Positions 1 to 48,661 of a DNA stretch of 48,661 nt are shown here, one piece after another. A program made the translations under genes and the position numbers. Origin of the DNA: Candidatus Desulfolinea nitratireducens (lineage in GTDB: Bacteria > Chloroflexota > Anaerolineae > Anaerolineales > Villigracilaceae); the NCBI GenBank assembly GCA_014382535.1, contig JACNJN010000110.1, positions 1 through 48,661 of the forward strand, written 5' to 3'. A model generated the notes under the pieces. The model did no database searches and had not been told where the DNA came from. It saw only the letters and a program-made list of their open reading frames with translations. How positions within the stretch are numbered: the stretch's first letter is position 1; the number at the start of each line of letters is the position of its first letter.

Positions 1-73
1 CTGAGCAGGGCATGTCGTCCGCTTGATGTATAATCCATTCACCAGTTTTGTTTTTTGCTAAAGTGGACGACAT
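1..73 (-). CDS. Possible partial CDS running off the window start
   Basis: A minus-strand frame opens with ATG at 73 and stays open to base 1, giving about 24 residues beginning MSSTLAKNKTGEW. It has no recognised domain and no clear ribosome binding site upstream. The same DNA holds an 8-bp inverted repeat (TGTCGTCC at 13-20 and its complement near 64-71), so it could equally be the edge of a repeat element. Existence as a gene is uncertain. Confidence 0.25.
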   Translation of the reverse strand, partial: MSSTLAKNKTGEWIIHQADDMPCS

Positions 74-450
74 AAACCGGAATCACTGGATTGTTTCACC
101 GGAATAAGCAGTCTATTTATGAATTTACGAGCGAAGCGAAGCAATCCCCTCGAATAAAGAGCAATTTCCTTAACAATGAGACTGCTTCGGTGGTGAAGTT
201 GCCTCGCAGAATCAGCGTTTCATTTATTTTGAGCTGCTATCGTTGTTGGCAGAAATAGAAAACGGTGGAAATTTCTCTTCGCCCACATCTCAAGATAACG
301 TGACCACGCCAGATTTCAGGGGCGTTTTCCATATCCAAACATCCAAAACACCTTTTTTGCTCGTAGTTATTAGTAGTAATTCAACGAATTTTCACAAAGC
401 CCGTATCTTTTATCCGATTTGTTCGTAATACTCTTTGAAAGACAAAAAAA
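74..450. other. Intergenic stretch with degenerate palindromic repeat
   Basis: I see no convincing gene here. Around 125-215 there is an imperfect palindrome: a GCGAAGCGAAGCAATCCCC arm, then a related GAGACTGCTTCGGTGG arm on the opposite strand. It resembles the decayed dispersed 'GCAATC...GATTGCTTCG' repeats common in many bacterial genomes. The stretch just before 451 is A/T rich and probably holds the sigma-factor promoter, but no clean -35/-10 pair stands out. Confidence 0.4.
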
Positions 451-978
451 ATGCACACAAAACAAACGAGAAAAGAAATGTTTACTGAAATTTATCAGGA
501 ATACCGCTCTTTGATTTTCAAATATATCTTTTACCGTGTTGGCGACCGGCATTTGGCAGACGACCTGACTTCGGATGTTTTTGTTCGCATGGTGGATAAG
601 TATGACCACAAAACGCGCGAGGGACGTCCGCTTGCGCCGTGGTTGTATACGATCGCCCGAAATTTGATTATCGACCATCAGCGTCGCGCCGGTTTGGTTG
701 GTTGGCAGCCACTGCACGAGAATTTACCGACTACCGACAATAAGGCGCCCGAAAAACAGCTTGAAAAAGGGCTGACGCACGAATGCCTTGCCAAGGCGCT
801 GAAGGAATTGACCGAAGAGCAGCAAAAAGTTGTTTTGTTGAAGTTTGTTGAGCGGCGCAGCAATCAGGAAGTTGGCAAGCTGCTCGGTAAACCGGAAGGC
901 GCAATTAAGTCTTTGCAGCAAAGGGCGCTGACTTCGCTGCGTCGTGTATTAGAAAAGGAATCTTGCTATGAAGCATGA
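451..978 (+). CDS. ECF-type RNA polymerase sigma factor
   Basis: A 175-residue sigma-70 family protein of the extracytoplasmic function (ECF) class, which directs RNA polymerase to a small regulon. Region 2 spans about residues 10-75, including the DDLTSDVFVRMV segment that contacts core polymerase and the -10 element. Region 4 is at about 105-165 and ends in a helix-turn-helix (SNQEVGKLLGKPEGAIKSLQ) for -35 recognition. Regions 1 and 3 are absent, as usual for this class. The 3' end overlaps the next gene by 11 bp, so the pair is probably co-transcribed and translationally coupled. ATG 451 is taken as the start. ATG 478 (MFTEIYQEY), preceded by a purine-rich stretch, is a fair alternative. 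Confidence 0.9.
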   Translation: MHTKQTRKEMFTEIYQEYRSLIFKYIFYRVGDRHLADDLTSDVFVRMVDKYDHKTREGRPLAPWLYTIARNLIIDHQRRAGLVGWQPLHENLPTTDNKAPEKQLEKGLTHECLAKALKELTEEQQKVVLLKFVERRSNQEVGKLLGKPEGAIKSLQQRALTSLRRVLEKESCYEA

Positions 979-2281
979 TTTTGACAGCATTTTAGATCTT
1001 TGTATTGAGCGAATGGCGGCAGGTGAAAGCCTTGATGCCTGCCTCGCAGATTACCCCGAACACGCGAATGAATTGGAGGCTTTACTCAAAATAACGCAAA
1101 GTTTGTATACACTCCCCCCACTGAATAGCGCTGAATCTGCCGCGCAGGCAGGGCTTCAGGCAATGGTCGATAAAGTCGATGAAGCGCCGCTTGTCTTACC
1201 GTTTTTTTTAAGAACCAAAACTCGTTTTACTAGTTTTTTTGAAGGAATTTCTAAAACCATTTTCTTTTCAAAGGAGAATCTCATGTTACGTAGACCTTTA
1301 TTTGCAACCTTTCTTGTTTTGATCGCATTATTTGCGGGAACGACGATGACGGCAGCCGCCGCACAGGACGCCCTTCCGGGTGACGCGCTTTACGCCGTGA
1401 AAACCTCTGTTGAGGACCTGCGCCTCAGCATGTCCTGGGATACTGCTGCCGAAGCAGAGCAATCTTTGCTGCTTGCAAACCAGCGCTTGGAAGAGATTAA
1501 CGAATTGTTGGCGCAAAACCGTTATGAAGAAGTTGCCGTAGGTGTTGAACGTTTTCAGCATCATCTGAGCGATGCCTTGGATGCGCTCGAAACTTTGCAA
1601 AAGAGCGACCCCGCTGCTGCGCAGCAACTGGCCAACCTCATTGCATCCCAATTGGGTCAGCAGTCAGCTTTTATTGGTCAAATTTTGGTGAATAATCCGA
1701 ACTTCGATCTGAGCGCCCTGCAAGCCAGCCTGACCACCGGCAGCTCACAATTGGACGATAACGCAAATAGTAATGACGACAGCAGCAACGACAACACCGG
1801 CGATGACAATGTCAACAGCAATGACAATTCTGACGATGACAACGCCAACAGCAACGATAATTCTGACGACGACAACGCCAACAGCAACGACGACGATAGC
1901 ATCAATGATAATTCTGACGACGACAATGCCAATAACAACGACGACGACAGCAGCAACGATAATTCTGACGACGACAATGCCAATAGCAACGACGACGACA
2001 GCAGCAACGACAACTCTGACGACGATAGCGGCAACGATAACTCCGACGATGATGACAGCAGCAATGACAACACCAGCAACGACAACGCCAACAGCAATGA
2101 CGATGACAGCAGCAACGACAATTCTGGTGATGACAATGTCAATAGCAATGATGATGACAGCAGCAATAACAATTCTGACGACGACAACTCCGGCAGCAGC
2201 AATAGCGGCAGCGGCGGCGGTAGCGACGACAGCAGTGACGACGATGACAAAGCTGACGACGACAAAAGCGATGATGATTAA
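968..2281 (+). CDS. DUF5667-like membrane protein with Asp/Asn/Ser repeat tail
   Basis: A 437-residue protein encoded directly after, and overlapping, the ECF sigma factor. Residues 1-70 are a soluble acidic head. A hydrophobic segment (about 108-130, LFATFLVLIALFAGTTMTAAA) is a membrane anchor, and the following ALPGDALYAVKTSVEDLRL is typical of DUF5667 proteins, which often sit beside ECF sigma genes. Residues about 258-437 are almost only D, N and S, with a recurring 17-residue unit (three near-identical copies at about 1859-2011). The head may bind the sigma factor as an anti-sigma-like partner and the tail would be outside the cell, perhaps binding divalent cations; both points are inference. 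Long open frames on the other strand and in frame +3 over the repeat are artefacts of its composition. Confidence 0.8.
   Translation: MKHDFDSILDLCIERMAAGESLDACLADYPEHANELEALLKITQSLYTLPPLNSAESAAQAGLQAMVDKVDEAPLVLPFFLRTKTRFTSFFEGISKTIFFSKENLMLRRPLFATFLVLIALFAGTTMTAAAAQDALPGDALYAVKTSVEDLRLSMSWDTAAEAEQSLLLANQRLEEINELLAQNRYEEVAVGVERFQHHLSDALDALETLQKSDPAAAQQLANLIASQLGQQSAFIGQILVNNPNFDLSALQASLTTGSSQLDDNANSNDDSSNDNTGDDNVNSNDNSDDDNANSNDNSDDDNANSNDDDSINDNSDDDNANNNDDDSSNDNSDDDNANSNDDDSSNDNSDDDSGNDNSDDDDSSNDNTSNDNANSNDDDSSNDNSGDDNVNSNDDDSSNNNSDDDNSGSSNSGSGGGSDDSSDDDDKADDDKSDDD
1755..2278 (+). repeat. Tandem 51-bp-type repeat coding for D/N/S-rich tail
   Basis: The coding DNA is a degenerate tandem repeat built from GAC/GAT, AAC/AAT and AGC codons. 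The clearest units are 51 bp (17 residues, NSDDDNANSNDDDS plus three residues) at about 1859-1909, 1910-1960 and 1961-2011, flanked by shortened versions. Such arrays change length by slippage or unequal recombination. Confidence 0.8.
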
Positions 2282-2308
2282 TTCATAAAGACAGTTTATC
2301 TATCTCCA

Positions 2309-2344
2309 GAAAGCCACAGCAGAAATATTTCTGCTGTGGCTTTC
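2309..2344. terminator. Perfect 18-bp palindrome, probable hairpin
   Basis: The arms at 2309-2326 and 2327-2344 are exact complements (core AAAGCCACAGCAG). The position just after the sigma/DUF5667 pair suggests a transcription end or mRNA 3' stabiliser. No U tract follows on the plus strand, so it is not a textbook intrinsic terminator. Confidence 0.5.
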
Positions 2345-2361
2345 AAAAACCAGGCGAATCC

Positions 2362-3936
2362 ATGTTTAAAAAAATATCTCTTCCACGCCATAAATTCCCA
2401 GCAAGCTCATTCGAAAACCTTAAAAAGAACAGCCGAAAAAGACTGATGATAATCTCAACATCAAGGGATTTTCAAATCGGCGTGATACTTTTTGCCGTGT
2501 TTTTGGCAGCCCTGCTGCTGATCCAATTTGCGACACCGGGATTGGTTGGAAACGATGGTTATTACCATATCAAAGCTGCCTATATTTTGCGGACAGAAGG
2601 GCTCAAACCTGATTTCAACTGGCTACCGCTCACCATACTGAATGCCGAAAATTATTATGATCATCACTACCTGTTTCACATCCTGATGATCCTTTTCACC
2701 TTTGGTGATCTGCGCATTGGGGCTAAACTGGCGAGTGTATTTTTTCCGACGCTGGCATTTCTCTCGATATGGTATTTGCTCAAAAAGCAGAAAGTTCCCT
2801 ATGCAGAACTCTGGTCGTTGGGATTGTTGATCATTTCAGAAGCCTTTATCTACCGCATGAATATGCCGCGCGCGCAATCGCTCTCCCTTTTGCTGCTGGT
2901 GTGGACACTGCATGTGCTTTTGCAAAAAGAATACAAATGGTTGACGCTGCTTGGTTTTCTCTATGTTTGGTCGTATAACGCTTTTCCGCTGATCGTCATT
3001 GTGGTTTTCTTGTATCTGGTTGCCCACCTGTTGACGGAGCGAAAACTTGTCTGGACCCCGCTCGTCTATGCCGTGGTTGGCGTTGTGCTTGGTTTGGTCA
3101 TCAATCCATATTTCCCCGAAAATCTACTCTTTATCTATCGCCATATCACACCAAAATTATTTGATATGGCTGCCGTCCCAGTTGGGAATGAATGGTCGCC
3201 CTACAGAACAGCTACCCTGCTAGAAAACTCCGGTTTTGCGCTGCTCATCTTCGCATCCGGGATTGTGGCATTGGGGTTGAAATCAAAAAAGATGAATGTA
3301 GCCACTGCGACCAGTCTTTTTCTCACGCTCACGTTTAGTTTTATGCTCTTTGAGGCGCGGCGCTTCATTGAATATGCCCCGCCCTTTATGTTGATTTTTG
3401 CCGCATTTGCCTGGCAGCCTGTGCTGGAAGAGATTCGGCAGAATGAGCAGGAGAAATCAAAGAGATCGCCAGTTATGCGCCTGGCTCCAATTTTTGTTCT
3501 TGTCTTATTTATGCCCTTAGCGTGGGGTGCTATGGTCGGCGCGCGGAAACAACTTCAGGAAAGCGGTAGACCGTACCAACGTTATCAAGGGGCATCCGCC
3601 TGGTTGGTGGCAAACACGCCTGAAGACAGTCGCGTTTTCCAAACAGATTGGGATGATTTCCCGCAACTTTTCTTCCACAATCATCATAATACCTATACCA
3701 TCGGGCTGGATCCTACTTATATGGAGATCTATGACCCGGCACTCTACGCTGAGTGGGTCGCCATCACGCGCGGAAAGATGGCTGAGATCGGAGAAAAGAT
3801 CAAGAACGATTTTAGCGGCGATTATGTCATCACTGGACTTTCACAAACCCGCTTCATAAAAAAGGTTGAAGGCGATGAGAACCTGGAGCTTGTATATGAA
3901 GACGGTTATGCAAAGATTTATAAAGTGTTGCCCTGA
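2362..3936 (+). CDS. Polytopic membrane protein, GT-C/STT3-like putative glycosyltransferase
   Basis: A 524-residue integral membrane protein with roughly ten hydrophobic helices between residues 35 and 400, followed by a soluble C-terminal domain of about 120 residues. An early loop after the first helix carries GNDGYYHIKAAYIL, an acidic/aromatic motif like the D-x-Y-Y/H first-loop motif of GT-C glycosyltransferases and STT3-type oligosaccharyltransferases, which use lipid-linked sugars. The soluble end (PEDSRVFQTDWDDFPQLFF) resembles C-terminal domains of such enzymes. ATG 2362 has no strong binding site; ATG 2446-2448 (MIISTSRDF) is an alternative start. Exact substrate is unknown. The assignment to a transferase rests on topology and motif only. 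Confidence 0.6.
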   Translation: MFKKISLPRHKFPASSFENLKKNSRKRLMIISTSRDFQIGVILFAVFLAALLLIQFATPGLVGNDGYYHIKAAYILRTEGLKPDFNWLPLTILNAENYYDHHYLFHILMILFTFGDLRIGAKLASVFFPTLAFLSIWYLLKKQKVPYAELWSLGLLIISEAFIYRMNMPRAQSLSLLLLVWTLHVLLQKEYKWLTLLGFLYVWSYNAFPLIVIVVFLYLVAHLLTERKLVWTPLVYAVVGVVLGLVINPYFPENLLFIYRHITPKLFDMAAVPVGNEWSPYRTATLLENSGFALLIFASGIVALGLKSKKMNVATATSLFLTLTFSFMLFEARRFIEYAPPFMLIFAAFAWQPVLEEIRQNEQEKSKRSPVMRLAPIFVLVLFMPLAWGAMVGARKQLQESGRPYQRYQGASAWLVANTPEDSRVFQTDWDDFPQLFFHNHHNTYTIGLDPTYMEIYDPALYAEWVAITRGKMAEIGEKIKNDFSGDYVITGLSQTRFIKKVEGDENLELVYEDGYAKIYKVLP

Positions 3937-4040
3937 CAGTAAAATATTCCTCTTTCAAACCTGCTTCGCTCCCCCTATTCTCTAGGTAAACTCCCCCACA
4001 TGAAATCTACTGCTATCGCCTTTCCTGATATTGCTTTGGC

Positions 4041-6236
4041 TAAGCCTGTTTTTCGCACCTTACCAAGTGAATAGAGAGGCAAAAACAGGCCAACATCCCC
4101 GAAAAAGTCAGGAATGGCCGCCCCAAAGGGGCAAGGACCCGGCAAGCGGGGTAAGTTTGTTATCCAGTTGACTGGGTATTTATGAGCAGGCGCGATAATG
4201 CCTGGGACCCCCGAAGTTTAGCTGTGGCTTGTTGGCAAGCGTAACGGCGGCGGCAAGGATAGCGTCAACCCGGGAGTGGGTGAAACATCTTCCACGAGCG
4301 TTTCGAGGGCGGCAGCGACCAACTGCAGGATGGCAAAACATTCTGGTGAGATGGGCGTCAATCGTCGCATGAGACTGCCATCGATGAAGTGGGTTTCGAT
4401 GAGGGTCAAGTTTTGAAGTTGTTGGATGATTTGGCGGGTGGTTAGCTGGAGACCCTGTTGGCGGGTTTGACGCTCCAGAATGCTGTAAGCCAAGAGCGCT
4501 ACCATATTGAGCATCAGCATGGCTGCAATACGGCGGTCTTTGTGCAAATAGATGGGCGTGACTTTCAAGTCGCTCTTGCTAATAAGAAACCGCTTTTCGC
4601 CCCCATCTTTCTCCCGATAGAGGCGGAAGATCTCTTGGTGAGAAAGGCTCCAGTCGTTGGTGACTAGCAGGTAGCGGCCATCTAAACGCTCTTCCTGTGC
4701 GAGCAGGCTTTTGTTGATTTGCCAGGTTATGTTGACTTGACCGGTGGGGGTTTGATAGACGGTGGTATCCATCAAGTGGCCAGTTTTCGATGCTCGTAGA
4801 CGGGCGTTCACTCGCCTTTTGATCGCCTTGATGGTGCGTAAGCGGGGTTGCCCAATGTCGTTGCGGACCTGAGCCAGTTCTTTGTCCAGTTCCTGAAGTT
4901 GGGTCTTTCGGGCTAGGCGGAATTGATCTCGCAGGGGTCCAGACACAACAACCAATCCTTTGTGGGTGACCGTGTGTCCTTCGTGAGTGAATGTGACTGT
5001 GCATCCCCGCCCCCAGTATCGAGGATCTGGCTCAGGCACAATCGGACAGGCTTCGAATTGCTCGTCATTCCAGGTTTTCAGCAAGGCGCGATGTTCTTTT
5101 TGATGGGCTTTCAATCCGGTCAGATGGCGCAAGCCAACCCGATCATAAGTCACAGCGATTTCGGCATTCATCATAGCCCGGTCCCCGACAACCAAGGTCT
5201 GATCCAAATCCTGTCCGTGGTCTTTCAGCCACTGAGCCAAGTTCTGCATATTGCTCTGCACGGTGGCTTGGTCAGCCGTGCGGCCTGACCACAGACGGTA
5301 GAGACCGGGCAGATTGCCGTCAGCCAGCGTGTTCAAGCTCAACTTGAATTTACGTTTGTCATTGGGTGTATTGTGAGCGAAGCCAAAATCGATCAGTTTG
5401 CTGTCTGCATAGCGACCATGCACCGCAAAAGCCGTCAAGTCGTAGAAAATGACTGACAAATCTACATCTGCCTTGCGCAGCGCCACGGTCACAATCTCAA
5501 TCCAGATGGCTTCCAGATGAGGTTCTAACGCATCCAGGGTACGCTCCAGCCGATCATCGTTGAACTTGGCGGCTGGCACGCCAAGTGCCGCAGTCAATAC
5601 CGTCTGCCCCACCCAGTCCGCCACTCGGTAAAGCGGCAGAGGGAAGGTCAGTCGATTGATGACCAGCACCAAGGAAACGGCACCATGATCGACATCGCCC
5701 TGCGTAGGACAGTAGCGATTGATGATCCGACGCACTTCCAAAGTCTCCAGCAAGGCGTACAGCACCGGTATTGCGCCTATTTGGTAACGGTGTTGGCGAA
5801 CTGTCAGATGCTCCACCACCCAGGCTATTGGCAGCATGCCCTTCAAAGCCAGTTTCGCCAACATAGCTGTCTGTTTGGCTTGCCTATAGCTTTTCTGCCA
5901 GGCACGATACCGCCGCAGCGCCCATTTTTTCCATCTTCTTCTGCGCACTCGCCAGGGAAATAGCGCCCCATCTTCCTCATGATGCGTCACGATGCCCGGC
6001 AACAACGTCGACAGGGTCTGGGTTTCTATCCCAGCGAATGGCGACAGCAGCGCAATAATTAATACCGCCAGCCAGATAATCCAGATTTTAATTCGCGTTC
6101 GGGTGAGTTTCGTGGCAAAATTCATAGGAAGATGCTCTGCAAAGTTGGTTTTGAATTACCTTAACTTTGCCACAAAAGGAGCATCTTCGCTATTGTTTCT
6201 CTCTATTCAGTTTGTAAGGTGCGAAATATAGGCTAA
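4041..6236 (-). mobile_element. IS1634-like insertion sequence with 38-bp imperfect inverted repeats
   Basis: The element is bounded by imperfect terminal inverted repeats at 4041-4078 and 6199-6236 (33 of 38 positions match; shared core TTTCGCACCTTAC, then TGAATAGAGAG). It contains one long transposase gene on the minus strand. If the repeats are read as ending at GCCT/AGGC (4044 and 6233), the flanks share a 3-bp TAA; a longer target duplication is not visible. A hairpin (GCCCC/GGGGC, 4120-4132) lies between the left repeat and the transposase stop. Length is about 2.2 kb. Confidence 0.85.
4218..6125 (-). CDS. IS1634/IS4-superfamily DDE transposase with N-terminal extension
   Basis: A 635-residue transposase that would cut and rejoin the ends of the surrounding element. 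A DUF4277-like N-terminal domain starts at about residue 110 (HRYQIGAIPVLYALLETLEV). The RNase H-like catalytic core shows an Asp in IFYDLTAFAVHG, a second Asp in TLVVGDRAMMN, and a Glu in the YREKDGGEKRF region typical of IS4-type enzymes. The reading frame is intact. Odd features are a hydrophobic helix at residues 13-32 and a very basic segment (RRRRWKKWALRRYRAW) before the usual family start, giving about 100 extra residues. Translation could instead begin internally, for example at the Met of MLAKLALKGMLP. Confidence 0.85.
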   Translation of the reverse strand: MNFATKLTRTRIKIWIIWLAVLIIALLSPFAGIETQTLSTLLPGIVTHHEEDGALFPWRVRRRRWKKWALRRYRAWQKSYRQAKQTAMLAKLALKGMLPIAWVVEHLTVRQHRYQIGAIPVLYALLETLEVRRIINRYCPTQGDVDHGAVSLVLVINRLTFPLPLYRVADWVGQTVLTAALGVPAAKFNDDRLERTLDALEPHLEAIWIEIVTVALRKADVDLSVIFYDLTAFAVHGRYADSKLIDFGFAHNTPNDKRKFKLSLNTLADGNLPGLYRLWSGRTADQATVQSNMQNLAQWLKDHGQDLDQTLVVGDRAMMNAEIAVTYDRVGLRHLTGLKAHQKEHRALLKTWNDEQFEACPIVPEPDPRYWGRGCTVTFTHEGHTVTHKGLVVVSGPLRDQFRLARKTQLQELDKELAQVRNDIGQPRLRTIKAIKRRVNARLRASKTGHLMDTTVYQTPTGQVNITWQINKSLLAQEERLDGRYLLVTNDWSLSHQEIFRLYREKDGGEKRFLISKSDLKVTPIYLHKDRRIAAMLMLNMVALLAYSILERQTRQQGLQLTTRQIIQQLQNLTLIETHFIDGSLMRRLTPISPECFAILQLVAAALETLVEDVSPTPGLTLSLPPPLRLPTSHS

Positions 6237-6320
6237 GTAATCACAAGCGACAACAATATATGGTGCGAGCGAGGTTGATTGTGCCAGCATATTAGGAAAC
6301 TAATCAGCCATTTTACACTC

Positions 6321-7058
6321 TCATGTATATGCAATATCACTCAGATAAATCACTGCGGCAGATAGAATAATCATTCCTGCCCCAGCAAGCTGAATCCCCA
6401 CAAGCCTCTCACCCAGAAAGAGCATTGCCAGCACACTGACCATGATCGGCGTCATCATCGACATAAGGGTCATATAAGATGCAGTTGAAACACTCAAGGT
6501 GCGGTAGAGATAAATCCATGTTAAAGCGAGCAGGATACCGCTCAGAATAGGTGGTCCACCAGGCCTATTCGGGCGCGGAACCATAACAGCCTCCTCCAAG
6601 GTATAGAATTCACCCGAGAAATCTGATGGCTGATCACTTTGCAGCAAACGCGTGACCACTTCCAGACCTTCTTCCATGCGGCGGAAACGACCGTCTAAAT
6701 CCAGCAGTGGAAAGCCGAAATTTTCATGCTCACGGTCTTGCCAGCCTGCACCCAGGCCGAGTGTCAAACGTCCATTGGAAAGGTCATCTATGGCGCTTGC
6801 CATACGCGCGGTATGTACAGGATGGCGGAAAGAGAATGGTGTTACCAATGGGCCAAATTCGATGCGTTTGGTATTGCCGGCTAGCCAGGTGAAGGAAACC
6901 CATAGATCCAGAGAGTCGATATCCGGCGGATTGCTATTGGTGAAATGGTCTGAACGATATAAACCAGCAAAGCCCAAATCTTCCACGAGCTGCACAATCT
7001 TTTTCCAGCGCGGCCAGTTCAGTCCGTTCTGGCCTTCGATCATGATGGCGATATCCAT
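6321..7058 (-). pseudogene. Chimeric remnant: LLM-class oxidoreductase N-terminus fused to EamA transporter C-terminus
   Basis: Residues 1 to about 172 match the first half of a luciferase-like (LLM class, F420/FMN-dependent) oxidoreductase: MDIAIMIEGQNGL start, GLYRSDHF, RLTLGLGAGW and the late PNRPGGPPIL motif. The homology then stops abruptly, and residues 173-245 (SGILLALTWIYLYRTLS to the end) are the last two or three helices of an EamA/DMT-family transporter, including LFLGERLVGIQLAG. Full-length LLM enzymes have about 300 residues, so the barrel is half missing. The junction lies near 6540. The simplest reading is an in-frame deletion joining two neighbouring genes; neither function is likely retained. 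The IS element 85 bp away may mark the rearranged site. Confidence 0.8.
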
Positions 7059-7325
7059 TGTTGGGTTTCCTCTCCATTTTTGGTGGTAAATGTATAGTTT
7101 TTACGGGTCGATCTCTGCACGCCGCTCCAACTGCACGCGGAAATTCTACCATGAGCGCGCCTGTCATTCCGAACTCGAAGACTGGTACAAGCGAGGCGTA
7201 GATTATCACACTCTGGAACGAAGCCCACCCCGAAGACCCGATTGACAGTTAAGCAAGTTCATTGGGGAGATCAAGCGGCAATACTTCAATATTAAACCGC
7301 TTGACTTACGCAAACAAGCCTCGCT
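7059..7325. other. Decayed intergenic DNA
   Basis: No gene is supported. The stretch 7150-7215 carries degraded CCTGTCATTCCGAA-type repeat sequence. The GGAGAGGAAACCCAACA stretch just upstream of the chimeric gene (near 7059-7075, read on the minus strand) could supply its ribosome binding site. Confidence 0.35.
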
Positions 7326-7434
7326 GCCAAATACTTCCTTGGCGATGCTCTAGGCTCTGTGCGTCAATTAACTCACCCCGCTGGCGACGTAACCCTCACC
7401 CAAAACTACGCACCTTATGGTGAAATCATTTCAG
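7326..7434 (+). pseudogene. RHS/YD-repeat core fragment
   Basis: The frame starting at 7326 reads AKYFLGDALGSVRQLTHPAG followed by DVTLTQNYAPYGEIIS. This is the conserved YxxDALGSVRQLTD...YdPYG motif of RHS repeat-associated core domains. Only about 36 residues remain, with no start codon, no upstream YD repeats and no toxin domain downstream, so it is a fragment of a once larger RHS gene. The -10 box of the next gene begins two bases after it. Confidence 0.8.
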
Positions 7435-7435
7435 G

Positions 7436-7441
7436 TATAAT
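7436..7441 (+). promoter_or_regulatory. TATAAT -10 box, leaderless-type start
   Basis: GGTATAAT ends 6 nt before the ATG at 7448, so the transcript would begin at or next to the start codon. No good -35 is visible. It lies at the end of the RHS fragment. Confidence 0.5.
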
Positions 7442-7447
7442 GACCCT

Positions 7448-7669
7448 ATGTACCACCGCCATCTTACCCACCAGGAATTTACGCTGGCTGCCATTGATGA
7501 CGTCATTGCTCGCGGCAAGCGCCAGGACTGGGCAGAGTTGCGTCAGGCAGTCCTAAAAGACAAGAATATGATAGATAAGGTTCTTAAGGTTTGTCGCGCT
7601 CATTTATCAGACCCTTACGCGCAGCGTTATCATTTCTGGAAAGAATATGTCGAACGACAACTTGCCTGA
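7448..7669 (+). CDS. Small conserved protein paired with nucleotidyltransferase
   Basis: A 73-residue, mostly helical, charged protein (MYHRHLTHQEFTLAAIDDVI at the start, RYHFWKEYVERQLA at the end). I do not recognise a named domain. Its stop lies 23 bp inside the next gene, which encodes a nucleotidyltransferase-fold protein, so the two are almost certainly co-translated. Small upstream partners of AbiEii-like nucleotidyltransferases often act as antitoxins or substrate-selection subunits; that role here is inference. The AbiEi antitoxin fold (winged helix, about 200 residues) is not present. Confidence 0.75.
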   Translation: MYHRHLTHQEFTLAAIDDVIARGKRQDWAELRQAVLKDKNMIDKVLKVCRAHLSDPYAQRYHFWKEYVERQLA

Positions 7670-8339
7670 GTGGGAGCAGGTTCTCTCCTCTGCGGCTCAC
7701 TTGCAACGAATTCTGCCTGAATCTGTTCTCGTTGGTGGCACAGCCGCATCTGTATATGCTACTCATCGTCTGTCTGTGGATGCCGATCATATTTTGACCG
7801 ATCTGCGACAACGCTTTGATGATGTGCTGGCTGAATTAGAGTCGGTCGCAGGGTGGAAAACTGCTCGCGTCAAACGTCCAGTCCTGATCCTTGGTAGCTT
7901 GGATGGAATCGAAACCGGGGTGCGACAATTGATTCGAGATGAACCCCTGGAAACTACAGAGATCAAACATTTGGGGGGGAAAATTTCTGTCCCAACAGAG
8001 GGCGAAATACTTCGCATCAAGGGAGTATTAATTCTTAAGCGTAACGCAACTCGAGACTATCTTGATTTTGTAGCCCTGGCTGACCATATTGGCACAGAGA
8101 AAATGATTGAGGCTTTGCGTTCATTTGATCATTTATATCCTCAACCAAATGAAGAGTCAGCTTTGCAACAATTGCAGATTCAATTGTCACAGCCACTACC
8201 TTTCGATCTCGAAGAACTCAATCTGGATGAGTATAAAAATTTAGCAAAACGCTGGCGCAACTGGCAGAAGGTCAAAGTAGCATGCATTGATGCTGCCACC
8301 CTGATTTTTGATCGCATTGTAGGGATAAGCAACGAGTAA
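7647..8339 (+). CDS. AbiEii/MNT-like nucleotidyltransferase-fold protein
   Basis: A 230-residue protein with a nucleotidyltransferase signature near the N-terminus: LVGGTAASVYATHRLSVDAD, that is GG(T/S) followed by a helix and an R-x-S-x-D-x-D metal-binding motif, as in AbiEii/AbiGii toxin-family enzymes. Later segments (GEILRIKGVLILKRNATRDY, a K...K...RD pattern, then DFVALADHIG) also match that family. Such proteins transfer nucleotides to tRNA or protein targets and often work as toxins controlled by an adjacent gene. The gene overlaps the 73-residue ORF and is followed by a convergent lipoprotein gene. Toxin function is unproven; a housekeeping transferase or a scavenged remnant are other options. 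Confidence 0.75.
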   Translation: MSNDNLPEWEQVLSSAAHLQRILPESVLVGGTAASVYATHRLSVDADHILTDLRQRFDDVLAELESVAGWKTARVKRPVLILGSLDGIETGVRQLIRDEPLETTEIKHLGGKISVPTEGEILRIKGVLILKRNATRDYLDFVALADHIGTEKMIEALRSFDHLYPQPNEESALQQLQIQLSQPLPFDLEELNLDEYKNLAKRWRNWQKVKVACIDAATLIFDRIVGISNE

Positions 8340-8436
8340 GCATTTACTTTACCTTTGTGAATTTGAGTTTACAACGGTCTTGGAGACCCCCACCAGCTAC
8401 ATAACTGGTCCGTATATTAGCTTTAACACCAAATAT

Positions 8437-9603
8437 CTACCGCCCAACACTAACCCCAAATGGTGTCGCTACCCACACAGCCCCATCCGGGGCAATCGCG
8501 ATCGCGCGGATATAATTATCAGCCAGGCCATCCAATTTTGTGATGGTAGTGATTTGCCCGTTTTGCATTAGAACCAATCCAGCATCTGTGCCGATCCAGA
8601 CACGATTATCAGCATAGACAGCCAGAGAGAGAATCCGATCACTGGGTAAGCCACTGATGGTTGTGTAACATTTTGGGTCGTCAAAGCTAAAGTTACGAAC
8701 TGCTTCTGGTGGCAAGAACATTAATCCATCCAAAGCCCCCACCCACAAACCACCCTCCGGGGCCAGGGCAAAGGATGTGATTGTATTACTGATAACCCCA
8801 TCCGTCATCCTTCTCACTTCCCATTGATCATCACCCGTATCAAGAGTATTTGATTCGGACAGACGCCAGATCCCACCCCGGCCGCTATTCGCCCGCACCG
8901 TGCCCTCAGGCGTGACCCCGAACCAGATCCCGGCCGATCCCAGATCTATTATCGCGCTGACAATATCGCCGGCCATCCGTTGACGGGTTGGTAAATAGTT
9001 TTGCAGGAGATCATCCGCTTTATTCGGGGTCTTCTTGTCATCTAAACTTGCAGCGCCATTTCCAAATGCCCAATCAGAGCCTGCACCAACGATCCCGGCC
9101 CAAATCCTTTCACCCTCATCAATGGATAGCACCTGAATATATCCGACAGGCAAGTCCTCTGCTTCGGTAAAATGCGTCCACGTATCGCCATCAAAGCGGG
9201 ATATCCCCAGATCACTGCCAAACCAGGCCGTACCCCTTGGATCTACAGCCACAGACATGGTCAGGTTGCTCAATAAGCCATCCTGATCGGTGAATGTTGC
9301 CCAATCAACCCCGTCATAATAGGACACTCCCCTCCCTGTGCCGATCCATACCCCCCCCGCAGGGTCAATCCCCAATGATGTGACACTATCAGCGGGTAAG
9401 CCATCCTTCTGATTATATGATTGCCAGCTCATTGATGGCATATCCTGCATTTCCAATCTCCCCAAACTTTCAGGCTTGCAGGGCATCTGCGTTGATAGAG
9501 GAACGGATCTTGATCCGCAAGCAGTTAACAGAAAGCAAGCAGAAATAAAAAAATAATTTTGGATTTTGATCTTCTGGGAACTTGGGTTTTTCATATCTAC
9601 CAA
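8437..9603 (-). CDS. Lipoprotein with two-component-regulator-type beta-propeller repeats
   Basis: A 388-residue exported protein. A signal peptide ends in a lipobox (FFISACFLLTAC, Cys near residue 29), predicting a lipid-anchored extracytoplasmic protein. The rest is a series of about seven propeller blades with the Reg_prop pattern: DGLP/L.S..V.S.A.D..G.VWIGT..G....DG..W, for example SLGIDPAGGVWIGTGRGVSY and SLAVYADNRVWIGTDAGLVL. In hybrid two-component sensors these blades form the periplasmic ligand-sensing part, but here there is no kinase, so it may be a free-standing sensor or adhesion module. ATG 9594 (MKNPSSQK) is a likely alternative start. It converges on the nucleotidyltransferase gene. 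Confidence 0.8.
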   Translation of the reverse strand: MVDMKNPSSQKIKIQNYFFISACFLLTACGSRSVPLSTQMPCKPESLGRLEMQDMPSMSWQSYNQKDGLPADSVTSLGIDPAGGVWIGTGRGVSYYDGVDWATFTDQDGLLSNLTMSVAVDPRGTAWFGSDLGISRFDGDTWTHFTEAEDLPVGYIQVLSIDEGERIWAGIVGAGSDWAFGNGAASLDDKKTPNKADDLLQNYLPTRQRMAGDIVSAIIDLGSAGIWFGVTPEGTVRANSGRGGIWRLSESNTLDTGDDQWEVRRMTDGVISNTITSFALAPEGGLWVGALDGLMFLPPEAVRNFSFDDPKCYTTISGLPSDRILSLAVYADNRVWIGTDAGLVLMQNGQITTITKLDGLADNYIRAIAIAPDGAVWVATPFGVSVGR

Positions 9604-9756
9604 TAAAATCTTCTTGAAACTATATTAGACTGCTAGCAAAAGCCCCTTTTTGACACTGCTCTAGCCGCCGTCCTTTGCTATAGCATCCTTTAGGGCGGCG
9701 GCGGGGACGCCGCCGGGAGCACTTATGCAAGAGGTCTATTCTTTAAAATTCCTTAT
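9604..9756. other. Intergenic DNA with GC-rich hairpin
   Basis: Contains a strong GC palindrome (GGCGGC...GCCGCC, about 9693-9715) in otherwise AT-rich DNA, plus a related GCCGCCGTCC stretch near 9665. It has no U tract. It may be a small palindromic repeat or a weak terminator for the genes upstream on the minus strand. Confidence 0.4.
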
Positions 9757-10409
9757 TTATCTTACATTCTCCCTCTTCACCAGCTTTTCCAACCGTACCA
9801 GAAGCCTGATCAACCTGCTATTGGTCATCTTGCCCAAAGTATTGACAAATTCATCCCTGTGCGCCAGCTCTTCCGCTGTAAAGCTCTCTTTCAAGATCTC
9901 ATTCTTGAATTCCTGGGAATCACGATCTTCAGGAACCTCCCAGGATTTCAGTGGCTCAGTGGCAATTTGTTGGGCCTCGCCTAAATGAAAGTGCTCATTA
10001 ACAACTGTTCCCATCCCTTTGGTCGAGATGGGCCAGGTCGCATCCACGATCATCCCCCCTCTGGCAATTCAAGGATCAGATAATTATGCACATCCACAAA
10101 GCGGCCATCTGACTGTTTGAGCAATGTTCGCAGTTTACCAAAGGTTTTCTTCGGATCGATAGTTTCCACGGCTGTGCAGGCGATCAAACGGGAGACATAC
10201 CCCAGTTCAGCAAATAGTGCTTTAAGCAGATAATGTTTCCCTGAACAGGTCCCGCGCCACTCCTCTATTATTATTTCTGGTTCGCGGGAGCTGGCCCTGG
10301 TATAGGGGATATCCCGTACCAGCTGAAAGGCTCTCTCTAGATCAATTTCATCACCCCTTTTGAGAAGCCCTTTTTCAATCGCCTTCGACTGCATTATTTC
10401 AAGCAGCAT
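9757..10409 (-). pseudogene. Transglutaminase-like protein, split by a frameshift at a G run
   Basis: Two overlapping minus-strand ORFs (10050-10409, 119 residues; 9757-10053, 98 residues) together carry one transglutaminase-like cysteine protease fold. The first holds the catalytic Cys (WRGTCSGKHYLLKALFAELG) and His (FVDVHNYLIL); the second begins MIVDATWP, which supplies the catalytic Asp of the C-H-D triad. The break is at a run of six G (complement of 10054-10059). One more G would join the ORFs as ...ELPEGG-MIVDATWP.... So this is either a recent frameshift, a sequencing error or programmed slippage. The ATGA overlap would allow a coupled two-subunit reading, but splitting a catalytic triad this way would be unusual. 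Intact, the protein would have about 215 residues. Confidence 0.75.
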
Positions 10410-10477
10410 AATTAATCACTTATATCTTTGGGCATAATGATTAATATGGCCAAGCACCAACAAAGAGGCCTCCACCA

Positions 10478-10774
10478 TTATTCTTCCTGTCCCTGATAGT
10501 AGCGGATCGCATCCTTGATCTCTTGCGCACCACCTTTCATCAGTCCATTGATGAAGATCGGCTGTGAACCCCCCGTGGTCTCGACGGTGATATCAGCAAA
10601 AAAGATCCCTGAGTTCAATTTAACCGAAGCGATCTTGCCATAAGAGATGATCTCCTCATCTGAACCAAAGATACGGCGTTTGACAAAGTGGATTCCATCC
10701 TCTGCAACGGTGACTTCGTCTGGGAAAAGAAAATTGCCGGAGGTCAATCTGCTTGAAGCATAGCGTTTGTTCAT
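10478..10774 (-). CDS. Small PH-like domain protein
   Basis: A protein of about 98 residues from ATG 10774 (MNKRYASSRLTSGNF). This start is preferred because GAGGA lies 9 nt upstream; ATG 10789 would place the same Shine-Dalgarno inside the gene. The alternating beta pattern (EVTVAEDGIHFVKRRIFGSD, then SYGKIASVKLNSGIFFADITV) followed by a C-terminal helix (AQEIKDAIRYYQGQ) fits a bacterial PH-like domain. It has no signal peptide or membrane helix. Function unknown; PH-like folds mostly bind proteins or lipids. Confidence 0.7.
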   Translation of the reverse strand: MNKRYASSRLTSGNFLFPDEVTVAEDGIHFVKRRIFGSDEEIISYGKIASVKLNSGIFFADITVETTGGSQPIFINGLMKGGAQEIKDAIRYYQGQEE

Positions 10775-11073
10775 TTTTTTAATCCTCATTTTCTAGGTTA
10801 AGGTAGGTTAAAAAAGTATAGCATAATTACCTCAGAATAGCGTCCCCCGTTAGATTAAATTTTGGTTCTTTGGCTTTTTTATGTGGTGACTTGACGAAAA
10901 GTGCGTCGCACCAGCATTAACGAGATTGGTCCATCTCTTGAACATCGCCTGATTAAAGGGAATCAACTCAAAGGTCAGGTGCGACGCGCTCCTTTCCCAC
11001 CCGATAACTCAAAGAGCCTAATTTTATCCAAATCCTCATAAAGCTGATATGTTTCACAGCCACCCATCTCAGG
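10775..11073. other. Intergenic region with long inverted repeat
   Basis: No gene seen. GCGTCGCACC at 10903-10912 is complementary to GGTGCGACGC at 10979-10988, with weaker pairing outside (AAAAGT against GCTCCTTT). The arrangement looks like a small degenerate palindromic repeat of about 100 bp. Confidence 0.45.
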
Positions 11074-11079
11074 TATAAT
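11074..11079 (+). promoter_or_regulatory. TATAAT -10 box, leaderless-type start of the pfkB-parAB block
   Basis: AGGTATAAT ends 6 nt before ATG 11086. A TTTCAC at 11052-11057, 16 nt upstream, is a plausible -35. The transcript would start at about the ATG, without a leader. Confidence 0.55.
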
Positions 11080-11085
11080 CTAGCC

Positions 11086-11937
11086 ATGCTCAATCTCTCC
11101 ACCTTTGAAAAAATAGATTACCTTGTAATCGGTCATATTTCTCTGGATTTAACCCCGGCGGGCGAGCAGCTTGGCGGGACAGCGGCCTATGCCGCACTCA
11201 CAGCCCGGGCCCTTGGTTTGCGTGTGGGAGTCGTAACCAGCTTCAATCCTGATCATATCTCCCTGGAAGCATTCAAAGATATTCTTGTTTACGTGATCCC
11301 ATCCAAAGAAACGACCAGTTTTGAGATTGATGATGCCCCCTCATACCGTCAACTTATGCTGAAAGGGCGCGCCGCGCAAATTCAATACGAACAGGTGCCA
11401 GAGGTCTGGCAGCGTACATCGATCATCCACCTGGGACCTATCGACCAGGAGATTGACTCACAACTGCCTGCAGGCTTTGCCCCCGCATTGCTCGGATTGA
11501 CACCCCAGGGCTGGTTGCGCAGTTGGGGACCAGATGGGCATGTGGAACCGAAAAAATGGGCACAAATGGAGGCCAGCCTGAACCAGGCCAGCGCCGCTGT
11601 GTTGAGCATCGAAGATATAGGGGATGACGAGGAGATCATCGAAGAGATCTCCCTCGCCAGCCGCATTCTTGCTCTTACAGAAGGCAGCGCGGGCGCAAGG
11701 ATTTATTGGAATCATGATCTGCGCCGTTTTCCTGCACCCAGCATGGATGTGGTCGACCCCACCGGCGCCGGCGATATTTTTGCAGCGGCTTTTTTCATCC
11801 GCCTGCACAGCACCCGAGACCCCTGGGAGGCAGCGCGTTTCGCTACTCGATTGGCAACTTATTCTGTTTCCCGCCGCGGGCTGGCGGGCATTCCCACCGA
11901 AGAAGAAATTCAACAATGCCAGATGGAGGTTTATTAG
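11086..11937 (+). CDS. PfkB-family carbohydrate kinase
   Basis: A 283-residue ribokinase-like kinase that phosphorylates a sugar or nucleoside with ATP. The N-terminal substrate-side glycine motif is present (LGGTAAYAALTARALGLRVG), as is the C-terminal signature VDPTGAGDIFAAAF, whose GAGD Asp is the catalytic base. It is slightly short for the family (about 300) and lacks an obvious lid insertion. It is the first gene of the co-directional block and its stop is only 3 bp before parA. Its exact substrate cannot be read from sequence. Confidence 0.85.
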   Translation: MLNLSTFEKIDYLVIGHISLDLTPAGEQLGGTAAYAALTARALGLRVGVVTSFNPDHISLEAFKDILVYVIPSKETTSFEIDDAPSYRQLMLKGRAAQIQYEQVPEVWQRTSIIHLGPIDQEIDSQLPAGFAPALLGLTPQGWLRSWGPDGHVEPKKWAQMEASLNQASAAVLSIEDIGDDEEIIEEISLASRILALTEGSAGARIYWNHDLRRFPAPSMDVVDPTGAGDIFAAAFFIRLHSTRDPWEAARFATRLATYSVSRRGLAGIPTEEEIQQCQMEVY

Positions 11938-11940
11938 TTC

Positions 11941-12711
11941 ATGGCACGTATTTATACACTCGTAAATCAAAAAGGCGGTGTCGCTAAAACAACCACCGCC
12001 ATCAATCTTGGCGCATATCTCGCCCTACATGGACAGCGAGTGCTGATCGTGGATATTGATCCTCAAGCCAATGCAACATCCTGCCTCGGTATCGATAAAC
12101 ATAGTGTGGAAAACGGCTCATACCAGGCATTATTGGGTGGGCAACCTCCCGCCTCATTGATCCTGAAAAATGAACGCCTTAATCTCTCCCTTTTGCCTTC
12201 TTCACCGGCATTGGCTGGGGCAGAGGTCGAACTGGTCGATGAAAGCGGGCGGGAAACCCGGTTGAAAAATGCGCTGACTTTATTAAACGATCAATACGAT
12301 TATATTCTCATCGATTGCCCCCCCTCTCTGGGGTTGCTGACGATCAATGGCTTAATGGCAGCTCAGGATGGTGTCATCATTCCCGTACAATGTGAATATC
12401 TCGCCCTGGAGGGACTCGGTCAACTGACAGAGACGATTCAAAAAGTACGCTCGGCTCTTTACCCGGAATTGCGCGTGCGTGGCGTTATTCTAACAATGTT
12501 CGACCGTCGAACAAATCTCGCCAACGACGTGGTCACAGAAGTGAATAAGCACTTCCCCAAGCTGGTATTCAAGACCGTCATTCCGCGTAATATCCGCCTG
12601 GCAGAGGCGCCCTCCTATGGCTTACCGATCTCCGCTTATGCTCCCGAATCTGTTGGGGCAATGGCATATGATGCCTTCGCAAAGGAATTATTGGCAGGGG
12701 ATTTGAACTGA
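11941..12711 (+). CDS. parA: Chromosome partitioning ATPase ParA/Soj
   Basis: A 256-residue ParA ATPase. It shows the deviant Walker A motif KGGVAKTTTAINLG at residues 11-24, Walker A' (VDIDPQANATSCLG), and Walker B YILIDCPPSLG. It forms ATP-dependent dimers on the nucleoid and moves ParB-parS complexes during chromosome segregation. Lack of an N-terminal HTH marks it as chromosomal type Ia/Soj-like rather than plasmid P1-like. It is followed 49 bp later by parB, with which it works. Confidence 0.95.
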   Translation: MARIYTLVNQKGGVAKTTTAINLGAYLALHGQRVLIVDIDPQANATSCLGIDKHSVENGSYQALLGGQPPASLILKNERLNLSLLPSSPALAGAEVELVDESGRETRLKNALTLLNDQYDYILIDCPPSLGLLTINGLMAAQDGVIIPVQCEYLALEGLGQLTETIQKVRSALYPELRVRGVILTMFDRRTNLANDVVTEVNKHFPKLVFKTVIPRNIRLAEAPSYGLPISAYAPESVGAMAYDAFAKELLAGDLN

Positions 12712-12760
12712 CCCTTACACAAGCTCTCTCCCTTTCAGGGAAAGTGGATTTGGAGAAAAT

Positions 12761-13615
12761 ATGGCAAAACGAAGTGGACTAGGCAAAGGGTTGGACTCGC
12801 TCATTACGAGTACTGAAACCTCCAGCGTACCAAAGCCTGATAGCGGCATTCAACAGGTTTCGATTGACAGGATTTCTCCAAACCCAAGACAACCTCGCAG
12901 CTATTTTGATGAGGAGGAATTGGAGCAATTGGCTGCTTCGATCCGTGAGCATGGGGTCATCCAGCCGCTGATTATCACTCCAAACGGTGATGGGTCTTAT
13001 TCGCTTATCGCCGGAGAACGTCGCCTGAAAGCCTCCCTCCAGGCCCAATTATCGAGCGTCCCGGTTGTGATCCGGCAAGTCAGCGACCAGCAACAGTTGG
13101 AGTGGGCATTGATCGAAAATGTCCAGCGCGCCGATTTGAGTCCCCTTGAAGAGGCTGAGGCTTATCATCAGCTGACCGATGAATTTGACCTTTCACATGA
13201 GGCCATCGCCAGGCAGGTTGGAAAAAGCCGCGTGGCCGTTACAAACACATTACGTTTGCGTAAACTTTCAGAACCGGTGAAAGCCGCTCTCGTGGATAAG
13301 TTGATCAGTGAGGGTCATGCCCGCGCCCTGCTGGGGCTTTCTGCTGCACAGGCACAGGAGGCAGCCTTGCAAACAGTGATCGCATTACGGCTCAACGTTC
13401 GCCAGACTGAGCAGTTGGTCAATAAACTAAATGGCGAAAAACCCGTCGCTAAAGAAAAGATTGCCAAATCACCAGAGGTGGTTGAGATCGAAAACCGCCT
13501 TCAATCGCGATTTGAGACCAAGGTTTCTATGCGTTATGCCAAAAAAGGCGGTAATATTACCTTATATTATTCCTCTGATGAAGATTTGGATGCTCTCCTT
13601 GAAAAACTTTTATAA
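12761..13615 (+). CDS. parB: Chromosome partitioning CTPase ParB/Spo0J
   Basis: A 284-residue ParB. The N-terminus MAKRSGLGKGLDSLI is the usual ParA-contact segment. Box I at about residues 83-92 contains IAGERRLKAS, the CTP-binding GERRxxA motif. Box II is ENVQRADLSPLEEAEAYHQL. The HTH for parS binding is LSHEAIARQVGKSRVAVTNT. The C-terminal 45 residues are the dimerisation domain. It loads onto parS as a sliding clamp and recruits SMC. No full parS site is visible in this window, only an 8-bp half-site at 11050-11057. Confidence 0.95.
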   Translation: MAKRSGLGKGLDSLITSTETSSVPKPDSGIQQVSIDRISPNPRQPRSYFDEEELEQLAASIREHGVIQPLIITPNGDGSYSLIAGERRLKASLQAQLSSVPVVIRQVSDQQQLEWALIENVQRADLSPLEEAEAYHQLTDEFDLSHEAIARQVGKSRVAVTNTLRLRKLSEPVKAALVDKLISEGHARALLGLSAAQAQEAALQTVIALRLNVRQTEQLVNKLNGEKPVAKEKIAKSPEVVEIENRLQSRFETKVSMRYAKKGGNITLYYSSDEDLDALLEKLL

Positions 13616-13708
13616 ATTTCTTGATTTTATTTCCTTGTTTTTATGCAAATTACCAATAGCTTTTTTTGAGGTCACCCAAAAAGCAAACGATACGGTATAG
13701 GCAAAATC

Positions 13709-14740
13709 ATGACAAATCCCAACCTTATGTTAATCCCTGAAATGCTGGTGCCTCGGCTGGGTGAACATCTGGTAAAGCAAGGTCATATTAGCGATGATGA
13801 TCTTAAAAAAGCACTTGCCTATCAACAAGAAAGAAAAACTAGCGGAAATATTTTACTCATCGGACAAACTCTTCTGGAGTTAAATATCGTTTCAAAAGAC
13901 TTGCTCGACAGGGCAATAACAGAGCAAATCTTACAACTACGCAGTGCGCTTCAGGATACAAATCGCAATCTGGAGCAGCATGTTCTGGAACGAACAGCTG
14001 AGCTTCAAAATGCCCTGGAAAAGCTCTCTGATCTCTCTGAGCTTAAGACCAATTTCATCTCAAATATCTCTCATGAATTGAGAACACCACTTACGGTGAT
14101 CAAAGGCTATCTTGATCTATTGGTCACTGAATCCTTGGGAGGGATTAACGAAGAACAAAAAGAGGCTGTAGAAATTAGTCGACAGGCCACAATTCGACTG
14201 GAAAGTCTGGTTGAAGATCTGATCATGGTCTCAATTTCCTCGCGAGGAGAGCTGACACTGAATCGAAAAATAATAGATATTCGACCCATTGCACACCTCG
14301 CTGTAGAGGCAGTCTCAAACAAAGCTGAAGATCGTGAAGTTTCTGTCGTTGAGGTGTTAGATGAGGTCCTTCCCACCATACACGCGGATAAGCAGAAATT
14401 GACCTGGGTACTGGGTCAGTTATTGGATAACGGAATCAAATTTACCCCTGCGGGTGGTCGCGTAGAATTGCGCATAGAACAAGAGGGTGAAAAACTGATA
14501 TCCATTATAGTCAGCGACACAGGGATAGGCATCCCTGTTGGACGTTTGAACGAATTATTCCGTCCTTTTCATCAATTAGATAACGCAGCATCACGACGCT
14601 ATGGCGGGATGGGATTGGGCTTGCTTCTGGTCCAACAGATCGTAGAGGCTCATGGATCGATGCTCGACATAAATTCTGTCGAAGGTAGGGGGACTACCAT
14701 CAAGTTCCCCTTATTGGCAGCGAGCGAAATTAAAGAATGA
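13709..14740 (+). CDS. Histidine kinase with N-terminal MshEN-like (c-di-GMP-motif) domain
   Basis: A 343-residue cytosolic sensor kinase with no membrane segment. Residues 13-37 read RLGEHLVKQGHISDDDLKKA followed by LAYQQ, matching the RLGxxLVxxGxIxxxxLxxALxxQ motif by which MshEN domains of pilus and secretion ATPases bind c-di-GMP. A second, looser copy follows (IGQTLLELNIVSKDLLDRAI). Then come a coiled coil (about 70-105), HisKA with the phospho-accepting His in ISHELRTPLTVIKG, and HATPase_c with N, G1 (DTGIGIP) and G2 (GGMGLGLLL) boxes. It is probably co-transcribed with the next kinase (13 bp gap) and a response regulator. c-di-GMP sensing is inferred from the motif. Confidence 0.9.
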   Translation: MTNPNLMLIPEMLVPRLGEHLVKQGHISDDDLKKALAYQQERKTSGNILLIGQTLLELNIVSKDLLDRAITEQILQLRSALQDTNRNLEQHVLERTAELQNALEKLSDLSELKTNFISNISHELRTPLTVIKGYLDLLVTESLGGINEEQKEAVEISRQATIRLESLVEDLIMVSISSRGELTLNRKIIDIRPIAHLAVEAVSNKAEDREVSVVEVLDEVLPTIHADKQKLTWVLGQLLDNGIKFTPAGGRVELRIEQEGEKLISIIVSDTGIGIPVGRLNELFRPFHQLDNAASRRYGGMGLGLLLVQQIVEAHGSMLDINSVEGRGTTIKFPLLAASEIKE

Positions 14741-14753
14741 GGGCAGCATTCCA

Positions 14754-15938
14754 ATGAAATATACTGACCCATCCATTGGATATAGCCTATGGCAAAATAC
14801 CGTCCAGGAAGAGGATTGGAAGGTTGCTCTTGATTTTTTAATCGCAACCTTGCGGGATGCACTTATTTTTGATAATTTTGCAATCTATATCACAGATAAA
14901 AGCGGGGGCACTTCCGAAATTGCCTATGCGCGGGCAATCGGAAGAGGCAAAAAAGCTGAGGCTGATGCAAGTTGGGGGGAAGAGATTGCAAACAAGGTGA
15001 TCTATAACGAGGAGATCACCCTGGAAGTACCCAAAAAGTCAGCTACAAATATAACAGACCGAGTTAAGGAACCTTACCTGATTGGCTTGCCACTTATAGC
15101 TTCAGGGAAATTGATCGGTGTACTTACGCTGGTCCGCTTTGGCGGCCCTGAATATAAGCCAGGACATATTGATCTTGCCACGCTTGCTGCAGCAGTAATC
15201 GCCTATATTTTCGAGAAGCGTGCCTTGCAAGAAAGCATTGCTGAACTTGAAGCAGCACAAAGACAAATGCGCTTGCAGGATGACTTTGTGGCAACCATTT
15301 CGCATGAGCTTCGCACCCCACTGGGTTTTATTAAAGGGTACAGCACCACTCTGCTGCGCGAGGATACTCTTTGGGATGAGGATACGCGTCGCGAGTTTTT
15401 GACCATCATCGACGAGGAAACCGATCATTTGACCGAGTTAATTGATAATATTCTCGAATCGGCACGACTTGAAAGCGGCACAGTAGAGATGAGTTTTCAA
15501 CCACTACGTCTTGATGCTTTGATCAGGGATATGATCACTCGCGTTAGGGCGCGTTATCCAAATCTTGAAGTTATATTTAGAAGCGAATCCTCCAAAATCA
15601 TTCAGGGAGATAATACGCGCTTGGCACAAGTTTTTGAAAATCTTTTCAGCAATGCTTTGAAATACGCCCCTCAATCAAGGATCGAGATCACTATTAAGGC
15701 GATCAATTCATCATCCATTCAGGTCGTTTTTGCGGACAATGGCGATGGAATCCCAGCCGAACATCTCCCTTATATTTTTGATCGCTTTTATCGCGTTCCA
15801 GATCATCCTGGCAAAACAGGGACCGGCCTGGGGTTATTCATTTGCAAACGGATTATTGATGTACATCATGGTAAGATTTGGGCAGAATCCAAGAAACAAA
15901 AGGGCACACAATTTATTATCGAATTACCTACACAATAA
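14754..15938 (+). CDS. GAF-domain histidine kinase
   Basis: A 394-residue soluble sensor kinase. Residues about 15-165 form a GAF-like sensor (LIATLRDALIFDNFAIYITD, later GLPLIASGKLIGVLTLVRFG). A coiled coil leads to HisKA (ISHELRTPLGFIKGYSTTLL) and HATPase_c with N box (NLFSNALKYAP), G1 (DNGDGIP), F box and G2 (GTGLGLFICK). It should autophosphorylate on the HisKA His and pass phosphate to the response regulator encoded 32 bp downstream. Ligand unknown. Two kinases before one regulator suggests that they integrate two inputs or form a heteromeric sensor. Confidence 0.92.
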   Translation: MKYTDPSIGYSLWQNTVQEEDWKVALDFLIATLRDALIFDNFAIYITDKSGGTSEIAYARAIGRGKKAEADASWGEEIANKVIYNEEITLEVPKKSATNITDRVKEPYLIGLPLIASGKLIGVLTLVRFGGPEYKPGHIDLATLAAAVIAYIFEKRALQESIAELEAAQRQMRLQDDFVATISHELRTPLGFIKGYSTTLLREDTLWDEDTRREFLTIIDEETDHLTELIDNILESARLESGTVEMSFQPLRLDALIRDMITRVRARYPNLEVIFRSESSKIIQGDNTRLAQVFENLFSNALKYAPQSRIEITIKAINSSSIQVVFADNGDGIPAEHLPYIFDRFYRVPDHPGKTGTGLGLFICKRIIDVHHGKIWAESKKQKGTQFIIELPTQ

Positions 15939-15970
15939 CATAAGATTTTTGGGTGAAGGAGAATAAAGCC

Positions 15971-16714
15971 ATGTCAAAACGCATCCTTGTTGTTGATGAT
16001 GAAATACGCTACCAACGTCTGTTGGACGCAAATTTGCAGACAGATGGATATGAGATAATCACTGCATCGAATGGTGTAGAAGCCATTGAACTATTTTCTT
16101 CGCAGCCTTTCGATTTGATTTTGCTTGATGTAATGATGCCCGAACTGGATGGATTTCAAACCTGTCAGCGTATCCGGGAGTATTCCAACGTTCCGATCAT
16201 CATGCTTACAGCCAAAGGGGATGAAAAAGATCGCGTTCGCGGTCTTGATCTAGGTGCAGATGATTATCTGGCTAAGCCTTTCTCTGCCACCGAATTACTT
16301 GCGCGGGTCCGTGCTGTCTTACGGCGAGCAGAGGTCACAACCAATATTACCCAAACACGCTATTTTTCCCATGAAGAAATCCGCGTCGACTTTGCCCGCG
16401 CTGAGGTCTGGCGAGATAACGAAAAAGATCCAATCCCGCTTTCAGCAACCGAGTACCGCCTCTTGCTACAATTTGTCCATAACGTGGGCAAGATCATGAG
16501 TGCAGAAGAGTTACTCACCAGCATTTGGGGGCCGGAATATCGCAACGAGAAAGAAATCCTGTGGGTCAGTATTGCCCGCTTAAGACAAAAACTTGAAAAG
16601 GATTCTCATGCCCCAACTCACATCGTTACACGCACTGGCTTAGGGTATCTTATGCCTCCAACAGATGATGATCAGTCAGGTAATAATAATATCGCTGAGG
16701 AGAAAAGCGAATAA
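15971..16714 (+). CDS. OmpR/PhoB-family response regulator
   Basis: A DNA-binding response regulator, about 247 residues from ATG 15971 (MSKRILVVDDE). This start is chosen because GAAGGAG lies 8 nt upstream; an upstream GTG at 15953 also opens the frame. The receiver domain has the acidic pocket (VVDDE), the phospho-acceptor Asp in LILLDVMMPELDGF, the switch Thr (IMLTAKG) and Lys (YLAKPFSATELLARV). The C-terminal winged helix (about 140-232) is PhoB-like, ending TRTGLGYLM. It is the likely output for the two kinases upstream. Confidence 0.93.
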   Translation: MSKRILVVDDEIRYQRLLDANLQTDGYEIITASNGVEAIELFSSQPFDLILLDVMMPELDGFQTCQRIREYSNVPIIMLTAKGDEKDRVRGLDLGADDYLAKPFSATELLARVRAVLRRAEVTTNITQTRYFSHEEIRVDFARAEVWRDNEKDPIPLSATEYRLLLQFVHNVGKIMSAEELLTSIWGPEYRNEKEILWVSIARLRQKLEKDSHAPTHIVTRTGLGYLMPPTDDDQSGNNNIAEEKSE

Positions 16715-16771
16715 TAATTTGGCAATAAGCTTAATCGCTCGTATATAACCAATAGTCACAGAGAGGTTGTC

Positions 16772-17071
16772 ATGACAATTGAAATTGACGATAAAGGAAA
16801 ATTTTTTACAGATATAATCACGAAAATCCCTACCCCTGTCCTTGTACAAACAACGACACATCTCATTAATGGAACAGTTCATGTCCGCAAGGATGCCCGA
16901 CTAAAAGATGAGCTTAACCAGGATATTGACTTTCTGGCTCTTACCGAAGCCGATGTTCTCAACCCAGAGGGGAAAGTTTTATATCACACTGAATTCATTG
17001 CCGTCCAAAAAAAACAGATTGTTTGGGTGATGCCCGATATAAATAGCAAGGAAGAAGAGAATCTGTCATGA
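16772..17071 (+). CDS. Small conserved protein upstream of CpaF-like ATPase
   Basis: A 99-residue soluble protein (TTHLINGTVHVRKDARLKDE, then FLALTEADVLNPEGKVLYHT). It is predicted to be a small beta-rich barrel; I do not assign a named family with confidence. It starts after a good AGAGAGG site and its stop overlaps the start of the CpaF gene by 4 bp (ATGA), implying translational coupling. A role as accessory or regulator of the ATPase is inference. Confidence 0.75.
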   Translation: MTIEIDDKGKFFTDIITKIPTPVLVQTTTHLINGTVHVRKDARLKDELNQDIDFLALTEADVLNPEGKVLYHTEFIAVQKKQIVWVMPDINSKEEENLS

Positions 17072-18393
17072 GCAGATTAGAACCGGGTACCTCGCAACTT
17101 TCTTCTCCTAATTTACTCAAACTAAAATACTATCTTATCAATACAATTTCAGAAGAAATTGAAAGCGGTGAAGCCCCCGCGGAAAACCGCCAAGAATATG
17201 TATCGCAGCGTCTCAGCGATGTTTACCAACGCGCCAATCTTAATCTCCCAGTTGATATGCGCGATCATATTTTCAAAGAAGTTGTTGATGAGCTTTTTGG
17301 TTTTGGCCCTATCCAATCTCTTTTGGACGACCCCAATATAAGCGAAGTAATGGTCAATGGACCTAAAAATATTTATGTCGAACGGGAAGGGAAACTCACA
17401 AAAACAACCGTTACCTTTGAAGATAATGACCATGTTCGTCGTATTATCGAACGGATCATCTCTCCTCTGGGACGTCGTGTGGATGAAGACAGTCCTACGG
17501 TAGACGCCCGCCTGCCGGATGGCTCCCGTGTTAATGCTGTTGTCTTACCTGTTGCTATTGATGGTCCTTCGATCACTATCCGAAAGTTTGGCAAGGATAA
17601 ATTATCAGTTTCCCAACTCATTGATTTCGACTCAATTACCAAAAATATGGCGGAATTTCTTCGTGCCTGTGTACTTGCCCGGTTAAATATCATCATCTCA
17701 GGAGGAACGGGCTCAGGCAAAACCACCCTGCTCAACATTTTATCCAGCTTCATTCCTGAAACTGAACGGATTGTCACTATCGAGGATGCCGCTGAACTAC
17801 GACTTCAGCAAGATCATATCGTTCGTCTAGAAACCAAACCGACTAATGCTGAAGGATTTGGCGGGGTAAGTATTCGCGATTTGGTACGCAACTCGCTGCG
17901 CATGAGACCAGATCGGATCGTCATTGGTGAGGTCCGCGGCGGTGAGGCTTTAGATATGCTTCAAGCCATGAATACGGGGCACGATGGCTCGTTGACAACT
18001 GTTCACGCCAACTCACCTCGAGATGCTCTTTCTCGCCTCGAAACCCTTGTTCTCATGTCCGGAATGGATCTTCCCATAAAGGTTGTCCGTCAACAGGTTG
18101 CATCCGCTATTGATCTAATCGTCCAACAAACACGGCTAAAAGATGGATCACGCAAAGTAGTTGCTATCTCTGAAGTAGCTGGGATGGAAGGGGATACCAT
18201 TATCTTAAGCGATATCTTCAAATTTGCTCAAACTGGGGTTGGGGCTAATGATAAGATTCTTGGAGAAATGAAACCAACGGGTATCCGTCCGATGTTTTAT
18301 CCTCGCCTTGAAGCTGCCGGATTTAAACTTGGCGCAGAAGTTTTTGGCGCAAATATCACAGCCATGCTTGCCTCTAATCGCAGAAGACACTAA
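17068..18393 (+). CDS. cpaF: CpaF/TadA-type secretion ATPase
   Basis: A 441-residue type II/IV secretion-superfamily ATPase of the CpaF/TadA branch, which powers Flp/Tad pilus assembly or related export. The N-terminal domain includes FGFGPIQSLLDDPNISEVMV, the hallmark start of CpaF proteins. Walker A is SGGTGSGKTTLLN (about residue 211), the Asp box and Walker B RPDRIVIGEVRGGEALDML, and the His-box AMNTGHDGSLTTVHANSPRD. All catalytic motifs are intact. No tadB/tadC membrane platform, prepilin or secretin lies beside it in this window; the neighbours are signalling genes, so the machine it drives must be encoded elsewhere. Confidence 0.92.
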   Translation: MSRLEPGTSQLSSPNLLKLKYYLINTISEEIESGEAPAENRQEYVSQRLSDVYQRANLNLPVDMRDHIFKEVVDELFGFGPIQSLLDDPNISEVMVNGPKNIYVEREGKLTKTTVTFEDNDHVRRIIERIISPLGRRVDEDSPTVDARLPDGSRVNAVVLPVAIDGPSITIRKFGKDKLSVSQLIDFDSITKNMAEFLRACVLARLNIIISGGTGSGKTTLLNILSSFIPETERIVTIEDAAELRLQQDHIVRLETKPTNAEGFGGVSIRDLVRNSLRMRPDRIVIGEVRGGEALDMLQAMNTGHDGSLTTVHANSPRDALSRLETLVLMSGMDLPIKVVRQQVASAIDLIVQQTRLKDGSRKVVAISEVAGMEGDTIILSDIFKFAQTGVGANDKILGEMKPTGIRPMFYPRLEAAGFKLGAEVFGANITAMLASNRRRH

Positions 18394-18432
18394 CTGTACA
18401 TCTGCTATAATCACATCATCTTTATATAATAT

Positions 18433-18533
18433 AGGACTTACGCATTTTTATAGTCCTAGTCCCAATGCTCTGCGTTGGGGTATTGTAGACAAGCTACAAC
18501 GCAGCGAGAAAAAAGGTATTTTGCGTAAGTCCT
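18433..18533. repeat. MITE-like palindromic repeat, copy 1
   Basis: A ~100-bp imperfect palindrome with near-exact terminal inverted repeats AGGACTTACGCA / TGCGTAAGTCCT. Inside are TCCCAATGCTCTGCGTTGGGG and a TGTAG...CTACA hairpin. It shares ends and internal blocks with copy 2 at 47159-47266 (opposite orientation), so it is a dispersed non-autonomous element. It separates cpaF from the HTH gene. Confidence 0.85.
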
Positions 18534-18564
18534 GTAATAATTATTAATGCCTATTGAGGAAATA

Positions 18565-19242
18565 ATGGAAACCAAGACTCGAATCACCCTCCGATCAAAA
18601 ACGCTTGGCGTCCTCATTCACGATGCTCGTACAGCTTCACGGATGAGCATTAATGAATGTGCCGAAGTAATTGGCGTCACTAGCGGCATTTTTCGCTCAT
18701 ATGAAAATGGGACTAAAGCACCTTCTTTACCAGAACTTGAAGTTTTGGCTTTTTTTCTCAATCTTCCGATCTCACATTTTTGGGGACAAGAAGCCATCTC
18801 TGACAATGCTCCCCCTACAGAACCGCTTGATTTGCCGCGTCTGGTGGGCTTGCGTCAGCGAATGATTGGCGCTTTATTGCGCCAGGAGCGAATGAATGCC
18901 AGCATTTCAATGAAAGCCCTTGCTAAGCAAGGAGACATTCCCAAAAGTCGCCTCAAGGCCTATGAGCTGGGAGAACGCTCAATCCCATTACCCGTACTGG
19001 AAATATTAATCTCGATTCTTGGCAGTCAAACCGACAGGTTTATCGATAAAAACGGTCCGATCGGTCAGTGGATGATACGCCAAAAAGCAATTGAAGATTT
19101 TCTCAACCTTCCTCCGGAGCTTCGAGAGTTTGTCAGTCAACCAATAAACCGCCCTTATATTGAACTGGCGCATAATCTGAGCGATCTTTCCGCAGATAAG
19201 TTACGCTCCGTTGCTGAAGGGATCCTGGATATTACTTTTTAA
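18565..19242 (+). CDS. Transcriptional regulator with two XRE-type helix-turn-helix domains
   Basis: A protein of about 225 residues made of two tandem Cro/C1-type HTH domains. The first is LGVLIHDARTASRMSINECA to the NGTKAPSLPELEVLA segment; the second is IGALLRQERMNASISMKALA to ELGERSIPLPVLEIL. The C-terminus is helical (LPPELREFVSQPINRPYIEL). ATG 18565 (METKTRITLRSK) is favoured by GAGGA just upstream; ATG 18547 would also keep the frame. Sitting between cpaF and a TPR-GNAT-V4R run, it probably regulates this cluster. Two HTHs on one chain suggest binding to a direct or inverted repeat without dimerising. Confidence 0.85.
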   Translation: METKTRITLRSKTLGVLIHDARTASRMSINECAEVIGVTSGIFRSYENGTKAPSLPELEVLAFFLNLPISHFWGQEAISDNAPPTEPLDLPRLVGLRQRMIGALLRQERMNASISMKALAKQGDIPKSRLKAYELGERSIPLPVLEILISILGSQTDRFIDKNGPIGQWMIRQKAIEDFLNLPPELREFVSQPINRPYIELAHNLSDLSADKLRSVAEGILDITF

Positions 19243-19260
19243 ATTGGAAGGTTTTGAAGT

Positions 19261-19782
19261 ATGGAAACTACTGCCACAAAGCTCTCAGAAAGTGGGAAAA
19301 AATATTTTGGAAAAGGCGATTTTGAAAACGCTGTACAATCCTTTTCAAATGCTGTAAAGATCTATACCGAAGAAGAAAATTTTCTCGATGCAGCTGAAGC
19401 GAAGAATAATCTCAGTGTTGCTCTCCTCCAAGCAGAGAGGGCAGAAGAATCGCTTGAAGCTGTTCATGGCACCGATCTGGTATTCGCCGAAGCAAAAGAT
19501 CTGCTTAGACAGGCAATGGCGCTGGGAAATCAAGCCGCAGCATTGGATGCGCTTGGGCAATCAGACAAAGCCCTTGAGAAATATGCCAAATCTGCCGCCC
19601 TATTTGGAGAAATTGGCGAAGGGGACTTGGAAGCAACTGTTCTCAAATCTATGGCTGCCATAAAATTTCGCAAAGGGAAGTTACAAGATACGGCAAATAT
19701 CATGCTCGATTCACTTGGTGCAACTCAAAAGCCCAATCTGTTTCAACGTTTCTTGAAATTCATCATGCGTATTATCCAGTAA
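19261..19782 (+). CDS. TPR-repeat protein
   Basis: A 173-residue protein with three or four tetratricopeptide repeats: SGKKYFGKGDFENAVQSFSN, LDAAEAKNNLSVALLQAERA, QAAALDALGQSDKALEKYAK. TPRs form a helical groove for protein binding. The last 15 residues (FQRFLKFIMRIIQ) are amphipathic and could touch the membrane. Its stop overlaps the next start (TAATG), so it is coupled with the GNAT gene. Partner unknown. Confidence 0.85.
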   Translation: METTATKLSESGKKYFGKGDFENAVQSFSNAVKIYTEEENFLDAAEAKNNLSVALLQAERAEESLEAVHGTDLVFAEAKDLLRQAMALGNQAAALDALGQSDKALEKYAKSAALFGEIGEGDLEATVLKSMAAIKFRKGKLQDTANIMLDSLGATQKPNLFQRFLKFIMRIIQ

Positions 19783-20657
19783 TGACAAATAGTTACCAGA
19801 TCCGGCCCGCGCTCGCCAAAGATCATCAAGATATTGCAAATCTAATATTCTTTGAGCGACATGTGCATCGGCATCTGGACTGGCGACATCCCACGGATTG
19901 GCTTGGTTCACCCTTTTATTGGGTGCTTGAAAAAAACTCCCGTATTGTGGCAGTTCTGGCATGCCCGCAGGATAAAAAAGATGTTATCTGGTTAAGACTT
20001 TTTGCGCATGCAGCGAGAATCCCGGCTCTCAAAGCCTGGGATATCCTATGGGAAAACGCCAAAAAAGAATTAGCCGAAGAAGGCGATGTAAAAGTGGCAT
20101 CCATCTCATTAAAAGGGTGGATGAAAAATTTACTCCAGCTAAGCGGTTTTGTTCAGGATGAGCAAATATTGATGCTTTCCTGGGCGAAAGAGAGGGTGCC
20201 CGAGTGGTCCCTACCCGAAGGTGTCACGATCCGCTCGATGACTGAGGCTGATCTTTCTCAGGTGGCAGAGGTGGATGCAGCCGCTTTTAAACCTCTCTGG
20301 CAGAATCTGCCACCCATGTTGGAGCAAGCATATTCGCAGGCTGTGGTCGCAACAGTCGCTGTTGCAACTGAGGGCATCATTGGCTACCAGATCAGCACGC
20401 ACAGCCCTTTTGGAGCACATCTTGCAAGGCTGGCAATCCATCCAAAAATACAGCGACGGGGGATTGCATCCGCAATTCTCGGTGATCTCCTCAAAAAATT
20501 ACTCAAAAAAAACATAAAACAACTTAGTGTAAACACACAAAGCAAAAATAAGCGTTCAATAGCCCTTTATACAAAGAATGGTTTTGAGCCTACGGAGGAA
20601 GAGTATCCCTTATTTACTTTTCAGATTTACAAGAATGGGCAAGGAAAGGAGGCGTAA
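19782..20657 (+). CDS. GNAT-family N-acetyltransferase (tandem-type)
   Basis: A 291-residue acetyl-CoA-dependent acyltransferase. The C-terminal half carries the GNAT core, with motif A LARLAIHPKIQRRGIASAIL (the R/Q-x-x-G-x-A pyrophosphate loop) and motif B SIALYTKNGFEP. The N-terminal 140 residues look like a second, degenerate GNAT fold without the acetyl-CoA loop. It overlaps the TPR gene by 1 bp and the V4R gene by 1 bp. It may acetylate a protein amine or small molecule linked to the cluster; substrate not readable. Confidence 0.85.
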   Translation: MTNSYQIRPALAKDHQDIANLIFFERHVHRHLDWRHPTDWLGSPFYWVLEKNSRIVAVLACPQDKKDVIWLRLFAHAARIPALKAWDILWENAKKELAEEGDVKVASISLKGWMKNLLQLSGFVQDEQILMLSWAKERVPEWSLPEGVTIRSMTEADLSQVAEVDAAAFKPLWQNLPPMLEQAYSQAVVATVAVATEGIIGYQISTHSPFGAHLARLAIHPKIQRRGIASAILGDLLKKLLKKNIKQLSVNTQSKNKRSIALYTKNGFEPTEEEYPLFTFQIYKNGQGKEA

Positions 20658-21283
20658 TGGGACATCGTAAGGATGCAGTAATCGTCAACACAATTGTACG
20701 GCAGGCATTATCTTCTGCTGAAGAGGTGATGGGAACAAACGGCTTGAATGCCATTTTACGCGTGAGCAATTTAGACCGTTTTGTGAATAATCTACCTCCC
20801 GATAATCTTGAGCCAGGCATCGAGGCCTCTGAATATGCTCGTTTTAATCAGGCTATTGAAGAGTTTTATGGGCGTGGTGGACGCGGTATGCTGCAAAGGA
20901 TTGGGAAAGCATCCTTTCAATATGCTGTCAACGAGCAGGCTGCACTTCTTGGCGTTGCGGGAACAGCCCTAAAGCTTTTGCCGCAGAAGCAACGCATTAA
21001 ATTTATTTTGAATAGCATGGCTAGCGCCTTAAAAAAATCTAACCCGCAGGTAGATGCATGGGTAGAGGAAGATGGTGAGACGATTGCCTATGCTGAATCA
21101 TCCTGTGCAATTTGTCATAGCCGAAAAAGCGACAAGCCCATCTGCTATCTTTATCTTGGCTCTCTTGGAGAGGCCATTAAATGGGCGACTGGCAAAGAGT
21201 ATGCCATAACAGAAACCGACTGCCTCGCAAAAGGTGATTCTTGTTGTCGATTTGAAGTTGGAGAGGCCATAAATAGTGATTGA
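20657..21283 (+). CDS. V4R-domain (hydrocarbon/small-ligand-binding) protein
   Basis: A 208-residue protein whose C-terminal half is a V4R domain: CYLYLGSLGEAIKWATGKEY, then ITETDCLAKGDSCCRFEVGE. This Cys-containing end (E-x-x-C-x-A-x-G-D-x-C-C) is the V4R hallmark. V4R domains bind small hydrophobic ligands or metal in sensors such as XylR/PoxR and 4-vinyl reductases. Extra cysteines (SSCAICHS) could form a metal site. It is the last gene of the co-directional block. It probably supplies a ligand or redox signal to the cluster (inference). Confidence 0.85.
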   Translation: MGHRKDAVIVNTIVRQALSSAEEVMGTNGLNAILRVSNLDRFVNNLPPDNLEPGIEASEYARFNQAIEEFYGRGGRGMLQRIGKASFQYAVNEQAALLGVAGTALKLLPQKQRIKFILNSMASALKKSNPQVDAWVEEDGETIAYAESSCAICHSRKSDKPICYLYLGSLGEAIKWATGKEYAITETDCLAKGDSCCRFEVGEAINSD

Positions 21284-21416
21284 TTTTCCCAATTATTTTT
21301 CCCAATCTATTTCAGGATTATGAAGGGAATAATGCCCCTGAATTCGGCAAGATAAATTTGCCTGGCAACCGGCAAGAAAAGCTGAGAAAATTTGATATAG
21401 TATTTGGAGGAAAGAG

Positions 21417-22259
21417 ATGAGTGAAAAAAACCGAAGCAAAATTAAATGGCGTTTTAAGAGCAAGGACGGACTGGAACTTTTTGCGCATTCTTTTCCATCT
21501 AAAAATCCGCCAAAAGCCATAATTTGTCTGACTCATGGGCATGGTGAACATTTAGAACGGTACAAAAATCTTGCCGCAGCGCTGAACGACGCGGATTATT
21601 CCATGATCGGTTTTGACCAGCGGGGGCACGGGCAATCGGATGGACCCCGCGGACATACACCTTCTTATGAAACGTTGCTTGATGATATTGAGGCTTTTCT
21701 TGCCGAAGTAGATGAAAACTACCCCGATCTGCCCCGTATTCTTTATGGACATAGTATGGGCGGAAATCTCGCTCTGAATTATGCGCTCCGACGGAAGCCC
21801 AAACTTTTGGGCGTGATTGCTACCGGTCCCTGGATAAAACTAGCCTTCGAGCCACCTGCGGTGAAGGTATTCATGGGGAAAACAATGGATAAAATTTACC
21901 CGGCCTTCATCCAGGCTTCGGGATTGGAAACCGCCGCACTTTCACGTGACCTGGAAGTGGTGCGTGCCTACGAAGAGGATTCATTGGTCCACGATAAAAT
22001 TTCAGCCCGCCTCTTTGTTGGAATGTATGAATCTGGATTGTGGGCATTGGAAAATGCCGATGAATTTTCCCTCCCTCTCCTGCTAATGCACGGCAGCGCG
22101 GATCGATTGACATCTGCCGATGCCAGTCGTGAGTTTGCCGAGAAGGTTGGGGATAAGGTGAAATTGAAAATCTGGGATGGTTTTTATCATGAAATCCATA
22201 ACGAACCGGAACAGGCAGATGTTTTCAAAACGATCATTAATTGGCTGGAAAAGTTATAA
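21417..22259 (+). CDS. Alpha/beta hydrolase, monoacylglycerol-lipase-like
   Basis: A 280-residue serine hydrolase of the lysophospholipase/MGL type. The nucleophile elbow is YGHSMGGNLALNYAL (Ser near residue 117), with an Asp in LLMHGSADRLTSADAS and a His in WDGFYHEIHNEPE completing the triad. FDQRGHGQSDGPRGHTPSY is the family's oxyanion/lid lead-in. It has no signal peptide and so is cytosolic. A clear GGAGG site precedes ATG 21417 and an intrinsic terminator follows, so it is likely a single-gene unit. It probably cleaves monoacylglycerol or a similar lipid ester. Confidence 0.9.
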   Translation: MSEKNRSKIKWRFKSKDGLELFAHSFPSKNPPKAIICLTHGHGEHLERYKNLAAALNDADYSMIGFDQRGHGQSDGPRGHTPSYETLLDDIEAFLAEVDENYPDLPRILYGHSMGGNLALNYALRRKPKLLGVIATGPWIKLAFEPPAVKVFMGKTMDKIYPAFIQASGLETAALSRDLEVVRAYEEDSLVHDKISARLFVGMYESGLWALENADEFSLPLLLMHGSADRLTSADASREFAEKVGDKVKLKIWDGFYHEIHNEPEQADVFKTIINWLEKL

Positions 22260-22277
22260 CGAAAATACAAAAAGCTG

Positions 22278-22311
22278 AAAAGCTCCCGGATTATAATGCC
22301 GGGAGCTTTTT
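22278..22311 (+). terminator. Intrinsic terminator
   Basis: The 12-bp arms AAAAGCTCCCGG (22278-22289) and CCGGGAGCTTTT (22299-22310), with a short loop and a T run, lie 18 bp after the hydrolase stop. Confidence 0.85.
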
Positions 22312-22485
22312 CCTGGCGGTTACCAGGCCAGGGCGGGGATAAATTCATTTAAATGGGATCAAGTCCATCTCAGGGATGAATCCGTTTTCTGATAATTTTA
22401 TTTTCTAAGCTTTCTCTAATTGGACAAAAGAACTTTAACATGGCAAAATATTCACTTATGAATCAAATTTAAACTAGGAGAAAGT

Positions 22486-23196
22486 ATGAGTAAACGCCAG
22501 GAAGTTCGCGAGAGACATCGCAAGCAAAAACAGCAACGCCGAATGATGACCATAGGCGCCATTATTATTGGTGCAGGGTTAATTACAGCGGCATTAATAA
22601 TGGGCCAGCCACCTACCAGTAATGATTACAGGTCACGTGAGATGGCACAGGGTAATACAATGGGCGATCCTGAAGCACCGATTAAAATTGTTGAATATGC
22701 AGATTATAAATGTGGGCACTGTGCCGATTTTGCTCTTGAGACAGAACCCCTTCTAGAAGAAGAGTATGTAAATACTGGTATAGTCCACTTTACTTATCGA
22801 TCAGTTGGTGAAATGTTGAGTGGTGCACAACCCCGACTTGCTGCTGAAGCCTCTTATTGTGCTGGAGATCAAAACAAGTTTTTTGAACTGCATGATTTGA
22901 TCTATGCCAACCAACCCCTGACATTTAACAAGGTACAATTGGAAAAATGGGCAAAAACAGCGGGGGTAAAAGATATGGATCAATATAAAGCTTGCATGGA
23001 TAATGGGACTTATTATGATCGTGCCATTCAGGACGAAATTGATGCCAAAGCTGAAGGCATCAGCGGAACACCTGCTTTCATTATCACATATATCCTTGAT
23101 GGAGAAGAAGTAAAGCAACTCCTACCTGGCAACTATCCTTTTGCATCCTTTGAACAAATTATCACTGATGGACTTCAAGCAATGGGTTTGAACTAA
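22486..23196 (+). CDS. Membrane-anchored DsbA-like thiol-disulfide oxidoreductase
   Basis: A 236-residue protein. After a basic N-terminus (KRQEVRERHRKQKQQRRM) a single hydrophobic helix (about 21-41) anchors it with the catalytic domain outside. The thioredoxin-fold domain has the active site DYKCGHCADF (C-x-x-C with GH between, as in DsbA/BdbD relatives), a helical insert, and the cis-Pro loop GISGTPAFII. It should form or rearrange disulfides in exported proteins. A GGAG site is 6 nt upstream of the ATG. A bidirectional terminator follows. No DsbB/VKOR partner is adjacent. Confidence 0.9.
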   Translation: MSKRQEVRERHRKQKQQRRMMTIGAIIIGAGLITAALIMGQPPTSNDYRSREMAQGNTMGDPEAPIKIVEYADYKCGHCADFALETEPLLEEEYVNTGIVHFTYRSVGEMLSGAQPRLAAEASYCAGDQNKFFELHDLIYANQPLTFNKVQLEKWAKTAGVKDMDQYKACMDNGTYYDRAIQDEIDAKAEGISGTPAFIITYILDGEEVKQLLPGNYPFASFEQIITDGLQAMGLN

Positions 23197-23218
23197 GAAA
23201 TGCTGGCTGGTAAATTCA

Positions 23219-23250
23219 AAAAGCGGATATGGCAGCCATATCCGCTTTTT
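23219..23250. terminator. Bidirectional intrinsic terminator
   Basis: A 15-bp perfect stem (AAAAGCGGATATGGC / GCCATATCCGCTTTT, 23219-23233 and 23235-23249) with T runs on both strands, between the convergent dsbA-like and DUF554 genes. Confidence 0.85.
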
Positions 23251-23270
23251 CATTAAAAGGAAGGTAAAGG

Positions 23271-23972
23271 TTAGGAAAAAAGGCTTAAAATCCACACGAT
23301 CAGTGGGGCTACCGCCAGCGCAGGAAGAAAGCTGCCTATCCGAATTTTCTTGATCTCCAATAAACTCGAGATCGCCAGGCCAATCAGAATCACTCCCCCG
23401 GCAGCGGTCATCTCCGTCAACATCGCATCGGTGACCACAGCATTGAGCAGACCAGCGAATAAAGTAATCCCACCCTGATAAATAAATACGGGGAAAACAG
23501 AAAATACCACCCCTATACCAAATGTAGACGCAAATGCCAAAGAAGCAAAGGCATCCAAAACAGATTTAACAGCCAGGAGTTCATAATCACCAACAAGGCC
23601 ATCCTGAATGGAACCTAAAATGGCCAGTGGTCCAATGCAGAAAATGAGAGAGGCCGTTACAAAACCGCGAATAAAACGATGGCTCTCTTCGGCATTATTT
23701 CCACCAAAACGGGTTTCAAACCAACGGCCGAGGTTTTCCAAACCTTCTTCGATTTTCCACCATTCCCCCAAAACCGCACCGACCAAAAGACCACCCAAAA
23801 CAATCAATGATTCTTCGGTTTTTAGAAACATGGAGAGACCAATGGAGATGGTAAATAATCCCAAACCTGCGGTAATCGTGCTTTTCATGGTCTTTGGCAA
23901 TCGGGAGCCAAAAAATATTCCCAAGGTACTGCCAACGATGATGGCGATTACATTAATTATTGTTCCGATCAT
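23271..23972 (-). CDS. DUF554 family membrane protein
   Basis: A 233-residue protein with about seven hydrophobic helices. The start MIGTIINVIAIIVGSTLGIF and the GLGLFTISIGLSMFLKTEE segment are diagnostic of DUF554 (YdfK-like) proteins, presumed small-solute transporters of unknown substrate. AGGAA lies 5 nt before ATG 23972. It stands alone on the minus strand. Confidence 0.88.
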   Translation of the reverse strand: MIGTIINVIAIIVGSTLGIFFGSRLPKTMKSTITAGLGLFTISIGLSMFLKTEESLIVLGGLLVGAVLGEWWKIEEGLENLGRWFETRFGGNNAEESHRFIRGFVTASLIFCIGPLAILGSIQDGLVGDYELLAVKSVLDAFASLAFASTFGIGVVFSVFPVFIYQGGITLFAGLLNAVVTDAMLTEMTAAGGVILIGLAISSLLEIKKIRIGSFLPALAVAPLIVWILSLFS

Positions 23973-24042
23973 TAAAATTCCTAAATAATGTCTTATCGAA
24001 GAGAATCCTGCGCTTTTGAGTTTCGCTCACAAAGAGCAATTT

Positions 24043-24588
24043 TTATTTCTTCGCCTTTAGAGTCTCTTTGCCGTCATATTGATTTTCAGCCAGCTCAAGG
24101 ACAAAGCATAACGAAGAAAGGCGATTGAGATAACGCAGTAATTCCTTATTTTTTAATTCATCTTCAGCAAGCAGTGCTGCGATCCTTCTCTCGGCACGAC
24201 GGGTGACTGCCCTGGCGAGGGAGAGGGCACCGCCTCCAGGCGTTTCGCCAGGAAGAATGAATTCTGATGGCATATCGATGGTCTTGTTAAGGGAGTCGGT
24301 CTGCTCTTCAAGCCAGTCCACACGGGAGGCATCGATGCTGCTGAAACGGTCAGCATTTTTGGGTGTGGCAGCAACTTCGGACATCAGTCCGTACAAGTCC
24401 CGCTGAATCTGGATCAGAATCGGCTTGAGGGTTGGCGACCGCACAAGGGAGCGGGCCAATCCCAGGGCCGCGGTCGTTTCGTCGAGCGTTCCGATGGCCT
24501 CCATGCGTGGATGGTATTTAGGCAGGCGGCCTTCACCGAGGTATCCCGTCGTTCCGTCGTCGCCTTTACGAGTGTAAAAATTTGACAT
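24043..24588 (-). CDS. Cob(I)yrinic acid a,c-diamide adenosyltransferase, PduO type
   Basis: A protein of about 181 residues from ATG 24588 (MSNFYTRKGDDGTTGYLGEG). The N-terminal TRKGDDGTTGYL is the ATP-binding signature of PduO-type adenosyltransferases, and VTRRAERRIAALL plus RYLNRLSSLCFVLE form the cobalamin-side active site. The enzyme transfers the adenosyl group of ATP to cob(I)alamin, making coenzyme B12. A longer ORF start at 24627 would add 13 residues overlapping the promoter and is not preferred: a TATAAT box sits 7 nt before ATG 24588. No other cobalamin genes are adjacent, so it probably serves salvage. Confidence 0.92.
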   Translation of the reverse strand: MSNFYTRKGDDGTTGYLGEGRLPKYHPRMEAIGTLDETTAALGLARSLVRSPTLKPILIQIQRDLYGLMSEVAATPKNADRFSSIDASRVDWLEEQTDSLNKTIDMPSEFILPGETPGGGALSLARAVTRRAERRIAALLAEDELKNKELLRYLNRLSSLCFVLELAENQYDGKETLKAKK

Positions 24589-24595
24589 GGGCGCA

Positions 24596-24601
24596 ATTAT
24601 A
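24596..24601 (-). promoter_or_regulatory. TATAAT -10 box, leaderless-type start of adenosyltransferase gene
   Basis: On the minus strand TATAAT (24601 to 24596) is followed by 7 nt and then ATG 24588. A second TATAAT on the plus strand (24630-24635) serves the divergent gene. Confidence 0.55.
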
Positions 24602-24629
24602 CACCCGGCCCCGCCTATAGAGGGCAAGG

Positions 24630-24635
24630 TATAAT
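24630..24635 (+). promoter_or_regulatory. TATAAT -10 box for HET-C-like gene
   Basis: AAGGTATAATTCGG lies 36 nt before ATG 24672, so this gene has a short leader with an AGGA site, unlike its divergent neighbour. Confidence 0.5.
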
Positions 24636-24671
24636 TCGGAGAAATTCCATCTATATTCCTTAGGATCCAAA

Positions 24672-25295
24672 ATGATCATCCCTTATCATCGTCAAATCTT
24701 GCAAAAAGGTTTGGAAAAGAAACTCAGTCCCCGTGCGCTAAAAGCTATCACCAATGCGAATATCAAACAGGATTATCCCCGCGGCCAGTTTGGGCATGAT
24801 GAATATCATTTCGATAACAACGCCTTTGAAAGGAGCTATGCCTATATCGAAAAAAACCGCGCCCTGATCCTCCCGGCATTGGCAGCAGGAAAAGTAGAGG
24901 ATGCCTGGGCAGCCTTTGGACGTCTTGCTCATACCGCACAGGATTTTTACGCCCACAGCAATTACATTCCGCTCTGGCTGGCCCAATTTGATGAAGAAGC
25001 CGCTCCGCCCGCGCCTGAAGTGGATCACGCTGATCAAGATATTATCCAGGGTCCCGAGCTTCGTTCCGGCAAGCTCTACTACCCTCTGGAGCTGCTCTCA
25101 TACATTCCCATGCTAAAAGAACTGGTGATGCCCCGACTCCCCAAAGACTCGCACGCCTGGATGAATCTCGACTCCCCGAAGCAAGGACCGATGTTTGCCT
25201 ATACTTTTGCAGCGGCAGTTAAGAAAACTCAGGATGAGTGGGAGAAAACTTTGGAGGGGTTAACAAAGGAAGTGAAGACTCTTTTTAGCGGATAA
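24672..25295 (+). CDS. HET-C/zinc phospholipase C-like protein
   Basis: A 207-residue, mostly helical protein. The motif FGRLAHTAQDFYAHSNYIPL (about residues 86-105) matches the conserved LH.xQDFYAHSN core of HET-C and zinc-dependent phospholipase C/P1-nuclease folds, in which His and Asp side chains bind zinc. FGHDEYHFDN near residue 40 offers further His/Asp ligands. It has no signal peptide. Substrate is unknown; lipid or nucleotide phosphoester cleavage is possible from the fold. Confidence 0.75.
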   Translation: MIIPYHRQILQKGLEKKLSPRALKAITNANIKQDYPRGQFGHDEYHFDNNAFERSYAYIEKNRALILPALAAGKVEDAWAAFGRLAHTAQDFYAHSNYIPLWLAQFDEEAAPPAPEVDHADQDIIQGPELRSGKLYYPLELLSYIPMLKELVMPRLPKDSHAWMNLDSPKQGPMFAYTFAAAVKKTQDEWEKTLEGLTKEVKTLFSG

Positions 25296-25399
25296 ACATC
25301 ATTTCGTCAACGTGACAATAAAAATTGTTATGGTCTTTGAAAAAGATTTCATGTTGGAAGGATATACCCACCCAGATCATTTATATGTTTTTATTAAAA

Positions 25400-25432
25400 A
25401 GACTTCGGAAGTTTCTAAAACTTCCGAAGTCT
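25400..25432 (-). repeat. REP-like hairpin 1, also terminator of the RAYT gene
   Basis: A perfect 15-bp stem (AGACTTCGGAAGTTT, loop CTA, complement; 25400-25414 and 25418-25432). On the minus strand it is followed by TTTTTAATAAAAAC, so it can also end transcription from the RAYT gene. Confidence 0.8.
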
Positions 25433-25448
25433 GATATTCAATAAATCT

Positions 25449-26063
25449 TTATTTCTCAAAATCATTCAGGTAGAAAATAAAATCTTCTGGCAATTGTCGT
25501 GAAAACTGATCATCGAGAATAAATTTCTTATATTCATTCATATTCGAAAATTGATCTTCCAAAAAATTTCGATCAAACATTATCCCATCGCGTTTACCAA
25601 TCCACTCCAGGTAATTCGAATATGGCCAATCGTTTGGAGAGGCAACCAGACCGTCTTTGACCGGGTTCATGTGAATATAGCGACATAAATGAAGAAGGTA
25701 CTTAGAATTTTTAATCGCCTTTGCCTGGAATGCCCCTTGAAAAAGAGACCCAACTCGATCAAAGCGTTTGTTGATCGCTTTGGTATAGGAAATTGAAAGC
25801 TTCTTCATTCCCGCAGAAACCCCTGTTAAAACTTCCGAAGTCTTTGAGACTTCGGAAGTTTCTTTAACCCTCACCATCAAATGATAATGAGTAGGCATTA
25901 AGCAATAGGCGATAATATCTACAATTGGCAATAAATACTTTTTCATTCCACGCAAAAAATAGAGATAATTTTCTTGTTCAAAGAAAATAGCCTGACGATT
26001 ATTTCCACGATTATAAAGATGGTAATAATTATCTGGGAGAAAACTTATAATTCTGCGTGGCAT
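25449..26063 (-). CDS. REP-associated tyrosine transposase (RAYT, Y1/HUH family)
   Basis: A 204-residue single-strand DNA transposase-like protein. The HUH metal-binding motif is MPTHYHLMV (about residues 56-64). The catalytic Tyr lies in the helix KYLLHLCRYIHMNPVKDGLV, the family signature, and the N-terminal DNYYHLYNRGNNRQAIF is also typical. RAYTs act on REP palindromes, and here hairpins with the same TTCCGAAG core flank the gene on both sides. A third hairpin lies inside it (25829-25861), adding an in-frame ETSEVSKTSEVLTG segment between strand and helix. The frame stays open, so the protein may still be functional. Confidence 0.9.
   Translation of the reverse strand: MPRRIISFLPDNYYHLYNRGNNRQAIFFEQENYLYFLRGMKKYLLPIVDIIAYCLMPTHYHLMVRVKETSEVSKTSEVLTGVSAGMKKLSISYTKAINKRFDRVGSLFQGAFQAKAIKNSKYLLHLCRYIHMNPVKDGLVASPNDWPYSNYLEWIGKRDGIMFDRNFLEDQFSNMNEYKKFILDDQFSRQLPEDFIFYLNDFEK
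25829..25861. repeat. REP-like hairpin 2, inside the RAYT coding sequence
   Basis: A perfect 15-bp stem (AAACTTCCGAAGTCT at 25829-25843, loop TTG, complement 25847-25861), the same sequence as hairpin 1. It lies in frame within the transposase gene, encoding the repeated TSEV residues. Confidence 0.85.
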
Positions 26064-26089
26064 TTATTCTCCAATCTTAGCCCAATTAA

Positions 26090-26126
26090 AAAGATTTCCG
26101 AAGTTTTTTAAACTTCGGAAATCTTT
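26090..26126. repeat. REP-like hairpin 3, between gyrA and the RAYT gene
   Basis: A 17-bp perfect stem (AAAGATTTCCGAAGTTT, 26090-26106, and complement 26110-26126) related to hairpins 1 and 2 through the TTCCGAAGTTT core. It lies 5 bp after the gyrA stop and is followed on the minus strand by T-rich DNA, so it may also serve as the gyrA terminator. Confidence 0.8.
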
Positions 26127-26131
26127 AAATC

Positions 26132-28708
26132 CTATTTTTTCTTCTTCCCCTTCGCGGAAGATTTTGCCGCTGGCTTTTTCCTGGCTGGGGCTTTCTTTTC
26201 CGGTGATTTTTTCTTTACAGGAGGCTCGGCTTTTTTCTTTGGCTTTGGCTTCTCTTTGACTTTCTCAACAAAGCGCTCCACATCCCATCCCACCGTCAGA
26301 CCAATGATCGCATCACCGAGTTTGACTTCCTGAACGAGTTTGCCGCGAGCAGTTGAGCGCATGCGCAGAGGGGCCTCATCCAATCTCGTGGATTTAGCTG
26401 CCGCCCTGAGCAGATGCAGGGTGATATTCAGCGTATCTTTGCCAACCGCCAACCCCGCCAGTCGCTCGCCATCGGGCAGTTTCCAGAGAATAACGCCTTT
26501 GCCATAACGTCCCTGTGTCGGGAAATCCTGTGCGGTGATACGTTTGCCATTTCCCTCAGATGTGACCATGAAAATAGTGCCGTCTTGCGGTAATACCTCC
26601 GCCCCAACGACCAGGTCACCGACGCCCAACTTGACACCGTTCACACCAGCCGCAACCAATCCCATCGGTCGAACATCATCTTCACCAAAACGGATCCCCA
26701 TCCCACTGGCAGTAGCGAGGAGAATATCTTTCTTGCCATCCGTCAAAACGATCCAGCCGAGGACATCCCCAGCGTTGACACGGACCAGATTAAAGGCTTG
26801 TGCTGAAGGACCGGGCAATTCACCAATGGCACTTTTCTTGACCATCCCCCCACGCGTCACTGTCAAAACATAGCTTTCTTCAGCCAACTCACTCCGCCTT
26901 GCGGGCAATGCAAAAACAGCAGCAAGCTTATCCTTTGGCTTTAGCGGCGATACCTTATACCATACTGTTCCATCAGAGAGTTTCTCTGCTTCTGGTAAGG
27001 TGTGAACGGCTACAGCAGCAGCAGCGCCCTTTTCCGAAACCAGATAAAGGGTATCACTCGTCGAAACCTTTACCAGCCAGTGTGGCGCTTCCTTGCCACT
27101 TGGCCGCGGAGATTTGTTATCACGTGTGCGCGAGACAATCCCATCACGGGTCACACCCACCCAGACAGTTTTCTCGGGCAATAAATCTGCCGATGTCAGC
27201 AGTACCTGTTTCTTCCCTTCACCATCCAGGCTGATGATTTGCGTGCGACGGCGATCACCATAGGCTTCTTTGACCTTGAGCAATTCTTCCATTACCAGGG
27301 CCCGCATCTTCTTCGGGGAAATGAGCAAAGCTTCCAACTCTATAATAATCCCCTTAAGCTCCTTATATTCCTGCTCGATCTTCTTGCGTTCCAAAGCAGC
27401 CAGTCGACGCAGGCGCATATCTAAAATAGCCTGTGCCTGAATTTCACTCAACTTGAATTTCTTCATCAATCGTGTACGTGCCGTCGGTACATCAGGCGCG
27501 CGGCGGATTAACGCAATCACTTCATCCAGATTATTCAGCGCGACCAGATAACCTTCCAAAATATGGGCACGCTCCTTCGCCTTGCGAAGATCAAATTCGG
27601 TACGGCGGCGGATCACTTCCAGCCGATGCTCCACATAAACGCGTAAAGCCTGTTTCAGCGAAAGCATGCGCGGTTCGCCTTCCACCAGGGCCAGCATGAT
27701 AATACTGAATGTGGATTGCATTGGGGTGCTCTTGTAAAGCTTTTGGAGGACAGCCTCAGGCTCCACATTTTTGGTCAATTCAATGACGATACGCATCCCC
27801 TGTCGGTCAGATTCGTCTCGCAAATCTGTGACCCCATCGATCTTGCCATCACGCACCAAATTCGCGATACGGCTGATCAAATTGGATTTATTGACCATAT
27901 AGGGCAGTTCGGTGACGATCAGCCGATTCTTGTTCCGCTCCATCTCTTCAACATGGACTCGTGCCTGGATAGTAACCCGGCCCCGCCCGGACCCGTAAGC
28001 TGCTTCCAGCCCCCCTTCATCCTTCTGCTGGATGATGAGTCCGCCTGTGGGAAAATCTGGCCCCTTCACGAATTTCATCAATTGTTCGACAGATATATCG
28101 TCGAGTTTGCCCCAGTTTGAGAGCATATATGCCAGCGCGTCTACAATTTCAGACAGGTTATGCGGCGGAATGGATGTGGACATACCTACTGCGATACCCG
28201 TGCCACCGTTTACAAGTAAATTTGGGATCGATGCCGGGAGAACATTCGGTTCGATAAGGGTATCGTCAAAATTTGGGGTAAAGTCAACCGTATCCTTGTG
28301 GATTTCATTTAGCATATCCAGGGCAGGCAAAGCGAGACGGGCTTCGGTATATCGCATCGCAGCGGGAGGATCGCCATCAACTGAGCCAAAGTTACCCTGC
28401 CCATCGACAAGCATATACCGCATACTGAAATCCTGTGCCTGACGGGCCATTGCCTCATATACAGATGAATCACCGTGGGGATGATATTTCCCCAACACTT
28501 CGCCAACAATACGGGCCGATTTTTTATGCGGACTTTCAGCGCGCAAGCCCATGTCATACATGGCATACAAGATGCGCCGCTGGACAGGCTTTAGGCCATC
28601 GCGAGCGTCGGGCAAGGCTCGAGAAACGATCACGCTCATGGCGTAATCGAGATAGGATTGCTGCATTTCTACGTTGATATCTATTTCGCGTACTAATCCA
28701 AGTTCCAT
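26132..28708 (-). CDS. gyrA: DNA gyrase subunit A
   Basis: An 858-residue type IIA topoisomerase A subunit that breaks and rejoins DNA and, with GyrB, adds negative supercoils. The catalytic Tyr is at residue 120 ([10 protein letters not shown]). The quinolone-contact segment [10 protein letters not shown] (76-85) has Ser81 and Glu85 at the positions of E. coli Ser83 and Asp87. The C-terminal domain shows beta-pinwheel blades; the GyrA box is only degenerate (QGRYGKG instead of QRRGGKG). A Lys/Pro-rich tail of about 45 residues ends the protein. ParC is the main alternative, but the lone A subunit in a Chloroflexota-like genome favours GyrA. AGGAG lies 7 nt before ATG 28708. gyrB is not in the window. 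Confidence 0.92.
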
Positions 28709-28811
28709 GGGATTCTCCTGATTTTTTATGGCGTGCCTATCTTACCACGAAAATTTGTTCTATATAAATTTGGGTTGGAATAATTCATATTATACAAAAT
28801 ATACTAAAAGC

Positions 28812-28983
28812 CTATCCTAAAAATAAGTGAGATGTGCATTGCATCTGGATGATGCGTTGCACATCGGCTTCGAGCAAGAAAATATATTCTTGAAAACCCG
28901 ACTTGCAATAGCATGCCCTTTGGGTACGCACTTGCGAAGTGCAATGCAAATCTAACATCCTTTCATAACGAATTTTAGGATAG
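28812..28983. repeat. 172-bp terminal-inverted-repeat element with three hairpins
   Basis: The ends are CTATCCTAAAA (28812-28822) and its complement TTTTAGGATAG (28973-28983). Inside are a 15-bp stem with two mismatches (28831-28845 / 28851-28865), CAAGAA/TTCTTG (28875-28892) and GCACTT/AAGTGC (28928-28942). This looks like a MITE or a structured RNA between the gyrA promoter region and the rpoC terminator. The open frame across it has no credible start or composition. Confidence 0.65.
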
Positions 28984-29000
28984 ATATTAAGGCTACAGAC

Positions 29001-29031
29001 AAAAAAAGACGCCACCAAAAAGGTGACGTCT
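29001..29031 (-). terminator. Intrinsic terminator of rpoC
   Basis: On the minus strand AGACGTCACC, a five-base loop, GGTGGCGTCT, then seven T. It lies 20 bp past the rpoC stop. Confidence 0.88.
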
Positions 29032-29050
29032 CAAAATTGTGTGCGTTTTT

Positions 29051-32000
29051 CTACTCAGCAAGCGGGATATCTGTGGCGTCACCGGAAGGTTTTTCTTCTT
29101 CCGAAACCTCTTCTGGAACCTCACCAACTATTTCCAATTCGGGAACAAGCTCAGGGTCAAGTTCGGCTTCGGGATCCAGCTCCACTTCATCTTCCTCTTC
29201 TTCTTCGATTTCTGGCGAGAAACGTCCCGGTACAAAACCGGAGCCAGCCGGGATCAGCTTCCCGATAATGACATTCTCTTTCAGTCCATAGAGCGGATCT
29301 TCATCAGAGCCAATGGCTGCCTTCGCCAAAACCTTGATCGTATGCTGGAAGGATGCGGCGGAGAGGAACGAATCGGTATTCAGGGAGGCTTTGGTAATCC
29401 CCAAGAGAACGTTGACAAATCGAGCAGGCTTTTTGCCTTCTTCGAGCAGGGCTTCGTTTATCCGTTGAACATCAAGTCTGTCAACCACATCACCTGGCAA
29501 ATAGGCACTACCTTGCGGGTGCGTGATCTGGACTTTGGAGAGCATTTTGCGGATGATCACCTCAAAGTGCTTATCATGGATATTTTGACCTTGAGAGCGA
29601 TAAACCTGCTGAATTTCAGACATCAGGTATAACTGGCAGATATCAGCACCTTGAATGCGGAGAATACGATGTGGGTTCAATGAACCTTCAGTAAGAGGCT
29701 GCCCGGCTTCAACGTGGTCTCCATCAACGACCAACAGGCGCGCGGTGGTAGGGATATCGTATTCGCTTGCTTCGCGTTGCTCATATGAAACATGAATTGT
29801 TCTGCCCTCGATGCGGACTTTGCCGTCATTTTGAGCAGCAATGGTTGCTTCATCAAGAGTGGCCAGTATTTCGCCAGCTTTTATCTCGTCTTCTTCGCTA
29901 ATACCAATCTCCCAATCTTCAGGGATTTCGTAGGTATCACTGACCATTTCACTCTGTTCAACAGTGACAACACGCAGATCAGCATATTTTTCAGATTGAG
30001 AAAGACGTACCTTGCCACTGATTTCAGACATCACGGCTTCACCCTTCGGAGCCTTACGAGCTTCGAAAAGTTCTTCTACACGCGGTAGACCCGTTGTGAT
30101 ATCGCTGCCTGCCGCAACACCGCCCGTATGGAAGGTTCGTAGCGTTAGCTGTGTGCCTGGCTCACCAATAGACTGGGCAGCGACAATACCAACTGCCGAA
30201 CCAAGTTCAACCAATTTGCCACGCCCAAGATCGTTACCATAGCATTTAGCACAAACACCGTGCTGGAGTGCACAAGTCAGCGCGGAGCGAACGAAGATCT
30301 CTGGTAAATCGGCTTTCATGATCCTGCGACCCATCTCGTGCGTAATGGTATCGTTACGTTCGCCAATCACCTCACCTGTTTGCGGATCAATGATCCGGTC
30401 CGCCAGGAGACGGCTATGGATACGCGCACCAAGGGATTGCCCGGCAATATCATCATCTCTGCGGATGATGATGCCGTTGGTGGTTTCACAGTCATGTTCG
30501 TTGATAATTAAATCCTGTGCAACATCAACAAGTCGGCGGGTAAGATAACCGGCATCCGCTGTACGGAGTGCGGTATCTGCCAAACCTTTACGGGCACCAT
30601 GCGTTGAGATGAAGTATTCCAACGCAGTCAGGCCCTCACGGAAATTCGAGCGGATAGGAAGTGGGATAATACGTCCTGAGGGGTCAGCCATAAGACCGCG
30701 CATACCAGCCAACTGTGAAATTGGACCGAAACCACCTTTGGTTGCACCAGAGCTGGCCATCGTGGCAAGATTCCCGTTCGGGTCCATCACCTTGCGCACT
30801 TCGGCAGCAACCTCATTGGTAGTATCCTGCCAGATCTGGATAATGTGCTCATCCTGTTCCTGCTCGGTTAGCAAACCACGGCGGAAATCACGTTGAACCA
30901 GCTCCACAGCCTGAAGCGATTTCTGGATAATCTCTTCTTTCGCTTCAGGTACAGTAATATCAGAAATGGCTACGGTTACACCAGAGCGCATTGCATATTC
31001 AAAACCGATGCTCTTAATGCCATCCGCAACTGTTGTTGTCACATCCTGCCCGCAGATTTCGTAAACATCTGCAATCAGATCTTTTACACCGCCTTTATCC
31101 AGGGTTATATTTACGAATTGGATTTCAGGTGGCAAAATATTATTAAAGATCGCGCGCCCCACTGTGGTTATATGCATACGCGTTTCAGCTTCATCAAGGC
31201 GCGAGCCTTCCTTATCGTACCAACTAGTAATTCTCAGGTTGATATTGGTATGGACTTCAACCTTTTCAAGTTCAAAAGCAATAATCACTTCATCAATTGA
31301 ACCAAAGGTGCTCCCCTCACCCTTATAGTCAAAGGGATCTTCCATCGTCAGATAGTAAACACCCAGAACCATATCTTTCCCTGGGCTGATGATCGGTTCA
31401 CCATCCGCCGGTTTCAGCAGGTTCTTGGATGACAACATCAGCCGTCGCGCCTCTTCAACTGCTTTTTGCGAAAGCGGTACGTGAACTGCCATTTGGTCGC
31501 CGTCAAAATCGGCGTTGAAGGCAGTGGTGACCAAGGGATGCAATTGAATTGCGCTTCCTTCGATAATCAAGGGTTCGAAGGCCTGGATACCAAGACGATG
31601 CAAGGTTGGCGCACGGTTTAGAAGCACAGGACGGTCTTTAATAACATCTTCAAGGACTTCCCAAACCTCCTGACGATTGCGTTCAATCATTCGGCGAGCG
31701 CCCTTAACATTTGCAGCGTAACCTCTCTTGACCAAGCCTCCAATAACGAAGGGGCGGAAGAGTTCCAAGGCCATCTTTTTAGGAAGACCACATTGATATA
31801 ATTTTAATTTCGGTCCAACAACAATCACTGAGCGACCTGAATAATCAACACGCTTACCCAACAGGTTACGGCGGAAACGCCCCTTCTTGCCTTTGAGCAT
31901 ATCACTGAGTGATTTAAGTTCGCGACGACCACGTCTTGAGAGGGCTTTTCCACGCTGAGAGTTATCGATCAGCGAGTCAACAGCCTCTTGCAACATTCGC

Positions 32001-33388
32001 TTTTCGTTGCGAATAATTACATTTGGTGCGCCCAACTCTAAAAGTCGTTTGAGACGGTTGTTCCGATTAATAACACGGCGATAGAGATCGTTCAAATCCG
32101 ATGTTGCGAAACGGCCTCCATCCAACTGCACCATTGGGCGCAAATCCGGGGGGATCACGGGCAAATAGCTCATGATCATCCATTCGGGTTTGTTCCCGGA
32201 ACGGAGGAATGCCTCGACCACTTTAAGGCGGCTGGTCGCTTTTTTGCGTTTTTGCTTGCTTTTAGTTGTGCGAACTTCAATCCAGAGCTCTTTCGAAAGG
32301 GCCTCAAGGTCAATACGCTGGAGGATATCCAAAAATGCTTCGGCACCCATCTCGGCGCGGAAAATTTTCCCCCAACGCGATCTGATATCTCGGAAGCGAA
32401 TTTCGCTGAGAAAATCAAAAATCTGTAAATTTGCCAATTCTTTACGAGTCTGTTTGTTTTTCTCTCGTGTTTCAGCCGCTTGACCATCAACCTGATCATG
32501 CAACAATGCCAATTCTTCTTCAGTTGTGGCTTTCAGAGTTTCGATCTCTTGATCAAGTGTTGCAAATTCACCTTCTTTTTGCTCGCGAAGATCGTTTTCG
32601 ACCTTACGCAGATGTTCTCTGACAATTTCCTGCACTTTGCTAATATGCTGATTAGCAATTTTGGTACCAGCCTCTGCAATCACATCACCTGTCGCAGTAA
32701 AAACAACTTTTTTGCGCGTTTCTTTCCCCATCTGTTCCTGCAGGCCATCATCCAGGCGCTGCCCTTCTTTCATTACCGGTTCAAGCAAGGCAGCGGTTTT
32801 TTCATTAAATTTTTCTTCCAGCGCGGCTCGATGTTGCTCAAGCGCCGCTAATGCTGTTTCCCCACGCTCTTTGATCTCGACTACCTTGGCATTTAACAGG
32901 GCACTCTGTTCCTGGTCAAAACCTTTGATTTCTTCGTCCAGGATGCTTAATTCTTTTTCTCGAGCATCTTCGTCAACATACGTGACGATATATTGTGCAA
33001 AGTAAAGAACGCGATCAAGATTTTTGCGGGAAATATTCAGCAACAACCCCAAATAAGATGGGATACGGCGCGTATACCAGATATGGGCAACAGGCGTCGC
33101 CAGTTGGATATGTCCCATTCGCTCTCGGCGTACTGCCGAACGTGTAATTTCAACACCGCATTTATCGCAAGTTATACCTTTATAGCGCGGGTTCTTGTAT
33201 TTTCCACAATAGCATTGCCAATCACGCTGTGGTCCAAAAATCGCCTCACAAAAAAGACCATCTTTTTCAGGGCGGAGACGACGATAATTAATGGTTTCTG
33301 GTTTTAAAACCTCGCCATATGACCAACTACGAATTATTTCTGGTGAAGCAAGACTGATACGAAGTGCTTTGAGCCCCTTAGTTTCCAC
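29051..33388 (-). CDS. rpoC: RNA polymerase beta-prime subunit
   Basis: A 1445-residue catalytic subunit of RNA polymerase. The zinc ribbon is at about 60-80 ([13 protein letters not shown], then [11 protein letters not shown]). The active-site magnesium loop [12 protein letters not shown] is at about 624. Trigger-loop region and the second zinc cluster ([20 protein letters not shown]) are present. Between about residues 140 and 345 there is a long charged coiled-coil insertion, and the C-terminus is a Glu/Asp-rich tail. It starts at GTG 33388, eight bases after AGGAG. rpoB is not upstream as in most bacteria; the next gene is a creatininase-like gene with a 200-bp gap. Confidence 0.97.
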
Positions 33389-33412
33389 TGGACACTCTCC
33401 TAGTCGTCTAAA

Positions 33413-33430
33413 GCTCTGGAAATCCAGAGC
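33413..33430 (-). promoter_or_regulatory. Hairpin in the rpoC leader
   Basis: GCTCTGG, loop AAAT, CCAGAGC at 33413-33430, 25 bases upstream of the rpoC start on the minus strand. It may influence rpoC translation or be the remainder of a terminator. No U tract. Confidence 0.4.
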
Positions 33431-33596
33431 CTTTCAGATAAGTTTCTTGTGTGTTAACTACTGCGCAAGACACACAAAAGCAAGCGCATTGAGTTTATTT
33501 TCTCAAGCGCTCGCAAATATTCAATATTCTGAGTAAGATTTTCATCCAAGTCGTAGATTATACCAACGATTTATTAAACCCGTCAAGTAAAAACAA

Positions 33597-34280
33597 CTAG
33601 AATTTGAGCAATTCAAGAATATCCCCAACTGTGATATTAAAAATTTCATCCATGATTGCAGGATCAACTTTATACGGACCACCAAAAGAGCCATCTCCAT
33701 AAATGTCCCGTGTTGATTTTGCATCCAGGATTGAGCTGGAAACATAGGGTGGCGTTTTTGGCAGCTCAGGTGTCTCACCAACAAGGGTAAATGGAAATGC
33801 TTCCATCCAATTGGCGTGAGCAGGCTTTAATTCCTGTTTTAGTGCGATTGATTCAATGCCATGAGATTGCCACCATGCATACCAATTTAACTTTAGGGCC
33901 GGTAATTCATTAGCCAATTCGACCAAGCGAGACCGGACTCCATCGTTGCCGCCATGACCATTCAAGACCAAAATGCGGCGAAATCCCTGATTGAATACAG
34001 AGCGAACAATATCCTCAACCGCATCCAACAAGGTGCTTAATCGGAAGCTGATCGTTCCAGGGTAATCAAGGAAATAGGGCGATGATCCAAAGTTAAGTGG
34101 TGGCGCAACCAGCACCCCGCTTTGTTGAGAAGCAGCATCCGCCAGAGCAAGAGGAATTTTGATGTCAGTCAGCAAGCTCAGGTATCCATGCTGTTCGGTT
34201 GCACCAATAACAATCATGAGACGATCATCTTTTAATAGATAGTTCTCAATATCCATCCAATTCAATTCTTCAAAACGCAT
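33597..34280 (-). CDS. Creatininase-family amidohydrolase
   Basis: A protein of about 227 residues from ATG 34280 (MRFEELNWMDIENYLLKDD), with GGAGAAAATCTT just upstream; a longer frame to 34328 is unlikely. Metal-ligand motifs of the family are seen: GATEQHGYLSLLTDIKIPLA (Glu, His, Asp) and VLNGHGGNDG (His). The first motif is one residue shorter than the usual EQHGxHLPLGTD, lacking its second His, so substrate range may differ. Family members cut cyclic amides or formamidopyrimidine-type substrates using Zn/Mn. It stands alone, opposite in direction to the CAP gene. Confidence 0.85.
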   Translation of the reverse strand: MRFEELNWMDIENYLLKDDRLMIVIGATEQHGYLSLLTDIKIPLALADAASQQSGVLVAPPLNFGSSPYFLDYPGTISFRLSTLLDAVEDIVRSVFNQGFRRILVLNGHGGNDGVRSRLVELANELPALKLNWYAWWQSHGIESIALKQELKPAHANWMEAFPFTLVGETPELPKTPPYVSSSILDAKSTRDIYGDGSFGGPYKVDPAIMDEIFNITVGDILELLKF

Positions 34281-34401
34281 AAGATTTTCTCCAGGGAATA
34301 GAATAACAAGCCTGGGGGCGGGTGTCAAGGAGGGAGATAAAATGCAAGAATCATGATATAGTGGATAGGAGAATCAAATGATCTATGGAGGTTGAATAGC
34401 T

Positions 34402-35376
34402 ATGAAAATTAAACCCCTCTTCTTGATTTCCGTCATCATGACACTGACGTACATCACAGCTTGCTCTCCGTCCACCCAAGCACCTACCGAAACCCCACCG
34501 GTGATGACCGCCACTCCCCCCCCTGCCCCACCAACAAATATCCCTGGTACTCCAACTCACGCCTTGCCACCCCAGGACCCATACTGCACAGACGAAGCTG
34601 TTTTTGTTGCAGATATGACAATTCCGGATGATACGAAGCTATCTGCGGGAGAGGCTTTTACAAAAACCTGGAAATTACGCAATTCAGGGACATGCACCTG
34701 GAATGAATTCTATAGCCTGGAATTTGTCAGCGGCGATCAAATGAACAGCCCGCTCACGGTTCCCTTGAATGAAACTGCTCCGGAGGAAACACTTCAAATA
34801 TCGGTTTCGTTGGTTGCCCCTGTAACGAGCGGAATATTTACGGGCGTCTATCAATTCAAAAACACACTAGGCGAGGTTATTAGTATTGGCAAAGTTGATA
34901 ATATCTGGCTAAGAATTATCGTCGAAGATGGCACTGTTGCCATTCCGCCCACATCTACGCTGTCCGGACCCTGTAACCCCGACCGAAATCCTGCTTACGA
35001 AAGCGAAATCCTGACCCTGATCAATAACGCCCGCGCCAACAATGGATTATCTACACTGAGTTTGAACGCTCAACTTATGGCTGCGACCGATGCTCATTCT
35101 GAGGATATGGCTTGTAATAGCCTGCTCAGCCATACCGGCTCAGACGGGTCTTCGGTTGTGTCACGGGTTGCTGCGCAGGGCTATTCGGCTTTGTATATTG
35201 TCGAGAATATTTACGCGGGCGGAACAGCTCAGGACGCAGTGAACTGGTGGATGAACGACCAGACCCACCGTGAGGCAATTATTAGCAAGCAGGTATCTGA
35301 AATCGGGATCGGTTATGCCTATCTTGGCAGCAGCACCTATGGTGGCTATTTTTCGGTCAACCTTGCCAGCCCCTAA
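34402..35376 (+). CDS. Lipoprotein with NBR1-like Ig domain and CAP (SCP/PR1) domain
   Basis: A 324-residue exported lipoprotein. A signal peptide ends at a lipobox (LTYITAC, Cys near residue 19), followed by a Pro/Thr linker. Residues about 62-172 form an NBR1-type Ig-like domain (FTKTWKLRNSGTCTWNEFYS), common in Anaerolineae surface proteins. Residues about 205-324 are a CAP domain (LLSHTGSDGSSVVSRVAAQG, NWWMNDQTHREAI) with the conserved His and Trp-x-x-S/N-type motif. CAP proteins bind sterols, lipids or peptidoglycan fragments or act as proteases; the role here is unknown. A GGAGG site is 11 nt upstream. It converges on the next gene with an 8-bp gap. Confidence 0.88.
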   Translation: MKIKPLFLISVIMTLTYITACSPSTQAPTETPPVMTATPPPAPPTNIPGTPTHALPPQDPYCTDEAVFVADMTIPDDTKLSAGEAFTKTWKLRNSGTCTWNEFYSLEFVSGDQMNSPLTVPLNETAPEETLQISVSLVAPVTSGIFTGVYQFKNTLGEVISIGKVDNIWLRIIVEDGTVAIPPTSTLSGPCNPDRNPAYESEILTLINNARANNGLSTLSLNAQLMAATDAHSEDMACNSLLSHTGSDGSSVVSRVAAQGYSALYIVENIYAGGTAQDAVNWWMNDQTHREAIISKQVSEIGIGYAYLGSSTYGGYFSVNLASP

Positions 35377-35384
35377 AATGGAAC

Positions 35385-36278
35385 CTAATTGAGTACCGCA
35401 GCGAGTGGGGCCGGAGCGGCGATCTGTATGGATTGCCCAGCCGCCTGAGCTTGCTCTGCATCACGCGCCCATAGATAGAGACAGGTATGATAAGCAGTAG
35501 ATGTGTAGGTGCTGATCACAGTCGCGATCATGGCGAAGATGAAGAAGACCAGCAGTCCCAGCCCGATCCCCAGGACCAGGCCAAAGGTCACGGTTGGACC
35601 GCCAGCCAGGTAGATGATACTATAGCCAAGCCCGAACCCCAGGCCTGCTCCCGCCAAACCAAGCAGAAATCCGATCAACCCAGTCACTGCCTTCACCCCA
35701 ACGGTGCTGATTCCCACCAATAACAGATTTTCCTTGATGATCTGCGTTGCCCGTTTAATCCCATCCTTGAGATCGATATCTTCGATCACCATCGCGGGGA
35801 GAATGAGATATGCGGCCTCTGTCCAGACAGTTTCGATCAGGCCGGCGAGCATATTGCGGCCGCCTTTATTCCCCTTGCCTTTGACCATATTTTTTACTGT
35901 ATTTACGGCAGTGGATGCAGCAGCAAGGGTAGCGAGATCGAAGAGATCGCGTTTAACGATTGCCCAGGCCTTATCCATGCGCCCATCGCCTTCGGAGAGA
36001 TAGCCATAGATCAGATAGACCGTCATCGCTGAAAAAATATAGCTGACGATGAAATTGGCAAAGACCAGCAATGCTCCCGCAAGGACAATGATCGCCTGCC
36101 CAATAAAACCGCTATTACCAAAGGCCATGCCAAGGAGGGCAATCGGAATAATGCCGATCACAGAAACAACTGCCCCCGCAAAAAGGGTATAGATGGAGGG
36201 TTTGATCAGGTCTTTATCAGCAGAGGCCATCTGCCAGGCCTGTTTGAGAAATTGCCAACCGCGTGAGAATGATTCCAT
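35385..36278 (-). CDS. Gly-rich polytopic membrane protein (DUF6159-like)
   Basis: A 297-residue integral membrane protein with about six hydrophobic helices rich in Gly and Ala. The start MESFSRGWQFLKQAWQMASA (short amphipathic helix, then the first TM) fits DUF6159-type proteins. KGNKGGRNMLAGLIETVW in the middle is a cytosolic loop. Function unknown; no transport signature. Family name is from recalled sequence pattern, so moderately sure. Confidence 0.7.
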   Translation of the reverse strand: MESFSRGWQFLKQAWQMASADKDLIKPSIYTLFAGAVVSVIGIIPIALLGMAFGNSGFIGQAIIVLAGALLVFANFIVSYIFSAMTVYLIYGYLSEGDGRMDKAWAIVKRDLFDLATLAAASTAVNTVKNMVKGKGNKGGRNMLAGLIETVWTEAAYLILPAMVIEDIDLKDGIKRATQIIKENLLLVGISTVGVKAVTGLIGFLLGLAGAGLGFGLGYSIIYLAGGPTVTFGLVLGIGLGLLVFFIFAMIATVISTYTSTAYHTCLYLWARDAEQAQAAGQSIQIAAPAPLAAVLN

Positions 36279-36296
36279 GAGGGGACTCCTGTCGAC

Positions 36297-36911
36297 TTAC
36301 CAACTTGAAGGCTTGGAAAAACTGCCTTTTTCATCCGAGAGGGTATTGGGAAATAAACTTTTTGACAAAGCGCCTTTGCGAATATTTTTAATAAAATATG
36401 CTAAGGGTTGTAAAGCAACACTTGGGTTTTTCTGAGGATTAAGGATTCCAACAGGTTTATTTAACCCTTCTTTTACAAAGCGAATAGGCTCGAGGAGATC
36501 TGAATCATTTGAAACAATAACTGCTAATTCATATTTATTCATAAAACCGTCGATTAGCAAGTGAGTGGCAATATTAACATCTGATCCTTTTTCTTCGGTT
36601 TTTATAACTTTTGCAAAACCCGTTTGAGGTGGTGCAAGTCGCATGGTTACTGTATGAGACAAGAAAGTACCTTTAATGATTTCTAAATTGGGAATAGTTT
36701 TTAGTGCGCGCAAATATCTTTCTTGTCGAATTAGTTTTTCTGGATCATTAGGACGAGGAGTAACCAATGCTGTAAAATATTTAATCGTTGCAATTTCATC
36801 TCTCGGCAGGAGCAATTGACATAACTTGGCAATATTAAGCCAATGATAGGGAGTCTTCCTAATACAACCATAGTAAAAATTAAAACCGTCAATGTAAATA
36901 TTTGCTTTCAT
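36297..36911 (-). CDS. NYN-domain (LabA/DUF88-type) putative ribonuclease
   Basis: A 204-residue PIN-like NYN-domain protein. The acidic residues expected at the metal site are present: YIDGFNFYYG (Asp at 8), GSDVNIATHLLIDG (Asp near 112) and SNDSDLLEPI (Asp near 135). KTEEKGSDVN is the typical helix-capping motif. NYN proteins are RNA nucleases or RNA-processing factors. The gene is preceded by a clear sigma-70 promoter and a ~75-nt leader that folds strongly, with AAGGTGG as the ribosome binding site. It lies 18 bp upstream of the membrane-protein gene on the same strand, so both may be on one transcript. Confidence 0.88.
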   Translation of the reverse strand: MKANIYIDGFNFYYGCIRKTPYHWLNIAKLCQLLLPRDEIATIKYFTALVTPRPNDPEKLIRQERYLRALKTIPNLEIIKGTFLSHTVTMRLAPPQTGFAKVIKTEEKGSDVNIATHLLIDGFMNKYELAVIVSNDSDLLEPIRFVKEGLNKPVGILNPQKNPSVALQPLAYFIKNIRKGALSKSLFPNTLSDEKGSFSKPSSW

Positions 36912-36929
36912 AAAGCCACCTTAAACACA

Positions 36930-36987
36930 GAAGCCGCCTAAAGGCGGCTTCGCACCGGGTTCGTTACCTACTGCCGGGGGATACGCC
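36930..36987 (-). ncRNA. Structured leader RNA upstream of the NYN gene
   Basis: Read on the minus strand, the leader starts near 36985, folds CCGG...CCGG around a 15-nt loop (36974-36977 with 36955-36958), possibly closed by CGUA/UGCG. It then forms a 9-bp GC-rich hairpin (GAAGCCGCC-UUUA-GGCGGCUUC, 36951-36930). The CCGCCUU in this hairpin can also pair with the AAGGUGG ribosome binding site, and the 5' GAGGCG can pair with CGCCUU, so alternative folds exist. I do not recognise it as a known riboswitch or Rfam family. Confidence 0.55.
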
Positions 36988-36991
36988 TCTA

Positions 36992-37019
36992 TTATTACTA
37001 TATATGGTGGTATTGTCAA
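36992..37019 (-). promoter_or_regulatory. Sigma-70 promoter of the NYN gene
   Basis: Perfect TTGACA -35 (complement of 37014-37019), 16-bp spacer, and TAATAA(T) -10 (complement of 36991-36997). The predicted start is near 36985, directly before the structured leader. Confidence 0.7.
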
Positions 37020-37078
37020 GTTAAATTATTAATTGGTCAATAGATAAATTATTCGATTAATCTTGCATATATCACTAA

Positions 37079-39631
37079 TTATAGCAAACTTATCGGTCCA
37101 ACTTCAACCCGCCATCCTCGCAACTCTCTTCCCCTCAACAAGCTCTCCGGCTTTGGTCCACGCATAATAATTTGCCAGCGATAGATACCATCCACTTTGG
37201 AGAAAAAGCAGGGAACGGGGCCGATAATAGTAGTCTCTTTTCGGTTTTCAGTGGCCAGTAATTCTTCAAGGCTCGCCGCCATTATCCGTGTTTCTTCCTC
37301 AGCAGTGATGGGGTCTCGATGACGATACTCCAGACGCACCAGGTTTGCAAAAGGCGGATATCCCAGCCGCCGGCGATATTCCAGTTCGTGGACGTAAAAA
37401 TTGGCGTAATCATGCCTGGATGCGTGTTGGACCACATAATGCTCTGGCTCAAAACTTTGCAGCAGCACACGTCCGCCACGCTCGGAACGTCCCGCTCGGC
37501 CAGCGACTTGTGTCAGCGTCTGAAAGACTCGTTCCGCTGCAAAGGGATCAGGGAGATTTAATCCCACATCTGCCAATACCACGCCAACGAGTGTAACGAG
37601 GGGCAGATCCAGCCCTTTGGCGAGCATCTGCGTACCGACCAGCACATCTGCCCGGTGAGCGGTGAAATGGTTCAAAATCAGCTCGTGGGCGTCTTTGGTG
37701 CGGGTTGTATCCCAATCCCAGCGCAGCACACGGGCATCAGGGAAAAGGACATTGACTTCGTCCTCGACCCTTTCGCTCCCCAACCCATAAGCACGGATTT
37801 TTTCACTCTTACATTCGGGGCAGGTTTTGGGCATCTGACGAGTGTAATTGCATCGATGGCATTGCAAGCCCCCCCCTCTACCTCCCCCCCTCGTGGGGGA
37901 AGGATTTGACATATGCAAGGTGAGCGGAGTTTCGCAGCGAGGACATTTCAGGGTATGCCCGCAATCACGGCAGAAAATATAGGTCGCCGTACCACGTCGA
38001 TTGAGAAAGAGAATTACCTGCTCGTTGCGCGCCAGCGTTTGGGATAAGGCATCTTTGAGGGCGCGGCTGAAGATGCCACGGTTGCCGGATTTCAACTCGG
38101 TGCGCATATCGACGACCTGGACGGGAGGTAGTTCACGTTTAGCAATTCTCTCAGGGAGTTCGACGAGTGCAAAAGCGCCCTCACCCCCGCGTCGCTTCGC
38201 TTGCTCCCCCTCTCCCGCCTTGCGGGAGAGGGAAATTCGAGCGGAGCGAGAATGGGTGAGGGCGCTTTTTGCTTGATACATCAAATCAATCGGTGGTGTT
38301 GCCGATCCCAAGATGCAGACCGCGCCATTGATCTCAGCGTAGATTTGGGCAGCTTTTACTGCATCATAAAAAGGTGGCTCAGTTTGGTGATACGAGCCAT
38401 CATGAAATTCATCCAACACGATCAAACTCACCTTGGGCAGCGGTGCAAAAAGCGCACTGCGCGGTCCAATGACAACTTTCAGCGATCCTGCCCGTGCCCG
38501 CCGCCAGGTATCGTAACGTTCGCCTTGTGATAGTTTCGAATGGATCAAGCCCACCTGTCCTGGAAAACGGGCCAAAAGTCGACGTACTGTCTGCGGGGTA
38601 AGCGCGATCTCGGGAACAAGGATTAATGCCTGTCCGCCACGCCGAATGGCCTCCTGGGCAGCACGGATATATATTTCTGTTTTCCCTGAGCCAGTCACGC
38701 CATGCAAGAGAATTGGGCGAGTTTGCGATTCAGCGAAGGATGAATATACCTCCCTCATCGCTTCCTCCTGCGCGGGTGTCAATACCCAGGCATCGCTTTC
38801 TGCTTCTTCAACTTTTACCTTCTCAACCGGATCACGCCAAATCTCCGTCTCGCGCAGTGAGATCAGGTCTTTTTCAGCCAGAATCTGCAAATCAGCCAGG
38901 TTGCAACCGCTCTCAGCATAGACCCATGTCACCGCGATGGCATCCGCTTCACGCATCAGGAACTGGAGGGCTGCTGCGCGGCGTTTTTGTGTTGCTTCAG
39001 TTTTCCCCAGCGAGGACATGGATTCTTCAGCAAAATCTGGTGGGACAGCCAACTGTGCTGTGCGAATAAATTTTGGTCGTACCTTTGGCGCGGGTAAAAC
39101 AGACTTGCTGGAAAGAATGCCGCGACGTACCAATGCCTGCGCCGATTGACGCCAATCGACATGTTTGAAGTGACGATCAATTTGTCGGCCGCGCAGTGAG
39201 CCGCATTTTTGAAGAAGGCTTAGCAAACGTTTTTGAATTTTTGAAAACTCGATAGGTGATTCCCCAACCCCCATTTCCCAATCCCGATTCCCAAACTCTG
39301 TATCCGCTTGCTGGCTTAATCCGCTCGGCAAGATCAACCCCACCATTGCGGCGAGGGGATTTAAGGTTTGCTCCGCCATTCTCTCTGCAAGCGCAATTTG
39401 TGCGGGGGTAAGCACAGGCAACGGATCAAGCAAGTCTACAACGGATTTTGTAACAGCAACGGAGGGTTTATCCAAAAAGCGTAATATTACACCTTGAACA
39501 ATCTGATTATTAAAGGGGATGGTTACCAGAGTCCCAATACCAACTTTTCCCTCCAGCTCAGGGGGCAACTGATAATCAAAAACCCCGCTGATAGCTGGGA
39601 TATTAACAGAAATTTGGACAAAGGTAGTCAT
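37079..39631 (-). CDS. priA: Primosomal protein N' (replication restart helicase PriA)
   Basis: About 850 residues from ATG 39631 (MTTFVQISVNIPAISGVFDY), the usual PriA start. Order: DNA-binding domain, winged helix, helicase with Walker A (GVTGSGKTEIYIRA, about residue 310) and a DExH box reading DEFH where PriA normally has DEEH, then the zinc region (CRDCGHTLKCPRC...CHRCNY...CPECK), then RecA2 and the C-terminal domain. It reloads the replisome at stalled forks. Three stretches unlike PriA homologues are encoded by repeat-like DNA without breaking the frame: about 39258-39296, 38169-38272 and 37871-37908. Confidence 0.93.
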   Translation of the reverse strand: MTTFVQISVNIPAISGVFDYQLPPELEGKVGIGTLVTIPFNNQIVQGVILRFLDKPSVAVTKSVVDLLDPLPVLTPAQIALAERMAEQTLNPLAAMVGLILPSGLSQQADTEFGNRDWEMGVGESPIEFSKIQKRLLSLLQKCGSLRGRQIDRHFKHVDWRQSAQALVRRGILSSKSVLPAPKVRPKFIRTAQLAVPPDFAEESMSSLGKTEATQKRRAAALQFLMREADAIAVTWVYAESGCNLADLQILAEKDLISLRETEIWRDPVEKVKVEEAESDAWVLTPAQEEAMREVYSSFAESQTRPILLHGVTGSGKTEIYIRAAQEAIRRGGQALILVPEIALTPQTVRRLLARFPGQVGLIHSKLSQGERYDTWRRARAGSLKVVIGPRSALFAPLPKVSLIVLDEFHDGSYHQTEPPFYDAVKAAQIYAEINGAVCILGSATPPIDLMYQAKSALTHSRSARISLSRKAGEGEQAKRRGGEGAFALVELPERIAKRELPPVQVVDMRTELKSGNRGIFSRALKDALSQTLARNEQVILFLNRRGTATYIFCRDCGHTLKCPRCETPLTLHMSNPSPTRGGGRGGGLQCHRCNYTRQMPKTCPECKSEKIRAYGLGSERVEDEVNVLFPDARVLRWDWDTTRTKDAHELILNHFTAHRADVLVGTQMLAKGLDLPLVTLVGVVLADVGLNLPDPFAAERVFQTLTQVAGRAGRSERGGRVLLQSFEPEHYVVQHASRHDYANFYVHELEYRRRLGYPPFANLVRLEYRHRDPITAEEETRIMAASLEELLATENRKETTIIGPVPCFFSKVDGIYRWQIIMRGPKPESLLRGRELRGWRVEVGPISLL
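37871..37908. repeat. C/G-run repeat inserted in the priA zinc region
   Basis: C-tracts and G-tracts (CCCCCCC TCTACCTCC, then CTCGTGGGGGAAGG) encode SNPSPTRGGGRGGG between the zinc-binding Cys pairs. PriA homologues have a short loop there. It looks like a partial palindromic dispersed repeat. Confidence 0.6.
38169..38272. repeat. 104-bp palindromic element inserted in frame in priA
   Basis: The outer arms GCAAAAGCGCCCTCACCC (38169-38186) and GGGTGAGGGCGCTTTTTGC (38254-38272) match apart from one extra T. An inner stem CCCTCTCCCGC/GCGGGAGAGGG is at 38208-38218 and 38222-38232. It encodes an Arg/Gly-rich patch (RISLSRKAGEGEQAKRRGGE) absent from typical PriA. The frame is kept. Confidence 0.8.
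39258..39296. repeat. Short A/C-rich direct-repeat patch in priA
   Basis: Near-repeats ATTCCCCAACCCCC, ATTTCCCAATCCCG and ATTCCCAAA encode EFGNRDWEMGVGES. The composition differs from the surrounding coding DNA. It is weaker evidence than the 38169 element. Confidence 0.5.
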
Positions 39632-39772
39632 GGATTTATTGCAGATAATGAGCGGAGGGGTAGCGATAGCGAAGACATAGTCTATGAACAGCCTCATAAA
39701 ATCCGTCCCTTACCCATCCGGGTACAGGCGGCTGTGCTCCTCTCTTCAGTCGCCGCTCAGGAACTGTCATTG

Positions 39773-41104
39773 TTATTCTTCTTTTAATAAGGTCAACTCA
39801 ATCCGGGAGATTCGCATTCCTTCCATTTCGGTGACTTTTAGACAGATATTATCTTCGGGGATTTCGATCTGGTCGTCCAGATTGGGGATGCGCCCCAAGC
39901 GTCCCATAACGAACCCTCCTATGGTATCGTAATTCTCATCGGTGAGTGACAAGCCTGTTTGCTGGTTGACGTATTCGATCAACGCCAAACCATCCAGCAA
40001 GATCGATCCGCCAGGCTGGATCTGAATTTCCGGCAAATTGTCGTCAAATGGATCGCGGATATCACCGATAATCTCCTCCAATAAATCTTCCAGAGTAACG
40101 AGCCCCGCTGTCCCACCATATTCATCCAGGGAAATCGCAATATGCTGATGCCCGTCACGGAATTCATGGAGAAGCTTTGTGACAGAGATCGTCTCCGGTA
40201 CAAATAGGGCTTCACGCATTAAATCCTTCGCAGGCGTTTCACGGTTATTTGGGTCTTCAAGCCTGTTAAGCAAGTCTTTGACATGCAAGATCCCAACAAC
40301 ATCATCAAGATCTTCCCCAAAGACTGGGAATTTAGTATACACATTCTCGCGGATTAACGCGGCGGCATCATAAAGAGGTGTATCTGCCTGAATGGCAGTA
40401 ATCTCTGTGCGCGGGATCATCACCTGCCGTACAACCAGTTTGCCAAAATCGAAAATCGCCGAAAGCATTTCTCGCTGAGGCTGTTGGATAATTCCTTCTG
40501 TATCTGGCCCAGAAACGATGGTCTTTAATTCTTCAACGGTATAAACTGTATTATGCGAAGCCTCCCCATCCAAACCAAAAAGCCCCAAGGTGCCACGGGT
40601 AAGCCAATCAAGTAATGAGACAAACCCACTAAAAGCCTTCATAAATATACTCATGGACGATGCAGTGGTTGTCGAGAAGCGTTCCGGAGAGTTCAGGGCT
40701 GTAATCTTGGGAACCTGCTCTCCAAGAACAACATGCAATGTCGTAACCACGGTCAATGAAATAATCAGCGGCAAAGCCGCGATAACCGAACCCATAAATT
40801 GAAGATTTTCAGGCAAGATCATATCGTGAAAATAAGGCGCAAGCAGCTCTTCAAAGGTATTTTCACCAACTGCACCCAAAGCCAGGCTGACGATTGTGAT
40901 CCCAAGTTGCGCTGCAGCAATAACCCGATCACGCGTTGCGGGGTTTGATAGCCAGCCTTGGACGATATTTGCCCCGCGATGCCCATCTTCGGCAAGAGAA
41001 TCAATTCGTGTTCGGCGAGACGTGACAATAGCGAACTCCACACCGACGAAATATCCGTTTAGCGCAATAAGTATAAGTATTACAAAAATATCCCAAATGA
41101 TCAT
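39773..41104 (-). CDS. CNNM/CorC-type membrane protein with CBS domains (HlyC/CorC family)
   Basis: A 443-residue protein. The N-terminal DUF21/CNNM domain has four hydrophobic segments ([20 protein letters not shown] at the start; [14 protein letters not shown]; then more to about residue 160). Two CBS domains follow (about 215-330; [20 protein letters not shown] and [13 protein letters not shown]), then a CorC_HlyC domain ([20 protein letters not shown]). Members move Mg2+/Co2+ or regulate metal homeostasis; the hemolysin name is historical. It begins 5 bp after the MEMO-like gene stop and so is probably co-transcribed. Confidence 0.9.
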
Positions 41105-41109
41105 AGTTA

Positions 41110-41967
41110 TTAGTTTTGTTGATTAGATTTTAAAACTACCGCCGCGCCGTAGCCAACAACAGAATCGTAGTCTCCTGTAATATCCCCAGATGTAGCGTAA
41201 TTCAAAATTTTGACGGTGTCCGCACCCAAGCTCTTTGCTGCATACAGTACAGTCGCAACTGCACCACGACCGCAAGCAAAACCTTTCCCATTTTCTTCGG
41301 CTTTCAGCAAGCCTTCTGGAGAAAATCTTTCCACCTGTCGCAGCATTTCTTGATCGAATTTATTTGCGGCATCCCGCGATTTAAAATGAGAGAGGTCCGT
41401 ACTACCAACAAGCAATGCATTCCGTCCACGCAATATTTTGGCAAGGGCTGTACCCAAAGTGTATGCGATCCTATTTGTTTGTTCAGAAATCATAATCGGG
41501 AGCAGGTTGAATTCACCGTTCAAGGTACGTTGCAGAAAAGGTAATTCGATCTCCAGGGAATGTTCGCTATCATTTGCGATTGGTTTTAGTCCAACCCCAA
41601 TATCAGCACACAGGAGAGTGTCCACCGCCTCTACAGCAGCACGATCAATGGAAATTTTCCCCAGGGGTGTAGAATAGGCTTCATGAGATGAAGTCAATAT
41701 GGGCTCACGATAATAGGCATGCATTGGCGAGATTACAGCAACCAGGTCGAAATCCATTCCGTGGACAGTTGCGAAGGCATATCCTGCCACAGGACCTGAA
41801 TAAAGGTATCCTGCATGGGGAGCAATTACCGCAACAACTTCCCCATCAAGTTTAGGCAGGGAGGCTTCGTGAATATAGCGGTCCACTTCGGAGGCCAGTT
41901 TTGATGGGTGGCCTTCGTACCATGTCCCAGCTATCGGTGAGGGGCGGACAGGAGCAACAGGTTTCAT
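41110..41967 (-). CDS. amrB: AmmeMemoRadiSam system protein B (MEMO1-like)
   Basis: A 285-residue protein of the MEMO family. Diagnostic segments are PSPIAGTWYEGHPSKLASEV, IAPHAGYLYSGPVAGYAF (His ligand), AVISPMHAYYREPILTSSHE, LLVGSTDLSHF and FACGRGAVATVLYAAK (Cys ligand). Bacterial members occur with AMMECR1 and a radical SAM protein. Those two are not beside it, so the system is scattered or incomplete here. A TACAAT -10 box 7 nt before the ATG suggests its own leaderless promoter in the gap after the Nudix gene. Confidence 0.92.
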   Translation of the reverse strand: MKPVAPVRPSPIAGTWYEGHPSKLASEVDRYIHEASLPKLDGEVVAVIAPHAGYLYSGPVAGYAFATVHGMDFDLVAVISPMHAYYREPILTSSHEAYSTPLGKISIDRAAVEAVDTLLCADIGVGLKPIANDSEHSLEIELPFLQRTLNGEFNLLPIMISEQTNRIAYTLGTALAKILRGRNALLVGSTDLSHFKSRDAANKFDQEMLRQVERFSPEGLLKAEENGKGFACGRGAVATVLYAAKSLGADTVKILNYATSGDITGDYDSVVGYGAAVVLKSNQQN

Positions 41968-41974
41968 CGATTTT

Positions 41975-41980
41975 ATTGTA
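41975..41980 (-). promoter_or_regulatory. TACAAT -10 box, leaderless-type start of MEMO-like gene
   Basis: GCTACAAT on the minus strand, 7 nt before ATG 41967, in the 24-bp gap between the Nudix and MEMO-like genes. Confidence 0.5.
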
Positions 41981-41991
41981 GCACAGGGGAA

Positions 41992-42483
41992 CTAAAATTT
42001 TTCTAAAAAATAGCGAGTGGCATCAAATGCTAAATCCGGGAGAGCTTCGCGTGGAAACCATTTGGCGGCATCCACATCATCAGCCGCAAGAAGCTGACCA
42101 TCGATCAATTCAGCCTGATAAAGAATGATGAAGTCTGCACCTTGTGGATGTTCACGTTTTGCGTAGATATCGAGCAGGCGAAGTACACGAACATTCAGAC
42201 CAGTTTCCTCCATACACTCACGACTTGCAGCCTGAGCAGGATCTTCGCCCGCGTTTACAAAGCCAGCCGGAAAGGTCCACAACCCCCGATATGGATCATG
42301 GATCCGTCGTACTAGCAGGATATTCCCCCTTTTTTCGACGAGGACTCCCGCTGCGACCTTGGGGTCGGCGAAATGAACCCATCCGCACGATGGGCAAAAG
42401 GGGCGATCTTGCCCATATTTTGCTTGCCACTCGACAGCATTTCCGCAGCGAATACAGTGGTTTACCTGGAAGTTTTTTGCCAT
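41992..42483 (-). CDS. Nudix hydrolase with zinc ribbon
   Basis: A 163-residue protein. The N-terminal zinc ribbon is HCIRCGNAVEWQAKYG...FCPSCGW (two CxxC). The Nudix box GFVNAGEDPAQAASRECMEE followed by TGL fits Gx5Ex7REUxEExGU exactly. It hydrolyses nucleoside diphosphate-linked compounds; the zinc ribbon recalls NADH pyrophosphatase and small Nudix repair enzymes. It overlaps the anti-sigma gene by 22 bp and so is translationally coupled to the sigma/anti-sigma pair, an uncommon arrangement. Confidence 0.92.
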   Translation of the reverse strand: MAKNFQVNHCIRCGNAVEWQAKYGQDRPFCPSCGWVHFADPKVAAGVLVEKRGNILLVRRIHDPYRGLWTFPAGFVNAGEDPAQAASRECMEETGLNVRVLRLLDIYAKREHPQGADFIILYQAELIDGQLLAADDVDAAKWFPREALPDLAFDATRYFLEKF

Positions 42484-43280
42484 TTGGATATTGCTTTGCG
42501 ACGAAGGGCGAATGCGGTCAGTGAAAAGAGTACGATGACTGTCAGCAGGATTCGTTGCCAGCCAGTAAGTAGCGGTGCAGTTTCTATTTGGGTTTCGATA
42601 TCAGGCACTGGTAAAGGAGTCGGGAATGAGGTCGGAGAGGCAGTTGGTATGAGGGTTGGTATTAGTGCCTTTTCTGCCGCAAGGTTTTCTCCCTCGGTTG
42701 GTTCAGGGTCAACCATTTCGGTTGCAAGAGCACGATCTGAGGCAGTCGCCCCTGCTGCAGGTTCCGGCGCTGTTTCTTCAGCAGCAGGCTCTTCAAAAGG
42801 AGACTCCATCTCTGGGGCAGGTGGCGCAAGGGGTGATTCTGCCATAGGCAACATCTCTTCTGCGGCGGGCATCGCATCTTCGTCCATGGTGTCGGCATTG
42901 AATTCGGCCGGGGCGGCCATTTCCACGGCTTCCATCATTGGGGCAGGTGCACCCATTGCACCAAAACCGATTGGAGAAAGAAAGCTAAAGAAGAAAAGAA
43001 ATGCTGCAATTACAGTAGCATAGTTCAACACAGGAACAAGTCGTGGTATGGGCGGACGTTTGGCGACCATCCGCGGGGAGAGGGTAAAGTTTCGCGGGGA
43101 ACGTCGTTGCGGTGTTTGGCGGAGGATTGCCCGAGTTTGGCGCAAATCATCCAGCGCGGCAAGCAAGTTTGGGTCACGGGCGAGGCGGCTTTTCATCCGC
43201 CTGGTTGCAGACGCACTTAATTCTCCATCCAAATAGGCGGAGATTTCTTTTAGGTCATGGAAGGAAGGTTGTCTGCTCAT
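42462..43280 (-). CDS. Membrane anti-sigma factor
   Basis: A 272-residue protein directly after, and overlapping by 4 bp, an ECF sigma gene. Residues 1-60 (FHDLKEISAYLDGELSASAT) form the anti-sigma domain, without the zinc CxxC. A TM helix is at about 84-104 (VLNYATVIAAFLFFFSFLSP), then an extracellular linker rich in Pro, Glu and Ala, and a second hydrophobic segment near the end (ILLTVIVLFSLTAFALRRK). It would hold the sigma factor at the membrane until a signal releases it. Confidence 0.88.
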   Translation of the reverse strand: MSRQPSFHDLKEISAYLDGELSASATRRMKSRLARDPNLLAALDDLRQTRAILRQTPQRRSPRNFTLSPRMVAKRPPIPRLVPVLNYATVIAAFLFFFSFLSPIGFGAMGAPAPMMEAVEMAAPAEFNADTMDEDAMPAAEEMLPMAESPLAPPAPEMESPFEEPAAEETAPEPAAGATASDRALATEMVDPEPTEGENLAAEKALIPTLIPTASPTSFPTPLPVPDIETQIETAPLLTGWQRILLTVIVLFSLTAFALRRKAISKWQKTSR

Positions 43281-43885
43281 AGGGTACTCTCTTCATCCAG
43301 ACGAAAGGCAGCGGGTAAAAGTTCCCGCACGGATTGCAGGCAATCACGCAAGCGCAGACGGGCGCGGGCCAGACGACTTTTGATCGTACCGAGAGGTTTT
43401 TTGAGGGCAGTAGCCGCTTCTTTGTAATCAAGACCTTGCATATCGGTCAGAACGACTACAGCGCGAAAATCGGGGGGGAGCGCTTCAATGCAATTTTGGA
43501 TGGCCTGTTCAAGCTCAAAGGTTTCGACTTGCTTTTCCGGTGATGCGCCCGGGTCGGTGAGCCAGCGTGGGCTTTCCATTTCTTCATCATTTTCAGTGAG
43601 GGGTTCGAGGGGAGTAGTGGGGCGTCTTTTTTTGCGGCGCAATTCATCATAGCAGGCATTAGTGACTATGCGCAGCAACCAGGCTTTAAAAGAACCACCA
43701 CGGTAAGATTTTAGTTTTCGAAAGGCAGAAATAAAGGCTTCCTGGGTGGCATCTGCTGCGAGTTCTGAATCGCCAAGGATGCGATAGGCGGTATTGTAGA
43801 GCTTATCCTGATATCCAATTACCAGTCGATTGAAGGAATCAAGATCACCATGTTTTGCATCGTTGATGAGGGCGGCTTCGTCCAT
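43277..43885 (-). CDS. ECF-type RNA polymerase sigma factor
   Basis: A 202-residue sigma-70 family ECF factor. Region 2 is at about 15-85 (FNRLVIGYQDKLYNTAYRIL, ELAADATQEAFISAFRKLKS) and region 4 at about 125-185 (LPPDFRAVVVLTDMQGLDYK, then KKPLGTIKSRLARARLRLRD). It probably responds to a cell-envelope signal relayed by the anti-sigma factor encoded next. It heads a three-gene unit with the anti-sigma and Nudix genes. A -10-like TAAAAT box sits 6 nt before ATG 43885. Confidence 0.93.
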   Translation of the reverse strand: MDEAALINDAKHGDLDSFNRLVIGYQDKLYNTAYRILGDSELAADATQEAFISAFRKLKSYRGGSFKAWLLRIVTNACYDELRRKKRRPTTPLEPLTENDEEMESPRWLTDPGASPEKQVETFELEQAIQNCIEALPPDFRAVVVLTDMQGLDYKEAATALKKPLGTIKSRLARARLRLRDCLQSVRELLPAAFRLDEESTL

Positions 43886-43891
43886 ACTGGT

Positions 43892-43897
43892 ATTTTA
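43892..43897 (-). promoter_or_regulatory. TAAAAT -10-like box before ECF sigma gene
   Basis: GATAAAAT on the minus strand, 6 nt before ATG 43885, consistent with a leaderless transcript. No clear -35. Confidence 0.45.
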
Positions 43898-43954
43898 TCA
43901 TTTAAAAGCTTAGCCACTCCGCTTTCATTTACAGACCTGCCTTAGTGCGAATGA

Positions 43955-43960
43955 TATACT
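43955..43960 (+). promoter_or_regulatory. TATACT -10-like box before methyltransferase gene
   Basis: GATATACT ends 7 nt before ATG 43968, again a leaderless-type distance. Confidence 0.45.
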
Positions 43961-43967
43961 TTAATTC

Positions 43968-45173
43968 ATGGATGATTATAAACAGGTGATCCAAAAAAGA
44001 ATCATTGACCAGGAGTCCTTTATGCGCGCCGTGTTCAGCGGAAAGCAAAAGGGAACATCTGTGCAATGGGTCAAAGTGACCGTGCGCCCGGTCGAGATTA
44101 AGGGTGAGTTCAACTTGCAATTCTCGTATTTCGACGAGAAGAAAGACATCACCAAAAATTATCCATTGGCAGAGGCTGTGCATAAAGTAAACGGACTATT
44201 AGCGCTCCCGTTTCGAAATCTTTTTGTGGAGAGCAACGCGGGCAATGTGCAGGTCAACTTTTCCAAAAAGGGAAAAGCCCTCGTCAAGGAATCAAAATCT
44301 GCCGCCGCGCCGACTCCGCCCAATCTTGCGCACGATCGCGATAAGCCCAGATTGCTCTCCGATGAAAACGCGCGTCCGTTTTTGCAGATGGTCGGCATTA
44401 TGACTCAGGATGGCAGGATCAGGGCCGATATGCAACGCAAGTACAAACAGATCAACGAGTTCCTGCGTTTATTGGACGAAACCGCCTCTTTCGAAGCCTG
44501 GAGCGGGGAGCCCATCCACATCACTGACTTTGGCTGTGGCAATGCCTACTTAACCTTCGCTATATACTTTTATCTGCACGACATTCTGAAGCTCAAAACA
44601 CACGTCACTGGGGTTGACGTCAATGCCGATTTGATCGAACGCCATCAGAAAAAAGTTGAATCTTTGGGTTGGGAGCAACTGTCCTTTCAGGTGAACCGTA
44701 TCACAGATTATCAACCTGACATCTCCCCCGACATCGTCATTGCCCTGCACGCCTGCGACACCGCCACTGACGACGCGCTTGCGAAAGGCATTCAATGGGG
44801 CAGCAAGGTCATTGTCTGTGCGCCGTGTTGCCAGCATGAATTGCAAGAGCAGTTATCAAAATTCCCTGTGCCTGACCAAATGTTGCCTGTTTTTCAAGAC
44901 GGCATCTTATCTGAACGAATGGGAGATATTCTGACAGACACCTTCCGCGCCACCATCTTGCGCATCATGGGCTACCGCACAGACGTGGTGCAATTTGTCC
45001 CCATTGAACATACTGCCAAGAACCTGATGATCCGCTGCCTGAAGACAACGCAAACGGGGAACAAACGCTGGGTGGATGAATACCGAAAGCTGAAATCGTT
45101 TTGGAAAGTTACGCCATACCTTGAACGCCTGCTGGGCAAAAATCACGCTCAATATTTTACAGAAAGCAATTGA
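43968..45173 (+). CDS. Class I SAM-dependent methyltransferase (Methyltransf_32-like)
   Basis: A 401-residue protein. The N-terminal ~150 residues are a distinct domain (FMRAVFSGKQKGTSVQWVKV). The methyltransferase core follows with motif I ITDFGCGNAYLTFAIYFYLH, motif II (HVTGVDVNADLIERH), and VIALHACDTATDDALAKGIQ, then VCAPCCQHELQEQL. The HACDTATDDAL/PCCQHEL pair is typical of the METTL25/Methyltransf_32 group. Substrate not known (RNA or protein). It stands alone, divergent from the sigma operon. Confidence 0.87.
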   Translation: MDDYKQVIQKRIIDQESFMRAVFSGKQKGTSVQWVKVTVRPVEIKGEFNLQFSYFDEKKDITKNYPLAEAVHKVNGLLALPFRNLFVESNAGNVQVNFSKKGKALVKESKSAAAPTPPNLAHDRDKPRLLSDENARPFLQMVGIMTQDGRIRADMQRKYKQINEFLRLLDETASFEAWSGEPIHITDFGCGNAYLTFAIYFYLHDILKLKTHVTGVDVNADLIERHQKKVESLGWEQLSFQVNRITDYQPDISPDIVIALHACDTATDDALAKGIQWGSKVIVCAPCCQHELQEQLSKFPVPDQMLPVFQDGILSERMGDILTDTFRATILRIMGYRTDVVQFVPIEHTAKNLMIRCLKTTQTGNKRWVDEYRKLKSFWKVTPYLERLLGKNHAQYFTESN

Positions 45174-45211
45174 AATCCAAGAGATTAGTATTCTTTAGGA
45201 AGAAGGCAATC

Positions 45212-45607
45212 TCAGTTTTTTATTTTCCGTGCTCTTGTAAAAAACCACCAGATTCCCCGCCAGATGATCATCCCAAACGCAGAAGTGGCGGCCAGCACCA
45301 GGACAAAGACCGGCAGAATAGGTACACCACCAAGCATCAGGCTCCGAAATAGACCAGCCAGTGGTGCAGCGAGGATTCCAGCCCAACCCGCCCGCCAAAG
45401 CTGGCGAAAGTTGGAATAAATTTCAGAGCGGTACAGACCCAGCCAGGGGGCGATCAGCAGCCAGGCCAAAAGTGTGGGGAAAAAAGTTGCGGCGAGACGC
45501 AACAGTGGTGCAGTCAGCAGTGTCTCATGGCTTAGAAATCCGATCACAGTGATTAATCCAACTGCCAGCGTATCTCCCAGCAAAAGAAAAGTAGTTTTCT
45601 TTTTCAT
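45212..45607 (-). CDS. DUF3054 family membrane protein
   Basis: A 131-residue protein with four hydrophobic helices (LLGDTLAVGLITVIGFLSHE, ATFFPTLLAWLLIAPWLGLY, ILAAPLAGLFRSLMLGGVPI, VFVLVLAATSAFGMIIWRGI). The pattern, including D in the first helix and RLAATFFPTLLAW, fits DUF3054, a family of unknown function. It starts 3 bp after the lysS stop and is probably expressed with it. Confidence 0.8.
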   Translation of the reverse strand: MKKKTTFLLLGDTLAVGLITVIGFLSHETLLTAPLLRLAATFFPTLLAWLLIAPWLGLYRSEIYSNFRQLWRAGWAGILAAPLAGLFRSLMLGGVPILPVFVLVLAATSAFGMIIWRGIWWFFTRARKIKN

Positions 45608-45610
45608 TGA

Positions 45611-47122
45611 TTATTCTTCCGCTCTCAAATGGGGGAAGAGCAACACTTCGCGAATGCTATGCTTATCTGTCAGCAGCATTACCAGCCGATCCACACCCAT
45701 CCCAAAGCCACCGTTTGGAGGCATCCCATAACGCATGGCGCGGAGATAATCATCATCCATCGGATGACGTTCCTCATCATCATCTGCATAATCACGCCCC
45801 ATTTCGAGGAAGCGGGCTTCCTGATCGAGAGGGTCGTTCAACTCGGTAAAGGCATTGCACAATTCCATCCCCGCTACAAAACCTTCAAAACGTTCCACTG
45901 TTTGTGGATCGCCGGGGATGGCTTTCGCCAGCGGCGAAATCTCACGCGGATAGTTATAAAGGAAGGTCGGCTGGATCATCTTGGGTTCAAGGAATTCGTC
46001 CACCATCCAGCCAATCAATTTGCCACGTGGCGCATCGTTGGGATGTTCGATATTTTTTTCATTCAAGGCCGTATGCAAAGAAGCATTATCGCGGCATTCA
46101 TTGATATCCACACCACAAGCATCCAATAATCCCTGGCGCATTTCCAGGCGATTCCACGGAGGGGTGAAATCAATTTCATTCCCCTGATAGGTGACCTTCA
46201 TTGATCCGGTCGCCTTCTCAGCTGCATAGGACACCATCTGCTCAGTCAGTTCCATCACCTGCAAATAATCAGCATAGGCCCAATAAAATTCCAATTGGGT
46301 AAATTCCGGATTATGTTTATAAGAAACACCCTCGTTGCGGAAGTCGCGGCCTATTTCGTAAACACGCTCCAGATTACCAACAAGAAGACGCTTCAAATAT
46401 AATTCAAAGGAAATTCGTAAATATAGATCCTGCTTAAGCTGGTTATGATGAGTAACAAAGGGCTGGGCTGCTGCGCCACCATAGATCGGTTGCAGAATCG
46501 GCGTTTCCACTTCAAGAAAATCCTGTTCATCCAGGAATTCGCGCAAGGCACGCGTAATCGCAGCGCGCTTACGAAATGTTTCCCGTGTAGCAAGGTTGAC
46601 AGCCAAGTCTGCGTAACGTTGGCGGGCGCGCAATTGCGAATCTTCCAGTGCGGCGTGGCGAACTACTGTCCCGTCTTCAAGGGTCTCATCTTTCGCGGCA
46701 GGAAGTGGGGTCACGGCTTTGGCAAGCAACTTGAAGTCGCTAACTTGCAACGTCACCTCGCCTGTGCGGGTACGGAACATCTTCCCCTCGGCCTCAATAA
46801 AATCACCCAGATCGAACATCTTGACAAAGAAATCCAATTTCTCCTTGCCCAAATCATTGGTCCGCAAAAATAGCTGGATACGTCCCGCACCATCTTCAAT
46901 ATGTGCAAAGGTGATCTTACCCATATTGCGTGTGGCCCGAAGTCGACCGGTCAGGATCGCTTCAATCTCCTTTTCACTTGCTTCCGCACTTTCAAAGGCT
47001 GCGATAGCCTCAACGCTGGTATGCGTCCGCCTGGCGCGGGTTGGATACGTTTCGATCCCCTCTGCGCGTAAGATCTCGATCTTATCGAGACGAACCTGCT
47101 CAAGAGATGAATATTCGGTCAT
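45611..47122 (-). CDS. lysS: Lysyl-tRNA synthetase, class II
   Basis: About 503 residues from ATG 47122 ([20 protein letters not shown]), with AGAGGAAATCC just upstream; the longer frame to 47191 runs into the MITE and is rejected. The N-terminal OB fold binds the tRNA anticodon. Catalytic motif 2 ([20 protein letters not shown]) and motif 3 ([16 protein letters not shown]) of class IIb are intact. It attaches lysine to tRNA-Lys. DUF3054 follows within 3 bp and greA lies upstream, separated by a terminator and a MITE. Confidence 0.96.
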
Positions 47123-47158
47123 TGGATTTCCTCTTTGTGATTGCAAATATCCTCTATC

Positions 47159-47266
47159 GGACTTACGTATAACACCTTTTTCTAGCAGCAATGCACTGTG
47201 TTGCTACCAAGCTACAGTCCCCCAACACAGAGCATTGGGAGAAGGGTTTTAGAAATGTGTAAGTCC
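47159..47266. repeat. MITE-like palindromic repeat, copy 2
   Basis: 108 bp with terminal inverted repeats GGACTTAC/GTAAGTCC. Reverse-complemented it aligns with copy 1 at 18433: GGACTTAC(A)CATTT, TCCCAATGCTCTG, GTTGGGG, TGTAG, GAAAAAGGT. It sits between the greA terminator and lysS and extends to 37 bp from the lysS start. Confidence 0.85.
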
Positions 47267-47275
47267 TATGGTAAT

Positions 47276-47317
47276 AAAAAAACCCCGCGTCCTGCCATTC
47301 AGCACAGAGGCGCGGGG
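47276..47317 (-). terminator. Intrinsic terminator of greA
   Basis: On the minus strand CCCCGCGCCT, a loop, AGGACGCGGGG, then seven or more T (stem 47283-47317). It lies about 20 bp after the greA stop. Confidence 0.88.
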
Positions 47318-47337
47318 CAGAAATTAAAAAACCCTGA

Positions 47338-47808
47338 TCATTTAACGGTGGTAATCCGAAATTTCAAATTTCCATCTGGAGCTTCGATTTCAATATCATC
47401 ACCGGCCTTATGACCCAGTACTGCTTTGCCAATTGGGGATTCATTGGAAATCATCCCATTGCGCGGATTTGCTTCTGCTGCACCTACGATGATGTATTTA
47501 TCCGAGCGTTTTTCGCCATCTTCACGAAGATAAATTGTTGAGCCAACCTGGACAAAACCATTATTTTCAGTATCCGCATCGCCAATGATATGTGCATTCG
47601 CAAGGATCATTTTGAGTTCCTGAATACGGCCTTCCACAAAGGCTTGTTCATTTTTGGCTGATTCATATTCAGCATTTTCAATCAAGTCGCCGCCTTCCAT
47701 TGCTTCGCGGAGGCGATCTGCAACTTCTTTGCGCTTACCCGAGCGTAAATCATCAAGCTCTTTTTGAAGTTTGATATAACCATCTTTGGTTAAAAATGAG
47801 GTAGGCAT
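47338..47808 (-). CDS. greA: Transcription elongation factor GreA
   Basis: A 156-residue GreA. The N-terminal coiled coil (about 1-75) has the acidic tip GDLIENAEYESAK with the Asp and Glu that stimulate transcript cleavage by backtracked RNA polymerase. The C-terminal FKBP-like domain includes ISNESPIGKAVLGHKAGDDI. Length is usual for the family. AGGAAATATG gives the ribosome binding site. It is followed by its own terminator. Confidence 0.96.
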   Translation of the reverse strand: MPTSFLTKDGYIKLQKELDDLRSGKRKEVADRLREAMEGGDLIENAEYESAKNEQAFVEGRIQELKMILANAHIIGDADTENNGFVQVGSTIYLREDGEKRSDKYIIVGAAEANPRNGMISNESPIGKAVLGHKAGDDIEIEAPDGNLKFRITTVK

Positions 47809-47950
47809 ATTTCCTTCCTGTCGTTCTATATATTTTTGTATATAGACGATTATTGCACCCTAAGTAAACTAAGCAAGGATGCAACAATAAAATAATAAAA
47901 ACTATTTAATGCCGACAATATATCATGTTTTTTTGGCGAACACAATCCCC

Positions 47951-48661
47951 TTATGGAGTTTGTGTTGATGCTGGTGCGGCGCCGGTCCATGAGAATACTC
48001 GTTCTTTACTCATCGCACCCGCAGATTCCCAAATTGGTTCTCCCTGGTCATCTGCACCAAATTGCCGGACAGTGGTAACGTTCCAGCGCATAACATGAGG
48101 TAAGCTATCTTTGGGGCGGAAGGATACGGGGACAATGAATTTTGTATCAGTCACATAATTAATTAGCTTACGCCCTTCACCTTCAGTGACATCTTCAACG
48201 GAGACCTGATAAACCTCATTATCACGCAGAGCGCCGATAGAAGCCCATTGTAAGGTGACGACATCATTTGCCAGGGTGAAGGATGCTCCATCCGTAGGCA
48301 GGAGCAAATTGGGGGCGGGGTAGGGGGGCGGAGTTGTTGGGGTCGGGGTGGGTCCTGGGGTGGCAGCGCGCATACAAAGCGGAATTTGAATTTGCATCGC
48401 CAGGAAAACGGTGTCTGTGCTCAGTCCATTGAAGGCTTTGATCGCCTCTTGTGGTACGGCGTAATTCGCCGCAATGCTGGAAAGGGTATCGTTCTCCTGA
48501 ACAGTGATGACAACTTTTTCACAGGCTTGCTCGGTTGCCGCAGCTCCTTCCAAAGTTGGTGGAGGAGGGGGCGAAGCCGTAGGTGTCGGAAAGGGAATCT
48601 GCAATACTTGCCCGATCGTCAGAGCATTACAAGATGCAGGGAGGTTGTTCAAAATGATGAT
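47951..48661 (-). CDS. LysM-repeat cell-wall-binding protein, partial
   Basis: The frame is open to the window edge, so the N-terminus is missing; the in-frame TTG at 48652 is not the real start. It begins within one LysM repeat (LNNLPASCNALTIGQVLQIP), has a Pro/Thr linker, then a second LysM (VQENDTLSSIAANYAVPQEA), another Pro/Thr linker, and a fibronectin/Ig-like C-terminal domain (VVTLQWASIGALRDNEVYQV). LysM binds peptidoglycan or chitin-type glycans, so the protein is exported. Confidence 0.85.
   Translation of the reverse strand: MIILNNLPASCNALTIGQVLQIPFPTPTASPPPPPTLEGAAATEQACEKVVITVQENDTLSSIAANYAVPQEAIKAFNGLSTDTVFLAMQIQIPLCMRAATPGPTPTPTTPPPYPAPNLLLPTDGASFTLANDVVTLQWASIGALRDNEVYQVSVEDVTEGEGRKLINYVTDTKFIVPVSFRPKDSLPHVMRWNVTTVRQFGADDQGEPIWESAGAMSKERVFSWTGAAPASTQTP

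Follow-up and report, generated by a model that had tools for sequence, protein, structure and literature searches.

A NYN-domain RNase that usually travels with a two-hairpin RNA, from Chloroflexi to E. coli plasmids, suggests an undescribed mobile toxin-antitoxin or phage-defence pair

In the 48,661-nucleotide stretch of Candidatus Desulfolinea nitratireducens DNA analysed here (the window), a gene for a NYN-domain RNase is preceded by a compact structured RNA. This raises the question of whether the RNA merely serves the messenger on which it lies or is a gene in its own right, with the RNase as its partner. A sequence-only reading of the window had offered three roles for it, namely a self-regulatory substrate, a riboswitch or, as speculation, an RNA partner of the protein loosely like that of type III toxin-antitoxin pairs.

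The locus in the window and its protein

On the minus strand a promoter-like site is followed by hairpin 1, hairpin 2 and the NYN start codon (Table 1). Of all promoter-like matches within 36200-37200 this site is the best, so that the promoter which the sequence-only reading had placed directly ahead of the RNA holds as a prediction; the CCGG/CCGG fold and the GC hairpin that it had described between promoter and start codon are present in the sequence. We take the AGUA/GAA internal loop of hairpin 1 to be a loop-E motif. Hairpin 2 with its tail scores as terminator-like, with a weak U run, and the RNA is a single unit with no tandem repeat. In the minimum-energy fold of the 85-nt leader the 5' end pairs with GGUGGCUUU, the stretch running from the ribosome binding site as far as the NYN start codon; by eye, the 5' end of the RNA and its spacer to the ATG are variable among relatives. 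Taken alone, the window leader has a folding stability that is modestly unusual: the 85-nt leader has a z of -0.88, with 37 of 200 shuffles equally stable, and its 67-nt core a z of -2.1, with 8 of 300 shuffles as stable. Rfam yielded no match in the window at the gathering score, and a further Rfam search gave sub-threshold matches only. A primosomal helicase gene (priA), as read from the ORFs, lies upstream of the unit, and the next gene downstream of the unit encodes a membrane protein whose Pfam matches are all sub-threshold.

Table 1. Coordinates of the RNA-NYN locus in the window
Feature	Position	Strand	Description
NYN-domain RNase gene	36297-36911	(-)	204-aa ORF; HEC-09-like (PADLOC), PHROG 7929
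Two-hairpin RNA	36920-36988	(-)	match to model R1, 74.1 bits; itself among R1's 18 building sequences
Hairpin 1	36955-36977	(-)	CCGG/CCGG stem, AGUA + GAA internal loop, GUAA tetraloop, G-C closing
Hairpin 2	36930-36951	(-)	9-bp GC-rich stem, UUUA loop, UGUGUUU after; terminator-like
Promoter-like site of the RNA	36991-37019	(-)	TTGACA-17-AATAAT, 11/12

The protein matches PF01936 (NYN) at 29.6 bits against a curated cut-off of 24.2. A Pfam scan at E 0.01 returned NYN only, with no ToxN/AbiQ and no HEPN (Abi_2), while NCBIfam gave no match to the window protein and a PDB sequence search with it gave none at E 1. Predicted by AlphaFold from 19 sequences, the structure reached a pLDDT of 93.4 (36.3 from two sequences), and this model resembles 2qip (Z 17.4, rmsd 2.9 over 156 residues) and the NYN domain of MARF1 (Z 16.9, rmsd 2.5 over 146 residues); ToxN is absent among the fold matches listed, an absence that carries no evidential weight. 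The acidic residues that had been read as intact are indeed so, in that D8, E107, D111, D136 and D138 are invariant in alignments of 14 and of 19 relatives. We presume these residues to have the catalytic role known from the PIN/NYN literature. The protein also matches the PADLOC model HEC-09 (PDLC04163) over residues 4-204 (E 1.5e-40, 137 bits; PADLOC threshold not given), as does a relative, L016, at 285 bits, and it matches PHROG 7929, a family without an assigned function. HEC stands for Hma-embedded candidate in the accessible text of PMC12988326, and one Pseudomonas survey, according to the accessible part of that report, saw HEC-09 correlate with susceptibility to phages and not with resistance (PMC12447246).

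A conserved RNA beside the NYN gene

The covariance model R1 was built from 18 two-hairpin RNAs, and our RNA models hold nested pairs only. With R1, the covariance search that the sequence-only reading had proposed found the RNA beside the NYN gene in all 27 held-out loci of the same phylum (E 2e-4 or better), five of which carry two tandem copies. In all but four divergent loci among those first read, the order is promoter, C run, hairpin 1, a short linker that is often GCGA, hairpin 2, mostly a U-rich tail, and the NYN start; L023, a distant relative, fits this layout loosely, and the relatives L030 and L031 are Chloroflexi. A promoter match of 10-12/12 lies upstream on the NYN strand in 23 of the 27 related loci scanned, and in the remaining four (L020, L021, L022 and L029) a match of 11-12/12 lies on the opposite strand. 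Beyond the window RNA, its own genome gave one weak R1 match among the matches listed (G000:C130, 24.9 bits), which is probably chance. Another weak match within the window, at 28998-29074 (-) with 19.5 bits, falls at the 3' end of an rpoC-like ORF and is probably chance as well.

Covariation was measured on 31 RNAs from 26 of the 27 held-out loci, fitted to the model's own structure, which biases the result in its favour; L059, nearly identical to L058, was left out of the comparative set. Two-sided changes occur in 13 of the 15 pairs, 89.0% of cells pair, and 47 compensatory cells were observed against 13.0 expected. All five measures were reached in 0 of 500 shuffles, and shifted partner columns give at most 14 compensatory cells against the 47 of the true register. 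In hairpin 2, 98.6% of cells pair and eight of nine pairs have two-sided changes. In 856 of 858 comparisons with swapped arms its own arms pair at least as well, and in 683 of these they pair strictly better. Hairpin 1 is weaker, with 79.3% and 64.5% of cells pairing in its two helices, partly because its arms are poorly aligned across groups; mean z against shuffles in the held-out alignment is -2.4 for hairpin 1 and -5.1 for hairpin 2. The tetraloop of hairpin 1 is UUCG in many relatives, and two pairs of hairpin 2 in the window RNA differ on both sides from those of close relatives. On this comparative evidence the two-hairpin structure is under selection, and we regard the structure of the window RNA as real since it recurs with compensatory changes beside relatives of the NYN gene.

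The NYN gene itself is patchy. Six-frame protein searches found it in 22 of 150 same-family genomes (E 1e-3), in none of eight other members of the genus, and, at E 1e-10, in 72 of 400 genomes sampled from the phylum. The matches in the 400 genomes were merged into 101 places, of which 11 belong to another NYN type, leaving 90 of the window type. The RNA, as modelled by R1 or R2, lies within 400 nt at 77 of these 90, six of which (L002, L008, L021, L149, L150 and L151) are in the model-building sets, and at five further places a two-hairpin RNA, which folds accordingly, was spotted by eye; the 77 and 5 are a hand tally. Among the other eight are L135, where the NYN gene has a premature stop and the RNA is by eye only a remnant, and L140, where the NYN ORF looks intact and no adjoining RNA was seen. 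Two more are in genome G302 (L187 and L188), where a divergent R2 RNA lies 2.3-2.6 kb from both NYN matches with other sequence between, and the rest are two at contig starts and two gene fragments. At the 11 loci of the second NYN type (L156-L166, 29-30% identity), for which "Dehalococcoidia-type" is our own label and not a tool assignment, neither R1 nor R2 gave a hit. An absence of conservation and covariation with the gene, which the sequence-only reading had named as the outcome that should sink its proposal, is clearly not what these comparisons returned.

Orientation, solitary copies and mobility

From an R1 scan of the 400 phylum genomes with strict filters we used the best 108 among the matches listed (to 24.4 bits, E ~8e-5). 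Sixty-eight of these adjoin a NYN gene, 66 upstream on the same strand and two downstream on the opposite strand. In one subfamily the RNA is divergent and has its own promoter (L021, L022, L029, L039, L149, L150 and L151, all in the R2 building set); by eye it is divergent in L020 and L141 also, and L216 is an independent R2 hit. A convergent RNA lies downstream of the gene in a Mycobacterium prophage (L032) and a Paenarthrobacter plasmid (L034), and in three viral contigs nearly identical in sequence to L032. Two whole RNA copies occur in L057, L060, L075, L076, L078 and L129, and a second copy follows the NYN gene in L016, L017 and L028. The conserved structure, its link to the NYN gene in several orientations, and the tandem copies or repeats of some relatives are all directly seen. 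While the window RNA lies in the 5' untranslated region of its NYN gene, RNAs of relatives are also divergent, convergent or solitary, which contradicts a purely cis role. Of the roles first offered, that of a type III-like RNA partner gains support from these comparative data, and that of riboswitch or leader fits them poorly.

The same scan placed 40 of the best 108 hits listed more than 400 nt from any listed NYN gene, and 24 of these RNA-only loci were inspected. The NYN profile picked up pieces of the gene in just two of them, L125 and L126, and a clear NYN-like 5' stretch stands just after the RNA in L081, L087, L125 and L126 (0/40 shuffles each), with borderline stretches in L112 (2/40) and L121 (4/40). 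In L125 the frame stays open, so that it may be a diverged NYN gene, and L081, L087 and L126 retain the RNA with mere pieces of the gene. No NYN trace follows the RNA directly in the other 18 of the 24, so the RNA may have another role. A scatter of the hairpin over unrelated loci, which the sequence-only reading had counted against itself, is thus found in part, given the 40 hits that lack a listed NYN gene, but four of the 24 inspected keep a NYN 5' stretch and two more are borderline. An antitoxin is expected to outlast its toxin; the solitary RNAs of the genera g73 and g56 need a separate explanation. Five NYN matches contain in-frame stops, for which assembly errors are possible; an R1 hit lies beside four of them (G361, G158:C4, G274 and G350:C7) and not beside the fifth (G271, L135).

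Some solitary RNAs recur, by eye, with similar flanks and no NYN nearby, each set covering three genomes of one genus: L109, L116 and L119 in g73, and L113, L120 and L124 in g56. Another set of solitary RNAs with similar flanks is formed by L110, L112 and L117 (g73). In L111 a solitary RNA (957-1024) lies directly upstream of a small ORF starting MQPVTIDQIAEQLKRLP, which we take to resemble a type II antitoxin.

Among plasmid and phage records, tblastn matched the protein in 444 of the former and 3 of the latter, and 20 of these records (L032-L051) were inspected. A model hit lies beside the gene in five (L033, L036, L032, L034 and L039), of which L032, L034 and L039 are in the model-building sets and L033 and L036 are not. 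In 12 of the 20 a hairpin RNA or hairpin array is visible by eye only, and L040, L043 and L051 have neither an R1 or R2 hit nor an RNA visible by eye. Model-supported relatives come from Spirochaetota, Actinomycetota (one a Mycobacterium phage), Pseudomonadota and Deinococcota, and in an Acidobacteriota relative (L038) the RNA is seen by eye only. Plasmids of about 4.5 kb from E. coli (L037) and Klebsiella (L048) carry 33-nt hairpin repeats, a terminator and then the NYN gene; strong-looking terminators were noted by eye in L037, L041, L042 and L044-L049. Among 5426 complete E. coli genomes, 10 carry the L037-type plasmid family and 13 the L041 family, in each case on plasmids only. Rfam at the gathering score gave three matches in 20 related loci, all of them RNAI of plasmid origins. 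In the Cupriavidus necator plasmid pBB2 (L043:1399-2421) the NYN domain lies in an ORF with a longer C-terminus annotated as an Xre/MbcA/ParS toxin-binding antitoxin, and a switch there from RNA to protein control is possible. In three Klebsiella plasmid records (H54, H55 and H67) the NYN protein bears the annotation 6-hydroxy-3-succinoylpyridine 3-monooxygenase HspA, which is probably wrong.

Viral contigs searched with the single window protein gave no match, and an alignment search of IMG/VR gave 35 loci encoding relatives. R1 or R2 matches 14 of these 35 with an E of at most 0.01, the match in L222 overlapping the gene end. One two-hairpin detector proved unusable: it accepted 31 of 33 viral NYN upstream regions, but many shuffles (126 of 165) and control ORFs (61 of 73) passed it too. 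After that failure a stricter one was picked, which 23 of the 33 regions passed, compared with 12 of 330 shuffles and 4 of 72 control ORFs; L202, L203 and L204 among its 23 are probably chance, because their RNA lies downstream.

Direct repeats of 41-143 bp with 79-96% identity flank 11 of 85 units, a count that leaves out L148 (a twelfth positive among 86, due to an indexing artefact where its contig ends), contains some near-duplicate units and includes L136 and L146, whose repeats do not closely abut the unit; no such repeats turned up in 200 mismatched flanks or at 300 random window positions. Empty sites are present in two congeners, where the end of priA lies ~45 nt (L193) or ~95 nt (L190) from the membrane gene with no NYN between; the priA match of L190 is incomplete, covering 83 residues at 53% where the contig ends. 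The congener loci L190, L191 and L193 gave no R1 hits. Judged by the flank duplications and empty sites, the RNA-NYN unit is mobile; these signs of mobility are directly seen, as is the NYN fold with its conserved acidic residues. In the congener L191 an ORF at 718-1500 fills the gap where the window has its NYN unit. We take this ORF to resemble a Y1 (REP-associated) transposase, and the gap is possibly an insertion hot spot.

An RNA partner for the RNase, its rivals and known systems

We consider it probable that the locus is a two-component RNA-protein module whose RNA acts in trans as the partner, and likely the inhibitor, of the NYN protein. The promoter would yield a short two-hairpin RNA, and part of transcription would pass hairpin 2 into the RNase gene, with much RNA and little RNase being made. 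The RNA would bind in trans and, in the manner of type III toxin-antitoxin systems, most likely keep the RNase from acting. Loss of the RNA supply, for instance through plasmid or gene loss or phage transcription shut-off, would free the RNase to cut cellular or phage RNA, and the pair would spread as a compact cassette, either selfish or defensive. What we infer here is that the RNA is transcribed with read-through into the gene, that the protein is an active RNase which the RNA binds and inhibits, that this RNase is toxic, and what triggers its release; an RNA-neutralised RNase is suggested by the locus anatomy, the type III and AbiF analogies, and the loci that keep the RNA without an intact gene. 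In favour of the module speak the association with the gene (27/27 and 77/90), the covariation (0/500), the layouts that suit action in trans, the plasmid arrays, the RNA kept where the gene is damaged, the fold and residues, the mobility and the status as a defence candidate. It is weakened by the intact-looking NYN ORF of L140 with no RNA and the distant RNA of G302, by the single RNA and weak U tract of the window, by the plasmid relatives L040, L043 and L051, which gave no R1 or R2 hit, by the reliance on the eye in 12 of the 20 plasmid and phage records inspected, by the 18 of 24 RNA-only loci with no NYN trace, and by the tie of HEC-09 to susceptibility in the accessible part of PMC12447246.

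Alternatively, the RNA might activate, scaffold or guide the nuclease as a defence ribonucleoprotein with no silencing, a reading that we hold to be unlikely: the association, the free orientation and the PADLOC candidate status fit it equally well, and solitary RNAs exist, but we noticed no variable segment resembling a guide, each of the two hairpins is internally paired and constant in form, and the tandem repeats with terminator and the loci with RNA kept and gene broken better suit an antitoxin. The absence of a noticed variable segment also speaks against a guide RNA as such, and a type I antisense RNA was set aside because there is no overlap between the divergent RNAs and the NYN gene, while the hairpin arms drift with compensatory changes. 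A cis-acting leader of the NYN mRNA, be it an attenuator, a riboswitch or an autoregulatory cleavage site, would account for the same-strand upstream position in 66 of the 68 adjacent hits among the best 108 listed and for the terminator-like hairpin 2, but divergent, convergent, distant and solitary copies are not leaders, L004 has ~90 nt extra between RNA and ATG, and tandem copies occur besides; we set this reading aside as quite improbable.

Very improbable, in our estimate, is that the RNA is chiefly a substrate with a cellular function of its own and the NYN protein its dedicated processing enzyme. In its favour are the solitary RNAs whose flanks look alike, by eye, across several genomes of a single genus, and the processing by type III toxins of their own RNA that is described in PMC5086642, but the patchy mobile distribution better suits an addiction or defence cassette. 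Chance hairpins beside a promoter deserve next to no credence: the window RNA by itself folds only modestly better than shuffles, but the covariation and the association in every held-out locus refute chance.

If the RNA is indeed the partner of the RNase, the implications are wider. It seems to us slightly on the probable side that the pair is a new toxin-antitoxin or abortive-infection class, in which a NYN (PIN-like) RNase, unlike the ToxN or HEPN fold, would be neutralised by a two-hairpin RNA that is the missing half of HEC-09, spread over six named phyla (Acidobacteriota by eye) as its own mobile cassette. RNA antitoxins that directly silence RNases are few, namely those of type III and AbiF. 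A further nuclease fold would mean convergent evolution of RNA-controlled RNases, and a defence candidate catalogued as a single gene would gain a second component. Because some members sit on small native plasmids of E. coli, direct testing in E. coli K-12 is feasible. A literature search found no RNA beside NYN in titles and opening abstracts, which is weak evidence of absence as bioRxiv and most subscription journals were outside its scope, and NYN is not mentioned in the accessible part of PMC13092281.

Several known systems invite comparison. Some restriction-modification units have long target duplications, in the order of 100 bp according to the accessible part of PMC3874152, which the diverged repeats at the flanks recall, whereas the cargo here is an RNA gene and a NYN gene. 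The HEC-09 model is matched by the window protein and by L016 but covers the protein alone, and we saw no mention of an RNA. The NYN-domain RNases LabA-like and MARF1 share the fold, as far as the predicted structure goes (the 2qip and MARF1 matches above). To our knowledge no adjoining partner RNA is known for these. AbiF and its ncRNA RCd22 in C. difficile likewise set a phage-linked RNase-type protein beside an ncRNA, one that in the accessible text has two motifs and acts as antitoxin in trans, and the HEPN family of AbiF is there proposed as the ancestor of Cas13 (PMC12373285); AbiF is, however, a HEPN protein where ours is NYN, and our RNAs match no Rfam family at the gathering score. 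In type III toxin-antitoxin systems the protein differs, ours being NYN/PIN-like with no ToxN match in Pfam, and so does the RNA, which here is two plain hairpins, mostly in one copy and sometimes divergent or convergent, so that neutralisation would follow by analogy. The likeness lies in a short RNA gene ahead of an RNase-type gene, as the accessible text on ToxIN, CptIN and TenpIN describes (PMC5086642), in the tandem RNA repeats and terminator of the relatives L037 and L048, and in a patchy spread over plasmids and phages.
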